From Symmachiella macrocystis (lineage in GTDB: Bacteria; Planctomycetota; Planctomycetia; Planctomycetales; Planctomycetaceae), in contig NZ_SJPP01000001.1 of assembly GCF_007860075.1 (NCBI RefSeq), forward strand, positions 186,001 to 250,000: DNA of 64,000 nt. The letters are read 5' to 3'. The position numbers were made by a program, and so were the translations under genes. Positions 1 through 64,000 of the stretch are shown here, piece by piece. The notes beneath the pieces are model-generated. The model made no database searches. It worked only from the letters and a program-made list of their open reading frames with translations, and was not told the origin of the DNA. Numbering within the stretch: the stretch's first letter is position 1; each line of letters opens with the position of its first letter.

Positions 1-1
1 A

Positions 2-352
2 ACGGGATTTCTGATCCAACAAAATCCCGACACGGTCCTCGCCCCCGGCATCGCTTTTATTGCTGTAAAAAACCTGCCTGACACGGAACCGGAACAGGCC
101 TATTGGCCCAGTGCGCCCGACTTGGTGGTCGAAGTCCGTTCCCCACAAGATCGCGACGCCGCCGTACAAGAAAAAGCAATCCGCTGGCTAGCCGCGGGTG
201 GTGAATTGATTTGGGACATCGATCCCGCTCAGCAATGCGTAACCGTCTACCGTCCCCAAGCAGCACCGCTGGTCATCCCCCACGAGGAATCGCTTGACGG
301 CGGCACTGTCCTCCCAGGGTTTTGTTTACCATTGGCCGGATTCTTCGAATAA
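2..352 (+). CDS. Uma2-family (DUF820) putative endonuclease, 3' part
   Basis: The reading frame is open from the window edge, so the true start lies upstream. The visible 116 residues end in a TAA stop. They contain PDLVVEVRSPQDR, followed by a lysine and a tryptophan-rich stretch ending in LIWDIDP, which is the typical core of Uma2/DUF820 proteins: the Asp and Glu of the PD(x)nExK-like nuclease fold, then a beta-strand with W-x-I/V-D-P. Members occur in large paralogous sets in planctomycetes and cyanobacteria, and their substrate is not established. A methionine-like internal TTG near 122 falls inside the conserved core, so it is not the start. Family assignment is fairly sure; activity is inferred from the family. 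Confidence 0.8.
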   Translation, partial: TGFLIQQNPDTVLAPGIAFIAVKNLPDTEPEQAYWPSAPDLVVEVRSPQDRDAAVQEKAIRWLAAGGELIWDIDPAQQCVTVYRPQAAPLVIPHEESLDGGTVLPGFCLPLAGFFE

Positions 353-372
353 CCAATCGAAGTCCCACAATC

Positions 373-412
373 AACCGGGAACCTACCGCCGGCGTTCGCC
401 CGGTTTTTCTTT
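373..412 (+). terminator. Rho-independent terminator after the Uma2-family gene
   Basis: AACCGGG (373-379) pairs with CCCGGTT (399-405), enclosing a second small GGCG/CGCC hairpin, and a T-rich run TTTTTCTTTATT follows on the plus strand. It starts 21 bp after the Uma2 stop codon and overlaps the 3' end of the opposing small membrane-protein gene. Confidence 0.6.
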
Positions 413-730
413 ATTCCGTGGGCGGAGCATATAGGCCGCCGCGCCCACTGCAATTGCTAGCGGCAAAGCGACGATGATTATCCGCTTGGCGAGCACGATC
501 AATACCAAGCCACCGGCAACGATCGGGAGTATTTTTTCCCACACCAGCTCCGCCCCCTTGGCTGGTACAGCGAACCACAAAGCGGTCATCAAGATCCCCA
601 CGCGGAAAAACGCTGCGAGCAGCGCTTCGCGTTCCGGCGAAAAGATCCACACCGCCCCGGCGATTGCCAAGCAAATCGCTGCGAGAAAACCAACTTGTGT
701 CCGGCCAATATAAGTCGTCGAGTCGTTCAT
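383..730 (-). CDS. Small integral membrane protein, function unknown
   Basis: The 115-residue product has about four hydrophobic segments (roughly residues 13-31, 36-56, 64-80 and 81-97) and a short basic tail rich in R, K, P and E. This suggests an inner-membrane protein with its C-terminus in the cytoplasm. The ATG at 730 has only a weak upstream AGGC. No family was recognised. It lies 65 bp beyond the sugar ABC ATPase gene on the same strand, so co-transcription with the importer is possible, but nothing in the sequence ties it to transport. Confidence 0.55.
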   Translation of the reverse strand: MNDSTTYIGRTQVGFLAAICLAIAGAVWIFSPEREALLAAFFRVGILMTALWFAVPAKGAELVWEKILPIVAGGLVLIVLAKRIIIVALPLAIAVGAAAYMLRPRNKEKPGERRR

Positions 731-795
731 GATGCCTATTATGTCGAATGACTCACCTCAGCGGCAATGCACCCCAGCGAGAAAACATCAGCCCG

Positions 796-2325
796 CTACT
801 GCGTTGCGGCTTCCATCAAATTTTGCTCGGTGGCCTCTTCGCGGGAAAACGTTCCGGTCAGCCGCCCGTCGCTGAGTACCAAGATTCGGTCGCACAGCGT
901 TAATAATTCCGGCAATTCGCTCGAAGTCACTAAGATCCCCATCCCCTGCCGACATAGTTCATCCGCCAACCGATAAATCTCCGCCTTGGCCCCCACGTCG
1001 ATTCCTCGTGTTGGGTCGTCCAACAACAACACTTGAGGCTGTGTCCGCAGCCACCGCGCGATAATGCACTTTTGTTGATTCCCCCCACTCAATTCCGTAA
1101 TCGCCGCCCCCGGTCCGGAAGTCCGTATCCCCAATTTCGCAATCGACTCCTCAGCTGCACGCTGTTCCGCGCGGCTGGAGACAAACCCACCGGCGGTTAA
1201 TTTCTCCAGGCTCGACAACGTGATATTCGCTCCCACGTCGACATTCTCAAACAGCCCCAACCGCTTGCGATCCTCCGCCACCAACGCCATTCCCGCCTGC
1301 AGCGCTTCGCGGGGATGCGAAAAGTTTATTGTCCGTCCGCACAGAGAAATCGTGCCTTCCGTCTCCCCCTCCGCCATGCCGAACAGCACTTCCAACAACT
1401 CCGTCCGCCCCGCCCCCAACAATCCGGCAATGCCCAGAATCTCACCAGCATGCAACGTAAAACTGATATCAGCTAACCGCCAACGTTTCGCCGAACCTGC
1501 CACAGCTAAGCGCAGATTCTCCACGCGCAGGACTTCTTCACCAATCGCGCGGCCGGCGGCAAATGCCTCGGCATCGATTTCGCGTCCCACCATCAGATGA
1601 GTCACAGCGGTCACGTTGGTCTCCGCCGGAGCAACGGTCGCAATCCACTCTCCATCGCGGAGCACCGTGATGCGGTCCGCCAAGCGGAAGACTTCTTCCA
1701 TTTTGTGCGAGATGTACAGGATCGTCACGCCTTGTTGTTTCAAATCGGCGATTACGCGAAACAACCGCTCCGTCTCAACACCGGTCAGCGCCGACGTCGG
1801 TTCGTCCATGATCAGAATACGGTTTTCCAACAGCAGCGCCTTGGCGATTTCGACCAACTGCTGATCCCCCACCCGCAACCGCGCCACCGGTGTGTCGGGT
1901 GAGATTTCACACCCCAACCTCCGCAACAACTCCCCCGCCTTGTCATGCATGGTGCGGTCATCCAGAAATCCCCACCCCGCTCGTAACTCGCGACCCAAAA
2001 AGATATTCGCCGCCACCGACAATTCATCCACCAGATTCAATTCCTGATGAATGATGCTCACCCCGGCCGCTTCGGCATCCCGCGTCGAGGTAAACCGCAC
2101 CGCACGCCCGGCGATCCGCAATTCCCCCTCGTAATCGCAATTGATTCCTGCCAGGATCTTCATCAACGTCGATTTACCGGCGCCGTTCTCACCCACAATC
2201 GCATGCGTCTCCCCCGCGGAAATCGCTAACGACACATCATCCAACGCCACAACACCCGGAAACCGCTGCGTCACGCGAGCAACCTCAATCACCGGCACGT
2301 CGTTGTTGGGAGAATGATTGGACAC
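796..2325 (-). CDS. Sugar ABC importer ATPase with two nucleotide-binding domains (RbsA/MglA type)
   Basis: This 509-residue cytoplasmic protein would energise uptake of a monosaccharide through the neighbouring permease. The N-terminal domain has a standard Walker A (GENGAGKST), a signature-like LRVGDQQL and Walker B ILIMDEPTSAL. The C-terminal domain has the degenerate P-loop GLLGAGRTELLE usual for this family, a full LSGGNQQK signature and VLLLDDPTRGIDVG. In that last motif the usual Glu after Asp is Asp437, a conservative change at the catalytic-base position. Length and order match RbsA, MglA and XylG. It is the last importer gene in the order binding protein, permease, ATPase. The substrate cannot be read from the sequence. 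Confidence 0.93.
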   Translation of the reverse strand: MSNHSPNNDVPVIEVARVTQRFPGVVALDDVSLAISAGETHAIVGENGAGKSTLMKILAGINCDYEGELRIAGRAVRFTSTRDAEAAGVSIIHQELNLVDELSVAANIFLGRELRAGWGFLDDRTMHDKAGELLRRLGCEISPDTPVARLRVGDQQLVEIAKALLLENRILIMDEPTSALTGVETERLFRVIADLKQQGVTILYISHKMEEVFRLADRITVLRDGEWIATVAPAETNVTAVTHLMVGREIDAEAFAAGRAIGEEVLRVENLRLAVAGSAKRWRLADISFTLHAGEILGIAGLLGAGRTELLEVLFGMAEGETEGTISLCGRTINFSHPREALQAGMALVAEDRKRLGLFENVDVGANITLSSLEKLTAGGFVSSRAEQRAAEESIAKLGIRTSGPGAAITELSGGNQQKCIIARWLRTQPQVLLLDDPTRGIDVGAKAEIYRLADELCRQGMGILVTSSELPELLTLCDRILVLSDGRLTGTFSREEATEQNLMEAATQ

Positions 2326-2332
2326 GGATGAA

Positions 2333-2359
2333 CGTAGGGTGCGTCGCGACGCACCTTTC
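2333..2359. repeat. Palindromic repeat GGTGCGTCGCGACGCACC, copy 1
   Basis: An 18-bp perfect palindrome (2338-2355) sits in an identical 27-bp context, cgtag...tttc, shared with a second copy at 6088-6114. It lies between the permease and ATPase genes of the importer, just upstream of the ATPase start, so it would form a hairpin in the operon mRNA. Confidence 0.75.
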
Positions 2360-2450
2360 TATATAGGACAAAAGATATAAAATTAACAAAAACGGCTCAG
2401 CAGGAGCTTCACCCTCCCGGGATGTCGTATTTCTATCGTGCGGTCACTAA

Positions 2451-3686
2451 TTAATTCCGTGACCGCATTTCCAAAAACTTCTTCAATGCCAACACGCCCA
2501 AGATCACCGCCGCCGTGCTGCCGCCGATCATCAGTTTGTAATCGCTCGACAACACCGCTGTGATCACGCCTCCCAGCAGCGAGAGGATGAAGATATTCAC
2601 GACGCCTAATCCGCCGGGAAAGAATTGTTTCTTTAAGGCTCCTGCGTTGCGCAATTCGTTAAACGCGACCGCCAACACGACCAATGCACCGACAATCAAA
2701 CCTTGGAACTCATCGGGATTCGTCTTCACGGTCTTCGCCACGGAGTCAATCACCACCCGCAAAAACAGAGCACCGAGCATGACACCCGGGATTGTTCCGA
2801 TGCCGCCGGCCAGCGAACAACCTCCCACCACGGCCGCGGCAATCGCGTTCAACTCATAGCCCATTCCCTGCGTCGCTGGGTTCGACATGCCGACGTAACT
2901 GCTGTACAAAATCCCCGCGATCGCAGCGGTCACCGTCCCCACGCAATAGGCCAACCACTTCAAGCGATCGGTACGGATCCCGCTCAACTTGGCCGCCTCT
3001 TCATTCCCGCCCAGAGCATACAAATGCCGACCGATGACCGTTTTGCTCATCAAGATCCATATCAATCCGCTCAGCACCAGAAATATCACCAGCGGAATCC
3101 ACCAGCGGCTTCCCCAACTGCGGAACGATGCATCGTTGACATAGATTTGCGTATTGCGGCCTTGCGTCGTAACAGCGGCTGTCACGTCTTGTACCAACAC
3201 CCGCGCCAATGACCGCAAACCGACCAGCGAAGCCAATGTTGCAATGAATGGCGGCAGCCCGATCACCGTAATCAACCACGCATGAAAACTGCCGATCAAT
3301 ACCGCCACCAACAGCGTTCCCGCAACGGCCGCGCATAAAATCCCCGCACCCAGTTCTCGCGTCTGCAGATTGCCGGCATCGTCGACCGGCGCCAGGGCAA
3401 TCATAATCGACGTGCAGATCGCCCCGCTGAAGGCGATCACCGAGCCGCTGGAAAGGTCAATTCCCCCCGCAATGATCACCGTGGCAGCGCCTAATGCAAA
3501 GATCCCCAGCAGCGATGCTTGCCGCAAGATCTCCGCCGCATTCTGGCTGGGCTTTTGCCTGTAGGAGTCATCCATGCCGGCAGTGATCCCGACGACCACC
3601 AATATGGCGAACAGCAACCCCAGCTCATTCCCGTACCGCTGCAACCAGCGCGCGAGATTGCCGGGATTCGAATCATTGCGGGACAT
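2451..3686 (-). CDS. Sugar ABC importer permease (RbsC type)
   Basis: This 411-residue polytopic membrane protein of the BPD_transp_2 family has repeated hydrophobic segments and the typical core GGIDLSSGSVIAFSGAI near residues 75-90. A second conserved block, ALGGNEEAAKLSGIRTDRLKW, is the coupling-helix region that contacts the ATPase. It is longer than RbsC of E. coli (about 320 residues); the extra length is in the N-terminal lead and in a C-terminal pair of hydrophobic segments after residue 350. ATG at 3686, 55 bp after the binding-protein stop. It is the membrane channel of the importer encoded here. Confidence 0.92.
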   Translation of the reverse strand: MSRNDSNPGNLARWLQRYGNELGLLFAILVVVGITAGMDDSYRQKPSQNAAEILRQASLLGIFALGAATVIIAGGIDLSSGSVIAFSGAICTSIMIALAPVDDAGNLQTRELGAGILCAAVAGTLLVAVLIGSFHAWLITVIGLPPFIATLASLVGLRSLARVLVQDVTAAVTTQGRNTQIYVNDASFRSWGSRWWIPLVIFLVLSGLIWILMSKTVIGRHLYALGGNEEAAKLSGIRTDRLKWLAYCVGTVTAAIAGILYSSYVGMSNPATQGMGYELNAIAAAVVGGCSLAGGIGTIPGVMLGALFLRVVIDSVAKTVKTNPDEFQGLIVGALVVLAVAFNELRNAGALKKQFFPGGLGVVNIFILSLLGGVITAVLSSDYKLMIGGSTAAVILGVLALKKFLEMRSRN

Positions 3687-3740
3687 GAAAACGCTTCTGT
3701 GAGAGATGATCGACGGGACGAGTGACTACGCGCCGTTGGA

Positions 3741-4823
3741 CTATGAACCGCTCAACCCATGCTCACGCAACCAGGCGCGGAATTCACTCAGCGTGAGGAA
3801 TTCGGTTTGGGGGTCGAACATATCGCGCTTCAGCGACGTCGTCCCATCCGGCACAACAACCTTCAATCCCGTGCGACACAAATCGCCTCCTTCGCTCCCC
3901 TGATCTGGGAGAAGTTCCGCGACCGTCGCCTGATCCTCCTCAACCATCGCTTTGAGCAATTGGACTCCTTGATAACCCATCTGATACGGATTTTGCACGA
4001 CCATCACATCCACCATGCCATCGGCCATGGCTTCAATCGCCGGTGGCTCCGCATCGAAACCGACGATTTTGACTTTGTTGCGGATTCCCAGCTCCTTCAC
4101 GATATCGACAATCGCCGGTGTGTTGTAGGACCAGATACCGACCAACAAATTCAAATTCGGATTGCGGTCCAGCGCATCACGCACGTTCTTCCGCGCGGGG
4201 TCAGCCTTACCGCCGTCTCCCATATTTTCTTTGGCGTTAATTTTCGCCCCCACCCCTTCGGCAAACCCACCGATGCGTTCGATCGCATTGGTCGCCCCTT
4301 TGAGGCCTACAAATGTCGCATACTCGCCCCCGTCGGGTAACAGTGCCTGGGCGGCCACTCCCAATTCGCGGCCCCCCTGTATATTGTCGGTTCCCAAATA
4401 AGCAAAGCGTGCATCGCGGGCGGTATCGCGATCGACGTCGGAATCGATCGTAACCACTTTAATGCCGCTTTCGCGCAGGTGGCGCAATTCATCCGCGATC
4501 GCTGCATTTTTGGCATCAGTCACGGAAATTCCCACCGCCGCCACGTCGGTCGAATTTGCGTACTGTTTGAGTTTGTTGATCTGCCCTTCGACTTCGTAGT
4601 CGTTGCGATCGACCATTACGGTCAGGCCCGCCTCCTCAACCTTCAGTTCCGCTGCCGCATCGCGGGCCCCCGTAGCGGCCGCATCCCAGTAGGGGGAGTT
4701 GCCGTTCGTTAATATGATAATCCGTTTGGCCACCGGTTCGGGCACTTCAGCGGAACCACACCCGCTAGTGCTGACCGCCAAACCAAGCAACAGACAACCG
4801 GCAATCATCGAACGAATACGCAT
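3741..4823 (-). CDS. Sugar-binding lipoprotein of the ABC importer (Peripla_BP_4, RbsB type)
   Basis: A 360-residue exported binding protein. A lipoprotein-type signal peptide ends at STSGC (Cys22), so the mature protein is probably membrane anchored. The next residues, RIIILTNGNSPYWDAAATGARDAA, match the first strand and helix of the RbsB/LacI-type binding fold. Later segments such as AVGISVTDAKNAA, VVTIDSDVD and VGFDAEPPAIEAMADG follow the family order. Being first in the operon fits the usual higher expression of the binding protein. The upstream GAGG is 11 bases from the ATG, so it is only a loose ribosome-binding site. The ligand is unknown. Confidence 0.92.
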   Translation of the reverse strand: MRIRSMIAGCLLLGLAVSTSGCGSAEVPEPVAKRIIILTNGNSPYWDAAATGARDAAAELKVEEAGLTVMVDRNDYEVEGQINKLKQYANSTDVAAVGISVTDAKNAAIADELRHLRESGIKVVTIDSDVDRDTARDARFAYLGTDNIQGGRELGVAAQALLPDGGEYATFVGLKGATNAIERIGGFAEGVGAKINAKENMGDGGKADPARKNVRDALDRNPNLNLLVGIWSYNTPAIVDIVKELGIRNKVKIVGFDAEPPAIEAMADGMVDVMVVQNPYQMGYQGVQLLKAMVEEDQATVAELLPDQGSEGGDLCRTGLKVVVPDGTTSLKRDMFDPQTEFLTLSEFRAWLREHGLSGS

Positions 4824-5117
4824 AGCTAACGAGGCCTCAATTCAGGGAAAGTCGCAATGCCGCCCAAGCAAGCGAGCAGCGGAGACATGCCAAGCCTCCC
4901 AGAATAAGCCCCACCCACAGTCGCGTCAACGAATGAGGGAATCGCATAAGCCTTCCCCTCAACGGGGTAGCAGCGATTGGGAACCAATCGGTGTGCCGCA
5001 AGCACAAGAAGCCGCAATTTGGGCGTCTCCCTGCTATACAATTGCCCTCTCAAGTTCGAAGCGGCAACCGCACCGCCTTGCGGGCTACGCCCGCCCCCAG
5101 TGGAAGAAGTTGTGCCG

Positions 5118-5966
5118 TTATTTCCGGGCAAACGAACCGGAGAGCATACCGGCGTCGAAGTATTGCGGGACGGTTCCGTCCGCGGCATACAGATACAGCG
5201 CCGCCAAGACAATCGAATCCAGCGTCGTCGAAATCAACGAAACCAACAACAACATCAGCACCCCGATCCCAATCACGACCCCGCCGACCACGGCGCCGGC
5301 TGAGCTGATCAGATAGGCCCCCAGCGCGATGACGGCAAAGCACGGCAGACAACATAGAAACGTGATGATGCCGATCCCAAAATTCGCTGAGAGTGCTTCG
5401 CCCCACGTTTTGCGAATGATCGATGCGGACCGTTTAAACGCTGTCATTGGATCGGCCTTTTCCACCACCAACACTGGCACGACGAAAAACGTCGTGATCG
5501 ACCACGCCATTCCAATCAAGCCGGTCACGATTTGCCCGACGCGTTCCGATTTCGATTCGATCACCTTGAGGATCATTCCCACCGAAGCGGCCACCAACGC
5601 CCAGCCTAAGATCTGCGGCAACCGTCGCGAAGCCGCCCCCAGTCCGTCGGACAACGTCGGATTCTGCCCCTGAAACCGCAGCACCGCACAGGCAACGAGT
5701 GCGGAGTTGAAAAAGATGATCACAAAATAGTTCACGAAATAAAACGCGAACATGATGACATAGGCGAGCGGATTCTGCGGCGCCTGTTGGTCATCCATCA
5801 CGACTTGAAAGTACTCGGTATTCCACAACGGCACCGCAAAACTGGCCAACACCAGCAAACAGCAAAACCCGCTAATCAAGGGGAACAGCATCAATTCCTT
5901 ATCCAACCTCAACACATTCAGGCTGGCCTTAGCCAATTCCCAACCATTGGCAATACGTGCAAACAT
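5118..5966 (-). CDS. DUF6159-type multi-pass membrane protein
   Basis: The 282-residue protein opens with MFARIANGWELAKASLNVLRLDKELMLFP, which I recognise as the start of DUF6159 family proteins, and then has about six membrane segments (roughly 25-50, 72-98, 113-132, 145-170, 195-225 and 228-255). The segment VVEKADPMTAFKRSASIIRKTWGE is the conserved cytoplasmic loop of that family. Its function is not known. The gene lies upstream of the sugar importer on the same strand, but 295 bp of apparently non-coding DNA with a GCGGGC-TAC-GCCCGC hairpin (5080-5094) separates them, so it is probably a separate transcription unit. Confidence 0.8.
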   Translation of the reverse strand: MFARIANGWELAKASLNVLRLDKELMLFPLISGFCCLLVLASFAVPLWNTEYFQVVMDDQQAPQNPLAYVIMFAFYFVNYFVIIFFNSALVACAVLRFQGQNPTLSDGLGAASRRLPQILGWALVAASVGMILKVIESKSERVGQIVTGLIGMAWSITTFFVVPVLVVEKADPMTAFKRSASIIRKTWGEALSANFGIGIITFLCCLPCFAVIALGAYLISSAGAVVGGVVIGIGVLMLLLVSLISTTLDSIVLAALYLYAADGTVPQYFDAGMLSGSFARK

Positions 5967-6087
5967 GAGCGGTTCCTTGCGATGAGCGGGTGTGTGATTG
6001 AAGAAAATGCCGGAAAAAAGACCTTGTCCTGTCGGAAGTATGCCACACTATTGCCCGCTGGTCCACAACAATTCACCAATTGCGCCG

Positions 6088-6114
6088 CGTAGGGTGCGTC
6101 GCGACGCACCTTTC
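6088..6114. repeat. Palindromic repeat GGTGCGTCGCGACGCACC, copy 2
   Basis: Identical over 27 bp to the copy at 2333-2359, with the 18-bp perfect palindrome at 6093-6110. Here it lies about 120 bp upstream of the DUF6159-type gene and far downstream of DUF1501, so it has no fixed position relative to genes. Confidence 0.75.
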
Positions 6115-6148
6115 CATGCCGTACGAGAGATGACTCGCTAAAAAAAGA

Positions 6149-6316
6149 CTCGCGCAAAGACGCGGAGCCGCCAAGAAGAAAAAAGGAAACTGCTAAATCC
6201 TGCGTTAATAAATCAATAGTTCCCATTTCCAACCAAGCCGCGCGTCACCAATTCAAATAATCACAACAACTGATGCTTACAAAACACCTCTCTGCGTCTT
6301 GGAGCCTCTGCGCGAG
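6149..6316. repeat. Short element with imperfect terminal inverted repeats (CTCGCGCA...TGCGCGAG)
   Basis: The left end CTCGCGCAAAGACGC (from 6149) is matched in inverse by CTCTGCGCGAG ending at 6316. The outer flank continues as a GCGTCTTGGAG/CCGCCAAG-type imperfect match. The enclosed sequence has no gene. The ends are built from short degenerate CGCAAAGACGC-like units. Confidence 0.5.
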
Positions 6317-6394
6317 GCCTTTCTTTTCCTAAGAAAATCGATGCGGCAAATCTACCGCACAATTTTCAATCCGCACCAATCAGCCCCGCCCCCG

Positions 6395-7720
6395 CTACAC
6401 CAATTCCCGCACCACTTCCCCTTGCGGCAGCGCCACAATTGGCCGGCCGTCGTTGGTGTGAAATTCGTCGTGTGGATTCAGCCCCAGTGCGTGATAGATT
6501 GTACGCGCGAAATCGGGCACGGTCAGCCGTCGTGACTTGGGATAGGCCCCGGTGCGATCACTTTCGCCGATCAACTGCCCCGGTTTGATTCCACCGCCGC
6601 TGAGAGTCAAACTAAAACAATTGGACCAATGGTCGCGGCCACCGCGGACTTTGTTGATCACCGGCGTGCGGCCGAATTCGCCGACTGTAACCACCAACGT
6701 ATTTTCCAACATGCCGCGATCCTGCAAGTCTTCCAGCAATGCCGAATAGGCACTGTCGTAGACCGGCAACTCCTTGCGCATCGTGTCCCAGTGGTTGAAG
6801 TGCGTATCGTAGCCACGGAACGCATGCCCCTGGACACGCACAAACCGCGACCCGGCTTCGATCAATCGCCGCGCGAGCAACATCCGTTGCCCCACGCGAT
6901 TGCGGCCGTAGGCATCGCGGACTTTGTCCGGTTCTTGCGACAAATCAAACGCTTGTTTTGTCTTGGGTGAGGCGAGTATCGAAAACGCCTTTTCATAAAA
7001 CGAATCGGTCACGCCAAACGCCGCTTGCGACTCCACTTGTTCTTGATAGGCATCCAGCGCCGACAACAACCGCTGTCGCCCGTCGAAGCGATCCATGTCG
7101 ACCGCGTCGGGCCGGGCGAAGTTGCTCAAATCGATCGGGCCACGATTGGGGTCTTGGCGAATTTCGATGGGATCGAACTTGCGGCCTAGGTAGCCCCCTT
7201 TGCCCACATCGGGACGATAGGTTTTTCCCAGTTGGACAAATCCGGGAACATCTGCCGCCGACTGCTGTTGCTGCATCACAGCAGCGCCGAATCCGGCGGG
7301 GGTGAACCCCGGCAATTTTTGGCGGCCGGAGTTCAGATAATAATGCCCCAGCGGATGCCCCGTCACGGTGGAGGTCATCGAGCGAATGACCGAATACAAT
7401 TGCGACGATTGTGCCAACTTGGGCATCAACTCATTGACCAGCAGTCCCGGCGTCGCCGTCTGAATCGGCTGAAACTCACCACGGATTTCGACCGGCGCGT
7501 GCGGCTTGAGGTCGTAGGTCTCGATCTGACTCGGACCACCCAGCAGCCACAGGAAAATGCAATTCACATCCTTCGGTCGCGCCGCCTCATCGCTGAGCGC
7601 TTGCTGTCGCAGCCAATTCGGCAGGCTCAGCCCCAGCCCGGAGATCCCGCCAATGCGGAGCGCCTCCCGCCGGGAAACCCCGCCGCAGGTTTGATCGTTC
7701 CCCGTATAAAACCCGAGCAT
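6395..7720 (-). CDS. DUF1501 secreted protein with Tat leader
   Basis: 441 residues from the ATG at 7720, chosen because GGGAG lies 5 bases upstream; an in-frame TTG 51 bases further up is less likely. The N-terminus has a twin-arginine-like SRREALRIGGISGLGLSLP, then FLWLLGGPSQIETYDLKPHAP, the hallmark opening of DUF1501. Typical later motifs are present: GHPLGHYYLNSGRQ, RFVRVQGHAFRGYDTHFNHW, VVTVGEFGRTP and a GGRDHW block. The family resembles the alkaline phosphatase/sulfatase fold, but its reaction is unknown. DUF1501 genes usually pair with DUF1549/DUF1553 genes in planctomycetes; this one has no such partner nearby. Confidence 0.92.
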   Translation of the reverse strand: MLGFYTGNDQTCGGVSRREALRIGGISGLGLSLPNWLRQQALSDEAARPKDVNCIFLWLLGGPSQIETYDLKPHAPVEIRGEFQPIQTATPGLLVNELMPKLAQSSQLYSVIRSMTSTVTGHPLGHYYLNSGRQKLPGFTPAGFGAAVMQQQQSAADVPGFVQLGKTYRPDVGKGGYLGRKFDPIEIRQDPNRGPIDLSNFARPDAVDMDRFDGRQRLLSALDAYQEQVESQAAFGVTDSFYEKAFSILASPKTKQAFDLSQEPDKVRDAYGRNRVGQRMLLARRLIEAGSRFVRVQGHAFRGYDTHFNHWDTMRKELPVYDSAYSALLEDLQDRGMLENTLVVTVGEFGRTPVINKVRGGRDHWSNCFSLTLSGGGIKPGQLIGESDRTGAYPKSRRLTVPDFARTIYHALGLNPHDEFHTNDGRPIVALPQGEVVRELV

Positions 7721-7971
7721 CTCCGCTCCCGAACCTGCAGCATGGAAACATTCACAGACGTCGATACGCAAGAAATATCATAACGTTTCCCCCAATCGCC
7801 TCACAACACCAACCGACCGCTCAACCTAGCAATTGCTCCGACAAAAACACCGCGTGCCAAGTGTTTTGCCTCATTGAAATAATAGAAGCGGGTGCCACTG
7901 GCTTTGAGAGTGCAATGATCAAAGTGTACGTTACTCCTAACGCAGCTTTTGCGGCAACGATAGAAAAATTC

Positions 7972-8107
7972 AACCACGAAAAAAACGAAAGGCACGAAAA
8001 AGGATTTATGTTTCTCATACAACTTTTGTTATGAGTTCTACTTCAGCGTCGCAAGCCTTTGCCGTTGCCTCTGCATTGCTTTCGTGTTTTTCGTTTCTTT
8101 CGTGGTT
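7972..8107. repeat. Short element with AACCACGAA...TTCGTGGTT inverted ends
   Basis: The first 28 bases from 7972 match the inverse complement of the last 28 bases ending at 8107 with about three mismatches. Each arm is made of ACGAAA-like units about 10 bp apart. The 136-bp interval carries no gene. Confidence 0.6.
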
Positions 8108-8170
8108 TACTTTTTTAGGGATCAACTGAAGATTTGCGAGTGTCGCAAAGACTCTGATCGGTATTCCTGC

Positions 8171-8191
8171 AAAACACTGGCCAAGCCAGTG
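8171..8191 (-). terminator. Intrinsic terminator after the RlmI-like gene (GGGTGCCACTGG family)
   Basis: On the minus strand CACTGGC-TTG-GCCAGTG forms a 7-bp perfect stem, followed by TTTT. It begins 34 bases after the methyltransferase stop codon and is preceded by the GGGTGC motif seen at other gene ends in this window. Confidence 0.75.
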
Positions 8192-8225
8192 GCACCCGAC
8201 TTATTTGGTTTGACCGAGCACTTGC

Positions 8226-9488
8226 TCACTCCACGCGGCAGATATAACAATCCAGATAATGATTCTCCGGACAGAACACCGACGCCGGATGATCGGCCGC
8301 TGGGCCGCGGGTTTCTAGAATTTGCAAATTCCGCCCCGCATCAATCGCCGCCTTGGCCAATGCCGCTTCAAAGTCCGCGCGGGTCACTAATCCCGAACAA
8401 CTGCACGTCACCAGAATTCCATTGGGCGATAGCAATTCCATGGCCGCGCGATTCAATTGGGCATAGCCCTTCAGCGCCGACGGCACCGCGCTGCGATGCC
8501 GCGCCATCTTCGGCGGATCCAAAACAACGGCGCCGAACTGTTGGCCTTCTTCGCGCAGTCGATCCAGCACGCGAAAAGCATCCCCTTTTTCAAACGTCAT
8601 CCGGTCGGCAACCCCGTTGAGTTCGGCATTCGCCTGGGCAATTTTCAACGCCGCTTCCGAAGCATCCACCCCCAGCACCCCGCGAGCGCCTCCGTTCACC
8701 ATCGCGCTCAGTCCAAATCCGCCCGTATAGCAAAACAAATCCAACACGCTGCGCCCGGCGGTATATTTTGCGAACGCTGCGCGATTGTCGCGCTGGTCAA
8801 GATAAAACCCCGTCTTTTGTCCCTGCAGCAAATCCAATCCATATCGCACGCCGTATTCTTCAATGAACATCGGTGATGGCGGCGCTTCACCTTCCAACAG
8901 TCCGTCAGTGAGTTGCAAACCTTCAGCGTCGCGGATTCCCTTCTCCGTCCGCAACAAAATCCCAGCGGGTGAGAGTTTTTCTTTGAGCAATCGCACAATC
9001 ACATCTCGACGCTCCGCCAGCGCAAAGCTCGTCAATTGCAACACCAACCATTGGCCGTAACGGTCAACCGTCAATCCCGACAGTCCATCCGCTTCGCTCG
9101 CCACCAACCGGCACGCCGATTCGGCTTGATTTCGATCGAGCACATCACGCCGCAAAGCGAGCGCCGCATCGAGTCGCTCGGAGAGGAAAGCGTCATCCAC
9201 CGCGCAATCCGCCCGCCAGCTATACAACCGCACCCGGATGTTGCTGTGCGGATTGAATAATCCCCGCGCGATAAATTCGCCGCTATCGGTAACGACTTGC
9301 ACTTCAGCACCGGCAGGCGGATCACCGTCGACACGTGCAATTGCCCCGGTGAAAACCCACGGATGCCGCGAAAAAAATGGCAACGCGCGGCGTTTTTTAA
9401 TCACCACCACAGGCAAGGCAGTGGGCGCAGAATCCGCCTCCGCTGCAATCGTGGTTTCTGTTTCAACTTCGATGGGGTTGTCCGTCAT
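8226..9488 (-). CDS. RlmI-like class I rRNA (cytosine-C5) methyltransferase
   Basis: 420 residues. The ATG at 9488 (MTDNP) is preferred to an in-frame TTG at 9515. After a short charged lead, residues 25-100 form a PUA-like domain (RALPFFSRHPWVFTGAIARV...). A linker follows with YGVRYGLDLLQGQKTGFYLDQRDNR, then the SAM-binding motif VLDLFCYTGGFGL and the catalytic-region motif VVLDPPKMARH with CSCSG near the C-terminus. This architecture is that of RlmI/YccW, which methylates 23S rRNA using SAM. Typical family length is about 395 residues. A terminator lies on each side, so it is probably monocistronic. Confidence 0.9.
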   Translation of the reverse strand: MTDNPIEVETETTIAAEADSAPTALPVVVIKKRRALPFFSRHPWVFTGAIARVDGDPPAGAEVQVVTDSGEFIARGLFNPHSNIRVRLYSWRADCAVDDAFLSERLDAALALRRDVLDRNQAESACRLVASEADGLSGLTVDRYGQWLVLQLTSFALAERRDVIVRLLKEKLSPAGILLRTEKGIRDAEGLQLTDGLLEGEAPPSPMFIEEYGVRYGLDLLQGQKTGFYLDQRDNRAAFAKYTAGRSVLDLFCYTGGFGLSAMVNGGARGVLGVDASEAALKIAQANAELNGVADRMTFEKGDAFRVLDRLREEGQQFGAVVLDPPKMARHRSAVPSALKGYAQLNRAAMELLSPNGILVTCSCSGLVTRADFEAALAKAAIDAGRNLQILETRGPAADHPASVFCPENHYLDCYICRVE

Positions 9489-9512
9489 GAATTCACAATA
9501 ATGGGCTAAGTA

Positions 9513-9541
9513 CAAAAAAATCCCCTCGACAAAGCCGAGGG
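9513..9541 (-). terminator. Intrinsic terminator after the response regulator gene
   Basis: CCCTCG (9523-9528) pairs with CGAGGG (9536-9541) around a 7-base loop, and the minus strand then reads TTTTTTT (9514-9520). It lies 40 bases past the response-regulator stop and just before the methyltransferase start, separating the two units. Confidence 0.85.
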
Positions 9542-9580
9542 TGCTGAAAAAACATGACTTGGAAATCGGGACGCTAGCGA

Positions 9581-10045
9581 TCAGGGGGCCTTGTCGCGGA
9601 CTGACTCGACTTCCGACAAATAGGCCAGCAAACGGTCCCGCTCATTGGTCAAATGCCGCACGCGGAGCAATGACCGCACTCGAGTCCGTAATTCCAATTG
9701 ATTCACCGGTTTGGTGAGAAAATCATCGGCTCCCGCATTGACCGCTTTTTCAATATCGCCCATCTCATTGAGCGCGGTCACCATGATTATCGGAATGTCG
9801 CAGGTCGACGGACTCTCTTTGAGACGTTGGCAGACCTCATAGCCGCTCATTTTGGGCATCATGATGTCCAACAAGATCAAATCCGGCTGCTGCGCGGCCA
9901 CTCGGTCGAGCGCCGCTTGACCGTCATGTGCCATATCAATCTCGTACTCCTCGTCCGCCAAATAGGCGTCGAGCAATTCGCAGTTGGGAATATTATCGTC
10001 GGCGATCAGCACCCGTGACGATTCGTCGCTGACTTCAAATGCCAT
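9581..10045 (-). CDS. Single-domain response regulator (CheY-like receiver)
   Basis: 154 residues, nearly all one receiver domain. The acidic pair is D16-D17 (VLIADD), the phospho-acceptor is D60 (LILLDIMMPKMSG), the switch threonine is T90 (IIMVTAL) and the conserved lysine is K112 (FLTKP). A C-terminal helix of about 30 residues (LLRVRHLTNERDRLLAYLSEVE) has coiled-coil character and no output domain. Such proteins act by binding a partner on phosphorylation. No histidine kinase is nearby, so the partner is unknown. The ATG at 10045 has a strong GGGGGGAG ribosome-binding site. A terminator follows. Confidence 0.93.
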   Translation of the reverse strand: MAFEVSDESSRVLIADDNIPNCELLDAYLADEEYEIDMAHDGQAALDRVAAQQPDLILLDIMMPKMSGYEVCQRLKESPSTCDIPIIMVTALNEMGDIEKAVNAGADDFLTKPVNQLELRTRVRSLLRVRHLTNERDRLLAYLSEVESVRDKAP

Positions 10046-10128
10046 GCTGCTCTCCCCCCGGAATCGGAGTCGCCCGGGGATACTGTATTAACCACTGAAA
10101 AAATCGCGGAATAACGCTTCGTTGTCCA

Positions 10129-10806
10129 TCAATAGGTGTCGTCCGTCAATTTGTCCAAAATCCGGGCGACCGCGTCCAAGTTTAACGGACTTTGCGCATG
10201 ACGCAATGCCCGCACATGCCCCCGTAAAAGCCGCAAATCCTCTGCTGTGTCCACATCGTACCACACTGGCAGCATCGCCAGCGCAGCCCCGGCATCGATA
10301 ATCCGCGAAACAGTCTGGTCCAAAACCATTGCGCCGCTCCAGGCGATTTTAGCAAAAATAGGCAACAGTCGGCCCCGCATGCCAATCAAATAGTACCCCC
10401 CGTCCGCCGCCGGGCCAACCACGCATTCGGCATCGTCCAGCAACTCAAAGCCGCGTTCAATGAAATCGACCGGCAAGGTGGGACTATCCGAACCGATTAC
10501 GATGACGCGATCCTCCGCAGCATCCAGATGTTCGGCAAAGAACCCATGCAGCCGCGCGCCCAGGTCCCCTTCCGGCTGCTGCCACAATTGATAGTCCGCA
10601 CCCGCCAACTGCTCGAAATACGCCGCTGCTTCGGCCGGTGCATAGCAGAGAGACCGGTGCTCAGCCGTCGCGGCAAACCGCTGTGTGACCGCCTGTATAA
10701 ATGCTTCGTAAAGTGCCGCGGCATTTTCGTCGCCGATGTCGCGCGCCAACCGCGTCTTCACGCGCCCCGCCGTGGGTTGCTTGAGAAAAATCCCCAATTT
10801 ATTCAT
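10129..10806 (-). CDS. TIGR04282/DUF2064 glycosyltransferase-like protein
   Basis: 225 residues beginning LGIFLKQPTAGRVKTRLA, the nucleotide-sugar-binding opening of the GT-A-like DUF2064 family. It continues with VIGSDSPTLPVDFIERGFELL and VVGPAADGGYYLIGM, the two most diagnostic blocks. The family includes proteins named for arsenosugar biosynthesis (TIGR04282), but many members occur without arsenic genes, as here, so the substrate is open. It sits between the membrane glutaredoxin gene (39 bp upstream) and the response regulator (83 bp downstream) on the same strand, a possible three-gene unit. Confidence 0.85.
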   Translation of the reverse strand: MNKLGIFLKQPTAGRVKTRLARDIGDENAAALYEAFIQAVTQRFAATAEHRSLCYAPAEAAAYFEQLAGADYQLWQQPEGDLGARLHGFFAEHLDAAEDRVIVIGSDSPTLPVDFIERGFELLDDAECVVGPAADGGYYLIGMRGRLLPIFAKIAWSGAMVLDQTVSRIIDAGAALAMLPVWYDVDTAEDLRLLRGHVRALRHAQSPLNLDAVARILDKLTDDTY

Positions 10807-10845
10807 CGCACTGAAATTCTCTATGGGATGGCATTTTCTACGCGA

Positions 10846-11370
10846 CTACATCGCGTGCGGCGGCGTTCCCTCGATTAATCGCCGTAGTAACACCTCGTCA
10901 ATCTTACCGCGAAACCGCACCTTACCGTCGATTTCAACAACCGGCACACATGTATCAAACCGTCCCAGCAGTTGCGGATCGCCATCGATGTCGACCTCTT
11001 CGATGGGCGGCAAATAGGATCGATAGCCTTCTAACAATTCCAGCGAGTCATCGCAGAGATGGCAGCCGACGCGGGTATACAACGTAACGTTGTTGAAACG
11101 CAGTCCCGGTTTTGTGGGCGTCCAGACCGTTGCCGACGCCGGGCGCTGTCGCAACAGCCACCAGCCGATACCGATCAAAGTAAACGACAGGGCGCCCCAC
11201 AACGGTTGATCACGATACCACGAACGAGGCATCGACCAGGAAATCCCATACGTGGCGTGAATCAGTAACAACCCTAACAAGGCCACACCCAAATACAATC
11301 CGATCGTACCGACCACCCTCCTGGAATGTTCACCGGCCGGTGCTGCGGTCTTTTGTTTGCTATCCGTCAT
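10846..11370 (-). CDS. Membrane-anchored glutaredoxin-family protein
   Basis: 174 residues from the ATG at 11370, which has AGGA 4 bases upstream; a start 24 bases further up is less supported. Two hydrophobic segments (about residues 20-43 and 56-74) are followed by a glutaredoxin/DUF836-like domain: VTLYTRVGCHLCDDSLELL, with the CxxC pair, then VPVVEIDGKVRFRGKIDE. The domain probably acts in thiol-disulfide exchange on the side where the C-terminus lies, most likely the cytoplasm. It is divergent from the Ser/Thr kinase gene, with 257 bp between their starts. Confidence 0.8.
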   Translation of the reverse strand: MTDSKQKTAAPAGEHSRRVVGTIGLYLGVALLGLLLIHATYGISWSMPRSWYRDQPLWGALSFTLIGIGWWLLRQRPASATVWTPTKPGLRFNNVTLYTRVGCHLCDDSLELLEGYRSYLPPIEEVDIDGDPQLLGRFDTCVPVVEIDGKVRFRGKIDEVLLRRLIEGTPPHAM

Positions 11371-11627
11371 GATTCCTACTTCAAATGAAACCAAGCCTTA
11401 CTTTGCTGCACGCCGCACGATCCGTTCCACGGCGTCACATTCCTGCTCGAAGTATAGGCGGTTCCCTCGCAAAAGTGCAGTTCTCTCTAGCATCAGCGTC
11501 TGTGGATTGGTACTTTGGATGTATATGCGGGCGTCCACTATACTTGAACGTGCTGGCTTGGCAGCTGGGGCGAAGCGTTCGAGTCGTGCGCCGATCCAAG
11601 GGCCCACAAACTTCCTCACGATTTGAT

Positions 11628-14480
11628 ATGGCCACGATACTTACCGCCGAAGTCTTGATCCGAATGCTCAAGCAAAGCGGACTGGTCGAAGGTGATCAGT
11701 TGGACGCCGCCGTAGCGCGATGGAAATCCAACGACATCGACGTTACTCGGCCTCGGTTAATTGCCATTCAAGCGGTCAAAGAGGAATTGATTACACGCTG
11801 GCAGGCGGAAAAACTGCTGCAAGGCAAACACCGCGGTTTCTTTCTGGGCAAGTACCGTTTGTTGACGCTGCTGGGCACCGGCGGCATGAGTTCGGTCTAT
11901 TTGGCCGAACATACGCTCATGCGGCGGCAGGTCGCCATTAAAGTACTCCCCCAGAGCCGAGTGGACGACGCCTCGTATCTGGAACGCTTCCACCGCGAAT
12001 CCCAGGCGGTTGCCGCTTTGGATCACCCCAACATCGTCCGCGCGTACGACGTCAATCAAGAAGGCAACGTGCACTTCTTGGTTATGGAATACGTCGCCGG
12101 CCAAAGCTTGCAGGAGTTGGTTGCCAAAAATGGCCCACTCGATTTTGTGCAGGTTGTCGAATACGTACGACAAATCGCCGCTGGTCTCGAACACGCTCAC
12201 GATGCCGGATTGATTCATCGCGACATCAAACCAGCAAACCTCCTTGTCGATGAGCGAGGCGTCATCAAAATGCTGGACCTCGGTTTAGCCCGTTTTTTTC
12301 ACGCCGAGGAAGAGAACCCACTGACTCTCCAATATGATGAGAAGGTCTTGGGAACCGCTGATTACCTTTCCCCCGAACAAGCACTCGACTCCCACAAAGT
12401 CGACACGCGTGCCGACATCTACAGCCTGGGCTGCACGATGTACTTTCTGCTCCTCGGACACCCGCCGTTTCCCGACGGGACGTTGGCACAGCGGCTGATG
12501 TTCCACCAAATGAAAGAGCCTGCATCGCTCAAAGCAGAACGCCCCGAGACTCAACCGCATATCGTGGCGATCGTGGAAAAAATGATGCAAAAGGAACCCG
12601 AGGATCGGTTCCAAACCGTGCGGGATGTCTCGACCGTCTGCAAACGTTGGCTCAATAAAAATGGTGGGGACACTTGGAAAACGATGAAGTCCGCTGCTCT
12701 GGACAGCGCCGCCTCGAAATCCACCAAGTCAGTTCCGCGCCGCCGCAAAAATTCGCCGACCACCAACGTCCCCCGCGTGGTCGATTCGTCAAATACTGCG
12801 GAGACACAGACACCTGAGCCACAGACCCCAGAGCTACAAAGCACGCACGACAACGCGATGGCTGACTTTTTGGCCGCCATGTCCAATTCGGACAGTGACC
12901 TTTCGCTGTCCGATAGCGAAGCAGAAGCCTCGACTGTCACTGCTGAAATTCCATCCACGGGCTCCCGCAATCCAAAAACAGCAGAGACAATCTCGGCACA
13001 GCGATCGACCAAATCCAAGTCGCCTTACGAATCCGCCGCAACGGAATCCGCTGCAACAGTAGCTGACGATGAAAAACCGGCAAGCGATTCGTTTGACTTC
13101 AACCGCGAGACGGCTGCACCGGTTTCTTCGACAACCAATGTCATCAAATCCGATCCCGCCATTCCCACGTCTTCTGTCCTGGGCGATTCCAAGGCGTCTC
13201 AAAGCGTTTCTGCAATTTCGCAACTGCGCAATAGTTCGATTTCGTTGATGCGTCGACGCCCCAAATTGGCCATTGCGATCAGTGTCTCGACATTGCTGAT
13301 TGGCGTGGCCATTATCATGCTCGGCTTTGGACCAGCAACAACGGACAAACCACCCGGCTCAGAAGACGCTGACAGACCGACCGAACTACCAACACCTGCG
13401 CCCCCGGCCGGCCCCAATTTTGTAAGCAAGACGATTGGTCCGAATGGAGATTTTCAGACTTTCTCCGCCGCTCTCGGGTTTGCCGCAAAAACGCCGCTGG
13501 GCCAGCACCGCGACGCGCATTTCCTTTTTTCCGTCGTCGCCGATCAGGTCTTTAAAGAGCGGATCGTTATCAACAATTCGAGCAGCGGGACCCAAAAGTA
13601 TCCACACAGCATGCACTTCGTGGTCAAAGACGGAACGGCCACCCTGGCCCCCGGCGGTCCTGAGCCGGTGATCTCCATCATCGGAGGAAACGCCAAAGAG
13701 ACGGATGTCAGTTTCTTGCACTTAGAAGGCTTCAATATCGATGCCAAGGGCGCAGCTGTTGCCATCAAAATGGCGGGGGTATTACCGCGCTGCGAAATTA
13801 GACGCTCATCACTCAGCGGCTACACGGAGATCGGGATCCAGGGAGATGCTCCTCGCGCCTTTCACAATGAAGAAATTGTCCTGTCCGACCTGACCTTTCA
13901 ATCAAAGTCTCCCTCCAGCATTGCCGTACAACTCACTCGCCCCAAAGCCCAAGAGGACGCACCCTCGAATATAAATCTTTTCGGCTGCCGGTTTCTGGGG
14001 CCCATGCGCGCGGGTCTCGAATTCGCTGCCGCGGTGCATGACATCGAAGTCGAGCAGTGCATTTTTTATCAAACCCAAGTCGGCATCGACCTCAGCTATG
14101 CCAATCAGTCCGGCAGCAGTTTGCGGATCACGAACAATTCGTTCTATCAATGCGGTATCGGCGTGCAATTCAAAGATTTGCAGCAAATCGGGTATCCCCA
14201 ATTTGCGATTGAGAAAAACGCATTCATCGCCTGCGAAGACGCAGCCGTACGCATCCTTGAAAACTACGAAACGATCCAATTTTTGAACAAACGTGCCACA
14301 AACGGTTCAAATTGGTCGGATCGGCCGCTTAAGGAGAAGGATGCCGACATTTTTCGCCAAGGGGGCACTGCTGCGGACTTCAAATTCAAATCGACTGATC
14401 CCAGCTTGAAAGAAGTTTTCCTCATCCCCGACGGCGAAGGCCAGCTCCAGGCAATTGGCTACACCGGAGCTGACCGCTAA
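11628..14480 (+). CDS. Membrane Ser/Thr protein kinase with extracytoplasmic beta-helix-like domain
   Basis: 950 residues from the ATG at 11628. The open frame extends 81 codons further upstream, but that part has no conserved content. Kinase domain about residues 75-340: glycine loop GTGGMSSVYLA, catalytic lysine K105, HRDIKPANLL with D199, and DLG with D217 replacing the usual DFG, as is common in bacterial Hanks-type kinases. A low-complexity Ser/Thr/Glu/Pro linker covers about 345-545, one membrane helix lies at about 547-567, and the C-terminal 350 residues have the short repeated strands of a right-handed beta-helix (for example LRITNNSFYQCGIGVQFKD). It probably senses an outside ligand and signals inside. 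Its substrate is unknown. Confidence 0.9.
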   Translation: MATILTAEVLIRMLKQSGLVEGDQLDAAVARWKSNDIDVTRPRLIAIQAVKEELITRWQAEKLLQGKHRGFFLGKYRLLTLLGTGGMSSVYLAEHTLMRRQVAIKVLPQSRVDDASYLERFHRESQAVAALDHPNIVRAYDVNQEGNVHFLVMEYVAGQSLQELVAKNGPLDFVQVVEYVRQIAAGLEHAHDAGLIHRDIKPANLLVDERGVIKMLDLGLARFFHAEEENPLTLQYDEKVLGTADYLSPEQALDSHKVDTRADIYSLGCTMYFLLLGHPPFPDGTLAQRLMFHQMKEPASLKAERPETQPHIVAIVEKMMQKEPEDRFQTVRDVSTVCKRWLNKNGGDTWKTMKSAALDSAASKSTKSVPRRRKNSPTTNVPRVVDSSNTAETQTPEPQTPELQSTHDNAMADFLAAMSNSDSDLSLSDSEAEASTVTAEIPSTGSRNPKTAETISAQRSTKSKSPYESAATESAATVADDEKPASDSFDFNRETAAPVSSTTNVIKSDPAIPTSSVLGDSKASQSVSAISQLRNSSISLMRRRPKLAIAISVSTLLIGVAIIMLGFGPATTDKPPGSEDADRPTELPTPAPPAGPNFVSKTIGPNGDFQTFSAALGFAAKTPLGQHRDAHFLFSVVADQVFKERIVINNSSSGTQKYPHSMHFVVKDGTATLAPGGPEPVISIIGGNAKETDVSFLHLEGFNIDAKGAAVAIKMAGVLPRCEIRRSSLSGYTEIGIQGDAPRAFHNEEIVLSDLTFQSKSPSSIAVQLTRPKAQEDAPSNINLFGCRFLGPMRAGLEFAAAVHDIEVEQCIFYQTQVGIDLSYANQSGSSLRITNNSFYQCGIGVQFKDLQQIGYPQFAIEKNAFIACEDAAVRILENYETIQFLNKRATNGSNWSDRPLKEKDADIFRQGGTAADFKFKSTDPSLKEVFLIPDGEGQLQAIGYTGADR

Positions 14481-14910
14481 ACGCCTCTTCGCTCCCCGGT
14501 CCATCAGCGGCGGCCTGCCAGTACAGCCCCTTCGACCGGTATTCCTTCACAGGACTTTCCCCGCAAACCGTTACTGCGAAATGCTTTAAAAATTCGCAGT
14601 GAACAAATCGGGCATGGAAAATCGCCCTGAAACACACTTCACCACGTCTGGCGCTGCGTAACTCGAACCCCGAATTCACATTAGCCCATATCGCAAATTG
14701 CCCACCTTGACCGAGTTCAAGTCCACCCAGCGAATGTCGGAAGCAAGTTGCGTGCGCAAATGCCTATGCCAACACCACTTATGGTGTACACCTGTCGCTC
14801 CCTCCTCGACTGCCTTAGCATGGATATAGATGAAAGGTTGACCCCTCATAACTCAAAATGGTGGGTCGGCGGAGGAATACGCCGGCAGCCACTTGGTGGT
14901 GAAATCGTCC
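14481..14910. other. Intergenic region, 430 bp
   Basis: I see no gene, strong hairpin or repeat here. It presumably contains the promoter of the HELGH-motif gene. Confidence 0.5.
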
Positions 14911-15579
14911 ATGCGAAATACAAAACGCAATCAGCAAAACTCGCGTCGCGTCAATCAAAGCATTCGTGCCGCGCGGCGCAAGGTCCATAAACCCGATGCT
15001 AAAATCGCCATCGGTGTGCAGATGCGGGGAAATCGGTGCGGGCGCGGAGCAGAAGCCTTCAATGCCCCCGAAATCTGGCATGAACCAACCGGTCGCGAGA
15101 CGACCCGCTATCTCGAGCACCCCGCAGGGAACGGGTACGTGCATCCGGTCACACCCGACGAGGTGGCTGCCCGCTTAGAAATGCTGCCGGCGGAATTCAC
15201 CGAAGGACTGGAAGTCGTGCAATTCAGCCGCATGACACGCAAACGCAGCCTCTTTCCCTGTTACGGCATGCAATGGGGCGTAGCGATCTATCTGTACCCC
15301 ATCGACGAAACGCTGGAAGAAGCCTACGTCCGCCCTCCCACACCGCAACAGCGGATCGAAACCGAAATGCACGGCGGCGTCTGGTCGCCCGACGGCAACC
15401 TGTGGCGACTCTCCTGGACCGAAGCAGCGATCAAGGATTTTTATCTCAACAACATCCTGATCCACGAACTAGGCCACCACAACGACCACCGCAACACCAA
15501 TTTCGAAGCCCGCGAACGCTACGCCAACTGGTTCGCCATCGAACACGGCTACCGCGCCTCCCGCGAACTGCGCGACTAA
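14911..15579 (+). CDS. HELGH-motif putative zinc metalloprotease
   Basis: 222 residues starting at the ATG of MRNTKRN; an upstream in-frame TTG is weaker. The first 35 residues are very basic. The body includes a tryptophan-rich central domain, then ILIHELGHHNDHRNTNFEARERYANWFAIEHG, which has the HExxH zinc motif (H185, E186, H189) and a downstream Glu that could be the third ligand. There is no signal peptide, so it is probably cytoplasmic. I do not recognise the family, and the substrate cannot be inferred. A short decayed copy of its 3' end lies 940 bp downstream. Confidence 0.75.
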   Translation: MRNTKRNQQNSRRVNQSIRAARRKVHKPDAKIAIGVQMRGNRCGRGAEAFNAPEIWHEPTGRETTRYLEHPAGNGYVHPVTPDEVAARLEMLPAEFTEGLEVVQFSRMTRKRSLFPCYGMQWGVAIYLYPIDETLEEAYVRPPTPQQRIETEMHGGVWSPDGNLWRLSWTEAAIKDFYLNNILIHELGHHNDHRNTNFEARERYANWFAIEHGYRASRELRD

Positions 15580-15793
15580 CCTGCTGTGCACTGTCAGCGA
15601 CGCAATTCAACACCCCAATCGAACATTTTTGTTGATTCCCAAAGTTCAGGGGTTTAAACTGCGCTCGCAGATGACCTTCGTTACCGTTTCCAGCGCATAA
15701 ACGTTAGCCGTGCTCACGTTCGGCATTGCCCGACTCATTCAATTCATTTCGCAGCGCGAAGCGTGCGCACCTAGAAACATAGGGAGTGTTCAG

Positions 15794-16504
15794 GTGGATA
15801 GCGAACCGATCACACACTTTGACCAAGATCCGCAGCGGTTAGCGGTGATTGGGGAGTGCATTGAGAATTATGACGTTGGCAAACCTGGCGCCAAATGGCC
15901 CAATAACATCATTTCACGAACGACTGTCGTTTACGGCAGTGGCGTCATAGCTGATCGAGATGATCCTGTCGTACATGATGTCGATCCCGCCGAATGGGAG
16001 TTGTGTAAGCGTATCGCCGCCGAAGCCAACGCGTCGATTTCGGGTGCCGACGTGGGCATGGGTTCCGAGGCCAGCGATCCCTTCAACGAATTCTACATCA
16101 CTGCGAATAGAGGCGAATCTGTACCGAGCTTGATCACCGAAGAATTCATTCGAGAGAAGTTTCGCGGTACTTTATTTCCGCCGGTGACAATTACCGTCGA
16201 ACCATTAGTTGAGCAAGGCGTGTGGTGGTCGGAAGTGATGGCTGACGCTAACGGCTACGTTGGAGAGGAACTTGAATCCTATCTGGCACCTTGGCGGAGC
16301 ATGATGTCTTACCTCAGGGATTCACCACACCTGAGTGGTGCCAGTTTTGTTCGTATTGGCGACCTGGAAGCTCTGCAGGATCTCGATACGAAATCCTATC
16401 CGGACGGAACAGAAATTAATGGCTGCGTCTTACCTCGTCTAGCAGTGGGACTGACGAATCAAGGTAGCATTGCCGGTATTTTTGGATACTCAGTTCAAAC
16501 GTAG
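15794..16504 (+). CDS. Uncharacterised cytoplasmic protein
   Basis: 236 residues from a GTG at 15794, chosen because AGGGAG lies 7 bases upstream. The frame is open 28 codons further up without a plausible start. The protein is acidic and has no signal peptide or membrane segment. Recognisable features are only compositional (WPNNIISRTTVVYGSGV, LESYLAPWRSMMSYLRDSP). No family was recognised. Codon use looks less GC-biased than in neighbouring genes. It is inserted between the HELGH gene and a decayed fragment of that gene, which suggests local duplication or insertion. Confidence 0.6.
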   Translation: MDSEPITHFDQDPQRLAVIGECIENYDVGKPGAKWPNNIISRTTVVYGSGVIADRDDPVVHDVDPAEWELCKRIAAEANASISGADVGMGSEASDPFNEFYITANRGESVPSLITEEFIREKFRGTLFPPVTITVEPLVEQGVWWSEVMADANGYVGEELESYLAPWRSMMSYLRDSPHLSGASFVRIGDLEALQDLDTKSYPDGTEINGCVLPRLAVGLTNQGSIAGIFGYSVQT

Positions 16505-16516
16505 AACGCGACCTGA

Positions 16517-16567
16517 AAACCTCCTGATCCACAAACTGGGGTACCGCGCCTTGTGCGAACTGAGCGA
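16517..16567 (+). pseudogene. Decayed fragment of the HELGH gene 3' end
   Basis: CTCCTGATCCACAAACTGGG is nearly identical to the gene's ATCCTGATCCACGAACTAGG at 15454-15473, and TACCGCGCC..GCGAACTG.GCGACT matches the last codons at 15551-15577. About 75 bp between the two blocks are missing, as in a deletion at a GG junction. No reading frame is kept. Confidence 0.7.
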
Positions 16568-16727
16568 CTGTGCGGCGTCTGCAGCTGAACGCTTACCGTT
16601 CAATTTCACGGGAAAAGTGTCGTAAAATGGTGATCCCGTCGTCCCTGAGATCCGTTACCATGGCAGGTCACGGTGCGACACGTCCACGCCCAAGGTCATT
16701 CTTTGGTTCTTCTCCCGAAAGCACTCC

Positions 16728-17351
16728 ATGTGGATCTGCCCTCAATGCGCGGAATCGATGGAATCAGAGTGGGAGATCTGCTGGTGTTGCGGAACCGACC
16801 GCGACGGGACGGTCGATCCCGATTTTCAGCACTCCGTCCAACGTGACGATGCACCGCCCGCCGTCCGGCATTCCGACTCTGGGTTCAATCGCGCATTCCT
16901 AGTTTTTAGCCTCGCTCTCAGTGCTGTGGTAGGTGCAGCATATCCGTTTGTCTTCCATCGTGTTCCCGGCGGACCATTTAACGCGCCCGCTGAAATGGAG
17001 ACAAGCTTTGGGTTTGCTGTGCTGTTGTTTAGTATCGGATCAGGACCGTGGCTTTTTTGGACTGTGACGTTTCTAAACAAATTGCTCTCTGGTAACGAAC
17101 CGGCAAACAACGGGATCTTTGATCGGTATTTTTTTAAAGTTTTTTACGAACCATTGGCGTGCTTACGCTTCGGCTTGTGGAGCAATGCCATGGCCACCGC
17201 GTTTACGCTTTTCGCGCATGCGGTCGCGTTAGAGTGGCCGTCACTGCTGGTAATCGGTTTGTGGACCACAGTACCGAGTATTTGGCTGACGATTCGCTAT
17301 GTTGAATCACAGAGACCTGTGAAGCCACCGCATACCTCATCAGTAGCTTAG
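16728..17351 (+). CDS. Zinc-ribbon membrane protein, function unknown
   Basis: 207 residues. The N-terminus MWICPQCAESMESEWEICWCCGTDRDG holds two CxxC pairs, a typical zinc ribbon. About four membrane segments follow (roughly 56-78, 92-115, 138-165 and 170-190). Planctomycetes have many proteins with an N-terminal zinc ribbon and membrane helices, and their roles are mostly unknown. No partner is evident; both neighbours are separate by position or strand spacing. The start is an ATG with no clear ribosome-binding site. Confidence 0.7.
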   Translation: MWICPQCAESMESEWEICWCCGTDRDGTVDPDFQHSVQRDDAPPAVRHSDSGFNRAFLVFSLALSAVVGAAYPFVFHRVPGGPFNAPAEMETSFGFAVLLFSIGSGPWLFWTVTFLNKLLSGNEPANNGIFDRYFFKVFYEPLACLRFGLWSNAMATAFTLFAHAVALEWPSLLVIGLWTTVPSIWLTIRYVESQRPVKPPHTSSVA

Positions 17352-17782
17352 CGCGTCCCTGTAACCCTTTCGCAATGACGGAAAGCGACTAACGGGAGCG
17401 TACCCAACAATCCGAGCGGCAGCTCGCACAATTCGGTTGTACCGATGGCAGCCCAGGGAGTTCGTCTGGGGGCAGACAGACGATTCTCAACCCGGGCTGC
17501 CTCGATTTATCGTTGATTGGCAGTGTCGTGCGACGACGGAAGAAGTGCGGTGCTATTCAACACCATAGCGAATGGTTGCCTTCCTCACCAGCGAGAAAAT
17601 ACGTCATTCCAATCAGACGCAAATCGACTCGGCAAAGTCAGCACTTCAGCGGCCCACTTGCAACATCGCAATCGTTTGCGTTCTACTAAACGATATCGAG
17701 CCCCGAATACCCTCCCGTATCAAACCCCTCCCTCCCGAAAAGACTTCGACGTTCCTCTTTTCTTCAGGAAACAATACTCAAG
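17352..17782. other. Intergenic region with a complex two-stem structure (17447-17501)
   Basis: No gene is supported in 431 bp. GGCAGCCC (17447-17454) pairs with GGGCTGCC (17494-17501), and inside it TCGTCTG (17462-17468) pairs with CAGACGA (17477-17483). The two perfect stems are separated by small internal loops. It lies 280 bp before the start of the large cytochrome fusion gene and 96 bp after the zinc-ribbon gene. It could be a terminator, a leader structure or a small RNA. Confidence 0.5.
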
Positions 17783-20700
17783 ATGTATCCACTCGCGACT
17801 CCCCCCAACGCGTGCCGCTCGAAGCATGTCCGACTGCCAAAACAATGCTTGATGCTCCTCGCTGCATTCGTGTTCACGGGTGCCGCATTGAATTCGTCGG
17901 TCGCCGCACAAGATCCATTTCGTTCCAACATTCGGCCAACGCCCAAATTATCCCCCGCTGATGAACAAGCGACATTCAGCCTTCCCCCCGGTTTTGAAAT
18001 CCAACTCTTCGCCGCCGAACCGGACATCGCCAAGCCGCTCAACATGGCCTTTGACGCCCGCGGTCGGTTGTGGGTCACCAATACGATTGAATACCCCTAC
18101 CCTGCTCCGGAAGAGGGTAAGGCTCGGGATAGCGTGAAGATTCTGGAGGACACCAACGGCGACGGCCGGGCTGACAAAATCACCACCTTTGCCGACAACC
18201 TCAACGTGCCGATCGGCGTTTATCCCTACAAAGACGGCGCCATTGTGTTCAGCATCCCCTACATCTGGCGGCTCCGCGACACCGACGGCGATGGCCGCGC
18301 CGACAAACGCGAAAAATTGTTTGGCCCGATGTCCTACGATCGCGATACGCACGGATTGAACAACTCGTTCCGTCGCGGCTACGACGGTTGGCTGTATGCC
18401 TGCCATGGTTTCAACAACGAAACAACCGTCAGTGGTGCGGACGGACATACGATCACGATGAACTCTGGAAACACCTATCGCATGCGGTTGGACGGATCGC
18501 GCATCGAGCACTACACCTGGGGACAGGTCAATCCGTTTGGCATGGTCATTGATGAATTGGGAAATCTCTTCACAGCCGACTGCCACAGCAAGCCGATCTA
18601 TCAAATGCTCCGGGGCGCCTATTATCCCAGTTTCGGCAAACCGGATGACGGACTGGGGTTTGTGCCGCCGATGATGGAGCACGGCCATGGCTCCACAGCA
18701 ATCGCGGGAATCGCTGTCTACGATGCGCCCAACTTTCCGCCGGAATTTCAAAACAACCTCTTCACCGGCAACGTCATGACCAGCCGCGTAAACCGTGACT
18801 CGCTGGTTTACCACGGTTCGACGATCCTGGCCCACGAAGAACCTGATTTCCTCTCCACCACCGACCCTTGGTTCCGCCCGGTGGATGTCCAACTCGGCAT
18901 GGACGGTGCGCTCTACGTCGCCGACTTTTACAATCGCATCATCGGCCACTACGAAGTCCCGCTAGACCACCCCGGTCGTGACCGCGAAAGCGGACGCATC
19001 TGGCGCATCACCTACACCGGCGACGACGCACCCAAGACAAAACCCGCAAAACCGCTCACAACAAACATCAACGAACTCATCACCGCGCTGGGTGAAGACA
19101 ACCTCAAACGCCGTACACTGGCAATGAACACGCTAGCTGACGACGATTCTCCACAGGTCGTTCCATCAGTCCGCAAGCGATTCAACACTTCCAAGAATCC
19201 CATGTTGCGCAGCCGCGCCCTTTGGGTCCTGCACCGTCGCGGCTCACTGCAGAAAAATGAACTACAAAGCGCTGCAACCGATACACAACGCGAAGTCCGC
19301 GTCCATGCAATGAAAGTCCTCAGTGAAATCGCCAAGTGGTCCGATGCCGACCACACGTTGGCCCTTGCTGGGCTGCGCGACCAAGACCCATTTGTCCAAC
19401 GCGCCGCCGCCGATGCGTTGGGACAACACCCCAATCCAGACAACATCCGCCCGCTGCTGGATGCGCTGCCTACGGTCCCCGCAGCCGACAACCACCTACG
19501 ACACGTCCTGCGGATGGCGCTGCGCAATCAATTGCGGGCCCCCAACAGCCTTGTCGGATTGCCTCAACAACTGACCGGCGATGAGCCACACGTCATTGCC
19601 CCGCTCTGCTTGTCGATCCCCTCGCCGCAAGCCGGTTCGTTTCTGCTGCGGTACATCTCTGAAAATCCGGCACCGCAAGGCGATGTCGCTAAGTATCTCG
19701 AACATGCCGCACGCTATATCCCGACAGAAGACATCGACAAGATCGCTGGTTTGGCCCGCGAGAAATTCGCCAACAACGTCGACATGCAGCTGCGGCTATT
19801 GACCTCACTCAATGCCGGCCTCAAGCAACGCGGCGTCGCAGTCAGTCCCAAGATCCGCGCATGGAGCGAACAACTTGCAACCGAACTGTTGGATTCCACC
19901 ATCGCCGCCGGACCGACCTGGACATTTTCCCCTCTGGCCAAATTCGCCAACAGCCCCGATGCGTTCGGTGTGCGAACCCTGCCCTCCGAGGATGGAAACA
20001 ACGACGGCCAGTTCATCGATAGCAAAGCCGGTGGCGAACCCCCAACCGGTGTGCTCCGCTCACCGACGTTTGTGATTCCTGAAAAGCTCAGATTCTATCT
20101 GTGTGGTCACCTGGGCGTGCCCGAGAAACCGGCTCAGCGTGAGAATTTTGTCAGGCTGCGCAGCGCTGATGATGATTCGCTCATCACCGAAGCTCTCCCG
20201 CCCCGTCACGACGTAGCTCGCCGCGTGGAATGGGATCTTGCCAAACATGCCGGTCAGCGCGGGTACCTCGAAATGGTCGACGGTCTCAACGGCGGAGGCT
20301 ATGCCTGGTTAGCGGTGGGACGCTTTCAGCCACCCGTCGTAAAATTGCCACATCTGGATCCAGCGCTCATTGCCAGCCGACAGACAGCGGCTGCGAGTTT
20401 GATCGAGCAGTTCCAACTACAAGACTTGCAGCCGCGTCTGGCTGCAATCGTCGCCTCCAACGACGCCGGTTTCTCTGCCCGCGCGAACATGTCCCGCGCG
20501 CTCGTCGCCCTCGCGCCCGACACCCGCGTTTCTGCCTTGGTCCCGGCGATCAACAATCCGGCACTGCCGCATTCGCTACGCAATGAGGTCTGTCAAACCG
20601 TCGTGAATCGCGACCCGGCTGCCATTAATAAGGCGTTGGCCGAAACTATTCGCATTCTCGCCCGTCGCCCGCAAGAAGCCATGGCTGAAGCGCTGGCCGT

Positions 20701-21343
20701 CGACGCCGCCGGAGCTGAGGCGCTGCTGACCATGATCAAAGCGGGCCACGCGCCGCCGCAATTGCTGCAAAACCAAAGCGTGCGACAAAGCCTAGCTGCC
20801 TTGAAGTCTGCGGAGCTAACGGCACAAATCGAGGAATTGACCGCCGACCTGCCCCCCGCCGCAGCGGAGATTGAAAAGGATATTCTACACCGCAAAAAAT
20901 CGTTCGCCGCTCAATCGGGCAACGCGACCCGCGGCCGGCAGGTTTTCGAAAAGAACTGCTCGATCTGCCACCGCATCGGCACGCTCGGCAAGGTTGTCGG
21001 ACCTCAACTCGACGGTATCGGCAATCGCGGTTCCGATCGCGTGATCGAAGACATGCTCGATCCCAACCGCAATGTCGACGTAGCTTTCCAAACAACCACG
21101 TTGGCCCTCGAGAGCGGTAAAGTCGTCAGCGGGTTGCTCCGCCGCGAAGAAGGTGCGGTTTATGTGCTCATCAACAACAAAGGTGAAGAATTCACCGTCC
21201 CCCAAAAAGAGGTCGATGAACGCTTCACCTCCCGCACTTCGCTAATGCCCGAAGGCCTCACAAAAGCATTTTCCGAACAGGACTTCACCGACCTGTTGGC
21301 GTTTCTATTACAACAAACCGCGCAGGTCGAAGAAGACAAATAG
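17783..21343 (+). CDS. PVC-type membrane-bound dehydrogenase / HEAT / heme-binding fusion protein
   Basis: 1186 residues with a signal peptide at about residues 20-42. The N-terminal domain (about 65-410) is of the TIGR02604 type: FSLPPGFEIQLFAAEPDIAKPLNMAFDARGRLWV, then repeated DxxGDGRAD segments and GMDGALYVADFYNRIIGHYE. HEAT-like repeats cover about 420-650. The C-terminal TIGR02603-type domain carries one c-type heme site, CSICH (C1059, C1062, H1063), and GPQLDGIGNRGSDRVIEDMLDPNRNVD. Such fusions are characteristic of Planctomycetota and Verrucomicrobiota; they are periplasmic, and a role in oxidising sugars or other organics is proposed but unproven. A GGGTGCCACTG hairpin follows the stop. 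Confidence 0.93.
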   Translation: MYPLATPPNACRSKHVRLPKQCLMLLAAFVFTGAALNSSVAAQDPFRSNIRPTPKLSPADEQATFSLPPGFEIQLFAAEPDIAKPLNMAFDARGRLWVTNTIEYPYPAPEEGKARDSVKILEDTNGDGRADKITTFADNLNVPIGVYPYKDGAIVFSIPYIWRLRDTDGDGRADKREKLFGPMSYDRDTHGLNNSFRRGYDGWLYACHGFNNETTVSGADGHTITMNSGNTYRMRLDGSRIEHYTWGQVNPFGMVIDELGNLFTADCHSKPIYQMLRGAYYPSFGKPDDGLGFVPPMMEHGHGSTAIAGIAVYDAPNFPPEFQNNLFTGNVMTSRVNRDSLVYHGSTILAHEEPDFLSTTDPWFRPVDVQLGMDGALYVADFYNRIIGHYEVPLDHPGRDRESGRIWRITYTGDDAPKTKPAKPLTTNINELITALGEDNLKRRTLAMNTLADDDSPQVVPSVRKRFNTSKNPMLRSRALWVLHRRGSLQKNELQSAATDTQREVRVHAMKVLSEIAKWSDADHTLALAGLRDQDPFVQRAAADALGQHPNPDNIRPLLDALPTVPAADNHLRHVLRMALRNQLRAPNSLVGLPQQLTGDEPHVIAPLCLSIPSPQAGSFLLRYISENPAPQGDVAKYLEHAARYIPTEDIDKIAGLAREKFANNVDMQLRLLTSLNAGLKQRGVAVSPKIRAWSEQLATELLDSTIAAGPTWTFSPLAKFANSPDAFGVRTLPSEDGNNDGQFIDSKAGGEPPTGVLRSPTFVIPEKLRFYLCGHLGVPEKPAQRENFVRLRSADDDSLITEALPPRHDVARRVEWDLAKHAGQRGYLEMVDGLNGGGYAWLAVGRFQPPVVKLPHLDPALIASRQTAAASLIEQFQLQDLQPRLAAIVASNDAGFSARANMSRALVALAPDTRVSALVPAINNPALPHSLRNEVCQTVVNRDPAAINKALAETIRILARRPQEAMAEALAVDAAGAEALLTMIKAGHAPPQLLQNQSVRQSLAALKSAELTAQIEELTADLPPAAAEIEKDILHRKKSFAAQSGNATRGRQVFEKNCSICHRIGTLGKVVGPQLDGIGNRGSDRVIEDMLDPNRNVDVAFQTTTLALESGKVVSGLLRREEGAVYVLINNKGEEFTVPQKEVDERFTSRTSLMPEGLTKAFSEQDFTDLLAFLLQQTAQVEEDK

Positions 21344-21354
21344 GACATCGGCGG

Positions 21355-21377
21355 GGGTGCCACTGACTCCGCCAGTG
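21355..21377 (+). terminator. GGGTGCCACTG-family hairpin after the cytochrome fusion gene
   Basis: GGTGC is followed by CACTG-ACTCCGC-CAGTG. The stem is only 5 bp and no T-run follows, so this is a weaker member than the copies at 8171 and 41790. It starts 12 bases after the stop codon in the sense orientation. Confidence 0.5.
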
Positions 21378-21458
21378 CGTTGCAACGATTTGCAAACCAT
21401 TGAACCGTCACCGGCAAAGCCACCGGCACACATTCCCAAATCAAACCGTGACGCAGGA

Positions 21459-22670
21459 CTATTCGTCCCTCTCTTGCAACAACACATTGACGCCTTTTTT
21501 GTTCCCCAAAATAATATCCAACGTGCCGTCACCATCAAAATCCTTGACGGTGAACTGCGTTCCGATCCCGGTGTCGCGGCCCGCTTTGATTTCGTGCGGA
21601 ATAAATTTCGGCGGCGTGTTGGGTTTGCGTTGGACTTCATACCAATACATCACGACCGGATCCTTGCCTCCCGGATCGTGCCCGTTATGGGCATAGAAAC
21701 GTTTTCCGGTGATCAGGTCCAGATGTCCGTCGTCATTCACATCCGCCAACTGCAGCGCGTGCGTTTGTGAATACGAGTCGTCGATCAGGTGGTACTTATA
21801 CTGCGGGTCGTCGTTGCCGCCCACGTTTTCAAACCACCAGATGCCATGCGCGTGCGGCGAACTCATCACGATGTCATTGTCTCCGTCGAGATCGAAATCA
21901 TAAGCGTACATATTGGCCGCCGGCAGCGAATCGCCTTTGCCATCCGCCGAGAGTGACCACTCGTGAAATTCCCACGGAAGCTGTTCCCGGTCTTCAGGGG
22001 CTTCCCACCAACCGTGTGGAATCATCACATCGTTGTGGCCATCGTTGTTCACGTCCCCCACGCCCAGGCCGTGATAAAACCTGTGCGAGCCGTTCTTACC
22101 GGGATCGCCCGGCTTGCCGACCGCGTGAAAATCCCACTTTTCCGTGGCTTTGTCCAATGCAGGTAACGGCAAAAAACCCAACTGGCTTTCCGGCTGTGAA
22201 CCAACCAACAAAACCGGTTTGCCATTGCCATACAGGTCACGAAACTGCGGCGATTCATTGCATCCGCTGTGCCAAATCTGGTGCTCTTTCCAATGGCCGT
22301 CGTAATCGCCTTGGGGGTTTTCATACCAATGGAACGGCTTGCCGGGAAAACCGACGATCACGATATCCAGCCAACCATCGCCGTTGACGTCAACCACTTC
22401 GTTGGAAAAGCTCTCGCTGTAGTCTCCGTCAAACTTGTATTCGCCCACCTTGCGAAACGGACGCACTGTCCAGTCGGGAGCTTCGTACCAGACGTCCCCC
22501 GCCGCCACGTCCATCAAGCCGTCTTTATTAATATCGCCGGCGGCGACGCCTTCGGAACGGAACACATCGTCGAGTTGGATCCGCTTCCAACGGATTTCCT
22601 CGCCCACGACCGTACTGCACAAGATTCCCCAAATGGCAATAACGGTTAAAACAGAACGCGTGCGAATCAT
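21459..22670 (-). CDS. Secreted FG-GAP/VCBS repeat protein
   Basis: 403 residues from the ATG at 22670 (MIRTRSVLTV), preferred over an upstream in-frame ATG because it gives a clean signal peptide ending near residue 23 (VVGEE). The body contains at least six FG-GAP-type calcium-binding loops: DINKDGLMDVAAGD, DVNGDGWLDIVIVG, DVNNDGHNDVMI, DLDGDNDIVM, DVNDDGHLDLITG and DFDGDGTLDIILG. This predicts a beta-propeller acting outside the cell or in the periplasm. Similar planctomycete proteins have no proven function. It is convergent with the cytochrome fusion gene. Confidence 0.88.
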   Translation of the reverse strand: MIRTRSVLTVIAIWGILCSTVVGEEIRWKRIQLDDVFRSEGVAAGDINKDGLMDVAAGDVWYEAPDWTVRPFRKVGEYKFDGDYSESFSNEVVDVNGDGWLDIVIVGFPGKPFHWYENPQGDYDGHWKEHQIWHSGCNESPQFRDLYGNGKPVLLVGSQPESQLGFLPLPALDKATEKWDFHAVGKPGDPGKNGSHRFYHGLGVGDVNNDGHNDVMIPHGWWEAPEDREQLPWEFHEWSLSADGKGDSLPAANMYAYDFDLDGDNDIVMSSPHAHGIWWFENVGGNDDPQYKYHLIDDSYSQTHALQLADVNDDGHLDLITGKRFYAHNGHDPGGKDPVVMYWYEVQRKPNTPPKFIPHEIKAGRDTGIGTQFTVKDFDGDGTLDIILGNKKGVNVLLQERDE

Positions 22671-22731
22671 GATTGTTTCTCGTTTGTTGGTTTGTAAATT
22701 CTGAAAATTTGCGCCGTGCCGATGCCCTACA

Positions 22732-23046
22732 TCAACTCCAGTCACGAACTTCATAATCAAACGCCACTACAGCGACGACGTGAGGCAGAATCGCCGCTTT
22801 GACCCGTTCGTGTTCCGGGTGTGGCAAATAAACATCGCGGGCCGCCGGACTTTCGAATGTCACCAGAAATCCGTGCGTATATTCGCCGTTGAGACCTTCA
22901 GGGCTCGCATACGCTCCGCCGCTAAAACCGGTGATTCCCGGAATCAGGGTTTGCAATTCGGCGAGTTGGCGATAAATTCCCGAAATCAATTCGTCTGACA
23001 CGTCTGGTTGGAATTGAACCAGAACCATATGTTGAATCGCAGCCAT
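22732..23046 (-). CDS. Dabb-domain (stress-responsive alpha/beta barrel) protein
   Basis: 104 residues from the ATG at 23046, which has GAGG 6 bases upstream; an ATG two codons earlier is too close to that site. It opens IQHMVLVQFQPDVSDELISGIYRQLAELQTLIPGITGF, the first strand and helix of the Dabb ferredoxin-like fold. A central HGFLVTFESPAARDVYLPHPEHERV matches the family's conserved His-Pro segment. Dabb proteins form dimeric barrels, and some bind or modify small molecules. No specific role is evident. It lies 61 bp before the FG-GAP gene on the same strand, so the two may be co-transcribed. Confidence 0.87.
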   Translation of the reverse strand: MAAIQHMVLVQFQPDVSDELISGIYRQLAELQTLIPGITGFSGGAYASPEGLNGEYTHGFLVTFESPAARDVYLPHPEHERVKAAILPHVVAVVAFDYEVRDWS

Positions 23047-23407
23047 CGACATCCTCGTTGCATCTGAAGTGAATCAATACGGCAGCCAAGGTGCATTGTG
23101 GATGAAATGCCCCGGCCGTTGCAACTCTAGACGCCTTGCCCTCGACCATCACCCCACCCACCGCAGCCTCGCCGTCAACAGCACGCGTGTTCATGTATCA
23201 CAGTGAGCACACAGTGAATGCACCGATTCACCGCACATATGTGGGGAATCCTCAAACCGACCGCTTGTGGTCGTGTACGAAGTCCCCTATTAAGAAACGT
23301 ACTGTCGTTACGGTCAGCTTGAAACGATACGGCTTTGATTCGCCAAACCATGGCGGCAGAGACAAATCCAGGAAAAGTAAATAGCACGGAAAGCGGGAAT
23401 TTTCCCC
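23047..23407. other. Divergent intergenic region, 361 bp
   Basis: It separates the Dabb gene (minus) from MarC (plus) and should hold both promoters. I see no gene or strong repeat. Confidence 0.5.
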
Positions 23408-24016
23408 ATGAGCGAAAAGTTGATCCGCGATTTTATGATGCTGTGGGCCACGATCGATCCGATCGGTACCCTCTCGCTGTTCCTGGGAGTCACAGCCGCA
23501 TTCTCCGCCCAGCAGCGTAAGGGAATTGCCTTGCGCTGCATCGCCTATTCAGCCATCATCCTGCTGGCCACAATCATCGTGGGACAGATGTTGCTGGACG
23601 CCATGGAGATCAGCCTCTATTCCTTCCAAATCGCCGGTAGCTTGATCCTGTTCCTCTTCGGGCTGCAGATGATCTTTGGCAGCGCTGCCCCCAAGAAAAC
23701 CGAGGAAGACGAGTCGCACGATGTTGCCGTATTTCCACTGGCCATCCCCTCGATTGCCAGTCCCGGCGCGATCATGGCGGTGACGTTGGCCACGGACAAC
23801 GACCAATTCGAAATCGTCGAACAGGCGGCGACTGCCGTGACGATGCTGGTCGTTCTGGCGATCACCGGCGCGATGCTATTGGCTGCGGAACGCATTCATC
23901 GCGTCATCGGCAACAACGGAGCTGCGATTCTGGTGCGCGTGATGGGTATGATTCTCGCCGCACTAGCGATTGAATCCCTGATCGACGGAATCGCGCTGGC
24001 CTTCGCCGCCCAGTAG
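23408..24016 (+). CDS. MarC-family integral membrane protein
   Basis: 202 residues, the usual MarC/UPF0056 length. It begins FMMLWATIDPIGTLSLFLGVT, the conserved opening with the D-P-x-G motif. The second half starts with FPLAIPSIASPGAIMAVTLAT, the matching repeat with P-G. Six membrane helices are visible. The family was once linked to antibiotic resistance, but that is not supported, and the transported substrate is unknown. A charged segment, KKTEEDESHD, lies in the central cytoplasmic loop. The gene is monocistronic by context, facing a gene on the other strand across a terminator. Confidence 0.9.
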   Translation: MSEKLIRDFMMLWATIDPIGTLSLFLGVTAAFSAQQRKGIALRCIAYSAIILLATIIVGQMLLDAMEISLYSFQIAGSLILFLFGLQMIFGSAAPKKTEEDESHDVAVFPLAIPSIASPGAIMAVTLATDNDQFEIVEQAATAVTMLVVLAITGAMLLAAERIHRVIGNNGAAILVRVMGMILAALAIESLIDGIALAFAAQ

Positions 24017-24030
24017 CGACACAGCCTGTG

Positions 24031-24069
24031 AAAAACAAAACGCCGTTGGCGGATAATCCGACAACGGCG
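24031..24069 (-). terminator. Intrinsic terminator between convergent genes
   Basis: CGCCGTTG (24041-24048) pairs with CAACGGCG (24062-24069), and CGGAT/ATCCG continues the stem inside with one mismatch. On the minus strand it is followed by TTTTGTTTTT (24031-24040), so it should end the minus-strand gene that stops at 24097; it may also act on MarC. Confidence 0.8.
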
Positions 24070-24096
24070 CTCTCAATGCGTTTCTCGTGGCTGCTG

Positions 24097-25500
24097 TCAG
24101 TCAGCCTTTGCTGGTTGTTCTTCCGACTTGGCATCGCTGGTTGATTCTTCCTCAACCTCGTCCGTGACGGGTGCCTCAATAACTACTGCTGGAGTGGATT
24201 CCTTGGGCGTTTCCGCAGCCACCGGGGTCACCTTCGATTCGGACACTTTTGTCGCAGGAGTTGCTGGCTTGTCCGATTTCACCTCCGCCGATTTTTTGTC
24301 GGTGGCTTTCTCCTCGGACGGTTTGGCCGCTGTTTTTTCCTCTTCAGCTGACTTTTTCGACTCGTCGGTTTTCTTTTCCATTTTGACCATCAACGTCGGT
24401 TTGTCCGGTCCGTATTCCTGCGACCGCGTCCGCAAGCGATACAAAATCATCGAATGCAACGCATGGTACAACGGGCCGCATTCGGCGGCTGTCTTGCGAT
24501 TCTCGACCAGATCGTTTGCCAGCCGGCTCAGTCCGTTACGAACCCACGGCTCTTTCAACCGGCTTTGCGGCAGGGCCATCATCAGCCATTCCAACATGTG
24601 ACCCGAGTGGGCGATCCGGTCGTTGAATTCGTTACTGAATCCGCGTCCCCGGAAATACTCAGTCGAAAACGAACCATCACGGTTTTGCAGAACGCGGCCT
24701 TCTTCGATAAAGCGTTGGATCTTCTGATCCGCTTCCATCCACACTCCGCGAATTTTGCCGCCGGTCGCCAAATGCTTGTTGCGGGCATAAGACAACGCGA
24801 ACAGGCCATGGGTGCCGCCGCACGGAGCCGAAATCACCGACTCCCGCGTTTGTATCTGGACCATCCGCTCGATGCTCCAGACTTCGCCGTAACGATTCCG
24901 CCATTGGGCGTTCGTGTCGAGGTAATGGCTCAGAGCCCACAAGGTCCACGTGATTTCTGGGCCGACCTTCACTTCCATCTTTGCGTTTTCGATCATGTCA
25001 TCAATCGAAACTTCATTGGGACCCGCCTTGAATGCAAAGTCATTCGGCAAGTCGGACATCACAAAGATGCCGAAGAATTGATTGGCATGTCCCTCAAAGG
25101 CATACGGCTTTGTGAATGGCCGCGCGCGACCGCCGAATTGCGTTCGCTCAAACAGCGTCAGACCGTCGTGCAACGCGCCGCTGCCCATCCAATCAATCGC
25201 TTTGATGGTCTCAGTCGTCTTGCTGTCTCGGCTTTTCTTTAAGTGGAAATCGTGCCGTAACGCCAGTACGCCATGCATGATTTGCCACGGCGTATGCACA
25301 CCGGCGGTCAGTTGCCGCTTACTGGTCGTTTCGATCGCTTTATCAATCTGAACATCCAGAGGATCAACGACGACAGCGGTTTTGGCCACCTTCGCTTTGG
25401 GTTTGGCGACTTTGGTTTTTTCTTCCGCTTGTATCGCGTCCGCGGAAATGACACATATTAACGCGGCAACGGCAAACCGCTTTCCAAGGTGCAACATCAT
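24097..25500 (-). CDS. Secreted protein with charged low-complexity tail, function unknown
   Basis: 467 residues with a signal peptide (about 1-25, ending IQAEE) and a lysine/alanine-rich stretch at 26-42. The folded part, about 45-340, includes HTPWQIMHGVLALRHDF, APCGGTHGLFALSYA and DGSFSTEYF, alternating helices that suggest an alpha/alpha-toroid such as a terpene-cyclase or prenyltransferase-like fold. This is only a guess from the pattern. The last 110 residues are Lys/Glu/Ser/Ala-rich and probably disordered. The protein looks planctomycete-specific, but I do not recognise a named family. A terminator follows. Confidence 0.7.
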   Translation of the reverse strand: MMLHLGKRFAVAALICVISADAIQAEEKTKVAKPKAKVAKTAVVVDPLDVQIDKAIETTSKRQLTAGVHTPWQIMHGVLALRHDFHLKKSRDSKTTETIKAIDWMGSGALHDGLTLFERTQFGGRARPFTKPYAFEGHANQFFGIFVMSDLPNDFAFKAGPNEVSIDDMIENAKMEVKVGPEITWTLWALSHYLDTNAQWRNRYGEVWSIERMVQIQTRESVISAPCGGTHGLFALSYARNKHLATGGKIRGVWMEADQKIQRFIEEGRVLQNRDGSFSTEYFRGRGFSNEFNDRIAHSGHMLEWLMMALPQSRLKEPWVRNGLSRLANDLVENRKTAAECGPLYHALHSMILYRLRTRSQEYGPDKPTLMVKMEKKTDESKKSAEEEKTAAKPSEEKATDKKSAEVKSDKPATPATKVSESKVTPVAAETPKESTPAVVIEAPVTDEVEEESTSDAKSEEQPAKAD

Positions 25501-26226
25501 GAATACAGCCTAAATGCTTCTAAGGATTGGTTCGTCGGTGAAAGCACAATGCGTTGTGCGTCTGTATCGGAATGCTTCCACATTCCACAGTGATACCGGT
25601 CGCGCTGACTTCCCTACGCGCCCGGCAGCGGCACCGTGCTGTCTCCCCCCGTTTTAGAGGGTGCGTCCATTGTCCGATCGATCAACCAAGCACATCATCC
25701 AGCGGAAACTGGATGGTCATGCGAGATTTTTGACCCGGCAAACGGCGCGCGACGTGGGGGCACCTCGGCCTTGGGCGTCCTTCCTTCACCAATCCTTGTT
25801 TGGACTACCATGCTGCATTTTACCGGATCACCCGATAGCCTGCAAAGCATCTACTTAGCCCACTTTGAAGAAAGAACTAACTTGATACTGTTGACTGGGA
25901 CCGATCGCCTTCGCACTGCTGATTTCACAGCTCGCACCAATCCGAACGTTCCGTCTTGATTTCGGGATTACCCGAAACCTCAATATTCAATTCGGATTTT
26001 TAGATGATGGGCCTTAATAGCCTAGCGAACACTCAGTAACGTTTAGCCGCGCGGTTAGCGCATTGTTCGGTGTAGTGAAAGCGGACCGAAGATGCGGCTT
26101 CTAACATTCGCCACGAATCGCGCTGTCTGTGACGGTTTGTTAAGTAGCTCGAAAGGCGATGGCCAATTGAGAGACGGCGGGAAGTCAACGTGTCAAAACG
26201 TCTGCGTGATCCCCACCGACGTCCGA
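25501..26226. other. Long non-coding interval, 726 bp
   Basis: The longest gap in the window. A 107-codon GTG frame (25636-25959) lacks any recognisable pattern and is not called. Directly after it, TTTCGGG-ATTA-CCCGAAA forms a 7-bp perfect stem (25960-25977), with TTTTT 18 bases further on. A small transcript ending there is possible but unproven. Confidence 0.45.
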
Positions 26227-28065
26227 TCAAGCAGCCTTGGCTGGCGCGTCTTGCTCCACCGGTTGGGGAGCGGCGAAGCTGGGAACGACAAGTGCATAGG
26301 CATGCAGTTGCGGAATGATCGTATGACTCCAACTGCGCTCGTTTACAACCCAATTCCGGGCGGTTTTTGCCAAACGTTCGCGTAGGGCCGCATCAGAAAT
26401 CAAGCGGCCGCACTTATCGGCCAAATCGCTGGAATCTTCAGCGCGATAGATCAAACCAGTCTCGCCCTCGTCGACCAATTCCCGCAGCGCGGGCAGATCC
26501 GAAACGATCAACGGTTTTTCCATCGCCATAGCCTCAAGCGGCTTGAGCGGTGTCACAAGTTTCGCAACCCGACTCGCGGGGCGACTAATGACAAAGATGT
26601 CGATCAATTCGTAATAAAACTGGACTTCGTCGTGCGAAACCTGACCGGTGAAGACCGCCCGATCGCCGATGCCCAGTTCCTCGGCCAATTCTTTGAGTTC
26701 CTCAATCCCCTTGCCACCGCCAACGACGAGCAAGGTGACGTCATGTCCACGATGGATGACCTCTGCGGCTCCCCGCACAAGCCCATCGACTCCTTCCAAT
26801 GGGCGAATACTACCGATGTAGCCCATTGTGACTTTACTCAGCCGCTGTTTGAATTCAACCACCGATTCGGGAATCTCCCGGACGGTTGCCGCAGAATGTG
26901 ACGCCGGCGTAAACAACGTCGAGTCGACCGCATTGGACGCCACAAACACACGGTGTGGATCCACACCGCGGCTGACAATATCCTGACGTAACTCATCACA
27001 GATACAGGTCACGGCATCGGCGTTTTGCATGGCCCATGTCTCTTCGCGGCGCCACATGCGATAGACATCGCTATCGCGTTCGAAGTTGCCTTGCGCGACG
27101 CCGCTTTCTTCCCAAATCCCGCGGACTTCATACACCACAGGAATATTGACGCGTTTCCCTGCTTTCACAGCCGGGACTCCGCAGAAATAAGGGCTGTGCA
27201 CGTGAATCACGTCCGGTTGGACCTGCTTGCAAAGCCGCACCAATTCCCGCTCAAACATCGCCAGCAACAGTGACTTTTCCTTGTCCTGCAATTTTCGAAT
27301 CAACCGCGTCCGCAACGGCACGCCCTCCGCCTCCGCCGACTCTGGGTCTCGTCGCAGGAGCGACTTCAAAAAACGCCCCGACGACCGGATGAGTTTATAA
27401 CCTTCGCGTCCCACAAACTGTGCTGTTGAGACAAACGGCCGCGACACCAGCCACGTGGCCACCATACCAACGCGCAAAACCATATGTACGGCGGGGAGAA
27501 TGCGTTTGCCGACAAACGGTTCAGTCGCAGTTTCAACAAGTTTAGCGGTAGTCGCCACAACGCGCCGCGCACAGCGAGCCACACGCACCATGTACCGTAA
27601 ACAACGTTTGGAGACACGCTGAACAAAACGTGTGATATGCCGCGTGACTCGCAAACCAGCTTTGCGCTGACGACGCAACATCGGAATTGCCCAATTCACG
27701 ACGTTTTTTGACCAATGCAGGAGCACAAACGGCAGCAACCGCGGATGGCTGAATAGACCTTTATCCTGTGGACTGGCCACTCGATAATAGGGAATCCCCT
27801 CGATCTCTGAATCCTGCGCCGTCCCTTTTAGTCCTGGATAAAAAGGAGAGCTCACCACGCACGGTTCCACGTGTCCGGATTCGGCCTGTGTTTCCACAAT
27901 GTATTTGCTACGCAACGCATAGCCATTGATGTGTGGGATACTGACCGACAAGACGTGCATCACCCGCAGCGGTCGCTTTAACGTCTCGCTGTTTGCAGCG
28001 TCCGCCGCGCGTGGTCCGTTCACTGTGATTGACTTCCCGCCCATCTGACTTCCATTCGTTCCCAT
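26227..28065 (-). CDS. GT4 family glycosyltransferase with long basic insertion
   Basis: 612 residues, against 370-420 for most GT4 enzymes. The N-terminal domain begins at about residue 34 (RVMHVLSVSIPHINGYALRSKYIVE) and continues after the insert with VHSPYFCGVPAVKAGKRVNIPVVYEVRG. The C-terminal donor-binding domain has MGYIGSIRPLEGVDGL, GGGKGIEELK, VFTGQVSHDEV and the E-x7-E motif region LVTPLKPLEAMAMEKPLIVSD. Between the first strands, about residues 105-255, lies an Arg/Lys-rich helical stretch that may bind membrane. It is the last gene of the polysaccharide run and probably adds a sugar to the exported polymer. Confidence 0.88.
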   Translation of the reverse strand: MGTNGSQMGGKSITVNGPRAADAANSETLKRPLRVMHVLSVSIPHINGYALRSKYIVETQAESGHVEPCVVSSPFYPGLKGTAQDSEIEGIPYYRVASPQDKGLFSHPRLLPFVLLHWSKNVVNWAIPMLRRQRKAGLRVTRHITRFVQRVSKRCLRYMVRVARCARRVVATTAKLVETATEPFVGKRILPAVHMVLRVGMVATWLVSRPFVSTAQFVGREGYKLIRSSGRFLKSLLRRDPESAEAEGVPLRTRLIRKLQDKEKSLLLAMFERELVRLCKQVQPDVIHVHSPYFCGVPAVKAGKRVNIPVVYEVRGIWEESGVAQGNFERDSDVYRMWRREETWAMQNADAVTCICDELRQDIVSRGVDPHRVFVASNAVDSTLFTPASHSAATVREIPESVVEFKQRLSKVTMGYIGSIRPLEGVDGLVRGAAEVIHRGHDVTLLVVGGGKGIEELKELAEELGIGDRAVFTGQVSHDEVQFYYELIDIFVISRPASRVAKLVTPLKPLEAMAMEKPLIVSDLPALRELVDEGETGLIYRAEDSSDLADKCGRLISDAALRERLAKTARNWVVNERSWSHTIIPQLHAYALVVPSFAAPQPVEQDAPAKAA

Positions 28066-28108
28066 AACTAGCAGTCATCCTCGCTACGACGCGCTTTTGG
28101 CGATTGTT

Positions 28109-28954
28109 TTATCCAGCTTGTTTGAGTTTCGTGGTGGCCGCCGTACGATTGCCCCCTTGGGATAGAAACTCTTGATAGCGCTCCAAGACGGTATCCACGG
28201 GACCATCCAACTCGACCTGTCCGCGATTCATCCAGATCACCCGCTCACAGCGTTCTTTTAGATAATTCATATTGTGCGAACACAGTAATAAAATCCTGGC
28301 TTCAGCAATCAACGTCACCAAACGTTCTTTACAACGTTCACGAAATGCTCCATCCCCCACACCCATGACTTCGTCCAAAATGAGTACGTCAGGGACAACG
28401 GCCGTCGAGACGGCAAATCCCAACCGAGCCAGCATGCCGGAGGAATAAGTCCGCACCGGTTTATCGATGAAGTTTCCGAGTTCCGTAAATTCGATGATGC
28501 TCGGAATCAATTCTTCCAACTGCTCTGGTTCTAATCCCAACAAGATCCCTGCCATTCGCAGGTTTTCCATGCCGGTCAGTTCCGAATTGAATCCATGCTG
28601 TAGCGCCAACAACGGTGTGATTTTTCCATTGACGGTCACCTGCCCGGTCGTCGGACGATAGATCCCACCCACGACCCGCAACAAAGTCGACTTGCCGGCG
28701 CCATTCGTGCCGACGATGCCCACCGATTCCCCTTGGCCGATATCGAAAGAGACATCCCGCAGCGACCAAAATTCCGAGGTCATCGACGATGCGATTTCGA
28801 CCGGTTGTTTGGCAAACACATTGCGCAACCGTCCCGCAGTCCGCTTGAGCAGACGATTAAAATTTCGATCACGGTGAGCCGTCCGCCCGCAGCGAACGCC
28901 CACATCCTTAAGGTGAATCATCGAAGCGAAAAATCCTTGCTCGCACTCAAACAT
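28109..28954 (-). CDS. Polysaccharide ABC exporter ATPase (Wzt/KpsT type)
   Basis: 281 residues with one nucleotide-binding domain: Walker A VGIVGTNGAGKST, signature TYSSGMLARLGFA, Walker B DVLILDEVMGVGD and H-loop LLLCSHNM. The spacing and the degenerate SSGM signature are those of capsule and O-antigen exporters. It lacks the roughly 150-residue carbohydrate-binding C-terminal domain of E. coli O9a Wzt, so it is closer to KpsT or TagH. The ATG at 28954 overlaps the permease gene by 8 bp. An internal ATG at 28921 (MIHLKDVGV) fits the usual family start better and may be the real one. With the permease it would export the polymer. Confidence 0.9.
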   Translation of the reverse strand: MFECEQGFFASMIHLKDVGVRCGRTAHRDRNFNRLLKRTAGRLRNVFAKQPVEIASSMTSEFWSLRDVSFDIGQGESVGIVGTNGAGKSTLLRVVGGIYRPTTGQVTVNGKITPLLALQHGFNSELTGMENLRMAGILLGLEPEQLEELIPSIIEFTELGNFIDKPVRTYSSGMLARLGFAVSTAVVPDVLILDEVMGVGDGAFRERCKERLVTLIAEARILLLCSHNMNYLKERCERVIWMNRGQVELDGPVDTVLERYQEFLSQGGNRTAATTKLKQAG

Positions 28955-29783
28955 GCATCGGCAGCACGCCGTGCAACCGCCTGACTAAAAACATTGCCAC
29001 TGCCAAAACCACACTTCCCAGCAGTGTGACATAACCCAGCATCCACAAATCCGGCTGGCGACCGTAAATGACAACGTCTCGATAGGCGGTGAACAACGTC
29101 GCAAACGGGTTCAAAATATAGATGTTGTAGATGTAACGGTAATCGGCGGGAATGCGTTCGGAAATCCGATCCAATCCGTACAACGACGGGCTCGCGTAAA
29201 ACCAGATCCGGCTCACCACCTGCCAGGCGTTCGGCGTGTCCTGAATAAAAACCTGACTCACCGCCAAGAGATTGCTCACGCCCAACATAAAAATAAACTG
29301 CACCGCCAATAACAACGGAATCCACAACAGATGCACCGTTGGCGCTACTTGGTAATACAGCATCAAAATGCCCAAGACGATAAACGAACAGGCAAAGCGG
29401 AACGTAGCCGCCATCACCTCCGCCAACGGCAGCGCTAGGTAATTGAAGCGGAAGGATTTCAGCAAATTCTTATTGCCGACAAATGACGCACCGGCTTGAT
29501 TGGTGGCAGCGATAAAGCAAGTCCACGGCAACAGCGCGCACATGATAAACAAGGCATGAAATGGCCGAGCACCACCCGGAAAAGCATACCGGACCATGAA
29601 CACATACGTCGCGCCCATCGCCATCGGTTGCAACAGCCACCACCACAGGCCCAGCCAACGATCGCGGACCCACAGCGTGAGTCGCACCTTGGCCAAATAC
29701 CGCGCCAATCGAAAGCAATTGTTGGGCAACGCCCGCACCGAGGTGCCTGAGTGCGGATCAAATGCAATGATAGATTGCGACAT
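28947..29783 (-). CDS. Polysaccharide ABC exporter permease (Wzm/KpsM, ABC-2 type)
   Basis: 278 residues with the ABC-2 fold: an N-terminal amphipathic segment ending LAKVRLTLWVRDRWLGLWWWLLQP, then six membrane segments with a GLDRISERIPADYRYIYNIYILNPFATLFTAYRDVV stretch before the last ones, typical of Wzm and TagG. ATG at 29783 with AGGGG/GCAGGG upstream. It is translationally coupled by overlap to the ATPase gene. It lies 31 bp after a strong hairpin in the intergenic region that follows the dehydrogenase gene. It should form the channel that moves the lipid-linked polymer across the inner membrane. Confidence 0.9.
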   Translation of the reverse strand: MSQSIIAFDPHSGTSVRALPNNCFRLARYLAKVRLTLWVRDRWLGLWWWLLQPMAMGATYVFMVRYAFPGGARPFHALFIMCALLPWTCFIAATNQAGASFVGNKNLLKSFRFNYLALPLAEVMAATFRFACSFIVLGILMLYYQVAPTVHLLWIPLLLAVQFIFMLGVSNLLAVSQVFIQDTPNAWQVVSRIWFYASPSLYGLDRISERIPADYRYIYNIYILNPFATLFTAYRDVVIYGRQPDLWMLGYVTLLGSVVLAVAMFLVRRLHGVLPMHV

Positions 29784-29814
29784 GCCCTGCCGTTTCCCCT
29801 GAAAATCCGTACTT

Positions 29815-29844
29815 CCATCGCCAATCTGACTCGATTGGCGATGG
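29815..29844 (-). promoter_or_regulatory. Perfect 11-bp hairpin inside the polysaccharide operon
   Basis: CCATCGCCAAT (29815-29825) pairs perfectly with ATTGGCGATGG (29834-29844) around 8 bases. It lies between the dehydrogenase stop and the permease start. No clear T-run follows, so mRNA processing, stabilisation or attenuation are all possible. Confidence 0.5.
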
Positions 29845-29903
29845 CTTATAGTTCAACTTGCAAAATCGAGTCAACGGCGAACCGCTGGCCTCGCAGGCAG
29901 CGT

Positions 29904-31190
29904 CTATCGCCAAATTCCACGCGTATCCACGACCACCTTTTCGTGCAGCACCGCCGGCGAAATCTCGCGAAACTGTTGATGGTCCGTCAATAACACGATC
30001 AACGTTGACCGTTTCAGCACTTCATCCAAGGTGTGTAACGGGAACTCCGAAAACTGATCCTCAGTAATCAGCGGATCGCAGGCCAGAACCTCGCCCGCGT
30101 CGCTGTTCATCAATGCGCGTGTAATATCCAGCGACGGGCTTTCGCGCAGATCGTCGACATCCGACTTGTAGGTCAGTCCCAGACAACCGATCACCGGATT
30201 GGTAAATCGTGCGGAAAGTTTCAAAACCTTGTCGATCACATGCTGCGGCTTGCTCTCGTTGACTTCGCGAGCCGTGCGGATCAAATTCGTCAATTCCGGT
30301 GCGGCATCGACCAAAAACCAAGGATCGACGCTGATACAATGACCGCCCACACCCGGACCCGGGCTGAGGATGTTCACCCGTGGATGGCGGTTTGCCATCT
30401 CGATGATTTCCCACGTATCGACGTCAAAATGATCGCACAAAACCGACAACTCGTTGGCAAACGCGATATTTACATCGCGGAATGAGTTTTCCACCAACTT
30501 GGTCAATTCGGCCGACACCGCTGTCGTCGCCATGACTTCGCCGGTGACGAAGGACTGGTAAAAACTCTTTGTTTTTTGCGTGCAGGCGGGTGTCATGCCG
30601 CCGATGACGCGGTCGTTTTCCACCGCTTCGATCAAAATCCGCCCCGGCAAAACACGTTCCGGACAATGCGCGACGAACACATCTTTGCCGACCACCAAGC
30701 CCTCGGGAACCGCATGCTTGGCAACGACATCTTCGGTTGTCCGCGGAGGACTCGTGGACTCCAGAATGATCAGATTTCCCGGCCGCACGTGCGGTCGAAT
30801 CGCTTTGGACGCCTTTTCGACATACGACAGATCCGGCCGATGATCGCCGGTGAACGGTGTAGGTACACAAATGATAAACACGTCTGCCGGTTGCGGCTCG
30901 CGAATCGCCTTGAGACGATTGTTGGCCACGACGGCTTTGACAAGCACATCGAGATCCGGTTCCTCGATGTGAATTTCGCCGCGATTGATCGTCTCGACGA
31001 CGTCTTCGCGAACATCCACACCGGCGACCTGATACCCTTTGCTGGCCAAAATGCTGGCTGTCGGTAATCCAATGTATCCTAACCCGACCACGCAAACTGA
31101 TGAGGTGGGAAACAACGCCTGTCCTTGTCCGCCGGAACGCGACTCAGAAACGACGTCCGTATCTTTGTGCGATTGCAATTCAGAAGTCAC
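29904..31190 (-). CDS. wecC: Nucleotide-sugar dehydrogenase, probably UDP-ManNAc dehydrogenase (WecC type)
   Basis: 428 residues. The NAD-binding start is VCVVGLGYIGLPTASILASKGY, the middle carries HCPERVLPGRI, and the catalytic cysteine is Cys285 in GPGVGGHCISVDPWFL. The C-terminal UDP-binding domain has GLTYKSDVDDLRESPSLDI. This is the UDP-glucose/GDP-mannose dehydrogenase superfamily; the P-G-R-I and HCISVDPWF patterns and the adjacent 2-epimerase gene point to oxidation of UDP-ManNAc to UDP-ManNAc uronate with two NAD+. UDP-GlcNAc dehydrogenase (WbpA-like) is an alternative. GTG start with GGGAA upstream; 75 bp after the epimerase gene. Confidence 0.88.
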   Translation of the reverse strand: MTSELQSHKDTDVVSESRSGGQGQALFPTSSVCVVGLGYIGLPTASILASKGYQVAGVDVREDVVETINRGEIHIEEPDLDVLVKAVVANNRLKAIREPQPADVFIICVPTPFTGDHRPDLSYVEKASKAIRPHVRPGNLIILESTSPPRTTEDVVAKHAVPEGLVVGKDVFVAHCPERVLPGRILIEAVENDRVIGGMTPACTQKTKSFYQSFVTGEVMATTAVSAELTKLVENSFRDVNIAFANELSVLCDHFDVDTWEIIEMANRHPRVNILSPGPGVGGHCISVDPWFLVDAAPELTNLIRTAREVNESKPQHVIDKVLKLSARFTNPVIGCLGLTYKSDVDDLRESPSLDITRALMNSDAGEVLACDPLITEDQFSEFPLHTLDEVLKRSTLIVLLTDHQQFREISPAVLHEKVVVDTRGIWR

Positions 31191-31265
31191 GAAATTCCCT
31201 CATTCAGTCGGAGGTGTATAAAGTTTTGACACAAGTTGTCGTCAATGGTCGATTGTTATCAGTTC

Positions 31266-32420
31266 TTAACCTGCCCGCCGCAGTGTTTGCGTCGACTGCC
31301 ACGACATGGCCAGCATGCCGTCCACAATCCGCCGCGCAGCCCGGCCGTCGCCATAAGGGTTGTCATCGATCTGTCGCTTGGCATATTCCGCAGCATCGGA
31401 CAGCAGTGTGGAGACACCTTGCGTAATCGCATCGATTGATGTTCCCACCAGTTCGACAGCACCGCTTTCAACGGCCTCGGGACGTTCGGTCGTATCCCGC
31501 ATCACCAACACCGGTTTCTTCAGCGAAGGAGCTTCTTCCTGCACGCCGCCGGAGTCGGTCAAGATGACGGACGAACGATCCATCAGCCACACAAATTCGG
31601 GATACGGCGCCGGTGCCACCAAATGCACATTACTCAGCGCGCCTAACACGCTTTTAACGGGTGCCTGGACGTTGGGGTTTAAGTGCACGGGATAGACGAA
31701 ATCTGTCTCAGGAAAATCAGCCGCCAAGGTTGAAATCGCTTGGCAAATATTTTCAAATCCGCCGCCAAAGTTTTCGCGACGATGTCCGGTGATCAACACC
31801 ATCCGTCGGTCTTGCAAAAATGCGTATTTCTCTTCCCATTGCTCCGAGTTGTTGCGTTCGCGAGCGACGGTCCACAACAGGGCGTCGATGACTGTGTTTC
31901 CACTTACCTGCACGATGTCGGGACGCGTCCCTTCGCTCAGCAGGGCATCGGCGGCACGCTGCGTCGGGGCACAATGCAAATCGGCGACAATCCCCGCTAC
32001 ACGGCGGTTCATCTCTTCCGGCCACGGTGCCTGAAGATCGCCCGTACGCAAACCGGCTTCGACATGCACAAAAGGAATCCGGTGATAAAACGCTGCCAAG
32101 GAGGCCGCCATCACCGTCGTGGTATCGCCCTGGGCGACCACGCAATCAGGATTGTATTTGTTGATCGCATCTTCCAGCCCAGTTAGACACCGCGCTGTTA
32201 AACCCGCCAGTGTTTGATTCGGCCGCATCAATCCCAGATCGAGATCAACTTTGATTTCAAAGTAGTCCGCCACCTGCTGGAGCATTTCCCGATGCTGTCC
32301 GGTGGAACAGACGATGGCATCGATTTCGCGGGGGCGATCCCGACACTCCTTGATTACGGGGCTCATCTTGATGGCTTCGGGACGCGTCCCGACGATAAGC
32401 AATGGGCGAAGACGGTTCAA
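31266..32420 (-). CDS. wecB: UDP-N-acetylglucosamine 2-epimerase (non-hydrolysing, WecB type)
   Basis: 384 residues, the usual length. It starts LLIVGTRPEAIKMSPVIKEC and carries QGDTTTVMAASLAAFY, HVEAGLRTGDLQAPWPEEMNRR, ITGHRRENFG and LTDSGGVQEEAPSLKKPVLVMRDTTERPEAVE, all family blocks. It interconverts UDP-GlcNAc and UDP-ManNAc in the cytoplasm. The start is a TTG at 32420 with GGGAAGGG about 9 bases upstream; an ATG 8 bases before it begins an out-of-frame three-codon frame that stops across the TTG. It heads the five-gene polysaccharide run, feeding the dehydrogenase downstream. Confidence 0.93.
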   Translation of the reverse strand: MNRLRPLLIVGTRPEAIKMSPVIKECRDRPREIDAIVCSTGQHREMLQQVADYFEIKVDLDLGLMRPNQTLAGLTARCLTGLEDAINKYNPDCVVAQGDTTTVMAASLAAFYHRIPFVHVEAGLRTGDLQAPWPEEMNRRVAGIVADLHCAPTQRAADALLSEGTRPDIVQVSGNTVIDALLWTVARERNNSEQWEEKYAFLQDRRMVLITGHRRENFGGGFENICQAISTLAADFPETDFVYPVHLNPNVQAPVKSVLGALSNVHLVAPAPYPEFVWLMDRSSVILTDSGGVQEEAPSLKKPVLVMRDTTERPEAVESGAVELVGTSIDAITQGVSTLLSDAAEYAKRQIDDNPYGDGRAARRIVDGMLAMSWQSTQTLRRAG

Positions 32421-32842
32421 AGAGGCATCCCTTCCCCTTAAGGACCTCGTGCATGAGCACGCGAAATTAGTTTTTTTTGTGGTTTAGAGGCTTCGATCTC
32501 GGCAAACGGCGGTCAATCTCAACCCATCCATGCGTTGAACCGGTCGTCAATCCAAGATAAAGCGGCGGGGAATTTATACCGGTTGTTGAATCAAGGCAAG
32601 GCCAGATTTGAAATAACGATTCCCCGTGTAAAACCACCGAGTAAACCTAAGCGGGATTGACTCAAAACGGGCTCGCTGGCATACTCCGTCGCCGTTTTTT
32701 GCTCAAGTTGTCGGCCGATTAGGACTCTGCGTTGCGGATTGGGTTTGACTATTTGCCAGCCCGCATAAAAGCCTTGTCACCGTGCCACATACCACCCGGT
32801 GCTGCTTGTCAGCGGCATAGCGAACCTCAAGGGGATCTCACA
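32421..32842. other. Divergent promoter region of the polysaccharide locus
   Basis: 422 bp between the epimerase gene (minus) and the methyltransferase gene (plus). It should carry both promoters. No gene or clear operator was seen. The plus-strand gene has AAGGGG about 9 bases before its ATG at 32843. Confidence 0.5.
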
Positions 32843-33916
32843 ATGACAGCTGTGGCCGAGCAACAAACTATCGGGCGGAACTTCAATCCCCAACCAGGCA
32901 TCCGGCAGTTCAATCTCGAACTGTTTCAGCAGCTCAACAAAGAATACAAGGACAAACCGATCATAGCCGCGCCACGGCTGAAGGCCGATTCTTCGCGGTT
33001 TGATGCCGCCCGGTGTTGGGCGGAAAAGCTCGAAAGACGGATCGGCATGCGGGGACAACGCGTTTTGGAAATCGGCTGCGGCCACGGGTACCTTTCGCAC
33101 GTGCTCGCTACGGAATATGGATGCGAGGTCGTCGGGGTCGACATTGAGGTGCGAAGTGCGTGGCAAGATCTCGACTGCGAAAACCTACGGTACGTGAATG
33201 CCGACATCTCTGAGGGACACGATTTTGCTCACGAGTCATTCGACCGTATCGTCTCGCTGGTCGTCTGGGAGCACGTCCAACATCCGTATACCCTCTTGCA
33301 GACCTGCCGTGACCTGCTCGTCGACGGCGGAAAATTCTACCTGCGAGCCAACCTGCACCGCGGCGCGACCGCCTCGCACCGTTACCGCGAAGTGTTTTTC
33401 CCCTGGTCGCACCTGTTGTTCGATGATTCGGTTTTCTACGAATTCTACGAACAGATGGGACAAGAGCCATTAGGTCCAGCTTGGGTCAATACGCTGACCT
33501 ACGCGCAATATCTGCATTACTTCGAGATGTTAGGTTTCTCCGTCATTTGGGAGCACCTCACGCAGCGGCCCCTGGATGAGAATCTCTATGATCGCTTCGA
33601 TGACGTCTTGTCGCGCTATCCCAAGTTTGACCTGACCACGGAGTTTTTCGACGTCATTTTGAATAAACGTCCCCCGACGGAACCTGACACGCCGACCTCG
33701 ACTAAAGAAATCAAACACAACGATGCCTTCTTGCGCGCGACAGCGGAGCGACTGCCGATGTCTCGTCCCATGGACGAAACGACCGCTCAAGAAGTCCTCG
33801 ACCTGCTGAACTCCCCCTTCTATCGTGCCGTTGGTAAGACCTATCGTTTGCTCCGCCATGTCGCTCACACACTTCGCGGCAGCAAACTCTCCGCCAATAC
33901 TCCTCCGAAACATTAA
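32843..33916 (+). CDS. Class I SAM-dependent methyltransferase of the polysaccharide locus
   Basis: 357 residues from the ATG at 32843 (MTAVAEQQ), chosen for its AGGGG site; the frame is open 37 codons further upstream. The Rossmann core has RVLEIGCGHGYLSHVLATEYGCEVVGVDIE (about residues 73-102), NADISEGHDFAHESFDRIVSLVVWEHVQHPYTLL and GGKFYLRANLH, giving SAM motifs I to III of a Methyltransf_11/25-like domain. The C-terminal third is unassigned. The position suggests methylation of a sugar or lipid intermediate of the exported polymer. It is probably co-transcribed with the heparinase-like gene, whose start is 7 bp downstream. Confidence 0.85.
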   Translation: MTAVAEQQTIGRNFNPQPGIRQFNLELFQQLNKEYKDKPIIAAPRLKADSSRFDAARCWAEKLERRIGMRGQRVLEIGCGHGYLSHVLATEYGCEVVGVDIEVRSAWQDLDCENLRYVNADISEGHDFAHESFDRIVSLVVWEHVQHPYTLLQTCRDLLVDGGKFYLRANLHRGATASHRYREVFFPWSHLLFDDSVFYEFYEQMGQEPLGPAWVNTLTYAQYLHYFEMLGFSVIWEHLTQRPLDENLYDRFDDVLSRYPKFDLTTEFFDVILNKRPPTEPDTPTSTKEIKHNDAFLRATAERLPMSRPMDETTAQEVLDLLNSPFYRAVGKTYRLLRHVAHTLRGSKLSANTPPKH

Positions 33917-33922
33917 TAGACG

Positions 33923-36082
33923 TTGATTGCTTTCTCCAAAATCTCGAGCAGGTCCCGCCGCGATTGCGGTCTCCTGCTGCTGATCGCGGCGTGGATCATT
34001 CTGCCGCTGCCGGCAACACCTGGGCACTTCGTTCAAGAAGCGGTCGCCGCTGAGAATCCGCCCGCCGTTGTCGCCGACGAACTCGCGTCCTTCCGCCGGA
34101 TCGTAAAAGCCGGCCCCGCCAATCGCGCTGATGCACGGCTGTTACATCACGTACTCGACACGCGAAATACCGAATTGGCACCAATCTTTCGCGCCACCGA
34201 TTTGAATCGCGTCGCCGCCGCATTGGACCAACTCCGCGCACGGCACCGCCAACGGCCGCGGCAACGTTTTCTTCAAGTCTTTCCGCAAGAGACGCTCAAC
34301 GATTCCACGGAACATCTCGACACCCTGGCCACCGCCTGCGTAGCACACGGTTTCTCATTCAAAGAGTACCCTCCGCACGCGTTGTCGTTTCCCATTCACT
34401 GGCAAGCCGACCCGTTTCATGATCGCGGTTGGCGGTTCCAGTTGAATGCGTGGCATCTTCTCGATCCGCACCTGTTGTTGTACGAACGAAAAAATGATCC
34501 CGCTTACCTCGCCTTTCCCGTGCGCATCTCCGTCGACTGGTCTCGACAACATATTACCGACGCGAAACAACATAACTTCGCCTGGTACGACATGGCCGCC
34601 GGTCGCCGTGCGGCGCAATTGGCAAAAATCCTCGATGCTGCCTTAGGCGATCCGGCCGTTCAAGTGACTGACGCTGACCTAATCCAGTTGCTCGCTGCCG
34701 CCCGCATCCATGTGCAATATCTCTCAGACACATCGCAAATTGCTTGGCACAGCAACCACGGCTTAGCGCAACTCGCCGGTTTACTTGCATTGACCCGCGC
34801 TGTCCCCGAATTGTCCGGAGCGACAGCCGGCCACGCATTTGCACACACAAGCCTCAAAAAACTCTTCAACAAACATTTCACCGCCGAAGGCATCCACAAA
34901 GAACATTCGCCGGTCTACCACGTTGAACTCGTAAACTTCCTTTGGCATCTATTGGATACCGGATTGATTGCCGATGCCCCACTGCAAAAGTTATATCAGT
35001 CCGCCAGCGCCAACATCATCAGTTACGTGCATCCCAACGGAAACCTTTCCCGCGTTGGTGATGGAGATACCAACCTAGCCGCCGAGCGGATTCTCTTTCC
35101 GCCGTCGCCACAACTCGAGTTCGTACTCAGCCGCAGTCAACGGGGTGTGCGACCTGATACGGCGTTTCAGATTTATCGAAAATCAGGTTACGCCGCATTT
35201 CGCAGCGACTGGCAACAGACACCACACACAGACGGTTCGTATCTGTTCTTCGCTGCCGGTTTTCATAGTCGAACACATAAACAAGCGGACGACTTCACGT
35301 TTGAGTGGGCCGACTTAGGGCAGGAACTGCTCATCGATAGCGGAAAATTTCGTTACGACAAAAAATCCCTCCAGCGGCAATACGCCATGAGCACCCGCGC
35401 GCACAACACTGTGGAAATCGACGGTCAGGACTTCAGCCGTTACCGGCTCGATGCGTTCGGTTCGGCGATCACCGCGGGCGGAACCGCCGACGGCGCCTAT
35501 TTTGTTGAGGCCGAGGTCGACCGCAAACGCTTTTTCAAAACCAAGCATTGCCGCATACTCGTTTTTCAACCGGGGCAGTGGTTGGCAGTGATCGATCAAC
35601 TCCATTCGCCCGATCCCCATAAGTTCACGCAATGGTTCCACTTCGCACCGGAGCTAACGGTCACGGCAGACAACACTGGTTTTTCTGCCCCATTGGCTGT
35701 TGGGGACAAGTCACTTCAAGTTATCCCCCTGTACGGCCAAGAGACATTACAGCAAACCCTCATACGCGGCCAGCATCAGCCACGCCTGCAGGGTTGGACC
35801 AGTTTGGACTATGGTGAACTAACCCCAAATCACGCCGCCAGCTTCACGGCTCGCGGTCGCAACGCAACTTTTATCACGCTGCTGTGGCTGGGCGATCCCC
35901 GCGCCAACCTCCACCCGGGAAACACACAGATCCACAAGCAGATTGATACGATCCACGTTCGCTGGCGATTACCCGATGGCGAAGCGGGCTTTGATTATCG
36001 CCGTTTAAAGTCGGGCGGAAAACTGACGCTGCTCAACCGTTCTCCCCTAGCCAACCGGCCTCCTGCCGCCCCTGTACGGTGA
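33923..36082 (+). CDS. Heparinase II/III-like secreted polysaccharide lyase, copy 1
   Basis: 719 residues from a TTG start 7 bp after the methyltransferase stop, with a signal peptide (about residues 12-40). The N-terminal two thirds is an alpha/alpha-toroid with AWHSNHGLAQLAGLL and EHSPVYHVELV. The C-terminal Heparinase_II_III domain has FHSRTHKQADDFTFEWADLGQELLIDSGKF and STRAHNTVEIDG, where the His and Tyr residues are those used by uronate lyases. It probably cleaves a uronic-acid polymer in the periplasm by beta-elimination. Next to export genes for a likely uronate polymer, it may trim or recycle that polymer. It is a tandem paralog of the next gene. Confidence 0.88.
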   Translation: MIAFSKISSRSRRDCGLLLLIAAWIILPLPATPGHFVQEAVAAENPPAVVADELASFRRIVKAGPANRADARLLHHVLDTRNTELAPIFRATDLNRVAAALDQLRARHRQRPRQRFLQVFPQETLNDSTEHLDTLATACVAHGFSFKEYPPHALSFPIHWQADPFHDRGWRFQLNAWHLLDPHLLLYERKNDPAYLAFPVRISVDWSRQHITDAKQHNFAWYDMAAGRRAAQLAKILDAALGDPAVQVTDADLIQLLAAARIHVQYLSDTSQIAWHSNHGLAQLAGLLALTRAVPELSGATAGHAFAHTSLKKLFNKHFTAEGIHKEHSPVYHVELVNFLWHLLDTGLIADAPLQKLYQSASANIISYVHPNGNLSRVGDGDTNLAAERILFPPSPQLEFVLSRSQRGVRPDTAFQIYRKSGYAAFRSDWQQTPHTDGSYLFFAAGFHSRTHKQADDFTFEWADLGQELLIDSGKFRYDKKSLQRQYAMSTRAHNTVEIDGQDFSRYRLDAFGSAITAGGTADGAYFVEAEVDRKRFFKTKHCRILVFQPGQWLAVIDQLHSPDPHKFTQWFHFAPELTVTADNTGFSAPLAVGDKSLQVIPLYGQETLQQTLIRGQHQPRLQGWTSLDYGELTPNHAASFTARGRNATFITLLWLGDPRANLHPGNTQIHKQIDTIHVRWRLPDGEAGFDYRRLKSGGKLTLLNRSPLANRPPAAPVR

Positions 36083-36134
36083 ACGCCGTACGCGAAACGT
36101 CGCTCCAGTTATCCCTCGTAAAGAATTGACGGTC

Positions 36135-38261
36135 ATGTCCACGCGCATCACTCAACAGAACAAACTCAACAGCCTCACGATGGCAAGACTGGCCGTCTTG
36201 GTTGGCTCTGTTGTTTTCTTTGTCCAGGACCAGACGCATGGCGAGGTTCCGCCCGCTAGTGCAGTGCGCGAGACTGCCACCTCGCAAACGGCGGACAAAG
36301 CAGAATCGCCCAATCAAGTCATCGCCAAACAATTGTCCCGCGTACTCGATACAACTCAGCCACCCCTACAAGAGGTTGTTGATATCGCTGAGCGTGACGG
36401 ACTAGATGCGGCCGTTGCGCGGATTCGTGAATTGCACCAACAGGCGCCGGAGCGGCCTGTTTTTCCGCACGGACTCGCCCCCAGGGACCCGGAAAAAATC
36501 ATCAAAGTCGCCGACGGCGTGATCCAAGGGGGTTGGCGGTTCGGCAAACGTGAACCCTACCCCGTCGCCATACCAATTGACTGGGCCGCAAACCCTTACA
36601 ACGACCGGGGCTGGCGGATGTGGCTCAACGCCTGGCGCGTCCTCGAACCGATCTTAGCCGCCTATGACGAATCGGGTGACAAACGCTATCTGAAATTCGC
36701 CAACGGAATCGCTCTGGATTGGATCGACCAATACATCGTCGCGGAGAACGACAACGCCTTCACCTGGTACGACATGGCTATCGGCCGCCGTGCGCTGTTA
36801 TTAGGAAAACTGATTGATGCCAACCTCCGCACCGATGTGATGAGCAATGAACGTTTGTTGCTCCTGTTCACAGCCGCCCGCCGGCACGCCGTCGAACTAC
36901 ATAGTGAGGACAAAATTGCCTGGCATTCCAATCACGGGATTTATCAACTGGTCGGGCTCCTGTCGCTGGGCATGTCGACGCCCGAGTTAAGCGGCGTGCA
37001 CGAATTCAAACCGTTTGCCAAACAAGGGCTGTGCAAACTGATTAGCCAACATTTTAGCGATGAAGGCATACACCTCGAACACTCGCCGTTTTATCACGTC
37101 GCCCTGATTAATACGCTCGGCTTGCTCATCGAACGCGGGCTGATCGACGATGACGAGACATTAAACTTATTCCAACTCGCCAAACGCAACATTGCTTGGA
37201 TGTGCCATCCCCATGGAGACTTGATCCGCACCGGGGACGGCGACCAAACCCAAGCTGCCGCGCGCATCATGTATGCGGACGATCCGCAGTTGCAATACGT
37301 CCTCAGTAAAGGGAAATCAGGAACCCAACCGCCGACCAATTATCAGATCTTCAAGGAATCGGGATACGCCGTCTTCCGCGGGTCTTGGGATCACCGGCCC
37401 TGGCGCGAAGCCCCCTATCTGTTTTTCTCTGCCGCTTTCCATTCCCGAACGCACAAACATGCGGATGATTTCACGTTCGAATGGTCCGAACAGGGTCGCA
37501 GCCTACTGATTGACAGTGGCCGCTATTCTTACAAATACGATCATCCCCATCGCCAATACGTCGAAAGCACACGAGCCCACAATACGGTGGAAATCGACGG
37601 CCGAAATTTCAGTCGTTATACAAACGATGTTTTTGGCTCGGCGATCGTCGCAGGCGGCGAAAGTGATGACGCATACTTCGTCACCGCCCAAGTCAATCGC
37701 TCGCGATTCTTTAAAACTCACCACAAACGCACCCTCGTGTTTCGCCCCGGCCGTTGGTTGGTTGTCATCGACAATCTCACGTCACCAGAGTCACACGAAT
37801 TCGCGCAATGTTTTCACTTCGGTCCGGAACTGATGTTTCACCACACCTCCACCGGAGGCGTGGCCGCGCGTTTGCCCAACACCGACACCATGCTCAACGT
37901 GCTTTCACTTTCCCCCAGCGATGCGGTGACCGCCACGCTCATTCGCGGCCAAACCGAACCGCGGATGCAGGGCTGGACCAGTCTTGCCGCAAATCACATG
38001 ACCCCCAATTACGCATTGGAGCTCCGCACAAGCGGCAACGACGTGCAGTATGTCACCGTACTCGCACTGACCGGCCCTCAAGCGAATTTACAGCCCATAC
38101 CGGTTCCCGCTAATCAAGACCCACACAACCTCCAAGTCCGTTGGCAGGCCAATGGGGCATCCCAGGGTTTTGATTTGCACGAAGACGAATCAGGAACCTC
38201 GCTCAAACTCCTCAGCCCCCCAGCCATGACCGCCGAAAAACCAGGCTCAGCCACACGCTAA
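36135..38261 (+). CDS. Heparinase II/III-like secreted polysaccharide lyase, copy 2
   Basis: 708 residues from the ATG at 36135, with a signal peptide ending near residue 36. Domain order and motifs follow copy 1: AWHSNHGIYQLVGLL, EHSPFYHVALINTLG, FHSRTHKHADDFTFEWSEQGRSLLIDSG and STRAHNTVEIDGRNFSRY. The two proteins are clearly related along their whole length but well diverged, so the duplication is not recent or the copies have specialised. FHSRTHKHADD here restores the second His (H-x-H-A-D) that is Gln in copy 1 (THKQADD), a difference at a position often conserved in the family. A shorter decayed third copy follows. Confidence 0.88.
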   Translation: MSTRITQQNKLNSLTMARLAVLVGSVVFFVQDQTHGEVPPASAVRETATSQTADKAESPNQVIAKQLSRVLDTTQPPLQEVVDIAERDGLDAAVARIRELHQQAPERPVFPHGLAPRDPEKIIKVADGVIQGGWRFGKREPYPVAIPIDWAANPYNDRGWRMWLNAWRVLEPILAAYDESGDKRYLKFANGIALDWIDQYIVAENDNAFTWYDMAIGRRALLLGKLIDANLRTDVMSNERLLLLFTAARRHAVELHSEDKIAWHSNHGIYQLVGLLSLGMSTPELSGVHEFKPFAKQGLCKLISQHFSDEGIHLEHSPFYHVALINTLGLLIERGLIDDDETLNLFQLAKRNIAWMCHPHGDLIRTGDGDQTQAAARIMYADDPQLQYVLSKGKSGTQPPTNYQIFKESGYAVFRGSWDHRPWREAPYLFFSAAFHSRTHKHADDFTFEWSEQGRSLLIDSGRYSYKYDHPHRQYVESTRAHNTVEIDGRNFSRYTNDVFGSAIVAGGESDDAYFVTAQVNRSRFFKTHHKRTLVFRPGRWLVVIDNLTSPESHEFAQCFHFGPELMFHHTSTGGVAARLPNTDTMLNVLSLSPSDAVTATLIRGQTEPRMQGWTSLAANHMTPNYALELRTSGNDVQYVTVLALTGPQANLQPIPVPANQDPHNLQVRWQANGASQGFDLHEDESGTSLKLLSPPAMTAEKPGSATR

Positions 38262-38266
38262 TGTAA

Positions 38267-38760
38267 GTGACGCAATCAGGATCGCTCAAAGCACATCATC
38301 GCCGCATCCTTGTGCTTCAACCCGGAGTTGAACTTCCACCCGATTTCCGGACGCGGCATTTCCACCTCACTGCCCGAATCCGAGACCGCGCTCAATGTCC
38401 TTCCGCTAGCCCCCGGGCGAGAGTCTGGAGATGCAGCTCATCAAAGGACAGACCACGCCGCGACTGCAAGGTTGGACCAGTCTGGCTGCAAATGAAATGA
38501 CTCCCAATATTGCGGTCGAATTGCGAACCCACGGCAAACAGGTACTCTACGTCACACTGTTCAGTTTGACCGGTCCCCAGGCGGATATTATCCCGGGACG
38601 GACCGTCTACAACGCCGAAACAGACGAATTCCAAGTCCGCTGGCAACTCAACGGACAAGAGCGCGGCTTCGACTATCGCGGTGGCCAGAACGGCCAACCC
38701 GTCGGTCTCATGCGCGTTCCCGCCGTCCTGGCTAGTGAACCAGCCGATAAAGTCCGCTGA
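38267..38760 (+). pseudogene. Truncated, frameshifted third heparinase II/III copy
   Basis: Three segments in different frames match the last 170 residues of copy 2 in order. SLKAHHRRILVLQPG matches FFKTHHKRTLVFRPG. CFNPELNFHPISG and LPESETALNVLPLAPG match CFHFGPELMFHHTSTGG and LPNTDTMLNVLSLSPS. The third, MQLIKGQTTPRLQGWTSLAANEMTPN onward (from 38431), matches TLIRGQTEPRMQGWTSLAANHMTPN and runs to the stop. The first two overlap at gtgcttcaacccgg, as if joined by a deletion between short homologies. The N-terminal 540 residues are absent. Confidence 0.85.
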
Positions 38761-38994
38761 ATCGCGACTCCGCTCACGCTGCCCACCAAGCAGGCTTGAC
38801 GCGATTTTTTTCGCGACGAATTGCGATTCATGCTTGCTTGATGGCCGTAGGATCGACATGATCTGAACATCGGTCCCGCAATGCGCTCAATGTCCTGCGA
38901 ATCAACGTGGCATGATGCGCACTTCGACGATGTTATCGGGCCGAGCGAGACGCCATACCCGGACTCTACTAGATCTACATACGAGGATAACCAC

Positions 38995-40269
38995 ATGCAC
39001 GCCCTGGTCGGTGCACGTCTTTCGGCAATGATGTTCCTGCAATTCTTTATTTGGGGTTCCTGGTACGTCACCGCCTATTTGTACTTAGGGAAGATCGGTT
39101 TTGCCGGCGGCGAAATTGCTTGGACGTATAGCGTCGGACCGATCGCCGGCATCATTTCCCCCTTCTTCGTGGGTATGATCGCCGACCGCTTTTTTGCCTC
39201 GGAGCGCGTGCTGGGCGTGATGCATCTCGCCGGCGGCGGATTCATGATGCTGGCCGTGTCGCTCATGAACGAAGCCAACCCCGCAACACCATTGATGATT
39301 AACCTCGCCTTGTTTGGTTATATGCTTTGCTATTTCCCTACGCTGGCGCTGACCAATTCCGTCGCCATGCAAAACATGACCAACTCGGAAAAACAATTCC
39401 CCTTGATTCGCGTGTTCGGCACCTTCGGCTGGATTGCCGCTGGATTTGTCATCAGCGGAGGAGGCTGGGATACGGGCATCATGCCGTTTCGGATCGCCGC
39501 CGGTGCATCGTTCGCCATGGGCATCTACAGCTTCTTTTTACCGCACACCCCGCCGCCGGCCGCCGGACAAAAAATCACCGCGCGTGAGTTGCTCGGCGTC
39601 GATGCGTTGGTCCTGTTGAAACAACCCTCCTATCTGATCTTTATGATCAGCTCGTTTCTCATCTGTATTCCGCTCGCGTTTTATTATCAGCTCGCAACAA
39701 AATTCATCACGTCCGCAGGACTGGCGAATCCCGCTTTCAAAATGTCGTTCGGCCAGTTATCGGAAGTGATTTTCATGCTCATCATGCCGCTCTTCTTCTC
39801 GAAGCTGGGCGTTAAAAAAATGCTGCTGGTCGGCATGCTGGCCTGGGTGGTCCGATATGGATTGTTCGCACTGGGTGCCAATGATGGCGTCGTCTGGATG
39901 CTCATCGGCGGAATCGTCCTCCACGGGATTTGCTACGATTTCTTTTTCGTCACTGGACAAATCTATACCGACAACGTCGCCCCCAAGGCGATCCGCAGCC
40001 AGGCCCAAGGTATGCTCGTTTTGTTCACATTGGGACTGGGAATGCTGATCGGGGCACAAGTCGCCGGCGCTGTCGAAATCTTTTTTACCACGGGCGAAGG
40101 CGAAGCGGCTGTTGTGGATTGGCAACAATTATGGACCGGGCCCGCCATCGCAGCTGGGGTCATTATGGTCCTCTTTGCTGTGATGTTTCGCGATCCCCCC
40201 CGGAGTGGCGAACCGGACATTGTTGAAGCCGATGTCGCCCGTGCCGCCGCCTTGGAGCCCAATCCGTGA
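38995..40269 (+). CDS. MFS transporter of nucleoside-permease (NHS) type, copy 1
   Basis: 424 residues from the ATG at 38995, chosen for GAGG 8 bases upstream; the frame is open 38 codons before it. About 12 membrane helices. The first is [41 protein letters not shown] and the loop [23 protein letters not shown] is characteristic of the nucleoside:H+ symporter family (NupG/XapB). [10 protein letters not shown] and [30 protein letters not shown] are further family blocks. The substrate may be nucleosides or, given the lyases upstream, an oligosaccharide or sugar. It is followed at 133 bp by a related gene. Confidence 0.87.
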
Positions 40270-40290
40270 TAGACTTCAGTGTCGGGAAGC

Positions 40291-40335
40291 AACCGGCAAC
40301 GGGTGCCGCTGGCAGCTAGTCCGCCCGTGCCGGTT
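40291..40335 (+). terminator. GGGTGCCGCTGGC-family hairpin after MFS copy 1
   Basis: AACCGGCAACGGG (40291-40303) pairs with CCCGTGCCGGTT (40324-40335), 12 pairs with one bulged A. It contains GGGTGCCGCTGGC, a variant of the GGGTGCCACTGG gene-end repeat. There is no T-run. Confidence 0.55.
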
Positions 40336-40402
40336 CACGTGAAAACGATTGAGTACAGCAAATCCCCGACCCCAATTCACCTTTCACACGGAGTCGCATC
40401 GC

Positions 40403-41770
40403 ATGGCCGGCCGGTTGGGGTTTCACTTGCGCTGGCGGCTTTCTGTGCTGTGGGCGCTGGAGTGGGGCATCTCCGGCACGTTGCTCACCTATCTGCCCAT
40501 CTACTGGAAACAGACGATTCAACTCTCCACCAGCCAAACGGCCTCGCTGTTCGCCGTGGCGGCTGTGGGGTTGTGGGTCGCCCCGTTTCTCGTCGGGCAG
40601 GTCGCCGACCGTTGGCTGGCCAGTGAAAAATACCTGGCTGTCAGCCATTTCATCGGCGGACTGACGCTGGTCGGTTTCCCGCATGCCGCTGAAACGTATA
40701 AACAAACCGGCGACAATTTCGTCACGTTGTTGGTGATGAGCGGCATTTATTCCGTGGCCTATATCCCCACCTGGGCCTTGGCCAGTTCGTTGACGTTTCG
40801 CCACCTGACCGACCCGGACGCGCAATTTGGCAAGGTCCGTGTGTGGGGCACCGTCGGCTGGATGTCGACCGGATTGTTCCTGTCGCTGTGGTTGATGCAG
40901 GATGAATTCGGCAGTTGGCTGTCGCGATTCCCGAGAATCGACGCACCGCGCAGCGCGATCGCCGCCGCCTGCGAGTGGCTTCCCTCACCGCAACCTTCGG
41001 ACTGCTTTTCCATCGCCGCGCTGCTCTCATTTGCTCTGAGCAGCTTTTGTATTTTCTTGCCGCACACCCCGCCTGAGCGAACTCAGCGCGACGGCATCGC
41101 GCCGTTGGAAATGCTCAAGATGTTCCGCTCACGCGACTTCCGACTGTTCATGGGCATCAGCTTTTTGATGGCGCTGCTGATTCCGATGTACAACCTCGTC
41201 GTCCCCGTGTTTTTGACCACCGGCGACATCGAAGATGGGTGGGTCCCGGCGGTGATGCTGATCGGGCAAATCTCCGAATTCCCCGCGCTGCTTTTGTTGG
41301 GATTGTTCCTCAAACGCCTGGGCATGAAGATCACCTTCTCCGTCGGCATCGGAGCCTGGTTTCTGCGCTACGGCCTATTTTCCATCTCAGGCGGAGCCTA
41401 TTCATTGATCCTGGTCGGACTGGCGCTGCACGGAATTTGTCATGTCTTCATGATCATTGTCGCGCAACTCTACATCGATTCCCAATGCCGCCACGACTTG
41501 CGAGCCAGTGCGCAAAACTTTCTGGCATTTGTGACGTTAGGAATCGGCATGCCTCTAGGGCTGCTCCTCGCAGGAAAACTCGACGACGGGTTTGACGGCA
41601 ACTACCCGCTGCTCTTTGCCATTGCCGCCGCCAGTTGCTTGATCCTGCTCGTTGTGTTCTGGAAGCGGTTCGAAGGCCCCAAAACAATCGCTGTTGCCCC
41701 ACCGCCAAATTCCGATACCGAGACGCAAAATCCGGAGCCGGAATCACCAGAGAAAGACGCCTCACCATGA
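40403..41770 (+). CDS. MFS transporter of nucleoside-permease (NHS) type, copy 2
   Basis: 455 residues from the ATG at 40403 (MAGRLG), with GGAG about 10 bases upstream; an in-frame TTG at 40349 is less likely. About 12 membrane helices. GQVADRWLASEKYLAVSHFIGGL and VWGTVGWMSTGLFLSLWLM align with the corresponding blocks of copy 1, as does HGICHVFMIIVAQLYIDSQCRHDLRASAQN. The last 30 residues are Glu/Pro/Thr-rich and cytoplasmic. An extra loop with IDAPRSAIAAACEWLPSPQPSD lies mid-protein. It is probably co-transcribed with copy 1 unless the hairpin between them terminates. Substrate unknown. Confidence 0.87.
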   Translation: MAGRLGFHLRWRLSVLWALEWGISGTLLTYLPIYWKQTIQLSTSQTASLFAVAAVGLWVAPFLVGQVADRWLASEKYLAVSHFIGGLTLVGFPHAAETYKQTGDNFVTLLVMSGIYSVAYIPTWALASSLTFRHLTDPDAQFGKVRVWGTVGWMSTGLFLSLWLMQDEFGSWLSRFPRIDAPRSAIAAACEWLPSPQPSDCFSIAALLSFALSSFCIFLPHTPPERTQRDGIAPLEMLKMFRSRDFRLFMGISFLMALLIPMYNLVVPVFLTTGDIEDGWVPAVMLIGQISEFPALLLLGLFLKRLGMKITFSVGIGAWFLRYGLFSISGGAYSLILVGLALHGICHVFMIIVAQLYIDSQCRHDLRASAQNFLAFVTLGIGMPLGLLLAGKLDDGFDGNYPLLFAIAAASCLILLVVFWKRFEGPKTIAVAPPPNSDTETQNPEPESPEKDASP

Positions 41771-41782
41771 GATCACCCACGC

Positions 41783-41816
41783 CGGGTGCCACTGCTGGCT
41801 TGTCCAGCAGTGTTTT
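41783..41816 (+). terminator. Intrinsic terminator after MFS copy 2 (GGGTGCCACTG family)
   Basis: GGGTGC precedes CACTGCTGG-CTTGT-CCAGCAGTG, a 9-bp perfect stem, then TTTT. It starts 13 bases after the stop codon. The best example of the repeat family in this window. Confidence 0.85.
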
Positions 41817-41866
41817 CCGTGAGATGGTTTGCAACGGGCTATTCAGTGGACGATGCGGGATGCACC

Positions 41867-43183
41867 TTAGGGTTGTTTCAAATTTACCGGCGTAAGTTTC
41901 TCGACCAAAATGTGATCGGTGTTCCACTTCGGCTGATGCGTCCGCGGACCGTTGATGCCCACGGCACGGCCCAAATAGCGATCCAGATTCACACCCTTGG
42001 CCCCCTGCAGATACGCCAAGACGCGCCCGTCGGGCGCTACCAAGGCGTGCACCGGGGCGCCACGTGGGGCGCCGATCGAGCGTTGTACAATTCCCGCACC
42101 GGAGAATCGTCGCCGCTGTTCCCGTTTGACGGGTGTCGCCGCAGGTTGCGACCGCATCGATAAAATCCGCGCCTCGCGTTCATCCGACTCGCGGGTCAAG
42201 CGGACAAACTCGTCATGTTCCGCTTTGATCTTTTTGTATTGCGCCACTTTGCGTAACCGCAAATCCACTTGACGGCGAACTGCATTGTCGGCCGCCGAAC
42301 GTTGTAGGTTTTGGTAGTCTTGCTCCAATCTGCGGAAGTCCCACTGACTGGTCTTGCTGCGGACAATGTTGTTAAACACACCGTCCAACCGTTTCATCCG
42401 GGTTCGGTCGTCTTCCAGCTCTGCTAGAGTCGGACCGGTCCGCGCACCTCCCGCTTTGTCTGTTTTTTTCGGGGCACTGTCGATCCGCACCATCTTGCGT
42501 TCCTTCAGCCCGCCACGATCCGCAGGGGGCGTATCGTCGTAGCCAGCGCCTTTTTGCTGTTCAGCGAGCATACGCTGCGCACGTTTGCGTTTCCGTTGTT
42601 TCTCGATGTCAGGCGGTGATAAATCTCCATTATTGGCTTCGAAAGGATCGGTACGACCCGCACCTTGTTCGACGGATTGAACGAACTGTCCCAGAATCCA
42701 GCGATGATCATCGGCGGGGGGAGCAATTTTGTACCACCGTTGTGGTCCTTCGGGTGTATCGAAGACTTTCTCACCCAGAATCGTGACCCGCTTGCCGCGC
42801 GTTAACATCACATGCCAATTGTCGCGACGGTCCGGCTCCAGGCCGCTACCAATGCGGGCGACGGTTCTTTCAGCACGAATCACCCCCCGCGCCGGCTGAT
42901 TGGCTCGGGGTTGTTGCTCGATTTGAACGGTGTCGGCCGCCACCCAGTCGAAACTTCCCTTCGGAGGCGAGATCATCAGCCAGCCACCCAGTTCGCGGCG
43001 ATGGACGGTGACCCGATCTCCCTGTCCCAGTTTGCCGGTTGGGTAATGGCTGCGGCTATTCCCGCTGCGGACAAACACGTCGTCGGCATGGATCTCCGCC
43101 TCGTAGGGCGTACGCTGTTCTTGTGCGCAGAGCATGGCCGGAAACAAAGTGGCGATGATGATGGCAGCGAGTGTCAGCCGCAT
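41867..43183 (-). CDS. Secreted protein with two SH3-like domains and a long helical tail
   Basis: 438 residues with a signal peptide ending at about residue 20 (AMLCAQ). The first SH3_3-like segment (27-88) includes VFVRSGNSRSHYPTGKLGQGDRVTVHRRELGGWLMISPP; a second, more degenerate one (95-165) includes ARIGSGLEPDRRDNWHVMLTRGKRVTILG and RWYKIAPP. Residues 180-380 are charged and helical, probably coiled coil, and the C-terminus has HALVAPDGRVLAYLQGAKGVNLDRYLGRAVGINGPR, another small beta unit. SH3_3 domains of this type often bind peptidoglycan. A role in the cell envelope is possible but not shown. Confidence 0.8.
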   Translation of the reverse strand: MRLTLAAIIIATLFPAMLCAQEQRTPYEAEIHADDVFVRSGNSRSHYPTGKLGQGDRVTVHRRELGGWLMISPPKGSFDWVAADTVQIEQQPRANQPARGVIRAERTVARIGSGLEPDRRDNWHVMLTRGKRVTILGEKVFDTPEGPQRWYKIAPPADDHRWILGQFVQSVEQGAGRTDPFEANNGDLSPPDIEKQRKRKRAQRMLAEQQKGAGYDDTPPADRGGLKERKMVRIDSAPKKTDKAGGARTGPTLAELEDDRTRMKRLDGVFNNIVRSKTSQWDFRRLEQDYQNLQRSAADNAVRRQVDLRLRKVAQYKKIKAEHDEFVRLTRESDEREARILSMRSQPAATPVKREQRRRFSGAGIVQRSIGAPRGAPVHALVAPDGRVLAYLQGAKGVNLDRYLGRAVGINGPRTHQPKWNTDHILVEKLTPVNLKQP

Positions 43184-43506
43184 TTTGCTGAAACTCCTTG
43201 AAATACGGTAACTCGGCCGACAGGTGATATCGGCGGGGATGGGTAGCAGCAGTTCGGTCGCCGGCAGTTGTGAGATGCACGATGAAGATATTCAACGCGC
43301 CGGCAGTCGGAGAGACATAAAAGCGATTGCTAATGAAAATCGGCAAACGACTCAAGATTAAGATAGAAAATCTCTGTCTTAAATCGAATTCCATGATTTT
43401 TAGCTAAACTTTGGGCGCAAGAAACACATAAACCGCATCACCCCTCGGGCGCTTGAGCTAGACCCGCAGGGGGAGCAGCATAGAAGCCGCACAGCGAACG
43501 CAAACC
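43184..43506. other. Intergenic region, 323 bp
   Basis: Between two minus-strand genes. It has an AT-rich stretch (43300-43420) that may contain the promoter of the SH3-like gene. No gene or clear hairpin was seen. Confidence 0.45.
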
Positions 43507-44427
43507 TCACATCCCGTAAATGTTATCCATCCGCTGAGCGATATCCTGCAACCGCTCACGATCCCCGCCGCGAACTTCGGCCGTTCCCCAACCTTCAAAG
43601 CCGATATCATCCAGCGCCGCCATGACGGCTGGCCAATCGCAGTCGCCCTCGCCGAGTTTCACCCGAAAACCGGCACCCGGTCCTGATTTGTCGCGGAGTT
43701 TGCGGCTGTACTCCTTGATGTCCAATTTCACAATCCGGTCCCCCAGAATACGTATCCACTGCTCAGGCCAACCAAAATTGACGACATTGCCCACGTCGAA
43801 ATAGGAACCGACCATGTTACTGTCGAATTCATCGATGTAGCGGGCCGTCTCCATCGGGCTGAGCAAAAATCCATTCCAGACATTCTCAAACAAAATCTTG
43901 ATGCCCAACTCCTCAGCCAACGGTAACGCCTTGCGGATTTCCGCTTGTGACCGCTTGTAGGCGTCAGCATAGCTGACGTCTTTGTTCACCACAGCGGGCA
44001 CCAGCAGCACCGAGGTTCCGCCGAAGAAATGGCTGTCCCGCAGCGCGGTTTTCAGTCCCTCCAGCCCGCGTTGACGGACCTCTGGATCGGGATGGGAAAG
44101 CGTTTGTTTCCAATGCACCGAATCGACGACACCGTGAATCGGCAATTTCGTCTGATCGCGCGCTGCGATGACCTCGTCACGGTCGTAACCGTTGGGGCTG
44201 CTCAATTCGATGCCGTCGTATCCCAACTCCTTGAGCAGTTCGAATTTCTGCAGCATCGACAAGTCTCCCCCGATCATGCCAATTTTAACTGCCTTGAGAA
44301 GATGCCGTTTCTTGGCCGCCGGTTGCGATTCCCCCTCGGCGGCAAACAGTGATCCCGCAGCGGTCGATGCGGCCAGGGTTGCGGCTGAACGGCTCAAAAA
44401 ATTGCGGCGATCGAGGTAGTCGGACAT
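43507..44427 (-). CDS. Tat-exported sugar phosphate isomerase/epimerase-like TIM barrel
   Basis: 306 residues from the ATG at 44427, with GGAG 6 bases upstream. A leader DRRNFLSRSAATLAASTAAGSLFAAE carries a twin-arginine motif, so the protein is probably exported folded. The barrel matches the AP_endonuc_2 (xylose isomerase-like) family: VKIGMIGGDLSMLQKFELLKELGYDGIELSSP, then LGIKILFENVWNGFLLSP and VGSYFDVGNVVNFGWPEQWI, with E, D and H/N positions that usually bind a divalent metal. GEGDCDWPAVMAALDDIGFEGWGTAEV closes it. Substrate unknown. Very common in planctomycetes. Confidence 0.9.
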   Translation of the reverse strand: MSDYLDRRNFLSRSAATLAASTAAGSLFAAEGESQPAAKKRHLLKAVKIGMIGGDLSMLQKFELLKELGYDGIELSSPNGYDRDEVIAARDQTKLPIHGVVDSVHWKQTLSHPDPEVRQRGLEGLKTALRDSHFFGGTSVLLVPAVVNKDVSYADAYKRSQAEIRKALPLAEELGIKILFENVWNGFLLSPMETARYIDEFDSNMVGSYFDVGNVVNFGWPEQWIRILGDRIVKLDIKEYSRKLRDKSGPGAGFRVKLGEGDCDWPAVMAALDDIGFEGWGTAEVRGGDRERLQDIAQRMDNIYGM

Positions 44428-44732
44428 GGTCAACTCCGGGAATCTGGGGAGGATGCGAAAATCATTGCAAGCAGCACTTCAAAAAGCTCGAAACTCGATC
44501 ATAAGTAACCAGCCATTGCCCCGCCAGCGTAGCGTCCTGAGGGGGGCAACCAGGCTGCTCGCCCGAAAAACGATGATTTTCCCCCTGTCTGAGGCTCCAG
44601 ACCGCTCTGAGTGTGGCCTCGTCGCAAGCAAGTTGCTATGTTATTGCCTTCCAGATCGGAACAGATGGCCGACCCGGGGTGGCGTGGCAGAACCCCTGTA
44701 TGATGACGAATATTGCAGAAAGAGCGTGACGC
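44428..44732. other. Divergent intergenic region, 305 bp
   Basis: It lies between the isomerase-like gene (minus) and the lysine-rich protein gene (plus), and presumably contains both promoters. No gene, repeat or strong structure was seen. Confidence 0.45.
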
Positions 44733-45077
44733 ATGGCACGGAAGAGTCGTTTGGATTTGCGGAAAGAGGCCGAAGCCGCCGAAGCCATGGGCGATAGCGA
44801 AGAAAAAGCGCCCGCCAAAAAGAAGAAGAAAAAGAAGGCGACCAAACGCAAAGCCAGCAAACGGACCAAGGTCAAAGCGGTCGTTCGCAAACGCTTGGTA
44901 TGGGGCGTGTTTAGCAGCAGCCTCAAGGAAGAAGCTCGCTTCCCCTACGACCAACGCAAGGCTGCCGACGAAAAAGCGGCTCAACTTGCCACCAAAACCA
45001 AGCGGACCTACTTCGTGCAACCGATCAAAGAAGCGCTTCCCGAACCGGTCAAAGCCGAGACCGAAGCCGAAGAATAG
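44733..45077 (+). CDS. Lysine-rich small basic protein, function unknown
   Basis: 114 residues from an ATG preceded only by a weak site. Residues 28-52 are almost all Lys, Ala, Arg and Thr, reminiscent of histone H1-like or nucleic-acid-binding tails. The second half is ordered: VVRKRLVWGVFSSSLKEEARFPYDQRKAADEKAAQLATKTKRTYFVQPIKE, ending in an acidic tail. The pattern is that of a conserved small protein rather than chance coding, as codon use matches neighbours. DNA or RNA binding is an inference from composition. It is convergent with the ribosomal protein S21 gene across two hairpins. Confidence 0.7.
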   Translation: MARKSRLDLRKEAEAAEAMGDSEEKAPAKKKKKKKATKRKASKRTKVKAVVRKRLVWGVFSSSLKEEARFPYDQRKAADEKAAQLATKTKRTYFVQPIKEALPEPVKAETEAEE

Positions 45078-45287
45078 CACTCCGCCGTCCCATGACTGCT
45101 GGCCCAGCGATCAGTATCAGCTCGCTGGAGGGGAACCACGCAATCCCTCCTGCGCTAGCGACCAAAAAAAGCAGACCGGTGGCCCAAGTTCGACTTGAAG
45201 GCCGTCTACTTGGTGGCCAATGAGACCTGTCTCCGACCACGCGGGACCTGGCTGCAGACAAAGCGGCACCGCGCTCTGCTGTCATGC

Positions 45288-45353
45288 ATCACTCCTGCCC
45301 CGGAGTGATCTTTCCCCGTCAGTCCCCCGCAAACCGCTATTCCGGTGCGGGGG
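45288..45353. terminator. Two adjacent hairpins between convergent genes
   Basis: ATCACTCC-TGCCCC-GGAGTGAT (45288-45309, 8-bp perfect stem) and CCCCCGCA...TGCGGGGG (45324-45353, 8-bp perfect outer stem with an ACCG/CGGT inner pair). They lie just past the S21 stop and 210 bp past the lysine-rich gene. There are no T-runs. Confidence 0.5.
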
Positions 45354-45360
45354 ATGTGCG

Positions 45361-45606
45361 TTAGCCCATCGTGCGATTCATCTTGGCACGGCGCTCCGCA
45401 CGGCGGCGGGCACGGCGAGCCGCATCGCTCGGCTTTTCATAATATTCCCGGCGACGCATCTCTTTTTTCACGCCGCTATGTTCCACCAGCTTGCGAAAGC
45501 GGCGGACCGCATCCTGAATCGACTCTTTGTCTCTCACGCGCAGTTTGACCACAAATTCCTCCTCGGCGATTTTAAGCTGTTTCCCCAATTCTCGCGTTTC
45601 CAACAT
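45361..45606 (-). CDS. rpsU: 30S ribosomal protein S21
   Basis: 81 residues. [57 protein letters not shown] is the complete S21 pattern: the strand, a helix with RRFRK, the REYYEKPS box and a basic C-terminal helix that contacts 16S rRNA near the anti-Shine-Dalgarno region. The N-terminus carries about 15 extra residues ([16 protein letters not shown]) compared with the 70-residue E. coli protein. The ATG at 45606 is preceded by GAAGAGAAG. The gene stands alone here, without the dnaG and rpoD neighbours seen in enterobacteria. Confidence 0.93.
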
Positions 45607-46147
45607 GGCTTCTCTTCGGAGACAAGCCCACCAGAAACATCTACGAGAATCGAACGTTATAGTGTCATCTCAGTCCCAAATCACAGTCCCCGAACGAGTC
45701 GAGTCACCGCAATCGGACGGCCCCCATGAAGAGAAGTCGTCGCCCGCAGGCCGTCTCCGCTTGATTGGGGCACAATTCTTCGGCGCAAATTCGCCGGAAT
45801 TGAGCAACAAAGCATAGCAAATCATCGCGATTCGGCAAAGAGTCAGCCACCTCAATCCTCAAAAATTCGTGTTTTGCCGAGAATTCGGATTCGCGCGGCC
45901 GGTTAAAATCGTAGAATTTTGGGGAACACTCTAATTTTGGTTTTTTGTAGCACTCGCAGAGATTTTCTTCGAACTTCACGAAACTTTTCGGTACAGACAG
46001 GGTTTATACAGTGTTCACCTTAGATGCTGCAGCTTCACGATTTTGGGCCATTCCGTCGCTGCAGCAGCTCCGATTCCATTCAGCTGCGGCGGCTGCTTAA
46101 AGTCCACAGATACGCACTCTTCCAGAAGGCTGTCGAGGAACGAAAAT
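45607..46147. other. Divergent intergenic region, 541 bp
   Basis: It is flanked by the S21 gene (minus) and the DUF1549 gene (plus). The middle (45830-46020) is AT-richer and may hold promoters. Two copies of the palindrome GCTGCAGC (46026-46033 and 46058-46065) lie about 85-125 bp before the DUF1549 start. No gene is supported. Confidence 0.45.
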
Positions 46148-48004
46148 ATGAAATTCTCCACACGCTCATTTTTCCAACGCGTTGCCGTACTGGGACTTGC
46201 AGCGGGGTTATTGTCCACGCTCCCTGCCGACCTTCAGGCTAAAAATTTCAAAGCCCGCAAGGCGGTCGATGTCACCCAACAAATCGATCAGATCATTCAG
46301 CAGGATCTGGCCGCGACCGAATCGCAGGTCGCCCCCACCGCTTCCGACGAGGATTTCCTCCGTCGCGTGACCTTTGATTTGACCGGCAGCCTGCCCACAC
46401 CCAACGACATTACGCTCTTCGGCCTCGATCCTAATCCCGAAAAACGGGCCGAGTTGATTGAACGACTGCTGCAATCGGACGATTACGCGAACAACTGGGC
46501 GCGGTACTGGCGGGATGTCATCTTTTCCCGCGCCACCGACCAGCGGGCGCGACTGATGATTGGCACCTTTGAGAAATGGATGGCCGATCAACTAAGCGAC
46601 GGCGTCTCGTGGGACAAAATTACCAGCGAGTTAATCACAGCCACCGGGAGCGTCCGCGAAGAAGGCCAAACCGCGTTGATGTTTGCTCATCAAGGCAGCG
46701 CCGAAGAAATCGCCGCCGAAGCTTCGCGGATTTTCCTGGGCATCCAAATACAATGTGCGAATTGCCACGATCATCCCACCGACGAATGGAAGCGGGAACA
46801 ATTTCACCAGTTGGCCGCTTTCTTCCCCCGCGTTCGCGTGCGGGTGATCAAGGACTCCAAGCCGCGAACCTTTGAAGTGGTTTCGTTCAATCGCCCTGAA
46901 GGGGCGGGACGTGGACGCGGATTTGGCCAATTCCAACAAAACCCTGCCAAGTTGTTCCGTCAGTTGGACAAAAACCGCGACGGGATCCTCACGAAGGATG
47001 AAGTCAAACAGCGGAAACTGCTCAGCCGCATCTTTGGGCGGATGCTGAAAGTCGGCGACAAAAATGGCGACAAAGGTTTGTCCGCCGAAGAAATCAAAAA
47101 TTTACCCCGCCAGCAAGCCAATAACCGACGTCGAAATTCCGAGTATTACATGCCGGACCTGGATGACCCCACCTCCAAAGGGACGCGCATCGATCCTGCC
47201 TTTTTTGTAGCAGGACAAAAACCAGAAGTTGGTTTGGATGACGAATCACGGCGAAACATGCTGGCCCGTTATGTCACGATTCGCGATAACCCTTGGTTCG
47301 CCCGCGCCTTCGTCAATCGTATCTGGGGAGAACTCCTCGGGGCCGGTTTTACGATGCCGGTCGACGACATGGGACCCGATCGCGATGTTGCTTACCCCGA
47401 AGTTCTAGACGCACTGAGCGATGGTTTTGTCGGCAGCGGCTATGACGTCCGATGGCTGCTAAGAACCATCACCAACAGCGAGGCGTATCAACGCCGCATT
47501 CGTCCGGTCGATCCCTCCGGCGCAGGCCCGCAGTTTGCCGCTGCCATTCCCATGCGGATGCGTTCCGACCAACTCTACAGTGCCCTGACCCGCGTGCTCG
47601 GCCTCGCCGAGCGGCCCGCAAATGCGAATCGCCGCCCTGGCGGTTATCGTCGACCAGCGGGACCACGTGCCGCCTTCGCCCTCACGTTTGGGTACGACCC
47701 TTCCACGCCTCAAGCGGACCTCACCGGCACAGTGCCGCAGGCGTTGTTCCTGATGAACTCGCCCCTCGTGAACAACCGCGTGAAAGCCCAAGGCAATACG
47801 CCCTTGGCCAAGTTACTGAAAACCTATTCCGACGACGAAGACGTGCTGGCCGAACTGTATCTCCTTGTGCTGGCCCGCGAACCTACGGAAACCGAATTGA
47901 CAACTTGCCGCGAATACATTGCGGAAACGGGCGAACGTGACGCAGCGTTTGAGGACATTATGTGGAGCCTGATCAATTCGACCGAGTTCCGCACTAAACG
48001 CTGA
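46148..48004 (+). CDS. DUF1549/DUF1553 secreted protein with CxxCH motif and EF-hand pair
   Basis: 618 residues from the ATG at 46148, with GAGGAA about 9 bases upstream. A signal peptide ends near residue 31. DUF1549 covers about 40-235: DEDFLRRVTFDLTGSLPT, NWARYWRDVIF and IQCANCHDHP, with a CxxCH at C203-H207 that may bind heme c. Two EF-hand loops follow, DKNRDGILTKDE (274-285) and DKNGDKGLSAEE (304-315). The DUF1553 part, about 400-618, includes FARAFVNRIWGELLGAGFTMPVDDMG and LLRTITNSEAYQR. The EF-hand insert is unusual for the family. The next gene, DUF1501, is its usual partner; their joint function is unknown. Confidence 0.93.
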   Translation: MKFSTRSFFQRVAVLGLAAGLLSTLPADLQAKNFKARKAVDVTQQIDQIIQQDLAATESQVAPTASDEDFLRRVTFDLTGSLPTPNDITLFGLDPNPEKRAELIERLLQSDDYANNWARYWRDVIFSRATDQRARLMIGTFEKWMADQLSDGVSWDKITSELITATGSVREEGQTALMFAHQGSAEEIAAEASRIFLGIQIQCANCHDHPTDEWKREQFHQLAAFFPRVRVRVIKDSKPRTFEVVSFNRPEGAGRGRGFGQFQQNPAKLFRQLDKNRDGILTKDEVKQRKLLSRIFGRMLKVGDKNGDKGLSAEEIKNLPRQQANNRRRNSEYYMPDLDDPTSKGTRIDPAFFVAGQKPEVGLDDESRRNMLARYVTIRDNPWFARAFVNRIWGELLGAGFTMPVDDMGPDRDVAYPEVLDALSDGFVGSGYDVRWLLRTITNSEAYQRRIRPVDPSGAGPQFAAAIPMRMRSDQLYSALTRVLGLAERPANANRRPGGYRRPAGPRAAFALTFGYDPSTPQADLTGTVPQALFLMNSPLVNNRVKAQGNTPLAKLLKTYSDDEDVLAELYLLVLAREPTETELTTCREYIAETGERDAAFEDIMWSLINSTEFRTKR

Positions 48005-48119
48005 TCCCGCTTGATCTTTTCAATCGGCTCTCAGCTCAACCGGCACTTGGCAACAAGGCCCTCTTTGACTCGCAATTACCAAATCACCAAATCTACTCAA
48101 TCGATGAGCGTGGACTGAC

Positions 48120-49412
48120 ATGAACTTGTTCCATCACCAATCGGTCAATGTTTCTCGCCACGGTTTTTCACGCCGCGGATTTCTGCAAACGCTCTCCGCC
48201 GGAGCAGTGGCGGCCGGCGCCATGAACTTCCGCGATGTCATGAGCCTGCAAGCGGAGGAACTTCGCAAACAGGGGATGTCAATGATCCTGCTCTGGATGG
48301 CCGGCGGACCCAGCCATCTGGAAACATTCGACCCCAAACCGGAAGCAGAAAACGGCGGCCCCACCGAAGCGATCGACACAGCCGTGCCGGGCATTCAAAT
48401 TGCCAACGGCTGGGAAAAAACCGCTGCGATGATGCAAGATATCGCGCTGATTCGCTCGATGACCAACAAAGAAGGCAATCACCGCCGCGCGACCTATCAA
48501 ATGCACACCGGCTATGTTCCCTCGGGCAGCGTCAAGCATCCGGCACTGGGCTCCAACATCGCCCGTGAAATCGGCAATCTGGACGCCGCTCTCCCGTCCT
48601 TCGTCACAGTCGGCGGCGGACGTAACGATAATACCGGAGCCGGATTCCTCGGTGTCGACTACGAGCCATTCGAGGTCAATACAGCGGGTGAAATGCCGCA
48701 AAACCTGACCTCTACCGTGCCCCACCCCCGTTACAACAAGCGACTGGGGCTGATGAAGCGACTGGAAGGCGAATTCTCTAGTCGCGGCGGAGCAACGAAC
48801 GTCACCGATCATGGAACGGTCTACGGCAAAGCGTCGAAGCTGGTCTTAAGTCCCGACGTCAAGGTGTTTGACCTCGAGTCCGAATCCAACGAAATCCGCG
48901 CAGCGTATGGCAATTCGAACTTCGGCCGCGGCTGCCTGCTGGCACGCCGACTGGTCGAAACTGGTGTGACTTTTGTCGAAGTTCGCCACGGAGGCTGGGA
49001 CACGCATAAAGATAACTTCGAGCGGGTCAAGAAAAACGCGAGCGACGTCGATCCCGGTTTCGCGACCTTGATCCACGACCTCAAACAACGCGGCATGTTG
49101 GACAAGACCCTCGTGGTGTGGGCCGGTGAATTCGGACGGACCCCCAAGATCAATGCCAACACCGGTCGCGATCACTACCCCCGTGCCTTCAACGCGGCCA
49201 TTGCCGGCGGCGGCATCAAAGGGGGACAGGTCATCGGCAAAACATCCGACGATGGATCAACCGTCGAGGAGACACCGGTCACGGTTCCTGACTTGCTGCA
49301 AACCGTTTGCCGGTCGCTCAATGTCGAATCCGACAAGGAAAACATGAGCCCGCTCGGCCGCCCGATGAAAATCGTCGATGGCGGCACTCCCGTGGAACAG
49401 CTGTTTGCGTGA
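48120..49412 (+). CDS. DUF1501 secreted protein, partner of the DUF1549 gene
   Basis: 430 residues. The leader SRRGFLQTLSAGAVAAGAMNF contains the twin-arginine motif. The family core follows: MILLWMAGGPSHLETFDPKPEAENGG, IALIRSMTNKEGNHRRATYQMHTGY, FVEVRHGGWDTHKDNFERVK and VVWAGEFGRTPKINANTGRDHYPRAFNAAIAGGGIKGGQVIG. It lies 115 bp after the DUF1549/DUF1553 gene on the same strand, the arrangement seen throughout planctomycetes. The Asp and His residues in these blocks correspond to metal-ligand positions of the alkaline-phosphatase-like fold. Reaction unknown. Confidence 0.93.
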   Translation: MNLFHHQSVNVSRHGFSRRGFLQTLSAGAVAAGAMNFRDVMSLQAEELRKQGMSMILLWMAGGPSHLETFDPKPEAENGGPTEAIDTAVPGIQIANGWEKTAAMMQDIALIRSMTNKEGNHRRATYQMHTGYVPSGSVKHPALGSNIAREIGNLDAALPSFVTVGGGRNDNTGAGFLGVDYEPFEVNTAGEMPQNLTSTVPHPRYNKRLGLMKRLEGEFSSRGGATNVTDHGTVYGKASKLVLSPDVKVFDLESESNEIRAAYGNSNFGRGCLLARRLVETGVTFVEVRHGGWDTHKDNFERVKKNASDVDPGFATLIHDLKQRGMLDKTLVVWAGEFGRTPKINANTGRDHYPRAFNAAIAGGGIKGGQVIGKTSDDGSTVEETPVTVPDLLQTVCRSLNVESDKENMSPLGRPMKIVDGGTPVEQLFA

Positions 49413-49424
49413 ACTTGCAATCAC

Positions 49425-49498
49425 CCCCCGGCTGAGCCGGGGGCTAAAAGACGGTATCCCAGCACAATCGTCCCATCAGCCCCCGGCTCTGCCGGGGG
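49425..49498. terminator. Tandem pair of CCCCCGGC...GCCGGGGG hairpins
   Basis: CCCCCGGC-TGA-GCCGGGGG (49425-49443) and CCCCCGGC-TCT-GCCGGGGG (49480-49498) are near-identical 8-bp stems with 3-base loops, 36 bp apart. They sit between convergent DUF1501 genes, so each could serve one of them. No T-run follows either. Confidence 0.6.
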
Positions 49499-49516
49499 GT
49501 CACCGCCCAACCGCAC

Positions 49517-50869
49517 TCACGTGGCTCCGGTGTACAAGACATCCATCACCTTGCCTTGATTCAAATGTCGCGGACGATTCTCGCGATCGGGGACCATGAT
49601 GTGCGGATCGATGCCTAGCGACGTGAAGATCGTTGCGCCGATATCGTTGGGGTGATACGGAGTCGTCAGCGGATAGGCGCCGATCGCATCCGATTTCCCA
49701 ATCACCTGCCCGCCACGCACGCCTCCGCCGGCAAAGACGGCTGTATAGCCCATCGCCCAGTGATGACGTCCCGGCACCGATTGTCCGGCCAGCGGCGATA
49801 TCCGCGGTGTCCGACCAAATTCGCCGACGCAGATCACCAACGTCTGATCCAACAGCCCGCGTTCGCTCAGATCGTCCAACAGAGCACTCACGCCCGTATC
49901 GAGAGCCGGCAACATGGTCTTCAGTCGTGGGAAGTGGTTCACGTGAGTATCCCACGATTGCACTCTCCCCATGTTGCACTGAATGACCGGCATCTCCAAC
50001 TCTACCAACCGGCGGGCCAACAGCAGCGTTTGGCCGTACTGATGCCGTCCATAACGGTCGCGCGTCTCTGCTGATTCCACATTGATGTCGAGCGCCTGCT
50101 TGAGCTTCGAGGAGGTCAGCATCGACATGGCCAACTCCTGTTCGCCAGCGTACTTTTGACCTGCCGGCGAGGAACTTACACCGGTCGGCGCCCCTTCGAT
50201 GGTCTGGAGCAACTGTTGCCGATGCTTCAATCGCCCGACATCCAACCCGTCGATCAATGACAGTCCATTGACCTTGTATTTTTCGCTATTGGGGTCGTCT
50301 TTGAGCACAAACGGATCGTATTTAGGGCCTAAAAATCCGGCATGTTGCCCCGGCCAGACCAATACGCCCTCGATGAGCGGATTGGGCAATGTCACTTGGC
50401 TCGGCAATTTATCCGCCCGCGGTCGCAAGTAGGAAACCGACGAACCGATCGACGGCCAGTCGGACCGCTTGAGTGATTTGTCTTGGTTTGAGTTGCCAGT
50501 AAAAGGCTGTACCGCGCCGGTCAGCATATTGTGCGTTCCGGACAGATGGCGGTTGTCACCATGCGCCATCGATCGCACAATCGCCAATTTCCCCGCCCGC
50601 TCCGCCAGTCCCGGCATCTTGTCCGAAAAATTGATACCCGGCAGTGCGGTGGCGATCGGCCCGAATTCTCCTTTGATTTCGGGAGACTCCGGTTTGGGAT
50701 CAAACATATCGATATGGCTGCCGCCGCCGGTTAAAAAAACCAGCACCACCGACTTCACACGGCTCTCTTTCGCCGTCGCCGCAACGGCCCGCTGTTGCAA
50801 AATTTGCGACAGACCGAGTCCGAAGAATGACGAACAACCAATTTGCAAAAGTTCACGACGATGAAACAT
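49517..50869 (-). CDS. DUF1501 secreted protein
   Basis: 450 residues from the ATG at 50869 (MFHRRELLQIGCSSFFGLGLSQIL), whose N-terminus has the HRRELLQIG Tat-like motif; the open frame 17 codons further up has no leader character. Core blocks: VVLVFLTGGGSHIDMFDPKPESPEIKGEFGPIATALPG, KLAIVRSMAHGDNRHLSGTHNMLTG, IQCNMGRVQSWDTHVNHFPRLK, VICVGEFGRTPRISP and GRHHWAMGYTAVFAGGGVRGGQVIGKSD. It is convergent with the previous DUF1501 gene and has no adjacent DUF1549 gene. Function unknown. Confidence 0.92.
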   Translation of the reverse strand: MFHRRELLQIGCSSFFGLGLSQILQQRAVAATAKESRVKSVVLVFLTGGGSHIDMFDPKPESPEIKGEFGPIATALPGINFSDKMPGLAERAGKLAIVRSMAHGDNRHLSGTHNMLTGAVQPFTGNSNQDKSLKRSDWPSIGSSVSYLRPRADKLPSQVTLPNPLIEGVLVWPGQHAGFLGPKYDPFVLKDDPNSEKYKVNGLSLIDGLDVGRLKHRQQLLQTIEGAPTGVSSSPAGQKYAGEQELAMSMLTSSKLKQALDINVESAETRDRYGRHQYGQTLLLARRLVELEMPVIQCNMGRVQSWDTHVNHFPRLKTMLPALDTGVSALLDDLSERGLLDQTLVICVGEFGRTPRISPLAGQSVPGRHHWAMGYTAVFAGGGVRGGQVIGKSDAIGAYPLTTPYHPNDIGATIFTSLGIDPHIMVPDRENRPRHLNQGKVMDVLYTGAT

Positions 50870-51186
50870 CGCGGCTCGTCTCCAATGACGCGAAGAGCAG
50901 TTGTGAAATCCAAACAACAACAGACAGCAGCTTGCTTACGATAGCTGCGACACTCATTCTATCATATAGAAAACCTTTGATATATGCGAGTAACCGAAAA
51001 TCTCGGGATCGGGTCTCACAGCTTCATTCTGGCAGTCGAGCAACAACTCAGAACTGAGCAGAGAAGAATTCCGGCAAGAGACGTGATATGCTGAAACGAT
51101 CATCGATGATGACCGCGGCCCTGTGGGCAAATAAGATGTGATCGCGGGTCAAAGAATCGCGGCTGAACCTGGAAAGACAATAATTC
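50870..51186. other. Divergent intergenic region, 317 bp
   Basis: It separates DUF1501 (minus) from the HTTM gene (plus). It is AT-rich around 50940-51010, consistent with promoters. No gene or repeat was recognised. Confidence 0.45.
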
Positions 51187-52668
51187 ATGAAGCAATCGGA
51201 TGAGCAACGTGCCACAACCTCACAGCCATCTGCGTCCTGGCGACAGCGGTTGTGGGAACCATGCGACAGCGCGTCTGTGGTTTTCTTCCGAATTGCGTTT
51301 GCCAGCATGGCATTGTGGCACATCGGACTGGTCCTCACATCCGGCTGGGTCGACTATTACTTCACCAACCGCCCGTATCACCTCAGCTTTTATGGTTTTG
51401 AATGGGTCCAGGCGCTGGGCGGCACCGGCATGTGGCGGATTCATCTGCTGATGGGACTGGCCGCCATAGGTGTCGGCCTCGGGGTGTTTTACCGTCTCAG
51501 CGCGATATTGCTCTTCGTCACTTTTACATACACGTTATTAGCCGAAGCGGCGCTGTATCAGAATCATTACTACTTAATGAGTCTGATCGCCTTTCTGTTC
51601 ATCTTGATTCCAGCACATCGCTCCTTTTCGGTCGATGCTTTAGTGTTTCCCGACAAAGCCAGTCCGTTCCTTCCCAACTGGTGCCGCTGGAGTTTGATAT
51701 TTCTCATCGCCTTGCCTTACTTTTATGGAGGGATCGCCAAGCTCAATGGCGACTGGCTACAAGCAATGCCGATGAGCATTTGGATTCCCCAAAAAACGCA
51801 TATCCCGATCGTCGGCCCATATCTCGCACAGCCCTGGGTGGCGTGGGCACTGAGCTATGCGGGTCTGGTATTGGACCTGGCAATCGTGCCTTTGCTGTTA
51901 TGGCGGCGGACCCGATTGTTCGCGTATTTCGCGGTGGTCGTCTTCCACCTCATGAATTCGGTGCTGTTCAAAATCGACATCTTCCCCTGGACGATGATTC
52001 TGCTAACCACCATCTTTTTTGCCCCCGACTGGCCGCGGAAACTACTGCGTCGACCGGCACTCACAATCCCCAAAGCTGCAATCACAGCAAGCCTAACGCC
52101 GTCGCTGCTACAACGCGCTGCTCTGGGCATTGTTGGGATTTTTGTTGTGTGGCAACTGGTCTTCCCCTTACGTCACTACGTGTATCCGGGAAATGCGCTG
52201 TGGACGGAAGAAGGGCAAAATTTCTCGTGGCGGATGATGCTGCACAACAAAGATGTCTTCATCCGTTTTTATGCCACAGACGGAGTGACGGGACAAATTG
52301 TGCAGATTCCTGCGAGCAGGTTGCTGACGCAGCGGCAGTTGTTAGACATCGCCAAGTCGCCTGAACAGACCGCGGCAGTCGCCCGGTTCCTGGCTGAGGG
52401 CGCCACCAAGGCTGGCCTGAAAAAAGTCGAGATTCATGCGGTATCAATCCTGTCGCTCGACGGTCGCAAACCCCAACTGATATTCGACCCGGAATTGGAT
52501 CTCTTGACAGTCGATCGCACCTGGAAACACCAATCTTGGATCAACCCACTGACAGAACCGTTACGAGCAGAACCGTGGGACGTGCCCTCGAAAGAGTGGC
52601 CCCAAGCGATTGGAATCGAACTTCCTAAGGCGGTGGTTCCACAGCAACGGGCACCAACTGGCCGTTAG
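51187..52668 (+). CDS. HTTM (vitamin K-dependent carboxylase-like) membrane protein
   Basis: 493 residues. The HTTM domain covers about 20-300: ASVVFFRIAFASMALWHIG, NHYYLMSLIAFLFILIPAHRSFSVDALVFP, FLIALPYFYGGIAKLNGDWL, VLDLAIVPLLLWRRTRLFAYFAVVVFHLMNSVLFKIDIFPWTMI. The pattern of helices and the Lys in GGIAKLNGDWL are as in gamma-glutamyl carboxylase relatives. About eight membrane segments are followed by a periplasmic or cytoplasmic C-terminal domain of 170 residues. Most bacterial homologs have no known substrate, and there is no vitamin K cycle gene here. The ATG at 51187 lacks a clear ribosome-binding site. Confidence 0.87.
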   Translation: MKQSDEQRATTSQPSASWRQRLWEPCDSASVVFFRIAFASMALWHIGLVLTSGWVDYYFTNRPYHLSFYGFEWVQALGGTGMWRIHLLMGLAAIGVGLGVFYRLSAILLFVTFTYTLLAEAALYQNHYYLMSLIAFLFILIPAHRSFSVDALVFPDKASPFLPNWCRWSLIFLIALPYFYGGIAKLNGDWLQAMPMSIWIPQKTHIPIVGPYLAQPWVAWALSYAGLVLDLAIVPLLLWRRTRLFAYFAVVVFHLMNSVLFKIDIFPWTMILLTTIFFAPDWPRKLLRRPALTIPKAAITASLTPSLLQRAALGIVGIFVVWQLVFPLRHYVYPGNALWTEEGQNFSWRMMLHNKDVFIRFYATDGVTGQIVQIPASRLLTQRQLLDIAKSPEQTAAVARFLAEGATKAGLKKVEIHAVSILSLDGRKPQLIFDPELDLLTVDRTWKHQSWINPLTEPLRAEPWDVPSKEWPQAIGIELPKAVVPQQRAPTGR

Positions 52669-52822
52669 GGCACAATCCCTGCCCACGCGTGCAAACGCAC
52701 TACCGCAGCCTGCCGGTTGACTGTACAATCGAATAGCGAATCGCCGATACTTTTAAGGATTGGCAATCCGCCCCTCCCGCCTCAAAAAAGCCCGCCGCTA
52801 CGGTTGAATTAAGGACCTGCCC

Positions 52823-54247
52823 ATGAGTTCACCCCACAACGGGATCAATACGCCGCTCTCCAGACGCTCATTCCTGGTCGCCTCCGGCATGGGTTTGGCG
52901 GGAACGGCCCGGGGAACGACCGCACCAGCCGCGGCGGCAAATGTGCCGCAAGGCCGCAAGCTCGCCAAATCGACGATCCTGTTTTTCCTCTGTGGCGGAT
53001 CCTCGCACATCGACATGTGGGATCTGAAACCGAAAGCCCCGATCGAATATCGCGGCCCCTTTGCCCCGATCGCCACCACTGCTCCCGGCATTGAACTGAG
53101 CGAACACCTGCCGCTGCTCGCGCAACAAGCGCACCATTTGAACATCGTCCGATCGGTCGGCGCCACCGTGAACACCAACGACCACCACGGCGGGTACTAC
53201 CACAATCTCACCGGACATGCGCCGGACATCACGTTCGTGACATTGGGAAATAACCGCACACCGGTTGCAGACGATTGGCCGTTTATGGGTTCGGTCGTCG
53301 CCGCCAAAAAACCGGCCCGCCCGCAACTTCCCAGCGCGATCACCCTGCCCCATAAACCGAGTCGAGCGCCCTATACCCGGCCGGGACAATTCGCCGCACG
53401 GATTGGTCCTGAATTCGATCCGCTCTACATCAACGGCAGCCATAAAAATCCACTTGAGTTCCACGCCCCGTCACTGGTCCTAGAAGGGGATGTCTCTCCC
53501 GAGCGGCTGACCAACCGCCGCGAATTACTCAGCACTGTGGATGCTGCCCGCCGCGATTTCGAAACAAACGCCTCCCCCAAAACTTGGAGCAACCAACAAA
53601 AACGAGCCGTCAATCTACTGCTCTCCTCCAGCACCACCGAGGCGTTCAACGTCGCCGCGGAACCGGCCGCCCTGCGGGAGCGATATGGTGAAACCATCAA
53701 TGGCATGAGCCTGCTGTTGGCGCGGCGACTGGTCGAAGCCGAAGTGCCGTTCATTACGGTCTTCTGGAAAGGGGACACGGCGCTGAATAAAAAATGCAAA
53801 AGCGCCGGCAGTTGGGACACACACGGCAACAACTTCAACTGCTTGAAAGAGAACCTACTTCCGGAATTTGATCGCGGATTTTCAGCACTGATCGAAGATC
53901 TGTCCGACCGCGGACTCTTGGACGAAACACTGCTGCTGGTCAGCAGCGAAATGGGCCGCACCCCCAAAATCGGCGACCGTCGTTCCGGCGGCGTCGCCGG
54001 CGCCGGTCGTGATCACTGGACGCATTGCCTAAGTAACGTCTTCGCCGGCGGTGGCATGTCGGGCGGACAAGTCTACGGCGCCACCGACCGCTTCGCCCAA
54101 TTCCCCGCCGACCGCCCCGTAACCCCCGCCCACATTGCCAAAACGGTCTACCACGCCATGGGTGTCGACGACATCGAATTCCAAGACCGCGAAGGCCGCC
54201 CCTACAACGCACTCCCCGACGGCTATCCGCTGACCGAATTGTTTTAG
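52823..54247 (+). CDS. DUF1501 secreted protein
   Basis: 474 residues with the leader SRRSFLVASGMGLAGTARGTTAPAAAA (twin arginine). Core blocks: TILFFLCGGSSHIDMWDLKPKAPIEYRGPFAPIATTAPG, LNIVRSVGATVNTNDHHGGYYHNLTGHAP, VPFITVFWKGDTALNKKCKSAGSWDTHGNNFNCLKEN and LLLVSSEMGRTPKIG, followed by GRDHWTHCLSNVFAGGGMSGGQVYG. The DTHGNNF part has an inserted K-x-KCKSAG stretch not seen in the other copies here. Strand-mates are the HTTM gene upstream (154 bp) and the TTAGCCAC element downstream, which starts 13 bp after the stop. Confidence 0.92.
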   Translation: MSSPHNGINTPLSRRSFLVASGMGLAGTARGTTAPAAAANVPQGRKLAKSTILFFLCGGSSHIDMWDLKPKAPIEYRGPFAPIATTAPGIELSEHLPLLAQQAHHLNIVRSVGATVNTNDHHGGYYHNLTGHAPDITFVTLGNNRTPVADDWPFMGSVVAAKKPARPQLPSAITLPHKPSRAPYTRPGQFAARIGPEFDPLYINGSHKNPLEFHAPSLVLEGDVSPERLTNRRELLSTVDAARRDFETNASPKTWSNQQKRAVNLLLSSSTTEAFNVAAEPAALRERYGETINGMSLLLARRLVEAEVPFITVFWKGDTALNKKCKSAGSWDTHGNNFNCLKENLLPEFDRGFSALIEDLSDRGLLDETLLLVSSEMGRTPKIGDRRSGGVAGAGRDHWTHCLSNVFAGGGMSGGQVYGATDRFAQFPADRPVTPAHIAKTVYHAMGVDDIEFQDREGRPYNALPDGYPLTELF

Positions 54248-54301
54248 TTGCACAGTTATATTAGCCACGGATTAACACGGATGAAACACGGATAAGTAAA
54301 A

Positions 54302-54326
54302 GTAGGTCATGCTGTGCATGACCTAC
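54302..54326. repeat. Perfect hairpin GTAGGTCATGC-TGT-GCATGACCTAC
   Basis: An 11-bp perfect stem with a 3-base loop, 8 bp before the cargo-gene ATG and 6 bp after the left inverted repeat. Its design, GTAGG...CCTAC, resembles the GTAGGGTGCGT-CG-ACGCACC palindromes at 2333 and 6088. Confidence 0.7.
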
Positions 54327-54333
54327 GACTGAC

Positions 54334-54660
54334 ATGCCAAAAGCAACGTCCATATGTCCGGGGGCGCCAATGTGTTGTAAACACACATTAATACGTTCTT
54401 CTGTGATCGGTATTGCTGTGCTGGGGATGATATTTGGGATTGGGATATGGAATTTCAACCAACCACCACACGCATATTATGCTGTTCAGAATCTCTCTCT
54501 CCATGCAACGAAGGATGAGACGATCCGCATGCTTGGGTCCCCAGGAAGTGTTCAACAGAATGGAAGAGTCTTGGTATACACCAGGCTCCTGTCGTGGGGC
54601 ATCTTGTATGTGAACCTTGATGGAGAGAGCAGGTATCTCAGCTATACCTATGACAAATGA
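54334..54660 (+). CDS. Small membrane-anchored protein with BamE/SmpA-like domain, cargo of the inverted-repeat element
   Basis: 108 residues, or 97 from a second ATG at 54370 (MCCKHTLIRSS), which puts the hydrophobic segment VIGIAVLGMIFGIGIW near the N-terminus and may be the true start. The rest, AVQNLSLHATKDETIRMLGSPGSVQQNGRVLVYTRLLSWGILYVNLDGESRYLSYTYD, resembles SmpA/BamE-like folds (a helix with T-x-x-E-x-x-x-x-L-G-x-P, then strands and a D-G turn). Base composition is visibly more AT-rich than in flanking genes. It is the only gene between the 35-bp inverted repeats. Function unknown; coding status is fairly likely. Confidence 0.6.
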   Translation: MPKATSICPGAPMCCKHTLIRSSVIGIAVLGMIFGIGIWNFNQPPHAYYAVQNLSLHATKDETIRMLGSPGSVQQNGRVLVYTRLLSWGILYVNLDGESRYLSYTYDK

Positions 54661-54774
54661 AAGACGGCTAGAACGCCGGGAGCAGGACGTAATGTCTTAT
54701 TTTTTATCCGTGTCTCATCCGTGTTAATCCGTGGCTAAAAATCCTTCCCTCCCATCAAACCGGAGACCCACCCC

Positions 54775-56070
54775 ATGAATCCTCTCCATGACAATATCTC
54801 CCGCCGTGGCTTTCTCGCCGGTTCATTGGCTGCCGGAACGGGTTTGGCGTTTTCGCCCTGGTCGTTGCAGGCGGACGAGACGAAGCCTAAGAAAAAGCTG
54901 GCTGTCATCACCACCGAATGGCGGTTTCACTCCCATGCCTGGCACATGGCGGAGCGGTTTCTGACCGGTTATCCGATCAATGGCAAATGGCATCACCCGC
55001 CGTTTGACGTCGTGACCGCTTACGTCGATCAATTCCCCGACAACGACCTCAGCCGCGGCCGCGCTAAAGAGTTCGGTTTCAAAATCACCCCCACCATTGC
55101 CGAAGCGCTGCGCAACGGCAAAGACAAACTCGACATCGATGCTGTGCTGATCATCGGCGAACATGGCAAGTACGACAAAAGCGACGTCGGCCAGACAAAA
55201 TATCCCCGCTACGAGTTCTTCAAAGCGGTCACCGATGTCTTTGCCGAAGACGGAAAAGTCCTCCCCATTTTCAACGACAAGCACCTGTCGTGGAACTGGG
55301 ATTGGGCCAAAGAGATGGTCGACATTTCGCGCGAACAAAAAATCCCATTCCTCGCTGGTTCCTCGTTGCCGGTCACATGGCGGATGCCCTCGATCGACAT
55401 GCCGTACGGCGCCGAGGTCGAGGAGATCATGTCGGTCGCCATCGGCGGTACGGACAGCTACGACTTTCACGCACTAGAAGTCATGCAGTGCATGGCCGAG
55501 CGCCGCAAGGGAGGCGAAACCGGTGTGGTTTCCATGCAGGCTCTTCGCGGCGACGATGTCTGGGAAGCGATGGACTCCGGTCCTTGGAAAGCGGGCGGCT
55601 GGGACCCTCAACTTTTCAAAGCCTGCCTGACCCGCACGCAAACCTTAGCCCAACCCGAGACCTACAGTCATCGCTACCCCACCACTGCTCAGATCCGGGA
55701 ATGGGTCAAAAAGCCGATCGCCTACCGTTTCGAATACGCCGATGGCCTGAAAGGCACGATGCTACTCATGAACGGCTTGGTGAATGACTTCACGTTTGCC
55801 GCCAAGTTAAAGGGCCAAAAAAATCCGCTCTCAACGCTGTTCTACCTGCCCCCCAACCCCAACGTGGTCTACTCCGCCGCCCTGATGTCCAACGCCGAAA
55901 AGACCTTCCTCACCGGCAAGCCCCCCTACCCCGTCGAACGCACATTACTCACCGGCGGCCTCGTCGAAGCGGGCATGAAATCGCTAGCGCAAGACAGCAA
56001 GAAGCTGGAGACGCCGCACCTAGCAGTCGAGTACCAGGTGCCGGACAAAACGTTGTTCTGGGTGAGTTGA
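54775..56070 (+). CDS. Tat-exported protein, function unknown
   Basis: 431 residues. Leader SRRGFLAGSLAAGTGLAFSPWSLQADE, with a twin-arginine motif. The mature part begins LAVITTEWRFHSHAWHMAERFLTGYPINGKWHHPPFDVVTAYVDQFPDNDLSRGRAKEFGF; later come VLIIGEHGKYDKSDVGQTKYPRYEFFKAVTDVF and HLSWNWDWAKEMVD. The opening strand and the AVLIIGEHG block suggest a nucleotide- or sugar-binding alpha/beta fold, but I do not recognise the family. It begins 36 bp after the inverted-repeat element, so its promoter may lie inside that element. Confidence 0.75.
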   Translation: MNPLHDNISRRGFLAGSLAAGTGLAFSPWSLQADETKPKKKLAVITTEWRFHSHAWHMAERFLTGYPINGKWHHPPFDVVTAYVDQFPDNDLSRGRAKEFGFKITPTIAEALRNGKDKLDIDAVLIIGEHGKYDKSDVGQTKYPRYEFFKAVTDVFAEDGKVLPIFNDKHLSWNWDWAKEMVDISREQKIPFLAGSSLPVTWRMPSIDMPYGAEVEEIMSVAIGGTDSYDFHALEVMQCMAERRKGGETGVVSMQALRGDDVWEAMDSGPWKAGGWDPQLFKACLTRTQTLAQPETYSHRYPTTAQIREWVKKPIAYRFEYADGLKGTMLLMNGLVNDFTFAAKLKGQKNPLSTLFYLPPNPNVVYSAALMSNAEKTFLTGKPPYPVERTLLTGGLVEAGMKSLAQDSKKLETPHLAVEYQVPDKTLFWVS

Positions 56071-56520
56071 AGGGAATTCAATAGCAGCCACAGAGGTCTC
56101 AGAGGACACAGAGAACTTAGCGAGACGGAGCCGCAACACAGCGTGTCCGTTTTTCTTAGCCACAGATTGAACACAGATAAAACACAGATCTCCGGCGTGA
56201 CTCCCCAAAATCCCAAACCGACCGCTTGCGGTCGCATTGTGCGCCCGAACTGCGCACAAGCTGTGAACGCTCGCAGTACAGAGAGGACTTTGTAAGAAAT
56301 CCTCTGTGAACTCTGTGTTCTCTGTGGCTAATTCCAATATGCCTAGACCGTGGGGAACTCGAAAACCGTCTGCGTTTGTGCATGCATGAGTTTTCAAGGA
56401 CCGGCAGTCCAATAGCGATCGATGCCGAACTTGGGTGCAATCCTCAAGAATACATAGACAAAACCGACACTCTTTCGGATCATATCAGCGAACACCTCCA
56501 TTCGTGAAAGGTCTGCTGGC
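56071..56520. other. Intergenic region rich in CACAGA repeats, 450 bp
   Basis: It contains a CAGCCACAGAGGTCTCAGAGG stretch (56084-56105) and the 176-bp TTAGCCACAGA element at 56156-56331. No gene. Confidence 0.6.
56156..56331. repeat. TTAGCCACAGA...TCTGTGGCTAA element, copy A
   Basis: Perfect 11-bp terminal inverted repeats. The interior aligns over its whole length with copy B at 59739-59906, including ACCGACC.CT.GCG.TCGCA.TGTGCG and GTAAGAAA.CCTCTGTGAACTCTGTG, with substitutions, and a 9-bp insertion, near the right end. It lies upstream of the first tandem paralog. Confidence 0.75.
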
Positions 56521-57993
56521 ATGGTCGCTCCCCGCTCAATCGTTGGTACTGTCTTTCTGTTTCTCGCGGCGGCTCAATCTGCGCTCGGCGACGATGCCCA
56601 GGCACCACAGAAGCCGGACATTGAATTCATCAAATGCCGGGTGCTGGTCGTCGACGCGCTGGGGCAGCCGGTCCAAGGGGCTGTCGTCATGCCGTCGGGC
56701 TTTCGGACCCGCGCCGAACCGGGGTCGCATTGGGGCTGGGTCAAGCAACGCTTCGGGCCGGTCCCAAAGGTCAAAACCGGCCCCAAGGGCATCGCTGAAA
56801 TCGAAGTCCCCAAATTCGTCACGGAAAAACAAACGATCGGCCAAGTCACCTGGCTGGTCGACAATCCTGACCATGTCGTCTACCGCGCAGACCACGACAT
56901 CAATGATGATCCGGCCGAAATCACGCTCAAAGATGGCTACCGCATTGCTGCCACCGCCGTCGATGCGGCCACCACCGAGCCGATCAAAGAGCATCTGTAT
57001 GCCGTACAAAGCGGTTACAATATGTCACTCGGCGCGGAATGGCGCCAGTCCAAAAGCGGCGTCTTGTTGTCGCGGGTATTCGACGAAGCACAAATCACAC
57101 TCCGCTTGGTTGCGCTAACGCCCGGCCAACCGGCGCGATTTAGCGATTTGATCACCCTGGACCGCGCCGATGACGGTGGCCGCATCTTTTTGCGATCCAT
57201 TCCGCTCAAACCCGGCACGCGCGTCGCGGGCAAACTCGACCCCGCCGTTCCCCGCCCCGTCACTGGGGGAAATGTGGTTGCCTTTATTTCAGCCGGCGAA
57301 GTACCCCAAGATGGATCCCGTGCCGCGCTGTGGAGATGGAACGACGAAACAAAAATCCAACCGGACGGCTCTTTCGTTTTCGAATCGCTCCCCCGCGGCG
57401 AAGTGGTACAATTGATCGCAGTCTGTAACGGCTGGATATCCAAAAATCCGACACAGGCCGAACTCGATGCCGTGCTTCCCTGGCAAGAGAATCTGAATCC
57501 CGGGCTTGCCAATAGCTTCACGACGCCGCAAGTCTTCTCGCTCGACGCAGCTAAAATTGAGCCGACGCTCGGAATGTTTACAGCTGCAACTTGCCGTATC
57601 AAGGTGGTCGATCCCGACGACAAACCATTACCTGCCGCAGAGGTCATGATGTGGCCGAATCATAAGCAGTTGCGAGGGGGGTCAACAGTCCTGGGCTTCG
57701 GATATCGATCAACGGATTTGTTGCGGACAATCGAGAAAGGGGAAGAATTGGATTGGCAGGCGATCATGCAGGATAAAATGCGCTTTCGAGCAAAAACCAA
57801 TGACGAGGGAGTCGCCGTGATTCTGAATCTCCCCGGCCGCCCCAACATTGGGCTGAATGTCATACACAACGACTTTGATCAACCCGCCCTACAGGGACGT
57901 CGTTTTAGGAACGTCGATCTCAAACCGGGCGAATCAACTGAAATCACGATCCGCATGGAACCCAAAGGCGAAAACGAACTCGGCGCCCCGTGA
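56521..57993 (+). CDS. Secreted protein with carboxypeptidase-regulatory-like domains, tandem copy 1
   Basis: 490 residues with a signal peptide ending near residue 22 (SALGDD). The mature start, DAQAPQKPDIEFIKCRVLVVDALGQPVQGAVVMPSG, has the V-x-D-x-x-G-x-P-V-x-G-A-x-V pattern of CarboxypepD_reg/Cna_B-type beta-sandwiches. A similar unit recurs near residue 360 (CRIKVVDPDDKPLPAAEVMMWP). The closing GESTEITIRMEPKGENELGAP is shared almost exactly with the next gene. It is probably an extracellular structural or binding protein; no enzyme motif was seen. The start ATG has GAAAGG about 9 bases upstream. Confidence 0.8.
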   Translation: MVAPRSIVGTVFLFLAAAQSALGDDAQAPQKPDIEFIKCRVLVVDALGQPVQGAVVMPSGFRTRAEPGSHWGWVKQRFGPVPKVKTGPKGIAEIEVPKFVTEKQTIGQVTWLVDNPDHVVYRADHDINDDPAEITLKDGYRIAATAVDAATTEPIKEHLYAVQSGYNMSLGAEWRQSKSGVLLSRVFDEAQITLRLVALTPGQPARFSDLITLDRADDGGRIFLRSIPLKPGTRVAGKLDPAVPRPVTGGNVVAFISAGEVPQDGSRAALWRWNDETKIQPDGSFVFESLPRGEVVQLIAVCNGWISKNPTQAELDAVLPWQENLNPGLANSFTTPQVFSLDAAKIEPTLGMFTAATCRIKVVDPDDKPLPAAEVMMWPNHKQLRGGSTVLGFGYRSTDLLRTIEKGEELDWQAIMQDKMRFRAKTNDEGVAVILNLPGRPNIGLNVIHNDFDQPALQGRRFRNVDLKPGESTEITIRMEPKGENELGAP

Positions 57994-58028
57994 CCACGTA
58001 GCCTGAAGATCGGTAGGGAATAAAATAA

Positions 58029-58112
58029 CTCACGCAAAGCCGCCAAGTCCGCGAAGGTTTTCGAGGGACGCCGCCGTGTTATTCCTTGGCGAGCTTTGCG
58101 GCTTTGTGTGAG
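58029..58112. repeat. Inverted-repeat hairpin between tandem paralogs
   Basis: CTCACGCAAAGCCGCCAAG (58029-58047) is matched in inverse by CTTGGCGAGCTTTGCGGCTTTGTGTGAG (58085-58112) with small bulges. The left arm also appears, truncated, after the second paralog (59678-59690), so the 3' flank was duplicated with the gene. It may act as a terminator. Confidence 0.6.
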
Positions 58113-58182
58113 ACTTTATTGATCCAATACAATGCAGATAATAAACACGGCCAACACTGTCCGTTATCAAAAGCTCCGCAGC

Positions 58183-59643
58183 ATGTTCCCATCGCGCTCC
58201 TTGTTTCGTGCAGGGCTGATTCTATTGAGTGCTGGCATTTGTGCAGCCGGCGACGATGCCCAGGCACCGCAAAAGCCGGACATTGAATTTATCAAATGCC
58301 GGGTGAGCGTTGTCGATCCCCATGGTGAACCGGTTGGGGGAGCGTTCGTCACTCCCTGGGCTTTGTGCCCGCGTCGCGAACCGCAAGCGCATTGGGGGTG
58401 GAAAGAATCGCGTCTTGGCCCCCGTCCCCGCGCCAAAACCGGTGCCGACGGCACCGCTACCTTGAAGGTAGCGAAATTTGCCATGGAAAAAGTCGAAGTC
58501 GGCCTCGTCACTTGGCAAGTCGATCATCGCGATTTTGTCATCTATCGGGAAGACCACAATATCAACGACGCCCCGGCCGAGATTAAGCTGCAAGACGGCT
58601 ACCGCATCGCTGCGACCGCCATCGATGCGGAGACAAAAGCGCCGATCAAAGAACATCTTTTCGCCCACATGAACGGCGATCGGCATTTTGACTTCGCCGA
58701 ATGGAATCTGGCTAAAAGCGGCGTGCTACTGTCGCGGACATTCGATGCTGAGAATTTTTTTCTGCGGCTAATCGCCTTGCCTCCGGACGGACCGGCTCTC
58801 TATAGCGAATTGCTCGCTGTCGACCGCGTCGAAAATGGTAGCCGCGTGTTTTTGCGGAATATCCCGCTCCATCGTGGTGTGCGTGTCCAAGGCAAAATTG
58901 ATGATGCCGTCCCCCGTCCCATCAAGGCAGGTAAAGTCATCGCCTACATCTCCGCCGGCCCGATTGTAGAGGACCCGCACTTGGAATTCGAATGGTGGTG
59001 GTGGGAAGACTACGCCGACATCCAACCGGATGGAACATTTGAATTTACTTCGCTGCCTCGCGGCGACATCGTGCAACTAATTGCCGTGTGCGATGGTTGG
59101 GTCTCTCGCACGCCCAACCAGGCAGAGATCCAATCGGTCGTCCCTTGGAAATATGACCAGCACATTAGTAATCGCGTCTTACCTCACGTCTTCGCACTGG
59201 ATGAGGAGACGATCCAACCCACAATCGCGATGGATCGCACCGTGGCCTGCAAAACCACCGTGCTCGACCCAAGCGGCAAACCGCTGCCCGGCGCTGTAGT
59301 ATTGATGTGGCCGAATCAAATCTTACTGCGTGGTGGCGGCACATTATTGGGATTTGGTTTTCGGGTGAGTGAATCGCTCCGTGCACTGGCGCAAGGAAAA
59401 AAGGTGCCGAAGTTTTCGGACTGGAAGTCCCCCTACCAAGCGACGACCAACGCAGAAGGCATCGCCACAATTTACAACCTGCCCAGCAACGGCAACGTCG
59501 GTCTCCTCGCCGAACACCCGCAATTTGTCCAACCCATCGAGAAAAACCGCCGCTCCACCTACGTTGGCATGAAACCGGACGAAACGACCGAGATCACGAT
59601 CCGCATGGAACCCAAAGGCGAGAACGAACTCGGCGGGCCGTGA
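58183..59643 (+). CDS. Secreted protein with carboxypeptidase-regulatory-like domains, tandem copy 2
   Basis: 486 residues from the ATG at 58183 (MFPSRSLFRAGLILLSAG), chosen because it aligns with copy 1; the frame is open 17 codons further upstream. Signal peptide, then DDAQAPQKPDIEFIKCRVSVVDPHGEPVGGAFVTPW, as in copy 1. The internal blocks DDPAEITLKDGYRIAATAVDA in copy 1 and DAPAEIKLQDGYRIAATAIDA here show full-length homology. A WWWWED stretch near residue 275 is particular to this copy. The 3' ends and the first 40 bp of flank remain nearly identical, and the centre is diverged. Likely extracellular or periplasmic. Confidence 0.8.
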   Translation: MFPSRSLFRAGLILLSAGICAAGDDAQAPQKPDIEFIKCRVSVVDPHGEPVGGAFVTPWALCPRREPQAHWGWKESRLGPRPRAKTGADGTATLKVAKFAMEKVEVGLVTWQVDHRDFVIYREDHNINDAPAEIKLQDGYRIAATAIDAETKAPIKEHLFAHMNGDRHFDFAEWNLAKSGVLLSRTFDAENFFLRLIALPPDGPALYSELLAVDRVENGSRVFLRNIPLHRGVRVQGKIDDAVPRPIKAGKVIAYISAGPIVEDPHLEFEWWWWEDYADIQPDGTFEFTSLPRGDIVQLIAVCDGWVSRTPNQAEIQSVVPWKYDQHISNRVLPHVFALDEETIQPTIAMDRTVACKTTVLDPSGKPLPGAVVLMWPNQILLRGGGTLLGFGFRVSESLRALAQGKKVPKFSDWKSPYQATTNAEGIATIYNLPSNGNVGLLAEHPQFVQPIEKNRRSTYVGMKPDETTEITIRMEPKGENELGGP

Positions 59644-59989
59644 CCACGTCGTCCAAACATCGATAGGGATTAAAACCTCACGCAAAGCCGCTTAGGACTT
59701 AGCCCAGTTGAGCTGCAACTCAAAGTGACCGTTATTTCTTAGCCACAGATTGAACACAGAAGAAACACGGACTTCCGGTCTAACACTCCAATATCCAGAA
59801 CCGACCACTCGCGATCGCACTGTGCGATCCGCATTGCGCACGAAGTTTGACCGCCTGCAGAACAGAGAAGACTATGTAAGAAACCCTCTGTGAACTCTGT
59901 GGCTAATCCCTTTCAACACGGCGTGGGCTGCGTATGGATTCGTGGGGATAACCAACCGTCCTACATCGAAAGATGCGCCGCAACGTGCC
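59644..59989. other. Convergent intergenic region, 346 bp
   Basis: It begins with a duplicate of the flank of tandem copy 1 (about 59641-59690), then carries TTAGCCACAGA element copy B (59739-59906). No gene. Confidence 0.6.
59739..59906. repeat. TTAGCCACAGA...TCTGTGGCTAA element, copy B
   Basis: 168 bp with the same perfect 11-bp inverted ends as copy A and similar interior. Homology to copy A extends about 40 bp to the left (TTAGC..GAG..GCAAC), so the shared unit may be slightly longer than the inverted-repeat interval. Confidence 0.75.
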
Positions 59990-62146
59990 CTACGGTTGTA
60001 CCGCTGCGGGGCGATTGGCGGCGGGGTGGATTTCGCATCGTAGCGTTTTGTCGTCGCGCTGATCCAGGTCGATCATGAACGTGATTTCGCGCGTGCCCGG
60101 CTCGACGTTGAGCGAATTCAGTTGCGCTGGATCAACCGCGTCGCCGTCTAGCCAAATCCGCAAGCCGTCGGTCGCATTAAGTTTGACGGCGACGTTGCCC
60201 GCTTCAGTCACGTTGAACTGGCAGCGCACGATTCGCAGGCTGGACTGGGGAACAGCCATTACCGACTCTAGCGCCAAGGCGCCGTTCGTGCGGCTATAGG
60301 CGGCTTCCCACGTGAGATCGCGCCGCTGGGGTAAGTCGGCGATGAATCGATTCGCATCCACGCGGGCAATGTTGCTCGGCAGTGGATCGAGGACCTGCCA
60401 ACTGCGGATCACCGGGGCGGGCGTGACCTGGAATTCGCCCGGTTGCCCCAATTCTGTCAGAAAGCGGAGTAGATCGACCACATCCTGTCGCGGCAATGTT
60501 GAGACAGCGTTGGCCGGCATCAAGGAGACTCCAGCGTTGCGCTGCTCAATCGAGCTATGGGGAATACGAATCTCCGGCCGCGTCAAATCGCGGAGCACCA
60601 GTTCGCTGTCGTTTTCCTCCAACACAATGCCGGCATACGTCTCCCCGCTGTCAGTGACCACGTTCACTGTTTCAAAGCCCTTGGGGATCGCTTTGTTGGG
60701 CAGCAGCAGCGCTTCGATGAGATAGTTCAGCGACTGATCTCCCAACGGCTTCAATAAGTCGGGGCCAAAACCTTCCCCCGCGCCGCCGATGGTATGGCAT
60801 TTGAAGCAATTGACGCGCTGACGGTGGAAGATCTCTTCCCCCCGCGCCGCATCCCCCTGCTCCGCGACTTCTTGCGCGAACTCCGCCAATTGTTCGTCGG
60901 TCAGCGTTTCAAATTCGCCGATGCCGTTGCTGACATCGAACCCCTCAGGAACTTGCATCTCTTCGATCCAGCGATGGATGAGCGCGACCGATTCGTCTTC
61001 GACCAGGGACCGCCCGAATTCCGGCATCGCCATACCGGGGTGAGTCGCCATCAAGCGAAACAACATGATCGATTCGTCCGGATGGCCCGGGACAATATCG
61101 TATTTGTGTCCGCCCGAGCCGCGACCGGCAGCGACGGGTGTTTTATAGACGCCCAACTTGTACGGATCGGTCACGCTGGCCAGTAGGTGCAGCCCGGAAT
61201 TCCGCGCTGGTCCGGTCGAACTGTGGCAGTGCGCGCAGTTGATCTCCAGCCAGGCCCGCGCCCGTTCGGCGACCGTCCCGGACTGTTCATCCTTCCAGGC
61301 AGCCGACTTCGGCGCCTGTGACGGATCGTCGGGAGCACCGGTCAAAATGCCGGTCCGCGTCCAATGCACCAACTGGTTTTCCGGGCCATCGGGGTAGTCA
61401 TAATCCTTGTTCAGATAGCGCGCTCGCGGCCCGATCGGTTCGAAGAATTCACCCGTTGTGTGGCAGCGTTTGCAGTCGTTCGCGTTCGGCACGATGTAGG
61501 GGTTCGATCGCTGCTCGCCATCGTAGTGTGTCCAAGAGACATTCACCGTCTCACCGGCCACTTCAGAGACCGCATCGGTCTGTTCGTCGTTCCACAGATA
61601 GGGCACGCCAATCCAGCCCGATTCCCGCAACAACAATACTCGCGTTTCGATCAATCGCCGGCCTTGCGCGGGATCGTTAAAATCGGTGGGAAAGTAAAAC
61701 GTTTTGGCGATGACCGTGCCGACGGGAAATTCAAAAGCGGTTCCCTCGCGGTACTCGATCTTTTCCCCCTCGGGCACTTTGATAAAGCGAGACTTCCAAG
61801 CGTAGTCGGAGAAGAGCGCCGAGTTGAGGTCGTAGGGCATCACCCCCGCAGCCGGCCGCATCTCAGCCATGGGGCCTTCGAACAGGCCGTATTCGGACAA
61901 ATAGGGCTTGGGGCGTTCTCTACGTTTGCGCTTTTTCTTCTTGGGGGTCTTTTTAACCTCAGCCACAACGGTCGCCGGTTTCGCAGCGACCTTCTCGACC
62001 TGCGCTGGCTCTTGGGCCTGATCACCCGAAGGCGGAGGCGCTTCGTTAGGCCCGCATCCGCCGATCAATGCAATCAGACATCCCCATACGAGCCATATCC
62101 GCCAACGCCCGGCGGCGCTGGCGGAATGTGGTCGAGACGACACCAT
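59990..62146 (-). CDS. SO2930-family multiheme c-type cytochrome lipoprotein with added C-terminal heme domain
   Basis: 718 residues. Lipobox LIGGC (Cys31), then a Lys/Arg-rich linker (65-80). The SO2930-type part, about 82-400, includes YGLFEGPMAEMRPAAGVMPYDLNSALFSDYAWKSRF and two heme sites, CKRCH (225-229) and CAHCH (304-308). A third site, CFKCH (447-451), opens a TIGR02603-type domain (GGAGEGFGPDLLKPLGDQSLNYLIEALLLPNKAIPKGFE). The last 120 residues resemble a carbohydrate-binding-like sandwich. It is an electron carrier or dehydrogenase partner anchored in the membrane. Its ATG directly follows the stop of the beta-helix gene. Confidence 0.9.
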   Translation of the reverse strand: MVSSRPHSASAAGRWRIWLVWGCLIALIGGCGPNEAPPPSGDQAQEPAQVEKVAAKPATVVAEVKKTPKKKKRKRRERPKPYLSEYGLFEGPMAEMRPAAGVMPYDLNSALFSDYAWKSRFIKVPEGEKIEYREGTAFEFPVGTVIAKTFYFPTDFNDPAQGRRLIETRVLLLRESGWIGVPYLWNDEQTDAVSEVAGETVNVSWTHYDGEQRSNPYIVPNANDCKRCHTTGEFFEPIGPRARYLNKDYDYPDGPENQLVHWTRTGILTGAPDDPSQAPKSAAWKDEQSGTVAERARAWLEINCAHCHSSTGPARNSGLHLLASVTDPYKLGVYKTPVAAGRGSGGHKYDIVPGHPDESIMLFRLMATHPGMAMPEFGRSLVEDESVALIHRWIEEMQVPEGFDVSNGIGEFETLTDEQLAEFAQEVAEQGDAARGEEIFHRQRVNCFKCHTIGGAGEGFGPDLLKPLGDQSLNYLIEALLLPNKAIPKGFETVNVVTDSGETYAGIVLEENDSELVLRDLTRPEIRIPHSSIEQRNAGVSLMPANAVSTLPRQDVVDLLRFLTELGQPGEFQVTPAPVIRSWQVLDPLPSNIARVDANRFIADLPQRRDLTWEAAYSRTNGALALESVMAVPQSSLRIVRCQFNVTEAGNVAVKLNATDGLRIWLDGDAVDPAQLNSLNVEPGTREITFMIDLDQRDDKTLRCEIHPAANRPAAVQP

Positions 62147-63556
62147 TTACTTGACTCCTGGGATCGTAATCGCCGGCAGCTTGGGCAGCTCGGTCGAGTA
62201 CGCCTCCAATTTGAAATCTAGTTCCGGCGGTTGACCGGACATCAGTTTGGGATAATCGATGTTGGCGAATGAAAAGTCGCCGTTATCACCAATGAAGATT
62301 TGTTTTCCTTCGGGCAATTTCCCATCGACGGTTTTCTTCTCGTCAACCATCCCGTCATAGACAATGTCCGGCAACTTGCCATCCGGGAAAAACGCGACCA
62401 CGTCGGCCCACGCTTTTTGCGGATCGTAGCCACCCTTCTCGAATTTGTTGTCGTAAACCGAAATCGCTTCGGGATATGGGTCGTACGCTGCGTCTTCAAA
62501 TTTTCGCTGCGTAGTGAAGAAACTGATGATGTAACAGTTGGTACTTTTGTGGTTCTTGATTTCATTCCCGAAAATTTCGACTTGATCATTGGCCATCACC
62601 GACACACCGGTTCCCGGCGGCACGGTGGCAACCATGTTTCCTGGAGCGGCGAAGTTATCGTGATTGTTGTCGTAGAGTTTGTTGTTGAACACGCGGCATT
62701 TACTACCGTTCTTTTGTTCTAGACCCGGCAGAGAAAAAACCAACAACCCGCCTGTATTGTTCGTGGCAACATTTTCATAAACGTCGGCACCAATGCAGTT
62801 TTCGATTTCGATGCCGGCAACATTTTTTTCCGCGCGGCAGCGCCGGACGATGATGTTCTTCGACTGTCCCACATAAATCCCCGCATCCGAGGCACATTCT
62901 GCGACACAGTCCTCGATCAAAATATTTTCGCTCAGCACCGGATACAGGCCATAGGCGCCATTTTCCGCGTGCGGGCCATTGGACCACCATGTTTTGACGC
63001 TACGCATGGTCAGACCGTGAGAACCATCGACTTTGATCGCGTCGCCCGGCGTGTCCTGCAGCGTGATATCTTCAATCGTAAAATCATCTGCGTTTTTGAC
63101 TAAAATCCCTTCGCCGCCCGTTCCCTTTTGTTGGTCGGCAAAGTTCAAGATCGTTTTGTCCATCCCCTGCCCGCGGATCGTCACGTTTTTTATATCATCC
63201 AACGAAAGCGTCTTGGTCAGTTTGAATTCTCCTGCGGCGAACTCAATCACGTCTCCCTCTTCGGCATAGATCAATGCTTCTTGAGCGGCCTTTTGCGCGT
63301 CGGGACCCGGTTCGATCACAACCACTTCCTCTTCGGTCTCTGCTGCGTCATCGGTCGCTTCTGGTGTTTCGGTACCATCTGCCGCCGGCGCGGTCGAATC
63401 GTCAACGGCGGCCACAATGCTTTCGTCCGCTTGCGCATCGCTGCTTTCCGTGGTGGACGCACCCGTGCTTGATGCAGTCGGCTGTGGTTGTCCACACCCG
63501 ATCAGAGCTAGGCAGCTGCAAAGCGATAGCGCAACACCCCAATGACTGAGTTTCAT
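62147..63556 (-). CDS. Parallel beta-helix lipoprotein paired with the SO2930-type cytochrome
   Basis: 469 residues. Lipoprotein signal CLALIGC (Cys21), then an acidic Ala/Thr/Asp/Glu linker to about residue 82. The beta-helix (about 88-330) has regular rungs: DIKNVTIRGQGMDKTILNFADQ, ADDFTIEDITLQDTPGDAIKVDGSHGLTMRSVKTWW, SENILIEDCVAECASDAGIYVGQSKNIIVRRCRAEKNVAGIEIENC. This fits the TIGR03805 family, which in other bacteria lies beside SO2930-type cytochromes, so the pair is an established context. Substrate unknown; beta-helix proteins often act on polysaccharides. A palindromic operator-like site lies 69 bp upstream. Confidence 0.9.
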   Translation of the reverse strand: MKLSHWGVALSLCSCLALIGCGQPQPTASSTGASTTESSDAQADESIVAAVDDSTAPAADGTETPEATDDAAETEEEVVVIEPGPDAQKAAQEALIYAEEGDVIEFAAGEFKLTKTLSLDDIKNVTIRGQGMDKTILNFADQQKGTGGEGILVKNADDFTIEDITLQDTPGDAIKVDGSHGLTMRSVKTWWSNGPHAENGAYGLYPVLSENILIEDCVAECASDAGIYVGQSKNIIVRRCRAEKNVAGIEIENCIGADVYENVATNNTGGLLVFSLPGLEQKNGSKCRVFNNKLYDNNHDNFAAPGNMVATVPPGTGVSVMANDQVEIFGNEIKNHKSTNCYIISFFTTQRKFEDAAYDPYPEAISVYDNKFEKGGYDPQKAWADVVAFFPDGKLPDIVYDGMVDEKKTVDGKLPEGKQIFIGDNGDFSFANIDYPKLMSGQPPELDFKLEAYSTELPKLPAITIPGVK

Positions 63557-63870
63557 CTTTTGACTCTCCGAAGAAAATGGTGAGAAGTGTGTACCGTTGA
63601 AATGACTGCTGGACGCAACGCCTCTACCTACCGGTTGGTAGGTACTTTTCGCGAATTAAACAAACCCGCACAGGGAAGCTCACTTCGATTGGCGAGAATA
63701 TCGCCGGCAAATGGGTCGAAAGTTTTATCTGCAGGCTCAATGCCTCAGCACCCGCACGCAAAGACTATTAAATTTCGATACACATCAGGATACAAGAAAT
63801 CGCAGCTGCGCCAATGGTATCCACGCAACTTCGGCTATAAACGGACACGGACATCCATTTATTTTGGTGA
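63557..63870. other. Upstream region of the beta-helix/cytochrome operon, 314 bp
   Basis: A 95-codon plus-strand frame (63587-63874) lacks protein-like character and is not called. The region contains the TACCTACC-GGTT-GGTAGGTA palindrome and, presumably, the operon promoter. Confidence 0.5.
63625..63644. promoter_or_regulatory. Operator-like palindrome TACCTACC-GGTT-GGTAGGTA
   Basis: Two perfect 8-base arms around GGTT, 69 bp before the beta-helix gene ATG. The form ACCTACC..GGTAGGT resembles sites bound by TetR-family repressors. No TetR gene is in the window, so the regulator would lie elsewhere. A terminator is less likely, since no T-run follows toward the minus-strand gene. Confidence 0.5.
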
Positions 63871-64000
63871 CTAAAACAAGGCATCGATCGAAACCACAGC
63901 TACCATCGCCGCCCCCACGATCAATTTGCCAACCGTTCCCAAAATCCGCCCAATCAGGGCCGCTTTACTGACGGCCAGCGTTTCGGAATGGTTCTTTTCG
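63871..64000 (-). CDS. C-terminal end of a membrane protein, partial
   Basis: A minus-strand frame enters from the right edge and ends at a TAG (63871-63873). Its 42 residues read EKNHSETLAVSKAALIGRILGTVGKLIVGAAMVAVVSIDALF: a charged lead, a helix, then a hydrophobic membrane-like segment. The amino-acid pattern is protein-like. No family can be assigned from so little. It is transcribed toward the beta-helix gene but is 314 bp from it. Confidence 0.5.
   Translation of the reverse strand, partial: EKNHSETLAVSKAALIGRILGTVGKLIVGAAMVAVVSIDALF

Follow-up and report, generated by a model that had tools for sequence, protein, structure and literature searches.

REPINs are doublets of REP sequences that form hairpins and are mobilised by REP-associated tyrosine transposases, or RAYTs (PMC3116915), and a GTAG-tagged class of REP has been described in planctomycetes (PMC3733652). 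The intervening sequence (IVS) of Coxiella is 428 nt long; its ends pair as a stem of 28 bp, its 5′ region contains three heptamers in tandem, and it carries a single small open reading frame (ORF; PMC4990558). Here we describe an element of 478 bp, from outer end to outer end, in the planctomycete Symmachiella macrocystis. It lies in a stretch of 64,000 nucleotides, analysed as a whole and referred to as the window, and the repeat family of its arms is associated with the small nuclease GxxExxY.

An element bounded by inverted iterated arms

The two arms of the element (Table 1) are 35 nt each, lie 408 nt apart and are 97% complementary, with one mismatch. Each holds three CACGGAT-like units at a spacing of 10–11 bp, as an earlier note on this DNA had described; the units of the left arm start at 54266, 54276 and 54287 and are mirrored on the opposite strand at 54706–54733. 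Three-unit arrays of the CACGGAT kind were found in none of 20 shuffles of the window, and folding of the element as single-stranded DNA gave a z score of −9.6, with strong pairing of the arms. A search of Rfam returned no match at the locus.

The arms enclose a single small gene that is richer in A+T than its surroundings, again in agreement with the note: a 108-aa ORF with a G+C content of 47% versus 56% for the window. The perfect hairpin reported right before the start of this gene is likewise present, in the form GTAGGTCATGC-TGT-GCATGACCTAC, 7 bp upstream of the ATG codon. This hairpin is a separate repeat of a known type, the GTAG-tagged REP, and no part of the arms; partial copies occur elsewhere in the genome and longer copies are inserted at the sister locus.

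Table 1. Features of the element and of its surroundings (window coordinates)
Feature	Position	Strand	Description
Upstream neighbour	52823..54247	+	DUF1501 protein
Left arm	54261..54295	+	TTAGC followed by three CACGGAT units (spacing 10 and 11); T-type
Hairpin	54302..54326	+	25 nt, perfect 11-bp stem, GTAGGTCATGCTGTGCATGACCTAC; GTAG-tagged, REP-like
108-aa ORF	54334..54660	+	Hydrophobic stretch at the N terminus; matches neither a Pfam nor an NCBIfam family
Right arm	54704..54738	-	Inverted copy of the left arm, 34 of 35 positions matched
Downstream neighbour	54775..56070	+	431-aa protein; weak (sub-cut-off) Tat-signal match
Second arm pair	56086..56328		G-type (CACAGAG units), gene-free
Single arm inside second pair	56161..56189		T-type (CACAGAT, three units)
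Tight inward arms	58033..58056, 58085..58108		CGCAAAG/CGCCAAG type, short loop, gene-free

The second arm pair of the window encloses, besides the single T-type arm, a hairpin of the GGTCGC type, and arms corresponding to this pair are visible also at the sister locus (L046).

The enclosed gene

Comparison of the 108-aa gene with its sister copy gave a Ka/Ks of 0.76 on few changes, and constraint on the gene is weak at most. No viral relatives were found, the ORF has no match to PF05635 (S23p/four-helix-bundle), and the single-sequence fold model (pLDDT 50) is uninterpretable. Of 298 genomes, no more than a few have convincing relatives of the protein. Those in G020, G089 and G170 stand without arms where both flanks are readable, and we rejected on these grounds the possibility that the gene is the usual cargo of the arms. 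Small genes do lie between comparable inverted arms at other loci. The lack of any link between the 108-aa gene and arms outside the genus was counted against the arm-family explanation developed below. The gene looks like an ordinary gene that was captured or enclosed. Because the ORF, which matches no NCBIfam or Pfam family, is not a GxxExxY (TIGR04256) gene, the element can be at most a derived member of the GxxExxY-arm family.

Arms in this and related genomes

Pattern and DNA searches were run across the whole genome (7.57 Mb), the counts of arms resting on the patterns. About 24 T-type arm sites were found on the main contig (4.7 Mb), and the genome is not poor in such arms. All five pairs of neighbouring arms less than 1 kb apart (142, 148, 157, 428 and 452 bp) are inverted and face inwards, where 0.12 close pairs would be expected at random. 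In the complete, arm-rich genome G071, the 100 arms listed include 27 close pairs (<1 kb), every one of them inverted, against 1.7 random close pairs expected; 11 face inwards and 16 outwards, nearly all are tight and none has both arms in the same orientation. Most arm pairs are gene-free.

The 8.4-Mb genome of G071 (contig C1; L333–L362, L174) carries 363 matches to the T-type arm with one mismatch allowed, many arms form tight outward-facing palindromes 29–49 bp apart, and there is one T-type GxxExxY gene (L174). At L353 and L396 of G071, inward arms enclose host genes that were identified by eye as encoding an FAD oxidoreductase and a GNAT acetyltransferase, and the open frames of these genes extend into arm sequence. 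That close arm pairs in arm-rich genomes may have host genes between them as well was counted against the arm-family explanation.

At least five T-type arms were present in 32 of 83 genomes with GxxExxY versus 4 of 37 without it (p = 0.002, relatedness being ignored). Three genomes, G022, G085 and G136, have abundant arms and no detected GxxExxY, which was also counted against the arm-family explanation.

Arms flank GxxExxY nuclease genes

The 428-bp pair of this genome encloses a GxxExxY gene (TIGR04256, PF13366); its neighbours, judged by eye from the flanks, are moaE on one side and moaA on the other. Three of the four GxxExxY genes in the genome lie between inverted arms at a score of at least 23, and the fourth reaches only 14, through a short 14-bp match. 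Each of the three armed genes has a pair built from a different unit: CACGGAT, CACGGAGG and CGCAAAGA. We then considered 166 GxxExxY genes with both flanks, 87 of them from same-family genomes plus one plasmid-free relative set and 79 from named genomes. Inverted iterated arms surrounded 136 of the 166 (82%; score at least 14), compared with 48 of 492 in a control that joined flanks from different loci; this control is inflated, and hence conservative, because unit types recur among loci. Flanks of a gene family unrelated to GxxExxY, taken from these genomes, gave 1 of 23. Among the named loci, which cover 17 phyla, one of them archaeal, 61 of 79 GxxExxY genes have arms, with a median element length of 488 bp. 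A typical full member measures about 490 bp and consists of arms of about three tandem short units around one gene, GxxExxY. The arm unit varies between loci yet is common to both arms within one locus. The window element has the same inverted arrangement of about three C[AG]CNNA[GTA] units with a period of 8–11, and its length falls within the family range of about 440–670 bp, outer to outer.

The type of unit follows the protein. When 130 GxxExxY proteins were placed on a tree, the last letter of the unit (G versus A/T) changed three times, whereas all 200 shuffles required at least 14 changes, and one clade has A/T-type units in 16 of 16 cases; such an association could arise from linked inheritance alone. 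G-type units recur every 8 bp, A-type units every 9 bp and T-type units, to which the window arms belong, every 10 bp. By its Pfam family and conserved residues (D, ExK, QxxxY), GxxExxY is a PD-(D/E)XK nuclease. Its AF2 model has a pLDDT of 95.6, and the best structural match (Z 9.6 over 96 residues) is SSO0001, a Cas4-family nuclease; PADLOC gave weak Cas4 matches, and no sequence relative was found in the PDB. A phage or plasmid origin of GxxExxY was rejected, since none of 50,697 phage records and only 8 of the 72,556 for plasmids had it, and the plasmids offered no clean empty site for junction mapping. Literature on GxxExxY is almost absent, amounting to two passing mentions among 5.39 million open-licence papers.

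Comparison of sister genomes

In the sister genome (G001) this locus again has both arms with the 108-aa gene enclosed, together with an IS630-like insert and extra hairpins. The insert separates the left arm from the gene; its transposase, assigned to the family by eye from the ORFs, runs over two frames (L146, about 3171–4331). Since gene and both arms are shared, recent movement of the window copy is unsupported, and we reject it for the interval between the two genomes. The earlier suggestion that the arms are maintained or recently moved is supported in its first part, as matched inverted pairs are kept here and in relatives, and unsupported for this copy in its second. Likewise, the proposal that they spread a small coding cassette is not supported for this copy: the sister has the same site, gene and arms, and relatives of the gene elsewhere are armless. 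Both arms are present at the sister locus, and no clean empty site was seen. The order of the DUF1501 and 431-aa genes was considered as a pre-insertion state and rejected, being conserved beyond the genus in only one or two distant cases.

Comparison of other loci shows that the content bounded by arms changes (the nuclease is present or lost, hairpins are inserted, the interior is inverted) while the arms persist. At the moa site the GxxExxY cassette is present in both sister genomes, with flanks about 94% identical and a cassette only 72% identical, and all units of both arms differ together between the sisters, mostly as CACGGAT versus CACAGAT. At L154/L145 the CACGGAG arms are kept in both genomes, one of which has the nuclease gene and the other hairpin repeats instead. 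At L037 (G000:C1:403567-403726), compared with the sister locus L079, the interior of a gene-free arm pair, roughly 100 bp, is inverted between collinear flanks. Two cassettes, in G001 at 2133714 and on contig 23 of G002, have no counterpart in relatives, which lack the arms as well; in both, the gene is placed between two palindromes each made of an arm plus an inverted arm. In such presence/absence cases the intergenic sequence has diverged on both sides, leaving no exact junctions. Neither intermediates of transposition nor target duplications nor exact empty junctions were observed, which was counted against the mobility model.

A model for the arm family

Taken together, the arms that flank GxxExxY genes suggest a small DNA element of a kind that has been overlooked and may be mobile. 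We lean towards regarding the stretch in the window as a non-autonomous or derived member of this iterated-arm family, in which a gene has become enclosed by chance or by capture; mobilisation within the family would be mediated by GxxExxY. The earlier view of a cassette without its own enzyme is right for the window copy, which has none, but not for the family, whose associated nuclease usually lies between such arms. GxxExxY may recognise the iterated arms, probably when these are paired as a hairpin or cruciform; once it has cleaved them, the repair machinery would copy the segment between the arms, move it or flip it, and pairs that are gene-free or carry foreign cargo would have been mobilised in trans or be leftovers after loss of the nuclease gene. 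The window copy looks old and now static: its arms were in place before the split from the sister species, and an in-frame stop (TGA) interrupts the one T-type GxxExxY gene that this genome has; the sister copy of that gene is open.

A different account, which we consider unlikely, would make the arms ordinary dispersed intergenic repeats that the host copies through replication slippage or template switching and that are paired and flipped by host recombination, with GxxExxY genes as passengers of hot intergenic spots. Other hairpin repeats do nest at the same places, a few genomes have arms without GxxExxY, and host enzymes can produce an in-locus flip; a passive origin sits poorly, however, with the flanking of GxxExxY in 82% of cases against 1 of 23 for an unrelated gene, and with unit types that track the protein tree. 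It is improbable that the 108-aa gene was simply resident and that arms were inserted or accumulated around it, the pair being meaningless as a unit. Armless relatives of the gene and the arms around the GNAT and oxidoreductase genes of G071 speak for such enclosure, but about 24 sites on 4.7 Mb gave five close inverted pairs in this genome rather than 0.12, and the length of 478 bp and the matching of 34 of 35 positions are typical of the cassette form.

We also give little credence to an IVS-like RNA element, in which the arms would form a long transcript stem cut by RNase III, as in 23S rRNA IVSs, and the enclosed gene would be incidental. The architecture and size match those of the Coxiella IVS (PMC4990558), the element lies between two co-oriented genes, and the arms around genes of the IVS protein family (four-helix-bundle) in the genomes examined here keep strictly to a 7-bp period. 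RNA pairing would favour G.T over A.C among arm mismatches; on the gene-sense strand we counted 147 G.T and 158 A.C. Since A.C mismatches are as frequent as G.T, the match between arms is not visibly kept by pairing in a sense transcript, and with no G.U bias and no Rfam match, RNA-level pairing of the arms was rejected. The location outside rRNA genes also speaks against an IVS-like element.

More tentatively, we raise the possibility, short of an expectation, that GxxExxY is the mobilising enzyme of an undescribed and very widespread class of minimal transposable element. Such an element would consist of a Cas4-like PD-(D/E)XK gene and inverted tandem-unit arms that co-vary with the enzyme in both sequence and period; gene-free and foreign-cargo pairs, including the window locus, would be moved in trans, and four-helix-bundle genes would form a parallel class with a 7-bp period. 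The link to arms gives GxxExxY, a common family, a specific and testable DNA substrate and hence a function to test, and would explain a repeat family across many bacterial phyla. Arm pairs would also offer small genes a simple route to movable ends, and the shared architecture may connect GxxExxY elements to the long-unexplained rRNA intervening sequences.

Comparison with known systems

The window element is a member of neither the REPIN/RAYT system nor the 23S rRNA IVSs. It resembles REPIN/RAYT in behaviour, with extragenic inverted doublets, many gene-free copies and few nuclease genes flanked by the same sequence. However, the arms here consist of three iterated 8–10 bp units instead of a single GTAG-tagged palindrome, the spans are 60–650 bp, and the associated protein is a Cas4-like PD-(D/E)XK nuclease, not an HUH Y1 transposase. 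As the window arms have no GTAG REP at the doublet ends and the enzyme linked to the arms folds differently, the family does not belong to REPIN/RAYT; the hairpin of the GTAG-tagged REP kind (PMC3733652) is an insert inside the element.

Compared with MITEs, the element is similarly short, with terminal inverted repeats and no transposase, but no target duplication turned up, no known transposase is encoded by the coding element related to it, and the arms vary between loci while matching within a locus. The closest likeness in architecture is to 23S rRNA IVSs, with a length of about 430–490 bp, imperfect terminal inverted repeats of 28–35 bp made of tandem short units, and one small ORF. The window element differs in lying between the DUF1501 and 431-aa genes and not in rRNA, in the protein family involved, in the period of its units (that of four-helix-bundle arms is 7 bp), and in arms that bear no RNA-pairing signature. 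In planctomycetes, four-helix-bundle (PF05635) genes (L075, L076, L363–L391) have inverted arms with a unit private to each locus, and 46 of 48 of these arms show the 7-bp period. These cassettes are a parallel family outside rRNA genes, and their presence in the same planctomycete genomes, between inverted arms of 7-bp period, supports the parallel with IVS architecture.
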